Source of the DNA: a virus
Strand: one strand, 5' to 3'
Virus record (IMG/VR): IMGVR_UViG_3300047548_001253
Coordinates: 1-34,240 of that record
Length of the DNA: 34,240 nt
The notes beneath the pieces are model-generated. The model did no database searches, had not been told where the DNA came from, and saw nothing but the letters and a program-made list of their open reading frames with translations. Below are positions 1 through 34,240 of the stretch, one piece after another. Made by a program: the position numbers and the translations under genes. Positions within the stretch are counted from its first letter, which is position 1; each line of letters opens with the position of its first letter.

Positions 1-1
1 C

Positions 2-1918
2 TACCAGATCACCACGGTGATGGAGGAGTACACGCCCGACTTCGACCAGCTCCTGTTCTACGTCGGCTACGGCGGCTCTGCGTTCAAGAAGGTCTACTAC
101 GACTATGACAAGGGCCGCATGGTCAGCAAGCTGATCCTGCCCGACAACCTGTACATCCCCTACAACGGCTCCAGCGTGATGAGCGAGTGCCCTCGTATCA
201 CGCACATCGTGCCGATGACCGTCAACGAGTACAAGAAGGCCGTGCTGCGCGGTCAGTACCTCGACAACGCCCAGGAGCGCTCCACGGCTGACGTTGGCAA
301 CAACATCATCCAGAAGGAAACCGACCGCGTCACCAAGATCGTGCCCAATGCGGACGACGAGGAGATGGAACTGCTCGAGTTCCAGGTCGACTATGACCTT
401 ATGGGCTTTGAGCACAAGGATGACGACGGCGAAGCCACAGGCATCAAGCTGCCCTACATCATCACGATCGATCGCACCTCTGGCGCCACCGTTGGCGTGC
501 GTCGCAACTGGAAGGAAGGCAACGAGCTCTATCGCCGCAAGCAGTACTACGTGCACTACGTGCTGGTTCAGGGCCTGGGCGCCTATGGCCTAGGCTTCCT
601 GCACCTGGTGGGCGGCCTGAGCCAGGCAGCCACCTCTGCTCTGCGTCAGATGCTGGACGCAGGCACACTCGTGAACCTGCCTGCTGGCTTCAAGGCCAAG
701 GGCGCACGTATCATGAACGATGACGTGCCGCTGCAGCCGGGCGAGTTCCGTGACATTGACGCGGGGGGCCAGGAGCTCACCCAGACGCTCATGCCACTGC
801 CGTATAAGGAGCCCAGCCAGACGCTGTTCGCGCTGCTCGGTTTCTGCGCCGATGCAGGCCGCCGCCTGGCCAGCGTCACCGACATGCAGGTAGGCGACAG
901 CAATCAGAACGCCGCCGTGGGCACCACGATCGCGCTGCTCGAGAAGGGCGGCCAGGTCATGTCGTCCATCCACAAGCGCCTGCACTACGCTCAGCGCATC
1001 GAATTCAAGCTGCTGGCCGAGGGCTTTGCAGAGAGCCTGCCTGACGAGTATCCGTACGATGTGCCCGGCGAGAGCCGCACGATCAAGAAGAAGGACTTTG
1101 ACGATCGCATCGATGTGCTGCCGGTCTCTGATCCCAACATCTTCTCTGTGGCCCAGCGCATCACCATGGCGCAGACACAGCTGCAGCTCGCTCAGAGCAA
1201 CCCGCAGATGCACAACATGTACGAGGCCTATCGCCGCATGTATGAGGCAATCGGGGTGCGCGACATCGACCAGATTCTCAATACGCAGAACGTCGACAAG
1301 CCCAAGGACCCTGCCAGCGAGAACGCTCAGGCCCTGGACGGCTCGCCGCTCAAAGCATTTGCTGGCCAGCAGCACGATGCACACATCATGTCGCACATAC
1401 TGTTTGGCCTGTCGCCCATGCTGGCAAGCATGCCGCAGGTCGCGGTCAACGTGCAAAAACACATCTTTGAGCACATCCGCCTCAAGGCCGAAGAGCAGGT
1501 CGAAGCCGAGCTGTTCCAGCAGTACGGCACCGACCCCGACAAGCTCGTGTCTGCCCTGCAGCGTGAGGCCATGATTGCGCTCAAGACGGTCGAGTACTAC
1601 CAACAGGCCAAGGAACTGCAATCGCAGCTCATGGGTCCGCAGGAAGATCCTCTGGTCAAGGTCAAGGAGCAGGAGATCCAGGCTCGCTCCGCCGCCGACC
1701 AGGCCAAGGACCAGAACGAAAAAGCCCGCATCCAGCTCGAAGGCATGCGGGTCCAGGGCGATCAACAAATCGACCAGGCCAAGTTGGCCCTGGATGCCCA
1801 GAAACTGCAGCAACAAGGAGCCAAAGATGCAACGCAAGCCAGCCAGGCCGCCCAAAACGCCCGCCTCCAAGCAATCTCAAAAGCCAGTCAAGGCCGCAAC
1901 CAAAGCCCCCGAGCCTAA
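2..1918 (+). CDS. Portal protein (5'-truncated by the window edge)
   Basis: The reading frame is open to the first base, so the true start lies upstream; an in-frame GTG at 17 is not taken as a start. The product would form the dodecameric portal ring at one capsid vertex, through which DNA is packaged and ejected. The visible 639 residues carry the VGYGGSAFKKVYYD segment typical of the long portals of podovirus-type phages. A mixed alpha/beta body follows, then a long charged Gln-, Lys- and Ala-rich C-terminal helix (about the last 120 residues) that should be coiled coil, as in portal barrels. Gene order (portal, small genes, scaffold, capsid) supports the call. Terminase is expected just upstream, outside the window. 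The last 92 bases also encode a second ORF in another frame. Family call is from sequence recognition, not a search. Confidence 0.9.
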   Translation, partial: YQITTVMEEYTPDFDQLLFYVGYGGSAFKKVYYDYDKGRMVSKLILPDNLYIPYNGSSVMSECPRITHIVPMTVNEYKKAVLRGQYLDNAQERSTADVGNNIIQKETDRVTKIVPNADDEEMELLEFQVDYDLMGFEHKDDDGEATGIKLPYIITIDRTSGATVGVRRNWKEGNELYRRKQYYVHYVLVQGLGAYGLGFLHLVGGLSQAATSALRQMLDAGTLVNLPAGFKAKGARIMNDDVPLQPGEFRDIDAGGQELTQTLMPLPYKEPSQTLFALLGFCADAGRRLASVTDMQVGDSNQNAAVGTTIALLEKGGQVMSSIHKRLHYAQRIEFKLLAEGFAESLPDEYPYDVPGESRTIKKKDFDDRIDVLPVSDPNIFSVAQRITMAQTQLQLAQSNPQMHNMYEAYRRMYEAIGVRDIDQILNTQNVDKPKDPASENAQALDGSPLKAFAGQQHDAHIMSHILFGLSPMLASMPQVAVNVQKHIFEHIRLKAEEQVEAELFQQYGTDPDKLVSALQREAMIALKTVEYYQQAKELQSQLMGPQEDPLVKVKEQEIQARSAADQAKDQNEKARIQLEGMRVQGDQQIDQAKLALDAQKLQQQGAKDATQASQAAQNARLQAISKASQGRNQSPRA

Positions 1919-1970
1919 GAAAACGTACGTTTATCGCAAAGATGCGTTCAACAAGGTATTGATTACGTAA
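1827..1970 (+). CDS. Small basic protein overlapping the portal 3' end
   Basis: A 47-residue ORF starts inside the portal gene in a different frame and continues 52 bases past its stop. Its ATG is preceded by AAGGAG (1815-1820) at a spacing of 6 bases, a strong ribosome binding site that the portal frame does not need. The product is rich in Lys, Arg, Pro and Ala in its first 33 residues and ends in KKTYVYRKDAFNKVLIT, a normal-looking tail encoded mostly beyond the overlap. No family is recognised. The composition resembles other tiny basic proteins in this window, so nucleic-acid binding or a head-interior role is possible but unproven. Alternatively it is a frame-shifted extension of the portal, or not expressed. 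Confidence 0.55.
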   Translation: MQRKPARPPKTPASKQSQKPVKAATKAPEPKKTYVYRKDAFNKVLIT

Positions 1971-1986
1971 CCAAAGGGTGCATAAT
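1959..1986 (+). promoter_or_regulatory. Candidate sigma70 promoter after the portal gene
   Basis: TTGATT (1959-1964), a 16-base spacer and CATAAT (1981-1986) give 4/6 and 5/6 matches to the sigma70 boxes. Transcription would start near 1993 and serve the small helical protein, GroES, scaffold and capsid genes. The -10 box lies within a short hairpin (1976-1992). Prediction by eye only. Confidence 0.4.
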
Positions 1987-2023
1987 GCACCCACAGCCCT
2001 CAGACAGGGGTCCTATCTGTCTG
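1976..2023 (+). other. Two tandem hairpins in the portal-downstream gap
   Basis: Two perfect 7-bp inverted repeats sit side by side: GGGTGCA (1976-1982) with TGCACCC (1986-1992), loop TAA; and CAGACAG (2001-2007) with CTGTCTG (2017-2023), loop of 9 bases. Neither is followed by a T-run, so they do not look like intrinsic terminators. In the transcript they would stand directly upstream of the ribosome binding site of the gene at 2041, where processing or translational control is possible. Confidence 0.45.
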
Positions 2024-2040
2024 CTTCATCGGAGTAATCC

Positions 2041-2226
2041 ATGCTTGAGTTTGCTGAAAGAGTGCTGGTAGCCATTCGAGGCCTGCGTCGCCAGACGGAG
2101 GAATTCGTGGCCAACGGCAATGTGAAGGACATGGAGCAGTATCGGTTCCTGATGGGACGCCTTGAGGGCTACAAGTTTGTTGAGATGGAAATCCAAAACC
2201 TTCTTGACAAAAACCAAGACCTATAA
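2041..2226 (+). CDS. Small conserved helical phage protein
   Basis: This 61-residue ORF has a GGAG site (2031-2034) at normal spacing and sits nine bases before the GroES gene. The product is almost entirely alpha-helical: an N-terminal amphipathic helix with RGLRRQTEEF, then a conserved-looking MEQYRFLMGRLEGYKFVEME core and a C-terminal LLDKNQDL. Short proteins of this type, with a QYR-x5-G-x-L-x-G/S core, are common next to head genes of aquatic podophages. Their function is unknown. Its place between portal and scaffold suggests a small head-associated or assembly role; that is inference. Confidence 0.75.
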   Translation: MLEFAERVLVAIRGLRRQTEEFVANGNVKDMEQYRFLMGRLEGYKFVEMEIQNLLDKNQDL

Positions 2227-2235
2227 GGAGTCCCT

Positions 2236-2700
2236 ATGATGGAAACAACTGAGATGACTGCACTGGAGAGAAAGTGGGCGGAGGAAGCAGCCGCGCACGT
2301 TCCTGAGCTTGACGATGCTTATGACAAAGAGGGCAGCCTCGATGTCACCAAGATCGAGCAAAGCGTTCTTGATCGCATGCCCGTCCCTACCGGGTGGCGC
2401 ATCATCATCCTGCCCTACCGCGGGGCAGAAAAGACCAAAGGTGGCATTGTGCTGGCAGACCAGACCCGCTCGCGTGAGCAAGCGGCTACGGTATGCGGCT
2501 ATGTGCTGTCTGTTGGACCTCTTGCCTACGCCGATGAGGGCAAGTTCCCCACCGGTCCGTGGTGCAAAAAAGGTGACTGGATTGTCTTTGGCCGTTACGC
2601 AGGCGCCCGCCTGCCGATCGACGGAGGCGAGATCCGGATCATCAATGATGATGAAGTGCTGGCAACGATCCAGAACCCCGAAGACATCCTTCACATGTGA
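2236..2700 (+). CDS. groES: GroES-like co-chaperonin (Cpn10)
   Basis: The product should cap a GroEL-type chaperonin chamber so that a bulky phage protein, most likely capsid, can fold. Residues about 48-150 follow the GroES fold: TGWRIIILPYRG matches the first strand (as in DRVIVKR), and EKTKGGIVLADQ (65-76) is the mobile loop with the GG-I-V-L tripeptide that docks onto GroEL. GYVLSVGP matches GEVLAVG, GDWIVFGRYAG matches GDIVIFNDGYG, and DDEVLATI matches the closing strand. A 47-residue, partly acidic N-terminal extension is not part of bacterial GroES. The start ATG follows AAGGAG (2225-2230); a second ATG lies one codon on. No GroEL is present in the window, so the host chaperonin is the likely partner, as for phage T4 gp31. 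It stands directly upstream of scaffold and capsid genes. Confidence 0.88.
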   Translation: MMETTEMTALERKWAEEAAAHVPELDDAYDKEGSLDVTKIEQSVLDRMPVPTGWRIIILPYRGAEKTKGGIVLADQTRSREQAATVCGYVLSVGPLAYADEGKFPTGPWCKKGDWIVFGRYAGARLPIDGGEIRIINDDEVLATIQNPEDILHM

Positions 2701-2708
2701 GGTAAGCA

Positions 2709-3653
2709 ATGGCAACTGCGATGAATGACGACCAGCTCGAATTCGATCTGGGCGAAGGCGAAAAGGCCACAACCGTTTCGCTGGGCGAAGAGCCCGAAAA
2801 CAAACAGGAAGAGCAGGCAGCGCCTGCCCCTGAACAACCTGCCGCCCGTACGGACCAGCAGGAGCATGCTGATGAGCTCAGCAGCGTCAATGATGCGGTT
2901 CAAAAGCGCATCGCCAAGCTCACTGCCAAAATGCGCGAAGCCGAGCGCCGCGAACAGGCCGCCCTGGAATATGCCAAGGGCCTGCAGTCGCAGGCGCAGG
3001 AGCTTCAGCAGCGTCTGGTGCACACCGATTACAGTCGCCTAAACGAAGCCAAGGTTCGCTTGGAGACGCAACAGACACAGCTGCGCCAGATCATTGCCAA
3101 GGCGCGTGAAGAAGGCGATCTCAACACGGAAATAGAAGCTCAGGAGCGCCTGGCCACTCTGTTGCAGGAAAAGGGTCAGGTATCGCAGTGGCTTCAGCAG
3201 CAGGAAGCGGCTCGTCAGCGTCCTGCGCAAGAGCAGCCTGTACAGCAGGCCGTTCAGCAGCGCCAGCAGCCAAAAGCCGCGGCACCTGATCCTCGCGCTG
3301 AGGACTGGGCAGCCAAGAATGAATGGTTTGGCCAGAACCGCGTGATGACCTACGCAGCCTGGGGTATCCATCAAGACCTGATCGAAAGAGAAGGTGTTGA
3401 CCCCAATTCCGACGAATACTATACTGAACTGGATCGAAGAATTCGGGAGGAGTTCCCGAAACACTTCGCGGGCGATCAATCGTCCAACCAACCAACCAGA
3501 CAACAGCGTGTCGCGCCTGCTGTTGCACCTGCCTCCCGGAGTTCCGGAATCAATAGTGCGCGCCGAACTGTCCGGCTTTCGCCGAGTCAGGTTGCCATTG
3601 CAAAGAAGCTGGGTGTACCTCTTGAAGAGTATGCCAAGTACGTGAAGGAGTAA
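2709..3653 (+). CDS. Scaffolding / capsid assembly protein
   Basis: A 314-residue protein two genes ahead of the decoration and capsid genes, the usual scaffold position. The first 55 residues are acidic and low-complexity. Residues about 60-190 are a long Ala/Gln/Glu/Arg coiled coil, followed by a Gln/Pro-rich linker. A folded segment around EDWAAKNEWFGQNRVMTYAA follows, then a second linker. The basic, helical C-terminus ends VRLSPSQVAIAKKLGVPL and resembles the capsid-binding tail of other phage scaffolds. No protease active-site motif is seen here or nearby, so the scaffold may leave the prohead intact, as in P22. A second ATG four codons downstream is possible, but the first has a GAGG site. 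Confidence 0.78.
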   Translation: MATAMNDDQLEFDLGEGEKATTVSLGEEPENKQEEQAAPAPEQPAARTDQQEHADELSSVNDAVQKRIAKLTAKMREAERREQAALEYAKGLQSQAQELQQRLVHTDYSRLNEAKVRLETQQTQLRQIIAKAREEGDLNTEIEAQERLATLLQEKGQVSQWLQQQEAARQRPAQEQPVQQAVQQRQQPKAAAPDPRAEDWAAKNEWFGQNRVMTYAAWGIHQDLIEREGVDPNSDEYYTELDRRIREEFPKHFAGDQSSNQPTRQQRVAPAVAPASRSSGINSARRTVRLSPSQVAIAKKLGVPLEEYAKYVKE

Positions 3654-3656
3654 GTC

Positions 3657-4136
3657 ATGAGCGAAAAAATCACTATCGACCGAGCCAGCCGTTCCGCCGA
3701 AAGCCGGGACAAAGAAGTTCGTCGCAAGCCGTGGCGTCCGCCTTCGCGTCTGGATGCACCTCCTGCCCCTGAAGGCTTCCAGTACCGTTGGATTCGTGCA
3801 GAAGTCAACGGCAATCTGGACAATCAGAACGTGTACAGCAAGATGCGTGAGGGCTACGAACTTGTTCGTCCCGAAAGCGTCCCTGAAGAGTATCGTGGGC
3901 TTCTGCCGACGATGGACGACGGCAAGCATGCCGGTGTCATCTCTGTGGGCGGCCTCTTGCTGGCCAAGATTCCGAAAGAGACTGTGGAAGAGCGTAATGC
4001 CTACTTCCGCCAGAAGGCGCAGGAACAGTTGCAGGCAGTGGACAACGAGATGATGCGTGAGAACGCACACTCTTCAATGCGAATCCAAACTCCCGAGCGG
4101 AGTTCGCGCACCACGTTCCGTCAGCCACAAGGCTGA
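3657..4136 (+). CDS. Conserved head-module protein of unknown function
   Basis: The 159-residue product starts three bases after the scaffold stop, with AGGAG inside the scaffold's last codons, so the two are translationally linked. It is basic at the start (KEVRRKPWRPPSRLDAPP) and has a compact core (EGFQYRWIRAEVNGNLDNQN, then VYSKMREGYELVRPE, then KHAGVISVGGLLLAKIPKET). A charged helix ends it. The short pattern W-x-R, D-N-x-N, EG-x-E-x-V and GLLLAKIP resembles conserved proteins that lie between scaffold and capsid genes in many aquatic phages. Their function is not known. A minor capsid or scaffold-partner role is inferred from position only. Confidence 0.75.
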   Translation: MSEKITIDRASRSAESRDKEVRRKPWRPPSRLDAPPAPEGFQYRWIRAEVNGNLDNQNVYSKMREGYELVRPESVPEEYRGLLPTMDDGKHAGVISVGGLLLAKIPKETVEERNAYFRQKAQEQLQAVDNEMMRENAHSSMRIQTPERSSRTTFRQPQG

Positions 4137-4163
4137 CAACCTTCCATCCTCTAGGAGATTCAA

Positions 4164-4751
4164 ATGGCAAACGTCAACAAGCCCTTTGGTCTGCGTCCGT
4201 CTGGCAACCTGTCTGCAACCGGTGCTCAAAAGCAATACGGTTACCAGATTGCCGACAACCAGCCCGGGGCAATTTTCCAGGGCGACCTGGTCGTAGTCTA
4301 TGACGGCTACATCATCAAGTACGACGCATCCACCCACGGCGCCCCCACCGGCGTCTTCAACGGCTGCCAGTACAACGACCCCACCCGTGCCAACAAGCCC
4401 ACTTGGAAGAACTACTACCCTGGTTCGATCAACGTGGAAATTGGCCAGATCGACTGCGAAGTCATCGACGACCCCAGCCAACTGTTCCTGGTTCAGGCTG
4501 ATGGCGTCATTGCCCAAGCTGATATCGGCAAGAACGCTGACCCCACCGCTGGTACCACCGGCAGCACGGTCAACGGCATCTCCGCCGGTACCCTGGACTC
4601 TGCGACCATCGACAAGACCCAGGCCCTGACCTTCAAAATCGTTGGCTTGTATCAAGCCCCCGGCAATGACCTGGGTGCCAATGCCATCGTCGTTGTCAAA
4701 CTCAATCAGCACCAATACGGCAGTGTTGGCGTTGCTTCTGAAGGAGCATAA
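4164..4751 (+). CDS. Head decoration-like virion protein
   Basis: A 195-residue protein immediately before the capsid gene, with AGGAG (4152-4156) ahead of its ATG. It opens MANVNKPFGLRPSGNLS, a start seen in head-associated proteins paired with the capsid gene in related phages. The rest is beta-rich, with many Gly, Thr, Asp and Asn residues and alternating hydrophobics (GDLVVVYDGYIIKY, GSINVEIGQIDCEVIDD, LTFKIVGLYQAPGND, NAIVVVKLNQHQY). There is no signal peptide or membrane segment. A capsid-surface decoration or stabilising role fits the position and fold type but is not proven. It ends two bases before the capsid start, so the two are likely made together. Confidence 0.65.
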   Translation: MANVNKPFGLRPSGNLSATGAQKQYGYQIADNQPGAIFQGDLVVVYDGYIIKYDASTHGAPTGVFNGCQYNDPTRANKPTWKNYYPGSINVEIGQIDCEVIDDPSQLFLVQADGVIAQADIGKNADPTAGTTGSTVNGISAGTLDSATIDKTQALTFKIVGLYQAPGNDLGANAIVVVKLNQHQYGSVGVASEGA

Positions 4752-4753
4752 CC

Positions 4754-5665
4754 ATGGCAATTACCCGTTCCCAACTCGTCAAAGAACTGGAGCCAGGCCT
4801 GAACGCACTGTTCGGTTTGGAGTACAAGCGCTACGAGAACGAACACGAAGAGATCTTCGCTATCGAGACCTCTGACCGTGCGTTCGAAGAAGAGGTCATG
4901 CTGACCGGCTTCAGTACCGCTCCGGTGAAGACTGAAGGTGCTGGTGTGGCGTACGACAACGCTGTTGAATCGTACACCGCTCGCTATACGCACGAGACCA
5001 TCGCCATGGCGTTCGCGCTGACTGAAGAAGCCGTTGAGGACAACCTCTACGACCGCCTGTCGGCTCGCTACACCAAGGCCCTGGCCCGTTCTATGGCTAA
5101 CACCAAGCAGGTCAAGGGCGCTTCCGTGCTGAACAACGCCTTCACTGGCGGCCAGTACGCCGGTGGCGACGGTGTGGCTCTGTGCTCGACACAGCACCCC
5201 ACCGCCATGGGTCCCGACTTCGCCAACCGTCCGCTGGTCCCTGCTGACCTGAACGAGACCTCTCTCGAACAGGGCATCATCGACATCGCAGCGTTCACTG
5301 ACGAACGTGGCCTGAAGGTCGCTCTGACCGCTCGCAAGATGATCGTTCCGAAGGAGCTGCAGTTCACTGCTGAGCGCCTGATGAAGAGCACCCTGCGCAC
5401 CGCTACGGCTGACAACGATATCAGCGCGATCAAGTCCATGGGCCTGATCCCCGAAGGTTACGCTGTCAACCATTACCTGACCGACTCGGACGCCTGGTTC
5501 CTGATTACCGACGCCCCCAACGGTCTGAAGATGTTCGAGCGTTCGCCGATCAAAACCGCCTTCGAAGGCGATTTCGACACCGGCAACGTGCGCTACAAGG
5601 CCCGCGAGCGTTACAGCTTCGGCTGGTCTGACCCGCGTGGCATCTACGGTTCTCCCGGCGCCTAA
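4754..5665 (+). CDS. Major capsid protein (HK97 fold, Mu gpT-like)
   Basis: This 303-residue protein is the likely shell subunit. The N-terminal LVKELEPGLNALFGLEYKRY helix, the segment SYTARYTHETIAMAFALTEE, and the HPTA box (residues 148-151) followed by LNETSLEQGIIDI and KVALTARKMIVPKEL match the order of conserved blocks in Mu gpT-type HK97-fold capsids. The C-terminus (DTGNVRYKARERYSFGWSDP) matches the usual closing P-domain strands. A GAAGGAG site precedes the ATG. There is no cleavable delta domain or protease gene nearby, consistent with a separate scaffold. The gene is followed after 19 bases by a strong terminator, as expected for a very highly expressed gene. Confidence 0.9.
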   Translation: MAITRSQLVKELEPGLNALFGLEYKRYENEHEEIFAIETSDRAFEEEVMLTGFSTAPVKTEGAGVAYDNAVESYTARYTHETIAMAFALTEEAVEDNLYDRLSARYTKALARSMANTKQVKGASVLNNAFTGGQYAGGDGVALCSTQHPTAMGPDFANRPLVPADLNETSLEQGIIDIAAFTDERGLKVALTARKMIVPKELQFTAERLMKSTLRTATADNDISAIKSMGLIPEGYAVNHYLTDSDAWFLITDAPNGLKMFERSPIKTAFEGDFDTGNVRYKARERYSFGWSDPRGIYGSPGA

Positions 5666-5684
5666 TCCGCCCAGGAAAATCACG

Positions 5685-5713
5685 AAAGGGGGCCTTGTGC
5701 CCCCTTTTCTTTT
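5685..5713 (+). terminator. Rho-independent terminator after the capsid gene
   Basis: AAAGGGGG (5685-5692) pairs perfectly with CCCCCTTT (5700-5707) around a 7-base loop, and the T-rich tract TTTTCTTTT runs to 5713. It lies 19 bases past the capsid stop and would end or dampen transcription of the head module. Confidence 0.85.
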
Positions 5714-5723
5714 GGGGTATATT
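5695..5723 (+). promoter_or_regulatory. Candidate promoter overlapping the capsid terminator
   Basis: TTGTGC (5695-5700), a 17-base spacer and TATATT (5718-5723) resemble sigma70 boxes. The -35 box lies in the terminator loop, so the head transcript would stop just where the next one starts. About 90 bases of leader then precede the gene at 5817. Seen by eye; not a strong -35 match. Confidence 0.4.
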
Positions 5724-5816
5724 GGCCCCATCCCGGGGTTATCCGGTGTTCTGACAGGTCCCGGCCTGACGACATGCAGACAGAGCACCACCAACACTCG
5801 CATGTGAGGACTTAAA

Positions 5817-6236
5817 ATGGCTAAAACCACCTTCTCCGGCCCGGTATTCTCCCTGGCAGGCTTCGGCAACCCCATCCGCTACATCACCGCTGCTGATCCC
5901 GCAACCGTGGACATCCAGCCCGGCGACCAGATCGTGATCCTGTCTGTAGCTGACGGCGGCCCCGCTTCTGTAACCCTGCGCCTGCCCGAAGTGTTCACTA
6001 CTGATGGCCAGCCCTTCAACATCGTCAACGCCGATCCCCGTTTCGTGGGCGTGCGTGGCTACATCCTGAACTACGGCGGTGCTGCCCATACCCTGATCGG
6101 TACTAACAGCCAGCCCGTCAACGGTGGTGCAAACGGCGTCGTGATCGCTGCCACCACCGCTGTCCAGTACGCTGGTAACGGCAACCCCACCGCCGCTTGG
6201 TCCGCTGTTGAGTCTGACCTCTGCGCCACCGTCTGA
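5817..6236 (+). CDS. Small beta-rich virion protein, unknown
   Basis: A 139-residue protein with a good GAGGA site. It begins MAKTTFSGPVFSLAGFGNP and alternates short beta strands with Gly/Asn/Ala turns (GDQIVILSVADGG, PFNIVNADPRFVGVRGYI). No Cys-rich, catalytic or membrane motif is visible. The opening is of the kind found in small capsid-associated proteins encoded just after the major capsid gene. It heads a new transcription unit (terminator and promoter-like site upstream) and ends 12 bases before the next small structural gene. A head-surface or head-fibre role is inferred; the function is unknown. Confidence 0.7.
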   Translation: MAKTTFSGPVFSLAGFGNPIRYITAADPATVDIQPGDQIVILSVADGGPASVTLRLPEVFTTDGQPFNIVNADPRFVGVRGYILNYGGAAHTLIGTNSQPVNGGANGVVIAATTAVQYAGNGNPTAAWSAVESDLCATV

Positions 6237-6248
6237 TAGGAGGCCATC

Positions 6249-6542
6249 ATGGGCTTTCAATATGACGTAAAAGCGAAAACGATGACGGGTACAGGTGCCA
6301 CAGGCATTGGTACCCCTCGTGCTCGCATCAAATCGGTCTACGCTTTGCTGGGGAATGCCCCTGGCTCGGTGTCCTTTAAGGACGGTGGTACGGGCGGTGC
6401 TGAATTACTGAAGTTCGACACCCCGGCTAACACTGCCACGGGCTACATGTACGCACTGCTGCCTTCGGACGGCGTGCTATTTGAAGCAGATCCGTACCTC
6501 ACTCTCACGAACGTCACTTCGGTCACGTTCATCTACGGCTAA
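6249..6542 (+). CDS. Small beta-rich virion protein, unknown
   Basis: A 97-residue protein with TAGGAGG ahead of its ATG. The segment MGFQYDVKAKTMTGTGATG, then RARIKSVYALLGNAPGSVSF and KDGGTGGAELLKFDTPANT, has the strand-turn pattern of a compact beta-sandwich. The C-terminus (YLTLTNVTSVTFIYG) is a final strand. Proteins of this size and pattern are often found beside capsid genes of aquatic phages and are presumed to be virion components. It is transcribed with its neighbours on both sides, 12 bases after the previous gene and 10 before the next. No enzymatic motif is seen. Confidence 0.7.
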   Translation: MGFQYDVKAKTMTGTGATGIGTPRARIKSVYALLGNAPGSVSFKDGGTGGAELLKFDTPANTATGYMYALLPSDGVLFEADPYLTLTNVTSVTFIYG

Positions 6543-6552
6543 GGAGTCCACT

Positions 6553-6738
6553 ATGGGACGCGCAGCAAAAATGGCGATTGACCAGTACCAGGGCGAAGTG
6601 CAGCCCGGTGCCAACAAGCAGGACATGTCCAAGGGCGGTCCGGAGCAGACTCCTCGCAAGAACTACCAAAAGCCTTCGGCTTCTGTGGCTCCTCGTGGCG
6701 TGGGCGTTGCTCGCAATAAACAGTGCAAGATGTACTGA
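6553..6738 (+). CDS. Tiny basic protein with RGVGxAR C-terminus
   Basis: A 61-residue protein. The frame opens upstream at 6481, but the ATG at 6553 is chosen because AAGGAG (6541-6546) precedes it and the longer version would overlap the previous gene. It is hydrophilic, Lys-, Gln- and Pro-rich and probably disordered (MGRAAKMAIDQYQGEVQPGA, later GPEQTPRKNYQKPS). The end is RGVGVARNKQCKMY, which resembles the end of the protein at 7628-8041 (RGVGAARARVARIY). Function unknown. Its position among head genes suggests a virion or assembly peptide. Confidence 0.7.
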   Translation: MGRAAKMAIDQYQGEVQPGANKQDMSKGGPEQTPRKNYQKPSASVAPRGVGVARNKQCKMY

Positions 6739-6740
6739 TC

Positions 6741-6995
6741 ATGGCGAAGTCTCCTGCTTGGCAGCGTAAGGAAGGCAAAGATCCCAAAGGGGGTCTGAAT
6801 GCCAAGGGCAGGGCTTCGGCCAAGGCCCAGGGCATGAACCTGAAGCCTCCGGCTCCCAGCCCCAAGACGAAGAAGGATGCGGCTCGTAAAAAGTCGTATT
6901 GCGCTCGCTCGGCGGGGCAGGCCAAAATGTTTCCGGAGGCTGCCAAAGATCCGGATAGCCGATTGAATAAGGCCAGGCGAGCATGGAAGTGTTGA
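6741..6995 (+). CDS. Small basic conserved phage protein (DUF6321-like)
   Basis: An 84-residue, strongly basic protein starting two bases after the previous stop. The run MAKSPAWQRKEGKDPKGG, then LNAKGRASAKAQG, AARKKSYCARSAGQ and the closing DPDSRLNKARRAWKC match a widespread small phage family that I know as DUF6321 (name from memory). These proteins are found in many cyanophages and other aquatic phages, and their function is unknown. The basic composition and the single conserved KKS-x-CAR core suggest nucleic-acid contact. No secretion or membrane signal is seen. Its last 13 bases overlap the endonuclease gene that follows. Confidence 0.78.
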   Translation: MAKSPAWQRKEGKDPKGGLNAKGRASAKAQGMNLKPPAPSPKTKKDAARKKSYCARSAGQAKMFPEAAKDPDSRLNKARRAWKC

Positions 6996-7396
6996 CCTGT
7001 ACGCGGTGCAAGACTGAAAAGCCCGCCACCACTGAATTCTTCCCTCCGCACAACAAAAAGCGGAATGGGCTGGATAGTTGGTGTCGAAAATGCCGTGCGT
7101 CTTACAGAAACCCCATCAATCGAGGAAAATTTCGGGAAGTCATTTCCGACGCTGACTTGCTGGAAATGAAATCTAGCATCCAGCAGTGTGTTATTTGTGG
7201 AGCACACGAGCCCTTAGTAGTGGATCATGATCATACAACAGGCCTTATTCGAGGCCTTTTATGCAATCATTGCAACCGAGGACTGGGGCACTTCCGTGAT
7301 GATCCAATGCTGTTGGAATTCGCAGCGCAGTATTTATACGCCTCCATAAGGCATCCGGCATGGGACAAATATAAAGAAGAACATGGGGCTGTGTGA
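6983..7396 (+). CDS. Endonuclease VII-like HNH nuclease (His-Me finger)
   Basis: A 137-residue nuclease with two zinc sites: C6-x2-C9 with C34-x2-C37 in the N-terminal half, and C69-x2-C72 with C94-x2-C97 around the active site. DHDH (81-84) and N98 directly after the last Cys match the Asp-His and Asn of T4 endonuclease VII, the Holliday-junction resolvase. LIRGLLCNHCNRGLGHFRDD is the typical family run. Base composition is visibly more AT-rich than the flanking genes (many TTA, ATT and CAT codons), suggesting later arrival. It overlaps its upstream neighbour by 13 bases and shares TGATG with the next gene. It may be a free-standing homing or branch-resolving enzyme; the two cannot be told apart here. 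Confidence 0.85.
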   Translation: MEVLTCTRCKTEKPATTEFFPPHNKKRNGLDSWCRKCRASYRNPINRGKFREVISDADLLEMKSSIQQCVICGAHEPLVVDHDHTTGLIRGLLCNHCNRGLGHFRDDPMLLEFAAQYLYASIRHPAWDKYKEEHGAV

Positions 7397-7644
7397 TGGA
7401 AATGATGGTTTGGAACGTGATCCTCACGGCCATTGTGGCGCTTTTGGGGTTCATTGTGAAAGAGAAATTTGCTGAACTTCAACGCATCAGCATCTTGCTG
7501 AATAGGACTCGGGAAGAGGTTGCACGTGACCACATCACGCGTACTGAATTCCGGGCGGATATGCAGCAGCTGATGGAGCGGTTTGACCGGATTGAGCGAA
7601 AAATCGACGCCATGAGAGGACAGCACAATGCCAGCGGTAACTAA
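7396..7644 (+). CDS. Single-span membrane protein with coiled coil
   Basis: An 82-residue protein whose ATG overlaps the nuclease stop as TGATG; a GTG one codon earlier is possible but less likely. Residues 4-20 (MVWNVILTAIVALLGFI) form one transmembrane helix, and the rest (KEKFAELQRISILLNRTREE onwards) is a charged coiled coil. The C-terminus overlaps the next gene by 17 bases. Holin-like and spanin-like roles fit the topology. Small proteins of this design are also found near connector genes without known function. It is 8.5 kb away from the main lysis genes, so a lysis role is uncertain. Confidence 0.7.
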   Translation: MEMMVWNVILTAIVALLGFIVKEKFAELQRISILLNRTREEVARDHITRTEFRADMQQLMERFDRIERKIDAMRGQHNASGN

Positions 7645-8041
7645 GAAGCAAAAGAAGTTGATGGACGCGGCGGCGCACAATCCTGCGTTTGCCAAAAAGG
7701 TGGGTATTCCCATGTCGGTTGCAAAGGACTACAGTGAGTCCAGCAAGGGCATGAAATTCAGGAAAGGCGGTGGTGAAATGAAAAAAGGTTGCGCAACCAA
7801 GGGCTACGCAAAAGGTGGCCTGGCCACTCGTGGCGAGGGCATTGCCAAAAAAGGCTTTGCTGAAGGCGGCATGGCCATGAAAAACGTGCCCAAGAAGGGC
7901 CAGATTGGCGCTTCCGGCCCTGATACAGCAGGTCCCCAGGGCAAGACCCTGAGCGAGCCCGTAAAGAAGTCGGTTGCTGGCGATAAGGTCAGTGTTCGTG
8001 GCGTGGGTGCAGCTCGCGCTCGTGTTGCTCGGATCTACTAA
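7628..8041 (+). CDS. Lys/Gly-rich protein with DUF3008-like N-terminus
   Basis: A 137-residue, very basic protein. The start MPAVTKKQKKLMDAAAHN and the following KKVGIPMSVAKDYSESSKG resemble the small phage/bacterial DUF3008 family (MPAxSKxQQxxM, then AKDFxxSxxKG). From about residue 46 it turns into Gly/Lys-rich short repeats, including YAKGGL (60-65) and FAEGGM (77-82), and ends RGVGAARARVARIY. Both the [FY]AxGG[LIM] element and the C-terminal RGVGxAR element recur in other proteins of this window. It is likely disordered. Location beside connector genes suggests a virion protein; nucleic-acid binding is plausible from charge only. Confidence 0.72.
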   Translation: MPAVTKKQKKLMDAAAHNPAFAKKVGIPMSVAKDYSESSKGMKFRKGGGEMKKGCATKGYAKGGLATRGEGIAKKGFAEGGMAMKNVPKKGQIGASGPDTAGPQGKTLSEPVKKSVAGDKVSVRGVGAARARVARIY

Positions 8042-8044
8042 GCC

Positions 8045-8725
8045 ATGACCACTTCTGGCGTTGCGTCATTCAATCTGGACTTCGACGAGATCATCCTCGA
8101 AGCGTACGAGCGCTGTGGCGTCCAGGTGCGGGATGGCTACGACGCCAGAACGGCGCAGCGTTCGCTCAACTTGATGTTTGCGGAGTGGGCCAACCGAGGG
8201 CTCAACCTGTGGACCATTGAGCAGCGCGAGGTTTTGCTCACGGCGGGGGTACACGAGTATGACCTGCCATCGGATACGGTAGACGCTTTGTCTGCGGTCA
8301 TTCGCACGAATGCGGGCACCTCAAACCAGCAGGACATCACAATCGACCGGATTGGCAGTGCCGAGTACCTGCACATTCCCAACAAGAACACGCAGTCCCG
8401 CCCGGCGCAGTACTTCGTGCAGCGTACGGTCCCAACCAAGTTGTTCTTGTATCCGTCGCCCGATGCCACGCAGACGTACACCTTCCGGTACTACGCCATT
8501 CGCCGGATCGAGGAAACTGGGTCGTTCATGAACACCGCGGACATCTCATTCCGCTTCCTGCCCTGCTTGATTGCGGGCCTGGCCTATTACCTGGCCATCA
8601 AAAAGGCCCCCGATCGCATTCCCATGCTCAAGCAGTTCTATGAGGAAGAGTTTGCCCGGGCTGCGGCAGAGGATCGTGAGCGTTCGAGCTACTTCGCTGT
8701 TCCGACCTATCGCGAGAACTACTGA
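8045..8725 (+). CDS. Head-tail adaptor (P22 gp4 / T7 gp11-type connector)
   Basis: A 226-residue protein of the adaptor ring that joins the portal to the short tail. The N-terminal run NLDFDEIILEAYERCGVQV, followed by DARTAQRSLNLMFAEWANRG and LNLWTIEQREV, is the classic start of these adaptors: two helices with the SLN-LMF-EWANRG-LNLW signature. The beta-rich middle has PAQYFVQRTVPTKLFLYPSP, and a helical C-terminus (LIAGLAYYLAIKKAP) follows. No strong Shine-Dalgarno site is seen before the ATG, three bases after the previous stop, so it may depend on upstream translation. The next gene starts on its stop codon (TGATG). Confidence 0.85.
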   Translation: MTTSGVASFNLDFDEIILEAYERCGVQVRDGYDARTAQRSLNLMFAEWANRGLNLWTIEQREVLLTAGVHEYDLPSDTVDALSAVIRTNAGTSNQQDITIDRIGSAEYLHIPNKNTQSRPAQYFVQRTVPTKLFLYPSPDATQTYTFRYYAIRRIEETGSFMNTADISFRFLPCLIAGLAYYLAIKKAPDRIPMLKQFYEEEFARAAAEDRERSSYFAVPTYRENY

Positions 8726-9060
8726 TGGCTGCAGGATACGCATCAGGCAAGTTTGCGATTGCGCTGTGCGACCAGTGTGGGCAGCGCTTTAAGCTGCTGC
8801 AGCTCATCAAGGATTGGAAGGGCTTCAAGGTCTGCACAGAGTGCTACGAGCCCAAGCATCCGCAGCTCGAGCCCAAACGCACAATCAACGAGCCCCAGGC
8901 ACTGTATCAGCCTCGTCCTGAGGCCCGGATGGCAGTGACTATCTATGTCGGCTTCACAGCAGACACATCCTTTGCTAGTATCGGCATGATGCCGATGCCG
9001 CCCGCAAAGCCTCTGGTTGCAGGAACAGCGCTCGGAACGGTGACGACGAGGATCACATGA
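8725..9060 (+). CDS. Zinc-ribbon protein between connector genes
   Basis: A 111-residue protein coupled at both ends (TGATG with the adaptor, ATGA with the next gene). Residues 5-45 form a treble-clef or zinc-ribbon core: C15-x2-C18 in IALCDQCGQRFK and C37-x2-C40 in VCTECYEPKHPQ. PQ-x-LYQPRPEA (57-67) is a conserved linker in related phage proteins. The C-terminal part is short hydrophobic strands with many Gly and Thr residues. The tight coupling to two connector genes suggests a small head-tail joining or completion protein. The zinc site is inferred from Cys spacing; the exact role is unknown. Confidence 0.78.
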   Translation: MAAGYASGKFAIALCDQCGQRFKLLQLIKDWKGFKVCTECYEPKHPQLEPKRTINEPQALYQPRPEARMAVTIYVGFTADTSFASIGMMPMPPAKPLVAGTALGTVTTRIT

Positions 9061-9902
9061 ACTACACCGAACTGGAAGCGGCGATCATCTCCTACACGGA
9101 CAACCAGGATCCGGCTTTTGCGCTGGAAATACCGACGTTCGTGAAGCAGGCGGAACAGCGCATCTATAACACGGTGCAGATTGCCAATCTGCGCAAAAAC
9201 GTGACAGGCACGCTGACGGCAGGCAACAAGTACCTCAGCGCCCCCGGGGACTTCCTGTCGGCATATTCCCTAGCCGTTTATCTTGCTCCCGTAACTTCCG
9301 GCACAGGATTGACGGGCGAGTTTGATATTGTGGTCGGCAGTGCGACCAACATTGTTGTGGGCATGTATGTGTCGGGTACCGGGATTGCCACTGGCGCTCA
9401 GGTCGAAGCCATCGTGGGAACCACGGTGACGCTGACGCTTGCCAACACGAGCCCTGTGTCAGGCGATGTGGCGTTCCAGGGCGATTACGTCTACCTCCTC
9501 AATCGCGACGTCAACTACATGCGCGAGGTGTACTCCAATCCATCGTATCGGGGCACTCCGAAGTACTACGCTCTGTTTGGGCCCAGCAGCACAAACATGG
9601 ACGAACTGACGTTCATTGTTGGTCCGACGCCCGACGCGGACTACAAGGCCGAGCTGCATTTCTATTACTATCCCGAGTCGATTGTCACTGCACAGACCTC
9701 TTGGCTGGGGGACAACTTTGACAGCGCCCTTTTGTATGGTGCCTTGGTCGAGGCGTATACCTACATGAAGGGGGAGCCGGACATGATGGCGCTCTACGAC
9801 ACGAAATTCAAGGAAGCGCTTGGCCTGCTCAAGAACCTGGGCGATGGCAAGCAACGTGGCGATGCCTACCTGGATGGCCAGGTCAAACTGCCAGTGAGGT
9901 AA
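9057..9902 (+). CDS. Head-tail connector / tail tubular A-like protein with inserted beta domain
   Basis: A 281-residue protein, coupled by ATGA to the zinc-ribbon gene. Its frame is a tail tubular/adaptor-type protein: an N-terminal helix pair ending in TFVKQAEQRIYNTVQIANLR, a beta segment (GNKYLSAPGDFLSAYSLAVY), then YVYLLNRDVNYMREVY, GTPKYYALFGP, AELHFYYYPESIV, WLGDNFDSALLYGALVEAYT and a helical end. Between residues about 80 and 142 sits an extra beta-strand module (FDIVVGSATNIVVGMYVSGT, then GAQVEAIVGTTVTLTLANTS). It interrupts the family sequence and looks like the small Ig-like/beta modules spread among phage tail proteins. It likely forms the second ring of the short tail. Confidence 0.82.
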   Translation: MNYTELEAAIISYTDNQDPAFALEIPTFVKQAEQRIYNTVQIANLRKNVTGTLTAGNKYLSAPGDFLSAYSLAVYLAPVTSGTGLTGEFDIVVGSATNIVVGMYVSGTGIATGAQVEAIVGTTVTLTLANTSPVSGDVAFQGDYVYLLNRDVNYMREVYSNPSYRGTPKYYALFGPSSTNMDELTFIVGPTPDADYKAELHFYYYPESIVTAQTSWLGDNFDSALLYGALVEAYTYMKGEPDMMALYDTKFKEALGLLKNLGDGKQRGDAYLDGQVKLPVR

Positions 9903-9905
9903 CCC

Positions 9906-10322
9906 ATGATCACAGCAGGCCTGACCAACAGTTTCAAAGAGCAGCTTCTCCTGGGCGTCCACGACTTCAGCGCGGACGTAATGAAGATCGCGCTGTACAC
10001 CTCTGCCGCCGATCTTTCTCCTGCTACGACCCAGTACAGCACTTCAGACGAGGTATCGGGGATAGGCTACACCGCCGGTGGCGAGGTTTTGCTCAACGTC
10101 ACGGTCAATCTTCAGCAGGGAATTGCCTACGTCTCTTTTGATACGCCGACATGGAACGCCGCGACGTTCACCACTCGTGGGGCGCTGATCTACAACTTCA
10201 CCAAGGCAAACAAGTCGGTTGCGGTGCTTAACTTTGGCCTTGATCAGACCATGCTGAGCCAGCAGTTCCAAATTCTGTTGCCTCCCAACGATCCTGAATC
10301 GGCCTTGATTCGTGTGACCTGA
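9906..10322 (+). CDS. Conserved virion protein, tail region
   Basis: A 138-residue protein with a GAGG site four bases after the previous stop. It begins MITAGLTNSFKEQLLLGVHD and continues ADVMKIALYTSAADLSPATT, then YTAGGEVLLNVTV, TFTTRGALIYNFTKANKSVA and ALIRVT. This pattern (short N-terminal helix, KIALYTSAA, TARGALIYN, ALIR) is shared by a widespread phage structural family that often neighbours tail fibre genes. Fold is mostly beta. The molecular function is unknown; a minor tail or fibre-base role is likely from position. Confidence 0.75.
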   Translation: MITAGLTNSFKEQLLLGVHDFSADVMKIALYTSAADLSPATTQYSTSDEVSGIGYTAGGEVLLNVTVNLQQGIAYVSFDTPTWNAATFTTRGALIYNFTKANKSVAVLNFGLDQTMLSQQFQILLPPNDPESALIRVT

Positions 10323-10347
10323 GGAAGGCAAAGGTGTCGTTTTCTTC

Positions 10348-10376
10348 TTTTCTTCATCCAGGCCTTACGGTATAGT
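10348..10376 (+). promoter_or_regulatory. Weak promoter candidate before the fibre cluster
   Basis: In the 94-base gap before the gene at 10417, TATAGT (10371-10376) matches the -10 box at 5 of 6 bases, but the region 17 bases upstream (TTTTCT) is a poor -35 box. An imperfect inverted repeat surrounds the -10 (TACGGTATA, later TATACGCCGTA). Weak support only. Confidence 0.25.
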
Positions 10377-10416
10377 GCCCAGGTATACGCCGTAGCCCCC
10401 AATCCAAGGAGCCGTC

Positions 10417-10995
10417 ATGTCTTTAGAACTAGCAAAAGCCGCAGATTCCGCCGCGAGTGGTCTCATTGCGAACACCGGCTCTGGTGATCAGGCCAAAGCC
10501 ACTGGTCGTTATCTTGTCGAGTGTTTTGACAAAGAGGGCAACCTCAAGTGGACCGTTGAGTCCCAAAACCTGGTGGTAAACGTCGGCCTGCAGTACATGG
10601 CTGGAGTTGCCCTGACCAGCACTGCGCAGATCACGACCTGGTATTTGGGCATCTATGGCGCTGCTTCGTCCAACAACCCTGCTGCTGGCGACACAATGTC
10701 TTCACATCTGGGTTGGACCGAGGTCACCGCGTATAGCGAATCGACTCGCCCTACTGCCACGTTTGCGGCTGCGACCAACGCCAACCCGTCTGTTGTGACC
10801 AACACCGCCAGCAAGGCTGTGTTCACGATCAACGGTTCCACCACTGTGGGCGGTGCGTTCCTGACCAGCAACAACACCAAGGGCGGTACGACGGGTACGC
10901 TGTTCTCGGCCGCAGACTTCTCTGCTCCCGGCGACCGCTCGGTGGTGTCTGGCGACATTCTGAACGTCACTTACACCTTCAGCCTTGCTGGCTAA
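10417..10995 (+). CDS. Conserved virion protein, tail region
   Basis: A 192-residue protein with AAGGAG before its ATG. A short helical/disordered start is followed by GRYLVECFDKEGNLKWTVES and QNLVVNVGLQYMAGVALTS, then TTWYLGIYGAASSN, HLGWTEVTAYSESTRPT, KAVFTING, VGGAFLTSNNTKGGTTGTLF and GDILNVTYTFS. That order matches a common phage structural family of beta-sandwich type that lies beside fibre genes. No enzymatic residues are evident. It likely forms part of the tail or a short fibre; the exact role is not known. It starts after a 94-base gap holding a weak promoter candidate, and ends nine bases before the repeat protein. Confidence 0.75.
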   Translation: MSLELAKAADSAASGLIANTGSGDQAKATGRYLVECFDKEGNLKWTVESQNLVVNVGLQYMAGVALTSTAQITTWYLGIYGAASSNNPAAGDTMSSHLGWTEVTAYSESTRPTATFAAATNANPSVVTNTASKAVFTINGSTTVGGAFLTSNNTKGGTTGTLFSAADFSAPGDRSVVSGDILNVTYTFSLAG

Positions 10996-11004
10996 GGCGG
11001 AATC

Positions 11005-12153
11005 ATGGCCGAAGGCGGCTGGGGTTCTGGATCATGGGGTCAGGCCGGATGGGGTGATTCGGTTTATGACCGCAATGTTGCAGAGACAGCGACCGGAACA
11101 GACGCGCTTGAAGCGCAAGCAGCCTATGCCCCCGCTGTTGACGAAACAGCCACCGGTACTGATACAACCGAGACACTCGCCAGCTTAAATCCTGCCGTTG
11201 CAGACACGGCTACCGGTGCGGATGACGTTTCCGCGCTTGGCACGTTGGAGTCCGCCGTTGCAGACACGGCTACCGGTGCGGATACGACCGAGGCGCTGTT
11301 TAACCCGTCTTCCGCTGTGTCGGAAGCTGCGGCGGGGACTGATTCAGTTTCAGCAATCTTTAATCCCCTTTCTAATGTGGCGGAGACAGCCACGGGGACG
11401 GATACCACTGCGGCTGTAAGTTCGTTCGGCGCTGCGGTGGCGGAAACAGCCACCGGCACCGATGACGTTTCCGCGCTGTTCAAGCCAGCGGCAGCCGTCA
11501 CTGATTCCGCTACGGGCGCTGATGCTGTCTCGTCTTTGGTTTCACTGCTGTCTGCTGTCTCAGAAGCGGCTACTGGAGCCGATGCGGTTTCCTCCACCCC
11601 CACATACCCGGTCTCAATTTCAGAGACCGCTACGGGCACGGATGTTGTTGCTGCGGGGCTTACGGCAGAAATCTCCCTTTCCGAAACAGCTACCGCTTCG
11701 GATGTAACAGAAGCTGCGTTCGCTCAATATGCGGATATTTCCGAATCTGCGGCGGCCACTGATGCGGCTGAAGCGGTATCCGTTTTTTATGCGTCAGTCT
11801 CTGAAGCGGCATCAGGTGCGGATACGACGAGCAGCCTTGGCACGCTGAGTATTGCAGTAGAGGACATTGCTGCTGTCCAGGACACAACTGCCGCGTTTGC
11901 CAAGTTTCTGTCGACCATCCAAGAAGCCGCGGTTGCATTGGACACCGTCATAGGTGCCAGGTTGTGGGAGACCATTGACGACGCGCAGAATGCCAGCTGG
12001 CAGGGCATAAATGATTCGCAAAACCCGGATTGGGGCCAAATTGGTGACACCCAGACGGCGAACTGGCAAAATATCAACAACGCGCAGTCAGCTGGGTGGA
12101 ACGGAGTCAACGACGCACAGTCTCCGGACTGGGAACTTGTAAACACAAATTAG
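11005..12153 (+). CDS. Repeat virion protein: 15 x 20-residue and 5 x 11-residue repeats
   Basis: A 382-residue protein with three parts. Residues 1-23 (EGGWGSGSWGQAGWGDSVYD) are Gly/Trp-rich. Residues 24-323 are fifteen repeats, each exactly 20 residues, with consensus near AVxETATGTDxxxALxxxxx: the ETATGTD-like core is clear in copies 1-11 and decays in copies 12-15. Residues 321-375 are five 11-residue repeats starting with Trp (W-x2-[IV]-x-[DN]-x-Q-x3), then WELVNTN. It is very rich in Ala, Thr, Ser, Glu and Asp, has no Cys, no signal peptide and no membrane segment, and must be an elongated structure. It lies in the fibre cluster, so a fibre shaft or spacer is likely. No named family is recognised. 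The Gly/Trp start recurs inside the tail hub protein. Confidence 0.8.
   Translation: MAEGGWGSGSWGQAGWGDSVYDRNVAETATGTDALEAQAAYAPAVDETATGTDTTETLASLNPAVADTATGADDVSALGTLESAVADTATGADTTEALFNPSSAVSEAAAGTDSVSAIFNPLSNVAETATGTDTTAAVSSFGAAVAETATGTDDVSALFKPAAAVTDSATGADAVSSLVSLLSAVSEAATGADAVSSTPTYPVSISETATGTDVVAAGLTAEISLSETATASDVTEAAFAQYADISESAAATDAAEAVSVFYASVSEAASGADTTSSLGTLSIAVEDIAAVQDTTAAFAKFLSTIQEAAVALDTVIGARLWETIDDAQNASWQGINDSQNPDWGQIGDTQTANWQNINNAQSAGWNGVNDAQSPDWELVNTN
11074..11973 (+). repeat. 60-bp tandem repeat (15 units) in the repeat protein gene
   Basis: Fifteen in-frame units of exactly 60 bases encode 20 residues each. Units 3 and 4 share a 30-base identical block (11194-11223 and 11254-11283). 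Other units differ mostly at third positions, which indicates an old duplication series with selection on the protein. No indels break the period. Confidence 0.9.
11965..12129 (+). repeat. 33-bp tandem repeat (5 units) encoding Trp-led 11-mers
   Basis: Five units of 33 bases each begin with TGG (Trp) and encode W-x2-[IV]-x-[DN]-x-Q-x3. The first unit starts inside the last 20-residue repeat, so the two repeat systems overlap by nine bases. A sixth Trp follows at 12130. Confidence 0.85.
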
Positions 12154-12162
12154 GGGTCATAG

Positions 12163-13842
12163 ATGGCAACCGCATACTCAACACTCATGGGGCTGGCCGA
12201 GCCGGTCCAAGGCGAACTCTCCGGCACGTGGGGCGATACCGTCAACAAAGGTATCACTGCGTACCTTGACATTGCCCTTGCGGGCACCCAAACCATCAGC
12301 GGAAGCCAAACCGCGGTGACGCTGTCGTTGACAAACGGTAACGCTGCCACGACCAACATTGCGCAAGCGGGGTCTGCCTCTACAGGTTCTGCCCAATTTG
12401 CCGTCATCAATTGCACGGGTAACCCCGCATCGCTTTTGACGGTCACGGTCCCCGCTTCGAGTCGCCAGTACATTGTCATCAATGCCACTTCTACGTCGCA
12501 GTCGGTCAAAGTCGTTGGCGTCGGCCCTACCACCGGGGTCACAATCATCAGCGGTGAAAAAGCCCATATTGCTTGGAACGGCTCGGATTTTGTAAAGATC
12601 GCGTCGTCCGTCATCACCAATTTGACCGGCACTTTGGCCATCGCCAACGGCGGTACGGGTCAGACCACCCGCCAAGATGCCATGGATGCGCTGGCTGGGG
12701 CCACTACGTCGGGTTATTACCTACGCGGTAACGGCACTGATGTGGTCATGTCCGCGATCCAAGCTGCGGATGTTCCGACCCTGAACCAGAATACGACTGG
12801 CACGGCCTCCAACGTGACGGGTACGGTGGCTGTCGCAAACGGCGGCACCGGAGCCACCACTGCAGCCACTGCAAGGACAAACCTTGGGGCAACGACCGTT
12901 GGTGGCAACCTCTTCACACTGTCCAACCCCAGCGCGATCACGTTCCCCCGCTTCAACGCAGATAACACGGTCAGCGCGCTTGATGCGGCTTCGTTTCGTA
13001 CCGCTATTGGCGCGGGTACAGGCGGTGGTAGTGTCTCAAGTGTCGCTGTTTCGGGCGGCACCACCGGCCTTACTACTTCCGGCGGCCCAATTACCACCAG
13101 CGGGACCATTACACTGGCAGGCACTTTGGCTGTCGCCAACGGTGGTACGGGCTTGACTTCTGGTACTTCTGGCGGCGTTTTGTACTACTCGGCAACGGGC
13201 ACTTTGGCCAGTTCGAGCGCCCTTGCTGCAAGCTCTCTCGTGGTAGGGGGTGGCGCAGGCGTGGCCCCCAGTACGGTTACAACGGGTTCTGGTGTTGTTA
13301 CTGCCCTCGGTGTGAATACCGGTAGCGCAGGCGCTTTCGTGGTCAACGGCGGTGCGCTCGGTACTCCGTCCTCCGGTACGCTCACAAACGCTACGGGGCT
13401 GCCGATCAGTACGGGCGTGTCAGGTCTTGGCACTGGGGTCGCAACTGCGCTGGGTAACACGGCCAACGCCACTAACGGAGTCGCCACAACCAACGGCACG
13501 GCCACGCTGACCAACAAACGGATTGACCCCCGGGTCTCCAGCACCACGTCCACGGCTTCGATCACTCCCGACGTCGCGTCGTTTGACCAGTACTGTGTAA
13601 CTGCGCAGGCTGCCACGCTCACCGTCAACGCTCCCACCGGCACCCCTGTGGATGGCACCAAGTTGATCTTCCGCATTTTGGACAATGGTGGTTCACAGAC
13701 TTTGAGCTGGAATGCTACGTTTACCGCGATCGGTGTCACACTTCCAACGGCTACAACCGCAGGTAAGATGACATACGTTGGCTGCATCTACAACGCCGCC
13801 AACACCCGCTGGGATGTAATTGCGGTGGCCACACAGGCATAA
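12163..13842 (+). CDS. Tail fibre protein with ANGGTG repeats
   Basis: A 559-residue fibre-type protein. The N-terminus (GLAEPVQGELSGTWGDTVNK, then GITAYLDIALAGTQTI) is the usual virion-attachment start of such fibres. Three copies of G-T-[LV]-A-[IV]-ANGGTG lie at residues about 156-168, 220-232 and 320-332; the first two are followed by the ALAGA or ARTNLG pattern of the phage tail-fibre repeat. A second low-complexity section (VNGGALGTPSSGTLTNATGL) is also common in fibres. The C-terminal 110 residues form a folded beta domain (LIFRILDNGGSQTLSWNATF, then MTYVGCIYNAANTRWDVIAV) that probably trimerises or contacts the host. The Shine-Dalgarno site is weak. A small partner gene follows at once. 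Confidence 0.85.
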   Translation: MATAYSTLMGLAEPVQGELSGTWGDTVNKGITAYLDIALAGTQTISGSQTAVTLSLTNGNAATTNIAQAGSASTGSAQFAVINCTGNPASLLTVTVPASSRQYIVINATSTSQSVKVVGVGPTTGVTIISGEKAHIAWNGSDFVKIASSVITNLTGTLAIANGGTGQTTRQDAMDALAGATTSGYYLRGNGTDVVMSAIQAADVPTLNQNTTGTASNVTGTVAVANGGTGATTAATARTNLGATTVGGNLFTLSNPSAITFPRFNADNTVSALDAASFRTAIGAGTGGGSVSSVAVSGGTTGLTTSGGPITTSGTITLAGTLAVANGGTGLTSGTSGGVLYYSATGTLASSSALAASSLVVGGGAGVAPSTVTTGSGVVTALGVNTGSAGAFVVNGGALGTPSSGTLTNATGLPISTGVSGLGTGVATALGNTANATNGVATTNGTATLTNKRIDPRVSSTTSTASITPDVASFDQYCVTAQAATLTVNAPTGTPVDGTKLIFRILDNGGSQTLSWNATFTAIGVTLPTATTAGKMTYVGCIYNAANTRWDVIAVATQA

Positions 13843-13851
13843 GGAGCAGCT

Positions 13852-14040
13852 ATGGAAATTGTGTTTGAATTTGACACGGAATACGGCAAATTTGAGGACG
13901 CCCTTTGGTTTCCAGATGATGAGCCTTTGCCACCTCCCGAAGAAATTGAGGCCATGAAGTTGGAGCGGCTAAATAATTGGCTGGAACTTGTGGCCCCTGC
14001 GGAAACTCCCACAGCTTTTGATGGTGGCGAGCCCGCCTAA
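13852..14040 (+). CDS. Small acidic tail-fibre-assembly-like protein
   Basis: A 62-residue acidic protein with TAAGGAG just before it, nine bases after the fibre stop. It starts MEIVFEFDTEYGKFEDALWF and continues PDDEPLPPPEEIEAMKLERL NNW in a helix, a pattern (FDT-x-YG-x-F-x-DA, then P-x2-EIEAMK-x-ER-x-NNW) found in small proteins encoded directly after tail fibre genes. They are thought to help fibre folding or assembly. No chaperone function is shown here; the call rests on position and short similarity. Confidence 0.68.
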   Translation: MEIVFEFDTEYGKFEDALWFPDDEPLPPPEEIEAMKLERLNNWLELVAPAETPTAFDGGEPA

Positions 14041-14052
14041 TCGAGGTACAAC

Positions 14053-16143
14053 ATGGCAAACAGATACTGGGTCGGCGGCACAGGAACGTGGAACGCCTCC
14101 TCTACAACCAACTGGTCAGCAACGTCCGGCGGCGCAGGAGGCGCGTCAGTCCCCACTACAGCCGATGATGTCTTTTTTAACGCTAGTTCTGGCGGGGGTA
14201 CTGTCACAATTTCTTCAGGCACGGCCAAGTCTGTTACCTGCACAGGGTATACGGGGACTATGGCAGCCACATCTTTGACTGTTGCCGGCAGTTTCATTCT
14301 CGCCTCAACTATGTCCGGGTTCACTATGGGCACCGTGACCATTACGGGCACAGGAACTCTCACATTGGCAGGTGAAGGGGCTTCTACCAGCTCTGGAACA
14401 ATTAACATAAATGCGCCGGGCGGCACTGTTACGTTGGGAGGAGATTTTGTACTTCGCAACGCCGGGAATGACACAGGTACTTTGCAAGTAACAGCAGGCA
14501 CCTTCAATACCGGCGCTAACTACGCTGTTACTGCGCCGTTCTTCAACGCAGGTGGGTCCGGCACAAAGTCGCTTATTTTTAATGCGTCGACCCTCACAGT
14601 AGGTGGTCAACAAGGCTCAGCAGCAGCAATTTTTGACAGTTTTACCGTCGGCCCAAACACGACTGTTACCGCTGGCACGTCTTCAATTGTGCTCCGTTTT
14701 GGATACCTCCGGTCTTCGGGGTATACATATAACAGTATTACGTTAAACAACACTACCAACGAATCTGGTATTGTGGGGGGCAACAATACATTTAGTACGG
14801 TAAACATTGCCACCAATAGTGGTGTCGCAATGCAAAATACCCGTTTTGGTGGCGGCACAACCACGACCATCGGCACGTTGGTATGTTCCGGGGGGTCTAT
14901 CATCAACCGGAATTTTTTGCAGTCCGATACCCCCGGGACGGTGGCTACTCTGTCTGTGACTACATGGTCTACGATTGCCAACATTGACTTTGAAGACATC
15001 ACCCTAAACAGTAGTCGGTCAGGCACTAACCTTGGCAACTGCGGCGGGAACACCAATATCACTTTTGCTGCGGCAAAGACTGTCTATTGGAACCTTGCGG
15101 GTACTCAAGATATCTCCGCAGTTGGGTGGGCAACGACGAGCGGAGGCACCCCCGCATTAGCCAATTTCCCATTAGCGCAGGATACCCTTGTATTTAACAA
15201 TTCTGGCGCCGCTGGAACCGTTAATGCGGGGACCGGGACTAATTGGAATTTTGGGACTATAAACCTGTCGGCACGAACCAGTGCAATGACGCTTAATCCA
15301 AGCGGAATGTACGTCTACGGCAACTGGTCAAACGGCTCTGGGGTAACCTTAACAGGTACTTCACCGGTATTTTTTCGGGGTCGGACTGCTGCAACCCTAA
15401 CGTCGTCTGGCAGATCGTTTGGCGTCCCACTGCGCTTTAACAAATCAGCCACGTCGGTGACGCTGCAAGACGCCCTTGCCATAACATTTACGGGCGCTAG
15501 TTTTTACCCGCTTTCTCTATACAGCGGCACGTTCAATTCCAATAACTTTAACGTCACGCTGGCCGCAAGCACCGTCGGCGGTGTAGGCGCCTTGGGGACC
15601 ATTTCTCGCACATTTGCGTTCGGTACTAGTCTGTGGACGATTCCAGCAACTGGCACGTTAGCATGGAACGTACCGACTTCGGGGCTTTCCATTACTGGAA
15701 GCGGCACCATAAGCATGAGCGGGGCGTCTGCAAAAACCTTTGCCGGCGGCGGCGTTAACTACGGGTCGGTGGTGCTCAATCAAGGCGGCGCGGGAACTTT
15801 GACGCTCACTGGCGCAAACACGTTCAGTAACATCACCAATACTTACAGCTCCACGGGCGCAACAACCATTACGTTCCCAGCAAGTACGACAACAACTGTT
15901 AGCAACTTTACCGCAAGCGGTACGTCTGGAAATCTGCTGACTATCAACAGTTCTTCTGCTGGAACAAGGGCAACATTGTCCAAGGCCAGCGGCACCGTGA
16001 ACGTGAGCTATCTGTCTATTCAAGACTCCGCTGCTACTGGCGGTGCGACGTGGAATGCAACAGATTCAACAAATGCGGGCAATAACACCGGCTGGAATTT
16101 TCTAGCCGGAAGTGCCGGTAACTTTTTGCTGTTTTTCATGTAA
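14053..16143 (+). CDS. Large beta-helical tail spike/adhesin-like protein
   Basis: A 696-residue protein with a GAGG site. It opens MANRYWVGGTGTWNASSTTN and later has SVPTTADDVFFNASSGGG, a start known from phage and bacterial surface proteins whose body is a right-handed beta-helix or stacked beta structure. The body is almost all Thr, Ser, Gly, Asn and Ala with regularly spaced V, I, L and F (TVTITGTGTLTLAGEG, GTININAPGGTVTLGG). The last 40 residues (ATGGATWNATDSTNAGNNTG, then WNFLAGS) close the domain as in LamG/ice-binding-like ends. It is more AT-rich than flanking genes, which hints at exchange. Receptor binding is inferred from cluster position; no depolymerase residues can be assigned. 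Confidence 0.75.
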   Translation: MANRYWVGGTGTWNASSTTNWSATSGGAGGASVPTTADDVFFNASSGGGTVTISSGTAKSVTCTGYTGTMAATSLTVAGSFILASTMSGFTMGTVTITGTGTLTLAGEGASTSSGTININAPGGTVTLGGDFVLRNAGNDTGTLQVTAGTFNTGANYAVTAPFFNAGGSGTKSLIFNASTLTVGGQQGSAAAIFDSFTVGPNTTVTAGTSSIVLRFGYLRSSGYTYNSITLNNTTNESGIVGGNNTFSTVNIATNSGVAMQNTRFGGGTTTTIGTLVCSGGSIINRNFLQSDTPGTVATLSVTTWSTIANIDFEDITLNSSRSGTNLGNCGGNTNITFAAAKTVYWNLAGTQDISAVGWATTSGGTPALANFPLAQDTLVFNNSGAAGTVNAGTGTNWNFGTINLSARTSAMTLNPSGMYVYGNWSNGSGVTLTGTSPVFFRGRTAATLTSSGRSFGVPLRFNKSATSVTLQDALAITFTGASFYPLSLYSGTFNSNNFNVTLAASTVGGVGALGTISRTFAFGTSLWTIPATGTLAWNVPTSGLSITGSGTISMSGASAKTFAGGGVNYGSVVLNQGGAGTLTLTGANTFSNITNTYSSTGATTITFPASTTTTVSNFTASGTSGNLLTINSSSAGTRATLSKASGTVNVSYLSIQDSAATGGATWNATDSTNAGNNTGWNFLAGSAGNFLLFFM

Positions 16144-16158
16144 AGCCCGGAGACACAC

Positions 16159-16653
16159 ATGCTTGAACTACTTGGTGGCGGTATTCTGGGCGGGGTCTTT
16201 GGCGGTATCTTCCGTCTGGCCCCGGAGGTGCTCAAGTTTTTTGACAAGAAGAATGAGCGTGAACACGAGCTGAAAATGTTCAGCCGTCAGTGTGAATTGG
16301 AGCAGTTGCGCGGGCAACAGAAGCTGGCTGAGATCGGTGCGCAGCGCGACGCTGCCGTGGATGTAGGGGTCATGGATGCCTTCAACGCAGCTATCCAGCA
16401 GCAGTCGGAGATGGTCAAAGCAGCGGGCGGAAAAGTTGCCGCGCTTAGTGCGTCAGTGCGACCCGTGATGACTTACTACTTGCTGGTAATGTACGGCGCA
16501 GTGAAAGCATGCTTCGTTATTTTGGCCTACCAGAACAACGTGCCTTTTGCTGAAGCGCTGATTAAAAATTGGACTTCTGACGACATGGCGCTGTTGACAG
16601 GCGTGGTTAATTATTGGATGATCGACCGCAGCTTGGCTAAACGGGGTCTGTGA
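16159..16653 (+). CDS. Holin of the GTA three-TM type
   Basis: A 164-residue protein beside the lysozyme. The N-terminus (LLGGGILGGVFGGIFRLAPE) is a Gly-rich membrane-inserting segment, followed by a charged helix (to about residue 75). About residues 97-122 (VRPVMTYYLLVMYGAVKACF and on) form a second hydrophobic helix, and LLTGVVNYWMIDRSLAK (143-159) is the third. The C-terminal [FY]W-x2-DR-[SA]-L motif and the layout match the Holin_3TM family first named from gene transfer agents. It would make lesions in the inner membrane so that the endolysin can reach peptidoglycan. Its stop overlaps the HNH gene start (TGATG). Confidence 0.78.
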   Translation: MLELLGGGILGGVFGGIFRLAPEVLKFFDKKNEREHELKMFSRQCELEQLRGQQKLAEIGAQRDAAVDVGVMDAFNAAIQQQSEMVKAAGGKVAALSASVRPVMTYYLLVMYGAVKACFVILAYQNNVPFAEALIKNWTSDDMALLTGVVNYWMIDRSLAKRGL

Positions 16654-17150
16654 TGGGTAGAGCATTCAATTATGTCCGAGGAACACTGGCGGACAGGTTT
16701 TGGTCAAAGGTTGCGAAGGGCGATCCAAACGCATGCTGGGAATGGCAAGCGTCGCTGGACACCCGGGGATACGGCAATTTTGGTGTTCCACGCAACGATG
16801 GCACAGGCCGGTACATCATGCAGCGCGCGCACCGCATGGCGTGGGAGCTGACAAACGGCCCGCTTATTGGTTCCGTCCAACATCTTTGCCACAAATGCGA
16901 CAACCGCAAATGCGTAAACCCTGCCCACCTCTTTATAGGCAATCCAAAAATCAACATGGCAGACTGCGCCGCTAAAGGTCGGTTTAACGACCGCGCTGGT
17001 GAAAATAATCCCCGTGCCAAGTTGAAAGCTGAAGACGTGCTCGCTATTCGCAGCTCGGCAAAGTCTTTACAAAACTTGGCCAAGCACTACGGAGTGGCTA
17101 AATCTGTAATTTGGGGCGCTCGAACGGGCGTTACGTGGAAGCACGTATGA
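16653..17150 (+). CDS. HNH endonuclease (homing-type), inside the lysis cassette
   Basis: A 165-residue protein. The ATG at 16653 is chosen over the GTG one codon before because it overlaps the holin stop (TGATG). Residues 27-35 (ACWEWQASL) and 76-96 (start QHLCHKCDNRKC, then VNPAHLFIGN) are the HNH_3 pattern: H77, C79, C82, C87, N89 and H92 form the zinc/His-metal site. The C-terminal 45 residues (RAKLKAEDVLAIRSSAKSLQ and on, ending WKHV) form a helix-turn-helix of the kind in NUMOD/HNH homing enzymes. It stands between holin and lysozyme, which normally abut, and is coupled to both. It most likely spreads by homing. Confidence 0.85.
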   Translation: MGRAFNYVRGTLADRFWSKVAKGDPNACWEWQASLDTRGYGNFGVPRNDGTGRYIMQRAHRMAWELTNGPLIGSVQHLCHKCDNRKCVNPAHLFIGNPKINMADCAAKGRFNDRAGENNPRAKLKAEDVLAIRSSAKSLQNLAKHYGVAKSVIWGARTGVTWKHV

Positions 17151-17590
17151 ACCTCGAATTGGCCGCCGAGCTGTGCCGCCGGTTTGAAGGATTCCGGACA
17201 AAGCCGTACCTCTGCCCTGCCGGAATTCCGACAATTGGGTATGGAAGTACCTACTATGCGAATGGCAGAAAAGTGACACTGGCGGATGCACCTGTCGATG
17301 AACCGACAGCCCGGGCACTGCTCATGCATGAGCTGGAGCACACCTACGCCCCGGGAGTCATGCGGCTTTGCCCTGGCCTGGCCACAAATGAGCGGCGGTT
17401 CAACGCCATCGTCGATTTCGCCTACAACCTGGGGGTGGGCCGGTTGCAAACGAGCACGCTGCGTAGGAAAATCAATGCTCAGGACTGGGACGGGGCTAAA
17501 GAGCAATTGATGCTGTGGACCCGTGGTGGCGGCAAGGTGCTGCCCGGCCTGCTCAAACGCCGTCAGGCTGAATGCCTGTTGATGGACTGA
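17147..17590 (+). CDS. Endolysin: GH24 lysozyme (muramidase)
   Basis: A 147-residue T4-type lysozyme that cleaves peptidoglycan between MurNAc and GlcNAc. The start is the ATGA overlap with the HNH stop; an in-frame ATG at 17111 inside the HNH gene is rejected because the family starts near MNLELAAELCRRFEGFR. E14 in RRFEGF is the catalytic Glu. C23 and T29 follow at the usual spacing (E-x8-C-x5-T), so Cys replaces the Asp of T4 lysozyme, as in a subset of phage lysozymes. PTIGYGSTYYANGRKVTLAD and NAIVDFAYNLGVGRLQTSTL are family blocks. There is no signal peptide or SAR helix, so release depends on the holin two genes upstream. Confidence 0.9.
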   Translation: MNLELAAELCRRFEGFRTKPYLCPAGIPTIGYGSTYYANGRKVTLADAPVDEPTARALLMHELEHTYAPGVMRLCPGLATNERRFNAIVDFAYNLGVGRLQTSTLRRKINAQDWDGAKEQLMLWTRGGGKVLPGLLKRRQAECLLMD

Positions 17591-17592
17591 AG

Positions 17593-19656
17593 ATGCCACT
17601 ACAAAAGATCTTGTTCAAGCCTGGGGTGAACCGGGAAAACACTCGATATACCACCGAAGGCGGATGGTATGAGTGCAATAAGATTCGTTTTCGTCAGGGC
17701 ACTCCTGAAAGCATTGGGGGCTGGCAGCGTATTTCTGGCTACACCTATGAAGGCGTTTGTCGTTCCCTGTGGAACTGGATCACGTTGGGCGGCCTGAATC
17801 TGCTGGGCGTCGGAACAAACCTGAAGTTCTACATTGAACGCGGGGGTTTTTACAACGACGTCACCCCGATTCGCGCCACCACGACTCTGGGCACCGATCC
17901 TTTCACGGCAAATGGCACCACCACTGTGACCGTGACAGCCCCGAGTCATGGCTGCGTGAATGGGGATTTTGTGACGTTCAGCGGAGCCACAGGCACGTAC
18001 GCGGCAGTGCTCAACAATGAGTATCAGATCACCCTCATCAACGCCAACGCATACAGCATTACTACGGCGTCAGCGCTTGCAGCGGGCAGTTATGGGGGAT
18101 CCTCTGTTTCTGCCGCGTATCAAGTCAACGTAGGCCCGGCTAATGCTGTTCCTTTGGGAGGCTGGGGCGGAGGCTCCTGGGGAACAGGGTCCTGGGGATT
18201 TGGAAGTGTTTCTCTGACCACATTGCGCTTGTGGAACCAGGTCAATTACGGGGAGGACCTTCTTTTCAGCCCCCGTGGGGGAGGTCTGTACTACTGGGAT
18301 GCTACCAGTGGGTTGACTTCTCGAGGCGTGTTGTTGAACAGCCTGGGGGGAACAGCCACGATTACGATTGCCTCTCCGGCAGTTGTCACCTCGACTGTAG
18401 GATACACAGAAGGTGCAGCAATTAAGTTCAGCACCACGGGCGCACTGCCGACGGGCATTACCGCTGGCACAACGTACTACGTCTACAACGTCGAGGGTTT
18501 GACTTTCCAACTGCTCACCGCCGCGGGCGCTGTCGTAAATACTTCCGGATCGCAGTCTGGGGTGCACACCATTACTCCGGTCGATATCCCAACGACCCTG
18601 AACACCTTCACCGTCTCCGATACGTCCAGATTCATTTTGGCGATGGGATGCAACGATTACGGATCGGCCGCTATCGATCCGATGTTGATCCGCTGGTCTA
18701 ATCAGGACGATCCGTACAACTGGACTCCGGACACAACAAACCAGGCGGGCAGCATTCGCCTGTCTCATGGCTCAGAAATCATTACCAGCGTGCAAACTCG
18801 TCAAGAAATTGTCGTGTTCACGGATGCGTCGGCCTATTCGCTCCAGTACGTAGGGCCCCCGTATGTATGGTCTTCTCAGCTGTTGGGTGACAACATTTCC
18901 ATTGCTTCCCCAAATGCAGCGGCTGTCGCATCTGGCGTCGTGTATTGGATGGGCGTGGACAAGTTTTATGCGTATGACGGTCGAGTGCAAACCCTTAACT
19001 GCGATTTGCGCCGGTACATATTTCAGGACTTCAATAAAGAACAGGCGCAGCAGGTTTTCTGCGGCACCAACGAAGGCTTTAATGAGGTCTGGTGGTTCTA
19101 TTGTTCCTCAGGATCGTCTAACGTCGACCGGTATGTTGTCTACAACTACCTAGAGCAAATCTGGTACTACGGCACGATGGGCAGAACTGCGTGGCTGGAT
19201 TCTGGACTTCGGGCATACCCAATGGCGGCCACCTACAGCTACAACATTGTCAATCATGAAGAAGGCCTGAATGACAATGAGACGGGTACTCCAGCCGCGA
19301 TCTACTCCTACATCTCTTCCTCTGAATTTGATATCGGAGATGGTCACAATTTTGGGTTTGTTTGGCGCGTGCTGCCTGACTTGACGTTTGAAAATTCGAC
19401 AAACGATAACAACACCCCTCCGCAGGCCACGATGACGTTGTACGGGCTGTACAACTCGGGCTCTGGTGTGGTGGACAGTGCAGGCCAAGCCGTGCTCAAA
19501 GGCAATTCGTACACCATCACCGAAGGCTTTACTGGGCAGATTTATACCCGCATGCGCGGGCGCCAGATGATCTTCAAGATGGAATCGCAGCAGCTCAACA
19601 CAGCGTGGCAATTAGGTGCGCCTCGGATTGATATTCGCCAGGATGGTCGCCGATGA
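17593..19656 (+). CDS. Tail hub/nozzle protein (P22 gp10 / T7 gp12-like) with inserted domains
   Basis: A 687-residue protein. The family start MPLQKILFKPGVNRENTRYT, then EGGWYECNKIRFRQGTPE and IGGWQRISGY, fixes the ATG at 17593; an in-frame ATG at 17572 would overlap the lysozyme. The core (residues about 340-600) has the beta-propeller-like strands of a short-tail hub, with QTRQEIVVFTDASAYSLQYV and VVYWMGVDKFYAYDGRVQTL. Two beta modules interrupt the N-terminal half, at about residues 96-180 and 250-330, the second ending GVHTITP. A GGWGGGSWGTGSWGFGS stretch lies between them, at about 189-205. It likely forms the nozzle below the adaptor rings. It overlaps the next gene by four bases (ATGA). 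Confidence 0.8.
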   Translation: MPLQKILFKPGVNRENTRYTTEGGWYECNKIRFRQGTPESIGGWQRISGYTYEGVCRSLWNWITLGGLNLLGVGTNLKFYIERGGFYNDVTPIRATTTLGTDPFTANGTTTVTVTAPSHGCVNGDFVTFSGATGTYAAVLNNEYQITLINANAYSITTASALAAGSYGGSSVSAAYQVNVGPANAVPLGGWGGGSWGTGSWGFGSVSLTTLRLWNQVNYGEDLLFSPRGGGLYYWDATSGLTSRGVLLNSLGGTATITIASPAVVTSTVGYTEGAAIKFSTTGALPTGITAGTTYYVYNVEGLTFQLLTAAGAVVNTSGSQSGVHTITPVDIPTTLNTFTVSDTSRFILAMGCNDYGSAAIDPMLIRWSNQDDPYNWTPDTTNQAGSIRLSHGSEIITSVQTRQEIVVFTDASAYSLQYVGPPYVWSSQLLGDNISIASPNAAAVASGVVYWMGVDKFYAYDGRVQTLNCDLRRYIFQDFNKEQAQQVFCGTNEGFNEVWWFYCSSGSSNVDRYVVYNYLEQIWYYGTMGRTAWLDSGLRAYPMAATYSYNIVNHEEGLNDNETGTPAAIYSYISSSEFDIGDGHNFGFVWRVLPDLTFENSTNDNNTPPQATMTLYGLYNSGSGVVDSAGQAVLKGNSYTITEGFTGQIYTRMRGRQMIFKMESQQLNTAWQLGAPRIDIRQDGRR

Positions 19657-20318
19657 GCGATATCCTTCAAAATCCTCCTCCGCCAAACCTGCCGCTTGCG
19701 CCGCAGGAGTACGAGCGTCGGTATCTTGATCAGCACTCCAACGTGTTGCGGCTGTACTTTAGCCGCCTGCAAAATGCCCTGGCTGCGCTGTTTGGCCCAC
19801 TGGGTGGAAAGTATCTGAACACCCCTGCCGCGGCGATCCAGCGAACAACCAATGTCACATTTGCATCCAACACCGCGACGCAGGTCACCTTTAATCAAAA
19901 CGATTACCTGAATGGTTGCTTGAATGATGGGACGGACGGCATCATTGTCCAGCAGTCCGCTTGGTACAACTTCCAATACAGCATCCAGTTTGTCAACACG
20001 GATGCCCAAGCACACAACGCGTGGGTATGGCTGCGAGTCAATGGGGCGGACTTGGCTGCGACAGGCAGCAAATTTGATGTCCCGTCAAAACACGGATCGA
20101 GCGACGGGTATTTGATCGCGGCATGTAATTTCTACGTCAGGCTTGAGCGGGGAGACTCTGTTTCTTTGTACGTCGCTGTGGCGCAAGCCTACAACGCTGG
20201 CACGTCAACCCCGGGCGTGTATCTTGAGGCATATGGGGCGCAGACCAGCCCCTTTCCTATGCCTGCGATCCCCTCTGCGGTAGTTACTTTGACGTTTGTC
20301 TCGTCGCTGCCAACATGA
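19653..20318 (+). CDS. Jelly-roll-like virion protein (short fibre/appendage candidate)
   Basis: A 221-residue protein coupled by ATGA to the tail hub. The start MSDILQNPPPPNLPLAPQEY, then ERRYLDQHSNVLRLYFSRLQ, is a conserved helix that likely anchors it to the tail. From residue about 60 the sequence alternates strands in the order of a C1q/TNF-type jelly roll: IIVQQSAWYNFQYSIQFVNT, AHNAWVWLRVNGADLAATGS, GYLIAACNFYVRLERGDSVS and LYVAVAQAYNAGTST. The C-terminus is SAVVTLTFVSSLPT. Homologues often sit next to gp10-like genes in aquatic podophages. Receptor or tail-tip function is likely but not shown. Confidence 0.75.
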   Translation: MSDILQNPPPPNLPLAPQEYERRYLDQHSNVLRLYFSRLQNALAALFGPLGGKYLNTPAAAIQRTTNVTFASNTATQVTFNQNDYLNGCLNDGTDGIIVQQSAWYNFQYSIQFVNTDAQAHNAWVWLRVNGADLAATGSKFDVPSKHGSSDGYLIAACNFYVRLERGDSVSLYVAVAQAYNAGTSTPGVYLEAYGAQTSPFPMPAIPSAVVTLTFVSSLPT

Positions 20319-20324
20319 TACGAT
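20296..20324 (+). promoter_or_regulatory. Candidate promoter before the internal virion genes
   Basis: TTGTCT (20296-20301), a 17-base spacer and TACGAT (20319-20324) directly preceded by TGA give an extended -10 type promoter. The -10 box lies at the stop codon of the preceding gene, in the 47-base gap before 20366. The match is moderate (4/6 and 4/6) and unconfirmed. Confidence 0.35.
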
Positions 20325-20365
20325 TTCACCACTTTTACCTGCTGGCCACAGCGTAAGGAAACAAC

Positions 20366-22342
20366 ATGGCAACTGAACAAATGGGCATGCCTGCTGCAGC
20401 CCCCTCTCCGGAGGAGATGGCGGTCTTTGACCAGATGCGTCAAACCGTCTCTCCCAAGGAATTTTCCGATGAGATGCTGGCAGGGGCCGCACAGGTCGAT
20501 CCTCAAGCTGTGGATGAGTTCAAAAGAGAGCTCGAAGGCCTGGATATTCCCCCAGAAGTTTTGGATGCGCTCAACGATGTTGTTGACGAAATCCTGGCCA
20601 AGCCTGAGCAGTACGAAGAGCTGCGCCAACAGTACATGGGCATGGGCCTACCGGAAGACATCCTGCCCGAGCAGTTCGACCCCCATTTCTTTGCTGCGTT
20701 GAACATGGCGATCGATCAAATGATCGCGGCTCCCGCAGGTCCTCAGGCATTCGCCCAGGGCGGCATTGCCGAACTCAAGCCGATTGCCAAGGCAATTGCC
20801 AGCTATGGCCGCAACGGTGACACCATGCTGGCCCACATCACCCCTGCCGAAGCTCGCATGCTCCGCCGCCGGGGGGGCTCTGGCACTATCAACCCTGATA
20901 CGGGGCTGCCTGAGTTTTCTTGGCTTTCTAAGGGGTTGCGCAGCATAGGCAGGGGTGTATCAAGGGCCTTTAAGTCTGTTGGCAATGCCGTCAAGAAGTT
21001 TGTCGGCAGCACCGTGGGGCGCCTTATTACGACCGTGGCTCTTGGCTTCTTCCTTGGCCCGGCAGCGGCCAGCATGCTGGGTGTGTCTTCTGCCGCAGGC
21101 GTAGCGGCTGTCTCTGGTTTTGTGGGCTCTGCAGGCTCTACTCTTCTTGGTGGCGGCAGCATTCGCGACGCACTCAAGGCGGGCGCCGTTGGCGGCCTGA
21201 CCGCCGGTGTTGGCGCAGGCGTCATGGGCGGAACCTCTGCTCTCCAGGCAGGTAGCTATACCGGCCCGACTACGATCGGCGGCCAGTGGGATCGCGTAGC
21301 AAACATGCTCAGCCCTGCGCCTGGGGGAACCCCATCGCTGGCACAGGCGCCGACAGGAACGGCACCTGCCCCGGACATGGCTACGGCCACGGGGGCACCC
21401 TCGCCGTTGTCCCCAGAGTCGGCCATGACAAAGGCTGCCTCGTTGCCCACTGATGGGGCTGCGGCACCTTTTGATGCCACGGCTGCCCAAGGGTCCTTGG
21501 CCAAAACGGTCACGCCCCCGTCGAGCTCTTTGCTGGATACTGCCAAGGATTTTTACAGCAAGAACATTTCTCCCTCGGGCATCCAACAGGCCGGGACCCA
21601 GAGTGCCCTCGACGCAGTGAAGGCCCAGTTCCCGGGGGTCACTACCGAACAGATCATCAACGCTCCTGCTGGATCCGTGTTGGCCAAGGCTTATTCTGCG
21701 GCCACCCCGGGCATCTTATCCACCTACGGTCCCGCAGTTGGCGCAGGCCTGGGCATCATGGGCCTGGCCGGAGGGTTTAACGCTAAGCCGCTTCCTTCTT
21801 CGGCGCTTGCGGATGAGTTGAAGGCCCGAGACGCTAGATGGGGCAACATTACTGACAACCCTTCTCAGTACTATGTTCAAAATCTCCCTGGCGTGGTGTA
21901 TGACGAAAAGGGTGCAATTATTGGGTCTAAGCCCTGGTCCCCGACCGCCACACTGGCAGATGTGCAAGTGCCTTCTACCCAGGGGGGCATCGGAGGCCTG
22001 TCGCCGCTCCCCTCGTATGCACCTCCGCCTGACGCCTTGGGGTATACGCCACGGGTACAGCAGCCCTACAACACGGCGTCCATGTACACCAATCTAATGC
22101 CTCGTTACGCTGCGGATGGAGGCCTTGCCTCTTTAGCCCAGGGCGGGTATCCTCGGCGTACTGGACAGATCAGCGGCCCTGGAACCGAGACCTCGGACTC
22201 CATCCCTGCAATGCTCTCCGACGGCGAGTTTGTCATGACCGCAAAAGCAGTCAAAGGTGCAGGCAACGGCAGCCGTAGGGCAGGAGCGAAGAAAATGTAC
22301 GCTCTGATGCATCAACTTGAGCGTAATGCCGCACGGGGATAA
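20366..22342 (+). CDS. Internal virion / ejection-type protein 1
   Basis: A 658-residue protein opening a trio of large consecutive genes that take the position of T7 gp14-15-16. It starts with an acidic helical part (residues 1-125), then FAQGGIAEL and GDTMLAHITPAEARMLRRRG. A hydrophobic Gly/Ala-rich segment follows at about 215-290 (TVGRLITTVALGFFLGPAAA, later GVAAVSGFVGS) that could enter a membrane. A Pro/Thr/Ala-rich linker comes next. The C-terminus has DGGLASLAQGGYPRRTGQIS, then GPGTETSDSIPAMLSDGEFV and a basic helix (GAKKMYALMHQLE). The TSDSIPA-LSDGEFV element is also known from tape measure proteins. It probably forms part of the trans-envelope DNA conduit. No lytic enzyme motif is seen. 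Confidence 0.7.
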   Translation: MATEQMGMPAAAPSPEEMAVFDQMRQTVSPKEFSDEMLAGAAQVDPQAVDEFKRELEGLDIPPEVLDALNDVVDEILAKPEQYEELRQQYMGMGLPEDILPEQFDPHFFAALNMAIDQMIAAPAGPQAFAQGGIAELKPIAKAIASYGRNGDTMLAHITPAEARMLRRRGGSGTINPDTGLPEFSWLSKGLRSIGRGVSRAFKSVGNAVKKFVGSTVGRLITTVALGFFLGPAAASMLGVSSAAGVAAVSGFVGSAGSTLLGGGSIRDALKAGAVGGLTAGVGAGVMGGTSALQAGSYTGPTTIGGQWDRVANMLSPAPGGTPSLAQAPTGTAPAPDMATATGAPSPLSPESAMTKAASLPTDGAAAPFDATAAQGSLAKTVTPPSSSLLDTAKDFYSKNISPSGIQQAGTQSALDAVKAQFPGVTTEQIINAPAGSVLAKAYSAATPGILSTYGPAVGAGLGIMGLAGGFNAKPLPSSALADELKARDARWGNITDNPSQYYVQNLPGVVYDEKGAIIGSKPWSPTATLADVQVPSTQGGIGGLSPLPSYAPPPDALGYTPRVQQPYNTASMYTNLMPRYAADGGLASLAQGGYPRRTGQISGPGTETSDSIPAMLSDGEFVMTAKAVKGAGNGSRRAGAKKMYALMHQLERNAARG

Positions 22343-22345
22343 GAA

Positions 22346-24181
22346 ATGGCAAATGAAACCACTACGCAGATAGTCCGCGAAGCGCAACCTATTGAGGACC
22401 TCAAGATTGCGCTGATGCAGGGTGCGCAGAGCCTGCAGATGCCCACGCTGCCTGCGTATCAAGTCGCAGGCATGACCAAGGCCCAGACGGACGCCCTTGC
22501 TGCGGGTCAAACAGGGATTGGTTCTTACCTTCCCTACATGCAGGCGGGCGCAGGGGCCCTGAAGGCAGGCACCAGCACCCTGGGGGAAGCCGCAAACGTC
22601 CTCCGCGGCGCCGACACTCGTAACCAGTTCTCCGCTGCTCAGCAGGCATACAACCAGGCGGCTCAACCTGCCGCTGCCATGGGCAACCTTGCCAACGTGG
22701 CCGGGGCAGGCATGGGCTACCTGTCAGGAGCAGGCAAGGACATTGATTACGCCCAGCAAATGGCACAGCAGTATGCGCAGGGCAATCTTGCTCCGGCGCA
22801 GCAGCTGATGATGCAATCGGTGGGGCAGGCCCAAGGTGCGGGTCCTAATTTTGGCGCTGCTCAGCAAATGATTGGCGCGGGCGCAACAGCTGCCCAGCGA
22901 GCCGCCCAACAGCCTGGTTTTCAGCAGGGCATCCAGACCTTGGGCGCAGGAGCGCTACAAGGTCAAATGGCCACTCAGCAGCCTGGTTTTGGCCAGGCTC
23001 AAGGTGCTCTGGGCATGGGCATCGGCGCACTGCAAGGAGCCGCTCAAGGCTACAACCCGCAGTCGGCTCAGGCCTTCATGAACCCTTACCAGCAGCAAGT
23101 GATCGACGAGTCGGTTCGTCAGATCAACCGCCAGGGGGACATTGAGCGCCAGAATCTGCAGGCTCAGGCCGTTCGTGCAGGCGCTTTTGGTGGCTCACGT
23201 GAGGGTATTCAGCGCGCTGAACTTGAACGCGGTTTGGCGTCTACTCGCAATGCCGCCATCATAAATGCCCTGCAGCAGGGCTATGGACAGGCCCAGCAGC
23301 AGTCTCAGGCCGCATTTGAGCAGCAACAACAGCGTCAGCTGGCTCAGGGCCAGGGCCTACAAGGTGCTGCTGGCGTCGCAGGCAGTTTGGCGGGGCAGCA
23401 GGCAGGCCTTGGTCTTCAGGCTGCAGGCCTTACCCAAAACGTCGGGCAGGCTCAATTGGCTGCTGCAGGACAGCAGGGCCAGTTGGGTCTTCAGGCCGCC
23501 AGTCAGTTGGGCCAAGCTGGTCAGCAGTTTGGTTCGCTGGAGGCCCAGCGTGCTGCGCAAGCGCTGCAGGCTGCTCAATATGGTGGCAACATTGGCCAGC
23601 AGCTGGCAGCACAACAACTGCAGCAGGCGCAACTGGGTCAAGGCGCGGCAAACCTATATGGCCAGCTGGCAGGGCAGCAAGCCGGTCTTGCTGGTCAATA
23701 TGCTGGCGTCGCAGGGCAGCAGGCAAGCATCCTTGGTCAGCAGTCGCAGCTTCAGCAGGCACTTGGCCAAGGCATTGGCAACTTGGCCGCTCAGCAGTTT
23801 GGCATTGGTCAAAATATGGCCCAGGGCCTCGGCTCGTTGGGCACACAGATCGGCAACCTCGGCGTGCAGCAGGCTGCACTGGGGCAGACTGCGCAGCAGC
23901 TTGGCCAGCAGGATGTCAATTTCCTGTACAACCTGGGTGCTCAGCAGCAAAAGCAGTCGCAAGCCGAGCTCGATGCACTGCGCGCAACCAAGATGCAGCA
24001 GGCTATGCAGCCATATCAGCAGCTGGCGTTTGTCTCCGATATCTACAAAGGCGCCCCATCCACGCAGATGGCCGTTACGCAGCAGGCCCAGGCCGCCCCG
24101 AGCCCGTTCCAGCAAATTGCAGGTTTGGGCATCGCTGGACTAGGTGCCGCGGGCGCCGCCGCCAAGGCCGGGATTCTCTAA
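22346..24181 (+). CDS. Internal virion / ejection-type protein 2, Gln/Ala/Gly-rich
   Basis: A 611-residue protein, extraordinarily rich in Gln, Ala and Gly. The N-terminus is helical (REAQPIEDLKIALMQGAQSL). A conserved centre at residues about 243-300 has AFMNPYQQQVIDESVRQINR and QAVRAGAFGGSREGIQRAEL, which is also seen in other phages. Residues about 300-550 are nearly continuous Q/A/G/L in short repeats (QQAGL, GQLGLQA, LAGQQ). The end is hydrophobic (IAGLGIAGLGAAGAAAKAGI). Its start lies three bases after the previous stop, so translation is coupled. Such a helical, low-complexity chain fits a partly unfolded protein extruded through the portal. No enzyme domain is evident. Confidence 0.68.
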   Translation: MANETTTQIVREAQPIEDLKIALMQGAQSLQMPTLPAYQVAGMTKAQTDALAAGQTGIGSYLPYMQAGAGALKAGTSTLGEAANVLRGADTRNQFSAAQQAYNQAAQPAAAMGNLANVAGAGMGYLSGAGKDIDYAQQMAQQYAQGNLAPAQQLMMQSVGQAQGAGPNFGAAQQMIGAGATAAQRAAQQPGFQQGIQTLGAGALQGQMATQQPGFGQAQGALGMGIGALQGAAQGYNPQSAQAFMNPYQQQVIDESVRQINRQGDIERQNLQAQAVRAGAFGGSREGIQRAELERGLASTRNAAIINALQQGYGQAQQQSQAAFEQQQQRQLAQGQGLQGAAGVAGSLAGQQAGLGLQAAGLTQNVGQAQLAAAGQQGQLGLQAASQLGQAGQQFGSLEAQRAAQALQAAQYGGNIGQQLAAQQLQQAQLGQGAANLYGQLAGQQAGLAGQYAGVAGQQASILGQQSQLQQALGQGIGNLAAQQFGIGQNMAQGLGSLGTQIGNLGVQQAALGQTAQQLGQQDVNFLYNLGAQQQKQSQAELDALRATKMQQAMQPYQQLAFVSDIYKGAPSTQMAVTQQAQAAPSPFQQIAGLGIAGLGAAGAAAKAGIL

Positions 24182-24190
24182 GGAAGTGAC

Positions 24191-26605
24191 ATGAAAGAAG
24201 AAATCCTCAAGCGGGCCATGTTTGCGATGCCCCTGTCCAAAGAGGCTCGCAATTCCGGGATCATGTCCGGGTTTGACATGGAAGAGCCTGAAGAGGCCGA
24301 CCAGGACGAAAACGCCGAGATGGAGGAGATGCCCGCCATGGCCCGCACGCCTCAGAATCCGGAGATTCTGATGAACAACCTGCGTGGCGACATGCGCTCG
24401 GTGGACGCTCGCTACCTGGAGCTGGCCCAAATGGTGGGCGAAGAAGCTGCCATGGAGACCCCTCCCGAGGTGCTCGCCATGTTGCAGCCGCAACTGGCCG
24501 CTCAGCAAGGCGGTATTGGTGCGCTGCCCCAGGCCCAAGGCATGATGCCTCCGGGCGCACAACAGCCTGCTCCCCCGCAGATGGGCGAGGCTCCTCAGCA
24601 ACCTGGCCCGGCCATGCCCCAAGGTGGTATTCCCATGCCCCAGGGCATGGAGAGTGCACCCCCTTTTTCCCAGGGGGCTGAGGCCCCGCAAGGCTACGCC
24701 CATGGCGGGATGGTAGAGCCTGCCACTCCGGACGGCATGCCCCCGATGCACGCTGCACTGGGCGCCCTGATCACCCCGGCCACCCGCGCTGCTCAGTTCA
24801 TGAGCGACAAGGCTGGCGCGATGAACGCGGCCCTTGGTCGGATGTACATGTCCCCGTCGATGAGCCAGCCGTTCCTGGAAAACGTGCGCGGCCCGGGTGG
24901 TCGTTTTACCGCTGAGCAGATTGCTCGTGGCGGGGACCTGGCTTATCCGACGTTTACGCAAGGCCTGGGCCAAGCGATTGCCAGCACTGCGGACAAATAT
25001 CCGCGGATCGCGGCCATGGCTGCGCCCGCCTTGGGCGCACTGGGCCTGTCTGCCGCTCCCAAAGGCGGTGCTCCTGGGCAGCCAATGGGCAGTGCCCTGG
25101 CTGATCAAATTCCCACGGATTCCCTGGCCGAAATGCAGGGCCGCAATGTGGCCGCGCAGACCCCTGCCGTGTCGATGAGCCTGGACAAGGCATTCACTAC
25201 CACTGCTCCTGATCGGTACAAGATCACCGAGGGGGCGCCTGTGGAGCAAGACGTCACTCCTGCCAAGCCTGCAATGCCCCTGCCTACACCGACGGCGGCA
25301 TTCCCTGAGGACTTTGGTGCCGAGACGGCTGCCGCCCCTGAAAAGACCACTGCGTCGTTTATCGAAGACAAGCTCAAGGAAGCCGTCAAAGAAAAGACCA
25401 AGGCTGATCGCATCAAAGAGGCGACTGGGGAGTACATGCCCCTGTTCAAAGAGCTGCTGGGCGAGGACAAAGAATCGGCCAAGATGAATGCGCTGCTGCT
25501 GTTGTCCGAAGCTGGCCTGAAGCTGGCCAGCACGCGCAAGCCGACATTTGCCATGGCCGTGGGCGAGTCTTTTGCTGGCGTACCGAAAGGTTTTGCCGCT
25601 ATTGCTGCCCAGGAGCGCGAACTGGGCATCAAGATCAAGGGGATGGCCCTGCAGCAGGCCATCAGCGACGTGGACGCTCAAGACAAATACGCCCAGGCCC
25701 TCAAGCTGCAGGTGCTCAAGGGCGACTACGATCTGCTCAAGGAACAGGCCAAAAAGGGCGGCACAGTCACCGAAGACGCTGGCATGGGTCTGCGTTTGGT
25801 CAAGACCAAGGACGGCGGCTCGTACGTTGGCACCGGTATTGATCCGAAAGACCCGGCTGTGGTCAGCGCGCTGGGTACGGAACAGGCCCCCAACCGCTGG
25901 ACTCTGCGCGATACCGACAACCCGTTTGTCGAGAACCGCGGCCAGGCTCCGACCACGATCGAGACCAACAAGGAAGAGCGTGTCAAGCTGGGCAGCACTT
26001 TGCGCTCGCTGGACAACAGCCTGAAGACGCTGGAAAACCTCAAAGGCCTGTATACCCAGGCCTATGGCCCCGGCGCATGGTTCTCGGACAAGGTCAACAA
26101 CCTATTGGTTCCGGTTGATCCTACTGGCATGGTGCGTCCCAACTTTGATACTGCCGACGCGGCTACTCGCATCAGCACCGGCATGAACAGCATCCTGAAA
26201 AACATCGCCTCGGCCAATGACAATGGTCGTGTCGCGGTACAGGAACAGGAATGGGCACGGGATACTGCCAAGGGCATCTCTGATCCCACCAAGTTCTTTG
26301 CTGACAAGGAGCTTGCTGCCAAGCAATTCAACAGCATGGAGGCCATGCTGCGCAACTCCCGCCAGCAGGTTCTCACGCAACTGGGCTACGTCAAGGACGA
26401 CTACGTCATGAACACGCCCAACACCGGCACAAAGAATGACCCGTTCGTGATTCCCACTGATCCGAACCAGCAAAAGATCATGTTCACCTTCTTGGGCAGC
26501 ACACTGGGCAAGCTCCAAGATCCGCGGGCCACGGTGTATTTGAAGATGCCAAATGGTAAAGTGGATGCATTCAATCCCACTCAACTGCGAGGCCTGATCC
26601 AATAA
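24191..26605 (+). CDS. Internal virion / ejection-type protein 3
   Basis: An 804-residue protein with AAGGA before its start. Residues 1-50 are acidic, 85-180 are a Met/Pro/Gln/Gly-rich linker containing YAHGGM (169-174), and 185-290 have hydrophobic Ala/Gly helices (PRIAAMAAPALGALGLSAAP). From about 390 on it is a long alpha-helical region (TKADRIKEATGEYMPLFKEL, then LLLLSEAGLKLASTRKPTFA and GFAAIAAQERELGIKIKGMA) with coiled-coil-like stretches. The C-terminal 200 residues include RISTGMNSILKNIASANDNG and a folded end. It overlaps the next gene by one base (TAATG). The function is inferred from position in the trio; no catalytic motif was recognised. Confidence 0.65.
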   Translation: MKEEILKRAMFAMPLSKEARNSGIMSGFDMEEPEEADQDENAEMEEMPAMARTPQNPEILMNNLRGDMRSVDARYLELAQMVGEEAAMETPPEVLAMLQPQLAAQQGGIGALPQAQGMMPPGAQQPAPPQMGEAPQQPGPAMPQGGIPMPQGMESAPPFSQGAEAPQGYAHGGMVEPATPDGMPPMHAALGALITPATRAAQFMSDKAGAMNAALGRMYMSPSMSQPFLENVRGPGGRFTAEQIARGGDLAYPTFTQGLGQAIASTADKYPRIAAMAAPALGALGLSAAPKGGAPGQPMGSALADQIPTDSLAEMQGRNVAAQTPAVSMSLDKAFTTTAPDRYKITEGAPVEQDVTPAKPAMPLPTPTAAFPEDFGAETAAAPEKTTASFIEDKLKEAVKEKTKADRIKEATGEYMPLFKELLGEDKESAKMNALLLLSEAGLKLASTRKPTFAMAVGESFAGVPKGFAAIAAQERELGIKIKGMALQQAISDVDAQDKYAQALKLQVLKGDYDLLKEQAKKGGTVTEDAGMGLRLVKTKDGGSYVGTGIDPKDPAVVSALGTEQAPNRWTLRDTDNPFVENRGQAPTTIETNKEERVKLGSTLRSLDNSLKTLENLKGLYTQAYGPGAWFSDKVNNLLVPVDPTGMVRPNFDTADAATRISTGMNSILKNIASANDNGRVAVQEQEWARDTAKGISDPTKFFADKELAAKQFNSMEAMLRNSRQQVLTQLGYVKDDYVMNTPNTGTKNDPFVIPTDPNQQKIMFTFLGSTLGKLQDPRATVYLKMPNGKVDAFNPTQLRGLIQ

Positions 26606-29600
26606 TGGTTACCTTGACCAACGCCCGTGGAGAGGTCGTCGATCTGACGACTGGTGAAGTCGTCGGACGCGCCGAAGGTGCACCTGCGGCGGCGGAGCCG
26701 CGCAAAGCGGCAGGCCCGGATGTGGAAGCGCCTGGGGGCAAGACCGCCCAGGGCTTGATCAACAACCTGTCGTGGGGCTTCAACAGTGCCCTGTTTGCGC
26801 TCCCGGACACAGGCGCCAAGATGATTGGCAAGGCTGTTGGCCTGGACCCTGAGCAGGTGTTCACGCTGACCAAGTTCTTCAACAGAGGCGAGCGTGCACC
26901 TGTCAACTCGACTGAGCGATATGCCCGGGCCGTGGGCGAAGGTGTTGGCGGCACGCTGCCCCTGACAGGTATTTTGGCCTGGGCGGCCAAGAGTGCCCCG
27001 CTGGTCAAGGCCGCTGAACCGGGGGCCGGGGTTCTCAAATCGATCGCCAACGACGCCATCAGCTACGTGCAAAAGAGCCCGGCCCAGGCCGCTGCTCTGG
27101 ATGTGGCTTTCGGTGCAGGCTACGAGGGCCTGCGCCAGGCTGTCGAAGAGAACGTCGACGAGTCCAACCCGTACAAGAACGTCTACAAAGAGCTGCTGCC
27201 TGCTGCCGCTTTCATGGGTTTGCCCATGGCTGCGGCAAGTCTGCCCAGCGTCAAGGCTGCAGGCTGGACATTGGACAAGATCAAGGGCGCATCCTCTGGC
27301 CTGGGTGGCGTGGAAAAAGAAGCGATCGCTTCTCTTCCCGCTGGCTATCGCCTGCCCCTGATCAACATCATCCCCAAAACGCTGGTCAAGCGCGCCGAGG
27401 GCAAGCTGGCGCAGGTGTTCGGCCCAATCAGCGAGAGCCCCGAAGCACAGGCCGCGCTCAAGCAACTGGAGACCGCGCTGAGCGATCCGCGGATCGCGGA
27501 TGCCGGTTTCCTGTTCGATGTGTCCGAGCGGACCATGTACAACCCGCTGCTCAAGCGCAAGGCAGAACTGCTCGAGCAGCTCGGCCCCAAGGAGCTGGAA
27601 TCGGTCAAGGCCCGCATCAACGAGAACCAGCAAAAGCTCTCTGCCCTGTTCGATTCCTTCTCGCCCGAGGCGCGCAAGCCGATCGAGGAAGCCTTCCTGG
27701 CCGCCCAGCAGGAGCGCCAGGGGCTGTTCGAAGGCCTGCTGCGCCAGCGCAAAGACCTGACCGACGCCGAGGTGACCGCCATCTCTGAGCGCCTTGGCCC
27801 GCAGAACATCGACATGCTCAACAACGAGCTGCGCGGCGTGATCCTGGCCGACATGGAAGCCGACTTTGGCATGCGCCAGAAGATCCTGTCCAAGCTGGGC
27901 ATGAAGCGCGGCGTCAACCCTGATGGCACCCTGGCCGACACCCGCGTGCGTGAAGGCGCTGATGCAGGCAAATCCCTGTACCCCGCATACGACATCGAGT
28001 CAGCAGCGCGTAAGCTGGTCGAAAAATACAACCCGGCCCGCGCAACGGGGACCAAGGGCGGCCCGATGCCCGAGCCCATTCGTATCCTGTCCGACATGGT
28101 CCGCGCAACGGACATGGCGCGCAGCAAGGCGCTCAACCAGGCCACCGAATCCCTGATCCAGCAGCGCGTGAATGAGCAGCTTGCTGGCTATCCGCTGGAC
28201 GACGCCCTGCGCGAGCAGGTCATCAACAACGTCCGCGGGCTGATCAAGCCCACCGGCACCAAAGGCAAGAAAGCGGCTGAAGAGCTTGCTCGCCAGATGA
28301 CCATCCAGAAGGCGGCGGGTATTGCTCCTGTCGGGGGCAAAGCGGGGGAGGTGGCGGTGTCCACTGGCATCCCGGGCCGTCCGATCTACATCAACCCGGA
28401 CCAGATCAAAACTGACGCTGAGATGATCGCTCGTCAGGGAACTGCACTGGACGTCAACATCCCCGAAGCACTGGACTTGCTGGCCGCTGCGCAACGTGCT
28501 CGCCACGATGGCGTGAACGCATTCAACCGCTCGATGATGTCGGGCCGCGGAACGCGGATCACGGATGCTCAGCTGCGCCTCGACCGTGGAAATGCGGCAT
28601 ACAAGGACGTGGAAGACCTGGTCCTCGGTGCGGTGCCCAAGGTCAGCCAGGAATATGACGCCATGAAGATGGCGCTGGATGACTACAACGCCGGGTTCGA
28701 AAAGCGCCTGCCGTTGCTGCTGACATCGCAGAAGGCCGGGGGCCGGGAATTCCTGCTGCCCAATGAAGATTTGATGCGCACGGCGTTCAAAACTGCAGAA
28801 AATCTCCGCCAACTGAACGTCACCCTGGGCAACAGCCCCATCAAGGAAGACTTGATGACCAAGGGCGCGATCGACTGGCTGCGCTCCAAAGGCGCTGTCA
28901 ACCAGGAAGGCCTGGTCGATCCGAAGAAGATTCGCAGCATCTTGGACAACAACAAGAACATTGTTGAGTCACTGCCTCAGCCCGTTCAGCAGCGGCTGCG
29001 CGACGAGGTGGCCAACGCAGACGACTTTGCCAAGCGCATGGGCGAACTCGATCGCCGCCGCGTCGACGCGACCAACAATGAGCTTGACATGCTGCTGGCC
29101 AAGGCCAGCCGCCCGGATGCAGACCCTCAGCAGATCATGGCCAAGGCGCTGCAAGATCCCGCCACCATGCGCACGCTGGTCGATCAGCTGGGCAAGGACC
29201 CCGATAGCCTGAGCGCCCTTCGTCGCAAGGTCTGGGACTTGGCCACGGAAGGTGCCCAAGGCGGCGGTGCTCTGGCCAACTTCCTCAAGGCCAATGAGAA
29301 GTCGCTGTCCGTTCTGTTCAAAAACACCGGCCACCTCAACGACCTCAAGACGCTGGCCGACCTGCAACGCCGGGTCAACGCTTTTGCCGACGTGACCGGG
29401 CAGATTCCTGCTTTCGATTCGCTGGACGAATCGATGAAACGCCTGTTCGGTTCCGGCATCCAGTTCCTGACGACCACGATGCGTGAAGCAGCCGTGGGCC
29501 GGATCAACCCGCAGACCGGTGCCCTGGCAGTGCTGTTGCGCCTGACTGGCTCGATCGAGAACCAGCTCTACCAGCGTATCTTCACCAAGGCGCTGGAGGA

Positions 29601-29991
29601 TCCCGAGTTCGCCAAGTCGATGGTGCGCGTAGGCACCCCGGCAGAGGCCAAGAAAGTTGCGGCCAAGCTGCAGGATATCGGCATCTCCCCGACCAGGTAC
29701 GTGCCCAATGTGGCGCGGCTCACGGCCCTCGAAGCAGCTGACGTGACCAAAGAGCAGGGCCCCGTGCCTACCGCCACGGCAGGCTTGCCTGTGGCACGCC
29801 CTACGGCAGCCGAGATGATGCGCAAACTGCCGCCTGCTCCGCCGACCACGGGGCTGCCACAGATGCGCATGGGACCGCCGCCCGCGGCCAAGGGGCCCAC
29901 ACCCCCGAGCCTGATGTATCCGCAGCTGTTCCCCAATGACCCAATTAGCCAGTTGCTGCAGCAGCGGCAACAACAAGTAGGAGCCCAGTGA
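26605..29991 (+). CDS. Large internal virion / ejection-type protein 4 (1128 residues)
   Basis: The longest gene of the window. The start is coupled to the preceding stop (TAATG). The N-terminal 250 residues hold several hydrophobic or amphipathic helices (TLPLTGILAWAAKSAPLVKA, AAAFMGLPMAAASLPSVKAA). The rest to about residue 1000 is highly helical and charged, with few Cys and little low-complexity sequence. The last 80 residues are Pro/Ala-rich (KLPPAPPTTGLPQMRMGPPP) and probably disordered. Size, place as last of the large consecutive genes and helical character fit T7 gp16-like ejection proteins, but I see no lytic transglycosylase E-S or G-L-M-Q motif. A transmembrane conduit role is inferred only. 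Confidence 0.65.
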   Translation: MVTLTNARGEVVDLTTGEVVGRAEGAPAAAEPRKAAGPDVEAPGGKTAQGLINNLSWGFNSALFALPDTGAKMIGKAVGLDPEQVFTLTKFFNRGERAPVNSTERYARAVGEGVGGTLPLTGILAWAAKSAPLVKAAEPGAGVLKSIANDAISYVQKSPAQAAALDVAFGAGYEGLRQAVEENVDESNPYKNVYKELLPAAAFMGLPMAAASLPSVKAAGWTLDKIKGASSGLGGVEKEAIASLPAGYRLPLINIIPKTLVKRAEGKLAQVFGPISESPEAQAALKQLETALSDPRIADAGFLFDVSERTMYNPLLKRKAELLEQLGPKELESVKARINENQQKLSALFDSFSPEARKPIEEAFLAAQQERQGLFEGLLRQRKDLTDAEVTAISERLGPQNIDMLNNELRGVILADMEADFGMRQKILSKLGMKRGVNPDGTLADTRVREGADAGKSLYPAYDIESAARKLVEKYNPARATGTKGGPMPEPIRILSDMVRATDMARSKALNQATESLIQQRVNEQLAGYPLDDALREQVINNVRGLIKPTGTKGKKAAEELARQMTIQKAAGIAPVGGKAGEVAVSTGIPGRPIYINPDQIKTDAEMIARQGTALDVNIPEALDLLAAAQRARHDGVNAFNRSMMSGRGTRITDAQLRLDRGNAAYKDVEDLVLGAVPKVSQEYDAMKMALDDYNAGFEKRLPLLLTSQKAGGREFLLPNEDLMRTAFKTAENLRQLNVTLGNSPIKEDLMTKGAIDWLRSKGAVNQEGLVDPKKIRSILDNNKNIVESLPQPVQQRLRDEVANADDFAKRMGELDRRRVDATNNELDMLLAKASRPDADPQQIMAKALQDPATMRTLVDQLGKDPDSLSALRRKVWDLATEGAQGGGALANFLKANEKSLSVLFKNTGHLNDLKTLADLQRRVNAFADVTGQIPAFDSLDESMKRLFGSGIQFLTTTMREAAVGRINPQTGALAVLLRLTGSIENQLYQRIFTKALEDPEFAKSMVRVGTPAEAKKVAAKLQDIGISPTRYVPNVARLTALEAADVTKEQGPVPTATAGLPVARPTAAEMMRKLPPAPPTTGLPQMRMGPPPAAKGPTPPSLMYPQLFPNDPISQLLQQRQQQVGAQ

Positions 29992-30368
29992 TGGAAGAGC
30001 TCATCGCTACCCTGTTCATGAGCCGTGAGTTCGCCCATCGCCGCCATCTCCTGGTGACGGGTCCCGGCAGCTATGCTGCTCATGTAGCCCTCAATTCGTT
30101 CTACGACGACATCATCGACAACGCTGATTCGATTGCCGAGGCCTGGCAAGGTCGTCATGGCTTGATGGACGAGATTCCGTACTTCACCCCGACCCTGGGC
30201 AAGAAGACGATCGCCGCCACCGCCACGGAACTTGAAAAGCACATGGAGAAGGTGCAGGACATTCGCTACGAAGCCTGCCCCAAGACCGAGACAGCGATTC
30301 AAAACCTGATCGACGAGGCCGTGGCCACGTACCTGTCAGTGATCTACAAACTCCGCAACCTTGAATGA
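29991..30368 (+). CDS. Dps/ferritin-like small protein (DUF5856-type)
   Basis: A 125-residue, four-helix-type protein whose ATG overlaps the stop of the preceding gene (TGATG). H19, H31, D46 and E50 have the spacing H-x11-H-x14-D-x3-E, identical to the ferroxidase ligands of Dps (E. coli H51, H63, D78, E82). Around them G24, A29, F37, I42, D43 and A49 also agree with Dps, and helix B (SYAAHVALNSFYDDIIDNAD) carries the metal residues. A following QGRHGL matches the loop after Dps helix B. The family is, I believe, catalogued as DUF5856, with no assigned function. It is shorter than Dps (about 167 residues) and lacks its Lys-rich tail. A Fe(II)/peroxide-handling or DNA-protecting role is inferred. 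Confidence 0.72.
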   Translation: MEELIATLFMSREFAHRRHLLVTGPGSYAAHVALNSFYDDIIDNADSIAEAWQGRHGLMDEIPYFTPTLGKKTIAATATELEKHMEKVQDIRYEACPKTETAIQNLIDEAVATYLSVIYKLRNLE

Positions 30369-30377
30369 GGGCACGCC

Positions 30378-30554
30378 ATGGCAACGAAGAAATGGATCAG
30401 CGAAGCAATCAAGAAACCCGGCGCTCTGCGCTCCGAGCTTGGTGTGAAAGAGGGGAAAACCATCCCCGCCAAGACACTGGCCAAGGCCGCCAAGGCCCCG
30501 GGCAAGATGGGTCAACGCGCCCGTCTGGCTCAGACTCTCAAGAAAATGAAATGA
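30378..30554 (+). CDS. Tiny basic conserved phage protein
   Basis: A 58-residue ORF. A longer reading of the frame is not needed: ATG at 30378 follows GAGG and starts MATKKWISEAIKKPGALRSE, then LGVKEGKTIPAKTLAKAAKA, KMGQRARLAQTLKKMK. The pattern KKWI-x-x-AIKKPGALR-x-x-LGVK, IPAK, GQRARLAQTL matches a family of very small Lys-rich proteins found in many phages, which I know without an assigned role. It is highly basic and likely helical. Its stop overlaps the next start (ATGA), so the two are coupled. Confidence 0.82.
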   Translation: MATKKWISEAIKKPGALRSELGVKEGKTIPAKTLAKAAKAPGKMGQRARLAQTLKKMK

Positions 30555-30967
30555 ATGAGCAGATTGAGCTTATTAAGGCGCAGGCGGAAGTCAAGCTCAA
30601 AGAGCTTGAGGCCCAGTCTCCGGCTAAAGACGTGGCAGGTAAGGCCATCGGCAAGCAGGGCCTGTTCTACATCACGTTCATCGTGGTGATTGGTGTGGGT
30701 GCCAGCATTGTGTTGGACAACGAGAAGATTGCCGCTGTGATGGGCCTGCTGGGCGCTGCGCTGACTGCGCTCATCTCCATGCTCAACGGAATTGCTGGTG
30801 CGTCTCCCAAGCAGGAGAGGCCTGAGTTTGAGGTGATCAAAGAGCTCATCGGCAAGCTCGACAAGCTGCACCGCGAGGAAGCCCCCATGCGGGTCGAGGT
30901 TGAAGGCGATAAAGTTACCGTCCGCAAGGGCGATGATGTAGTGACCGCCAAAAAGGAGTCGGCATGA
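30551..30967 (+). CDS. Two-helix membrane protein, holin-like
   Basis: A 138-residue protein beginning at an ATGA overlap (an earlier in-frame opening at 30365 is a shadow of the tiny basic gene). Residues 1-22 (MNEQIELIKAQAEVKLKELE) are a charged helix. Two hydrophobic helices follow: GLFYITFIVVIGVGASIVL (about 37-55) and IAAVMGLLGAALTALISMLN (about 60-79). The C-terminal half is charged (FEVIKELIGKLDKLHREEAP) and ends in a beta hairpin (VEVEGDKVTVRKGDDVV). Both ends appear cytoplasmic. It may be a second holin, an antiholin or an envelope-modifying protein. It lies 13 kb from the lysozyme but at the end of the same late operon. Confidence 0.72.
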   Translation: MNEQIELIKAQAEVKLKELEAQSPAKDVAGKAIGKQGLFYITFIVVIGVGASIVLDNEKIAAVMGLLGAALTALISMLNGIAGASPKQERPEFEVIKELIGKLDKLHREEAPMRVEVEGDKVTVRKGDDVVTAKKESA

Positions 30968-31122
30968 AAAAGCCCGTGTGGGACAAACCGAGGCCCGCGG
31001 ACCTCGGCAAATCCAAAAAGCTCAGCCCCGCAAAGAAAGCCAGTGCCAAAGCAGCTGCCAAGGCCGCTGGCCGTCCCTACCCCAACCTGGTAGACAACAT
31101 GCGGGCCGCCCGCAAAAAGTGA
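30964..31122 (+). CDS. Tiny basic protein at the end of the late operon
   Basis: A 52-residue ORF with AAGGAG (30953-30958) before its ATG and a four-base overlap with the membrane protein gene. It starts MKKPVWDKPRPADLGKSKKL, then SPAKKASAKAAAKAAGRPY and ends PNLVDNMRAARKK. The order (DKPRP, L-x-K, S-x-KL-[ST]P-x-KK, AGRPYPNLVDNM-x-AA) matches a small phage family known to me by sequence but not by function. Lys and Ala make up more than half of it. It is the last + strand gene before the convergent - strand operon, and a terminator follows 58 bases later. Confidence 0.82.
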   Translation: MKKPVWDKPRPADLGKSKKLSPAKKASAKAAAKAAGRPYPNLVDNMRAARKK

Positions 31123-31137
31123 ATTTGCAGTTGCCGT

Positions 31138-31878
31138 CTACGCCTCAGGCAGAGGACCATCTCCACCTCCGGCGGCACTTGGGCCCGGGTCCGGCTCCGG
31201 GCCCTTTTTTGTGTGCGCCTCCACACGGCGCCACCACTTGTCCCGATACTGGTCGAACTCGCGGCCCACGGTCACAAATTCCTGCGCTTGTCCGTCCTGC
31301 GCCATCATCAAAATCACGCCCTGATTGATGTCGGTGCCATGCTGCTTGTTGTGTGCCTCAGCGTACGCAGCGAGCTGGACGAAATAGTCCTCGATCCACG
31401 CACGCTTTTTCATCTTGTTGGCCTGCTTGAAGTCGACGATCGTCGGCTTGCCCTTGTAGATGCCGATGAAGTCCGAGGTCCCTGCATAGCGGCCCGGGTA
31501 CAGCAGCGGGATTTCCGTGCCCCACGCCTCATCGATGTTTGGGAAAAACTTTTCGATCAGCGCATAGCCCATGCGGTAGCCCTTGACCTGCAGCCAGGTG
31601 CGCGGCGTCTCCAGGGGCCTGTTCAGCAGCATGCGCTCCACCACTGAGTGCATGTGTGTGCCCACCATCGCCGCTTCGTTCTTGATCCGCTCGGCCTCTT
31701 CCTTGCCAACGCGTGCTTCCCAGTCATCCAGGTGCTGCCTGTCCTTGGTCGACGACAGGATGGTCGTGACGCTTGGAACGGGGTCCGTGCCGTCGAGCGT
31801 ATAAACGCGGCCCGTGGGCAGGTCCAGGCGCTTGAGCTTGGGGTAGACGAACTTATTTCTGATCGGAACGAGCTGCAT
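31138..31878 (-). CDS. PD-(D/E)XK exonuclease (MGME1/RecB-like)
   Basis: A 246-residue nuclease of the RecB-type family. GTHMHSVVE (residues 73-81) is the first conserved block. E121 (TEIPL), D136 (AGTSDFIGIYKG) and D149-x-K151 (PTIVDFKQ) form the metal-binding core, and Q168-x3-Y172 (YFVQLAAYAEAHN) is the QxxxY motif. The pattern of G-x-x-D, DxK with the KxK run (KMKKRAWIED) and AYAEAHN is close to the MGME1-type single-strand exonucleases. It probably trims or degrades DNA for phage replication and recombination. The start ATG directly follows the stop of the Cys-rich gene. The Pro/Gly-rich tail after residue 222 is encoded by terminator DNA and by short Gly/Ala codons. Confidence 0.85.
   Translation of the reverse strand: MQLVPIRNKFVYPKLKRLDLPTGRVYTLDGTDPVPSVTTILSSTKDRQHLDDWEARVGKEEAERIKNEAAMVGTHMHSVVERMLLNRPLETPRTWLQVKGYRMGYALIEKFFPNIDEAWGTEIPLLYPGRYAGTSDFIGIYKGKPTIVDFKQANKMKKRAWIEDYFVQLAAYAEAHNKQHGTDINQGVILMMAQDGQAQEFVTVGREFDQYRDKWWRRVEAHTKKGPEPDPGPSAAGGGDGPLPEA
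31181..31210 (+). terminator. Rho-independent terminator of the late operon, inside the exonuclease gene
   Basis: GGGCCCGG (31181-31188) pairs perfectly with CCGGGCCC (31197-31204) around an 8-base loop, and six Ts follow (31205-31210). It acts on + strand transcription. On the - strand the same bases are codons for residues about 223-233 of the exonuclease; the other strand has no T-run, so it should be one-directional. Confidence 0.85.
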
Positions 31879-32103
31879 TTAGGTCATTTCTTTGTAGGTT
31901 GTCACATCCAGCTGGGTGGAATAGGTCCATGCTTTGCCACAGGCCATGCACGAGCAATTACCAGAGGTGATGTTGCGATCCGGATTGATGTTGTTGCCGT
32001 TTTTGTCGTAAACAGGGGGATAGTAGGCACACGTTGTGACGCCGGGGCCAAACGCTATGCGACACTCCTTAGGGCAGGTTTGTGTTTCTGGAGGCATCTT
32101 CAT
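31879..32103 (-). CDS. Cys-rich small protein between helicase and exonuclease
   Basis: A 74-residue protein. ATG at 32103 is chosen over a GTG three codons earlier because AAGGAG stands eight bases before it and it overlaps the helicase stop (ATGA). Cysteines at 10, 14, 25, 50, 52 and 55 (TCPKECRIAFG, NCSCMACGKAW) look like a zinc site. The middle is YYPPVYDKNGNNINPDRNIT. The stop codon directly touches the exonuclease start, so the three genes form one translation-coupled operon. It is not recognised as a named family. A DNA-processing cofactor role is a guess from neighbours. Confidence 0.7.
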   Translation of the reverse strand: MKMPPETQTCPKECRIAFGPGVTTCAYYPPVYDKNGNNINPDRNITSGNCSCMACGKAWTYSTQLDVTTYKEMT

Positions 32104-33554
32104 TTGATCCACTCCTTGAGTTCTTCACCAAGCACGGCGTTGGCGATGTTGATCTTGTTGCGCAGGGCCTTGACGATGTGCTCGTCCACGGTGCCCGGGC
32201 TGATGAAGTCGATGTAGGTCACCTTGTTGGTCTGGCCGATGCGGTGAGCGCGGTCCTCGGACTGCAGGCGCACCTCCAGGTCAAAGTTGTTGCTGTAGTA
32301 GATCACCGTCTTGGCTGCCGTGAGCGTCAGGCCGTAGCCACCGGTGCGGGGGTTGCCGACAAAGAACCGCAGATCATGGCCCGGGTCCTGGAAGTTGGTG
32401 ACGATCTCCTGGCGGACCTCCGCTTCGGTGTCGCCAAAGTAGGTGGCCACGCTGGTCATACCGTACTTTTCCTGCAGCGCCAGCTTGATGTTCTCGATGT
32501 CCCGCCGGTAGTTGGCCCAGATGATGACCTTGCCGTCGAGCTCTTCGATCTGCTCGAGCAGCTCCTTGATCCGGTTGCTGGGGATGTCCTCTTGGCGACC
32601 ATCGTCGAGCTTGATGTGGCCACAGCAAATCTGGTGCAGGCGCATGATCTGCGTGAGGGCGTTGTTGGTGGTCATCATCGAGCCATCTTCAAACATGGCC
32701 AGGGCCATGAGCTTCATCTGGTCGTAGTACTTTTTCTGCTCTGGCGTGAGCTCGATCTCTCGGCGCACGAACACCTTGTCAGGCAGGTCCAGGCACTCTT
32801 CCTTGGTCACGCGAAAGGCAAACCGGTTGAGCTTCTTTTGCAGCTCGTCCAGGTGGCGGTAGCCGACGATCTGCTTGAAGGTGTGGGTCGGCAAGCGGCG
32901 TTCGACGAGGACCGCGTACCGCGCCTGGAAGGCATAGAAGCTGTGGTACCCCAGGCAGTCTGGCCCCAGGAATTCGCACTGGCTGAACAGGTCCAGCGGG
33001 CTCTTGGTCACCGGTGAGCCGGTGGCGATGCGGCGGTACACCGCTTCCTTGCCTACCTTGATGATGCCCTTGGTGCGCTTGGCCTGGGGCGTCTTGATGG
33101 TGGTGCTCTCGTCGATCGCCATGAAGGCATTGGTCACCCGCAGGAACGTGCGGGCAAATGACAGGCCCTTTTCCGTGCTGAATGCCTCGATGTTCATCAC
33201 CAAGATCCGCAGCTTGTCAACCGACTCCAGCATCTGCTCCATCTCCATCTTCTCCGCCTTGCGCGGGGTGGGAGACCAGCAAGCCATGGCCACCTGGACG
33301 TGGTCTGGCATATGCTTGGGAATTTCGGATGTGTACCAGTTGCGGTACACGCCTTTCGGCGCTACGATGAGCATTGCATTGATGCGGCCCTTGTCATAGA
33401 GCATGGCCGCGTTGTTGATGAGCATGAAGCTCTTGCCCGTGCCCATCTCTGCCAGGACAGCTACCTCCTTGTCTTCCCAGAACCGCTGCAAGTACGCAGC
33501 CTGATGGGTGAACGGTTTGTTCTTGAAGGGGTAGTTGTTCAAAAAATATTCCAT
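32100..33554 (-). CDS. SNF2-type DEAD/DEAH helicase (superfamily 2)
   Basis: A 484-residue ATP-dependent helicase or translocase on double-stranded DNA. Visible motifs: HQAAYLQRFW (17-26, Q-like region), Walker A EMGTGKS (36-42), APKGVYRNW motif Ia (65-73), Walker B-type DEST (148-151), TGSPVT motif III (178-183), VIIWANYR motif IV, GGYGLTLTAA motif V, and QSEDRAHRIGQ motif VI (431-441). The order and the last motif are those of SNF2 proteins. It is smaller than cellular relatives, as usual in phages. It likely works in replication, recombination or repair together with the exonuclease. A moderate AGAAAGG site lies upstream of the start. It is transcribed toward the late operon. Confidence 0.9.
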   Translation of the reverse strand: MEYFLNNYPFKNKPFTHQAAYLQRFWEDKEVAVLAEMGTGKSFMLINNAAMLYDKGRINAMLIVAPKGVYRNWYTSEIPKHMPDHVQVAMACWSPTPRKAEKMEMEQMLESVDKLRILVMNIEAFSTEKGLSFARTFLRVTNAFMAIDESTTIKTPQAKRTKGIIKVGKEAVYRRIATGSPVTKSPLDLFSQCEFLGPDCLGYHSFYAFQARYAVLVERRLPTHTFKQIVGYRHLDELQKKLNRFAFRVTKEECLDLPDKVFVRREIELTPEQKKYYDQMKLMALAMFEDGSMMTTNNALTQIMRLHQICCGHIKLDDGRQEDIPSNRIKELLEQIEELDGKVIIWANYRRDIENIKLALQEKYGMTSVATYFGDTEAEVRQEIVTNFQDPGHDLRFFVGNPRTGGYGLTLTAAKTVIYYSNNFDLEVRLQSEDRAHRIGQTNKVTYIDFISPGTVDEHIVKALRNKINIANAVLGEELKEWIK

Positions 33555-33582
33555 TGCTTTCTGCCTTTCTGAAAAAAGGGTA

Positions 33583-33610
33583 TTGACAACCCTGGAAAGC
33601 AGTGTACACT
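33583..33610 (+). promoter_or_regulatory. Strong sigma70-like promoter for the right-hand operon
   Basis: TTGACA (33583-33588, perfect -35), a 16-base spacer and TACACT (33605-33610) precede a clear AAGGAG and GTG start at 33643. Transcription would start near 33617. Short dyads surround both boxes: GGGT-x7-ACCC (33578-33592) and AGTGTACACT (33601-33610). Divergent genes share this gap. Confidence 0.75.
33601..33610. promoter_or_regulatory. Perfect 10-bp palindrome over the -10 box (operator candidate)
   Basis: AGTGTACACT reads the same on both strands and covers the -10 hexamer. A repressor dimer could bind it, or it could serve as a -10 box on both strands for divergent transcription; a matching -35 for the - strand is weak. 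Confidence 0.4.
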
Positions 33611-33642
33611 AAAAGCACGTTTTGAGAAAGGAGAGCGTAAAC

Positions 33643-33972
33643 GTGTCAACCGTATACATCGTGCAGGAGATGCCGAACCACGACATTGCCCCGGCAATGA
33701 AGTTTGGCGAGATGAAAGTCTTACTGCCTTCTTACACGCAGATCGCATTTAGCACTGCGCCCACGATTCGGAGCTTGCGCCACAAACTGCGGCACTTCTC
33801 TGATGACGACTACCTGTTGCTGACAGGTGACCCCGTAGCAATTGGCCTGGCCTGCTCGATTGCTGCACACTTCAACTCTGGCCGTTATACCGCGCTCAAG
33901 TGGGATCGCCGCGAGCGCATGTATATCCCTGTTAAGATTGACATCACTCAGAAAGGAGAAAGCGATGAGTAA
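33643..33972 (+). CDS. Conserved phage protein, early-operon type
   Basis: A 109-residue protein. The GTG at 33643 is preferred over a TTG 21 bases upstream because AAGGAG (33628-33633) is nine bases ahead of it, and the TTG lies at or within that site. The sequence has STVYIVQEMPNHDIAPAMKF, then GEMKVLLPSYTQIAFSTAPT, IRSLRHKLRHFSDDDYLLLT and GDPVAIGLACSIAA. This is a small family that I know from many aquatic phages beside replication or recombination genes, with no function assigned. The fold appears mixed alpha/beta. Strongly promoted and divergent from the helicase operon, it is likely expressed early. It overlaps the next gene by eight bases. Confidence 0.78.
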   Translation: MSTVYIVQEMPNHDIAPAMKFGEMKVLLPSYTQIAFSTAPTIRSLRHKLRHFSDDDYLLLTGDPVAIGLACSIAAHFNSGRYTALKWDRRERMYIPVKIDITQKGESDE

Positions 33973-34240
33973 CCTCAATGCAATGTTCGAGGAAGATGCA
34001 GGTGCCCTTACCGTCAAGGACGAGGACCTGTCTTCTGTTGCTGCACTGGCCAAGCGTGCCAAGCTGCTGGAAAAAGAGATTGAAGAGATCGAGTCTGTGC
34101 TCAAGGAGCGCAACGAGCAGTACCGCAAGCTGCTTGAGGAATCGATCCCCAACATGCTGTCTGAACTCGGCATGAAGGACTTCACGATGGCCGATGGCAG
34201 CAAGATCACTGTCAAGCCCTACTACGGCGCGACCATCAAG
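33965..34240 (+). CDS. Conserved phage coiled-coil protein (3'-truncated by the window edge)
   Basis: An open frame of 92 codons starts at an ATG that overlaps the previous gene's end, with AAAGGAG (33953-33959) upstream. The frame runs off the window. The first 30 residues are acidic (MSNLNAMFEEDAGALTVKDE). Residues about 27-61 form a charged coiled coil (AKRAKLLEKEIEEIESVLKE), then LLEESIPNMLSELGMKDFTM and DGSKITVKPYYGATIK. That last block (L-x-x-LG-x-x-x-FT-x-x-DG-x-x-[IV]-x-VKPYY) marks a phage family usually placed near single-strand-binding and recombination genes. The function is unknown; the C-terminus is not visible. Confidence 0.75.
   Translation, partial: MSNLNAMFEEDAGALTVKDEDLSSVAALAKRAKLLEKEIEEIESVLKERNEQYRKLLEESIPNMLSELGMKDFTMADGSKITVKPYYGATIK

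Follow-up and report, generated by a model that had tools for sequence, protein, structure and literature searches.

The late gene region of a 34,240-nucleotide viral sequence (IMG/VR record IMGVR_UViG_3300047548_001253, hereafter the window) encodes a short protein that is almost certainly homologous to Dps and shares its fold (Table 1). The family to which it belongs, DUF5856, is well supported as a trimmed relative of this bacterial iron-storage and DNA-protection protein. The best reading of the window protein, which we consider reasonably probable, is that of a minimal Dps-type mini-ferritin, associated with the virion, whose putative inter-subunit iron site would limit Fenton damage. As the four putative iron-site residues are unvarying and relatives occur in purified particles, some phages may carry an iron-detoxifying protein of their own. 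DUF5856 is present in T4 and in well over a thousand other sequenced phage genomes, and for this domain there is now a specific enzymatic proposal that can be put to the test in T4, a model phage amenable to genetics. Should the reading hold, virions would carry iron-detoxifying chemistry, which bears on phage stability, on infection under oxidative stress and on the claim that phages carry iron.

Table 1. Features of the Dps-like gene and its surroundings, in window coordinates
Feature	Positions	Strand	Remarks
1128-aa ORF, upstream neighbour of the Dps-like gene	26605..29991	+	probable internal/ejection virion protein (inferred)
Likely ribosome-binding site, GGAG	29980..29983	+	read directly from the sequence
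DUF5856/phrog_858 Dps-like protein, 125 aa plus stop	29991..30368	+	four predicted helices, residues 2-19, 27-56, 74-95 and 101-124
H16 codon, invariant extra His, H-x2-H	30036..30038	+	family alignment
H19 codon, proposed Fe ligand, corresponds to Dps H51	30045..30047	+	profile alignment, invariance
H31 codon, proposed Fe ligand, corresponds to Dps H63	30081..30083	+	profile alignment, invariance
D46 codon, proposed Fe ligand from the two-fold partner, corresponds to Dps D78	30126..30128	+	profile alignment, invariance
E50 codon, proposed Fe ligand from the two-fold partner, corresponds to Dps E82	30138..30140	+	profile alignment, invariance
D108 codon, invariant helix D Asp, no E. coli Dps counterpart	30312..30314	+	family alignment

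Family assignment, homology to Dps and predicted fold

An earlier note on this DNA, made from the sequence alone, had guessed that the protein belongs to DUF5856, and a Pfam search confirmed the guess (PF19174; 53 bits against a gathering cut-off of 34.6, E = 7.6e-14). The protein also matches phrog_858 (E = 3.8e-16), which carries the label 'starvation-inducible transcriptional regulator'. An NCBIfam search with the protein returned no match, and Pfam Ferritin had no match in the window. The PHROG label probably reflects remote similarity to Dps, and we know of no experiment that underlies it; if the mini-ferritin reading is true, it is a misleading label repeated in phage annotation. Besides this label, the public product names of phrog_858 members include 'metalloregulation DNA-binding stress protein', 'zinc finger protein', 'DNA binding protein' and 'structural protein'. 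A search of the available literature collection found no mention of DUF5856. A cellular origin of the family is unlikely, as only 10 loci were found in a collection of bacterial and archaeal genomes, nearly all of them on MAG contigs and probably phage-derived.

Profile comparisons link the window protein to Dps in both directions. It matches phrog_3636 (profile HMM, E = 3.8e-6), the PHROG that is matched by E. coli Dps (3.5e-27) and by a Streptomyces-phage Dps (3.2e-34), and these two proteins reciprocally match phrog_858 (0.009 and 1.8e-4, respectively). Given these cross-matches, the homology does not depend on the four proposed ligand residues alone. Alignment of the family profile with a profile of eight Dps sequences using hhalign gave a probability of 93% (E = 3.5e-7, score 46), and alignment with the single E. 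coli Dps sequence was not significant. Because success required the Dps profile, a shuffle control was run, in which the score reached at most 18.9 in 300 column shuffles and 17 with the reversed profile. Searches of PDB sequences with phmmer and hmmsearch gave only weak Dps matches, mixed in the profile search with unrelated helical proteins, and a scan of viral contigs with E. coli Dps as the query yielded nothing usable.

The AlphaFold2 model of the window protein (46 sequences; pLDDT 96.3, pTM 0.90) is a four-helix ferritin-like bundle. The antiparallel four-helix Dps core, on which the earlier note had staked its proposal, is present in this model, and the PDB matches listed by Foldseek are Dps or ferritin-superfamily structures in 50 of 50 cases (probability 0.99-1.00), with a TM-score to E. 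coli Dps of 0.77. The Foldseek E-values are weak (best 0.02) despite a probability of 1.00, as can be expected with a small helical bundle. A relative with the shorter H-x8-H spacing described below was modelled with a pLDDT of 93.5 and has the same kind of PDB neighbours. No BC helix is found in the window model between residues 57 and 73.

Matches to the window model in BFVD include Dps-like four-helix domains within longer phage proteins annotated as prohead protease (432, 333 and 763 aa), NUDIX hydrolase (713), ParB/sulfiredoxin (754) or 'Dps' (498-679), as well as domains of this kind in the giant viruses Fadolivirus and Pithovirus. A Dps-like domain fused to a head protease would fit head packaging.

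Invariant residues and the predicted metal site

The four residues singled out in the earlier note, H19, H31, D46 and E50, are spaced H-x11-H-x14-D-x3-E, as are H51, H63, D78 and E82 of E. coli Dps (MG1655), and the profile alignment places the two sets in the same register. In shuffled versions of the window protein, this pattern arises with a frequency of 0.07%. In an alignment of 92 relatives, extending from podovirus relatives of 82% identity to T4, RB49, CC31, LIMEstone1, Caulobacter and huge phages, invariance is limited to nine columns (H16, H19, S27, H31, D46, E50, G54, D108 and L121), which take in each of the four proposed ligands (hypergeometric p = 1.3e-5). The motif H-x2-H-x(8 or 11)-H-x14-D-x3-E is kept in 152 of 152 full-length members from IMG/VR and the genome collection, the spacer between the second and third histidines being 8 residues in 122 and 11 in 30. 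The exact Dps spacing claimed earlier thus holds for the window protein and its subgroup, but not family-wide, where H-x8-H is found in 122/152.

Helix B is continuous, and helix geometry sets H31 and D46, 15 residues apart, at about 22 Å from each other. The two residues therefore cannot share a metal within one chain, and we infer that a four-residue site could form only across the two-fold interface. Metal binding at such a putative dimer interface is in our judgement quite probable. In the closer relatives position 13 is invariably acidic (E or D), and H16 and D108 may make up a further site or pair internally.

With E. coli Dps and the dodecameric mini-ferritins (PF00210) the window protein has in common the four-helix fold, the ligand register and profile homology, whereas it is shorter (125 against 167 aa), lacks the BC helix in its model and does not reach Pfam Ferritin. 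The fifth residue of the Dps site, D67, is N35 in the window protein and G, N, Q or E in relatives, and Trp52, next to H51 in Dps, is replaced by L20. The basic N-tail of E. coli Dps is also missing: the window protein has no basic tail at either terminus, the model helices running to both ends, and it is acidic (pI 5.2, charge -7), as is T4 RI.-1 (pI 5.6). A basic DNA-binding tail is a feature of E. coli-type Dps and is not found in all Dps.

RI.-1 of T4 (MobD.6), which matches both DUF5856 (E = 5e-33) and phrog_858 (9e-55), has the same invariant residues as the window protein. The two proteins differ in that the window protein belongs to the podovirus branch, has the H-x11-H spacing and is encoded among structural genes, whereas RI.-1 has the H-x8-H spacing and its gene lies directly behind rI.

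Gene neighbourhood and virion proteomes

The late structural neighbourhood proposed for the gene is supported by the genes that share its strand. The + strand genes, which reach to about 31 kb, include head and lysis genes (those for the portal, a GroES-like protein, the major head protein and an endolysin), and the - strand of the window encodes an exonuclease and a helicase. The start codon of the Dps-like ORF shares 1 nt with the stop codon of the 1128-aa ORF upstream (TGATG, 29989-29993). The position given in the earlier note, directly after ejection proteins, is therefore borne out as a position, but the ejection identity of the upstream ORF is less secure, since it was drawn from size and place and the ORF has no PHROG match.

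Similar arrangements recur in relatives. In 22 loci the family gene has immediately 5' of it a homologue of the 1128-aa ORF, encoding about 1130 aa, and in 30 loci the portal gene takes this place; starts and stops often overlap in these arrangements; in DSL-LC05 and MW202483 the family gene adjoins the portal gene, directly 3' of it. We also observed GroES-like genes in these surroundings. In the window, a phage-encoded GroES-like co-chaperonin (phrog_3188, positions 2236-2697) lies 3' of the portal gene; DSL-LC05 has a GroES-like gene just 5' of its portal gene, and in 11 related loci a small GroES-like protein is encoded two genes ahead of the family gene. Directly 3' of the acidic Dps-like ORF, the window has a 58-aa basic ORF rich in Lys and Arg (phrog_20603, function unknown, positions 30378-30551).

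The check by virion mass spectrometry that the earlier note had suggested is positive for relatives in three published proteomes. Family members gp108 and gp100 were detected in virions of ValerieMcCarty03 and 04 with 26 and 27 PSM, respectively (PMC13119998). ORF078 of LIMEstone1 was detected with 28% coverage and 3 peptides (PMC3296691), and its computed mass of 13.15 kDa agrees with the table of that paper. For the Kuttervirus Sajous1, 10 spectra are given for gp217 in CsCl-purified virions, together with a Phyre2 match of gp217 to 'ferritin' at 96.7% (PMC10892097). The motif is present in the members from ValerieMcCarty03, LIMEstone1 and Sajous1, and those from the first two phages also match DUF5856. 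These proteomes are those of relatives rather than of the window phage's own particles, and counts as low as these may reflect carry-over of an abundant cytosolic protein; by analogy, carriage in the virion of the window phage has about an even chance.

Through the Phyre2 match, the idea of a ferritin in the DUF5856 family is already partly in print; the Dps ligands, the link between DUF5856 and RI.-1 and the podovirus branch are not mentioned in the available sections of the Sajous1 paper (PMC10892097). In Ackermannviridae, the family gene lies within a small cluster encoding virion proteins confirmed by mass spectrometry and of unknown function (LIMEstone1 ORF078-082, L175:3137-6012; Sajous1 gp214-217), and in LIMEstone1 a late promoter is predicted just upstream.

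A proposed mini-ferritin function and its alternatives

In the mini-ferritin reading, two subunits would pair antiparallel as in Dps, and Fe(II) would be bound by H19 and H31 of one chain and D46 and E50 of the partner chain. This site would oxidise Fe(II), preferentially with H2O2, and would keep Fenton chemistry away from the DNA of the phage, whether inside the particle, during entry or late in the infection cycle. Ferroxidase activity, as judged from the conserved residues, is somewhat favoured. The missing basic tail and the acidic character of the protein point to protection via iron or peroxide chemistry rather than via DNA coating, and DNA protection as the selected role is a tentative proposal. 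We are more tentative still in extending this reading to the whole of DUF5856, T4 RI.-1 included, as a phage-specific mini-ferritin branch in or on virions, through which many tailed phages would have a particle-borne ferroxidase that shields their DNA against Fenton damage during storage or entry.

Alternatively, the Dps fold may have been kept for a structural or regulatory job without iron oxidation, either as a minor virion component or as an accessory of lysis inhibition, a role suggested for T4 RI.-1; we think this alternative unlikely. Relatives are listed as structural proteins, and the fifth Dps ligand and the Trp have been lost. Over-expression of T4 rI.-1, a member of the family, slightly delays the collapse of lysis inhibition according to a review (PMC6832632), an effect that, with the gene placed behind rI, fits an accessory role and is not obviously explained by a pure iron protein. 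However, the presence of the four ligand positions among only nine invariant columns is hard to explain without metal chemistry, and in the gene contexts seen no podovirus member has rI next to it.

A different metal (Zn or Mn), or an intra-chain centre composed of H16 and D108 with E13/E50, in place of the Dps-type inter-subunit ferroxidase, is distinctly unlikely. The invariance of H16 and D108, neither of which has an E. coli Dps counterpart, and the acidic residue kept at position 13 would suit such a centre, but the register with Dps is exact, and H31, which is likewise invariant, shares one straight helix with D46 at a distance of 15 residues. On this helix geometry the intra-chain site was set aside.

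The Sajous1 authors, after virion mass spectrometry and the Phyre2 match, put forward gp217, a protein of the same family, as tail-borne iron for entry via host iron uptake, a 'Ferrojan horse' (PMC10892097). In that paper, five phages of the Vi01-like group gave similar plating on tonB, feoB and double mutants. Podovirus and T4-like members of the family also differ in gene context. With the mutants infected normally, we set this explanation aside as very improbable for the window protein. Least probable of all is a DNA-binding or nucleoid-type regulator, which would agree with the PHROG name, with Dps homology and with the 'DNA-associated' group of virion proteins in PMC13119998, but was set aside because the protein is acidic, like RI.-1, and has no basic tails.

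To return to the mini-ferritin reading, canonical Dps homologues for which the same chemistry is proposed are already known on phages (phrog_3636; Streptomyces and Lactobacillus phages and the gut 'Gratiaviridae'). The one that we tested differs from the window protein in having a direct Pfam Ferritin match and in falling into another PHROG than the window's family. The window family is therefore not the first phage Dps, but a trimmed new variant of Dps.
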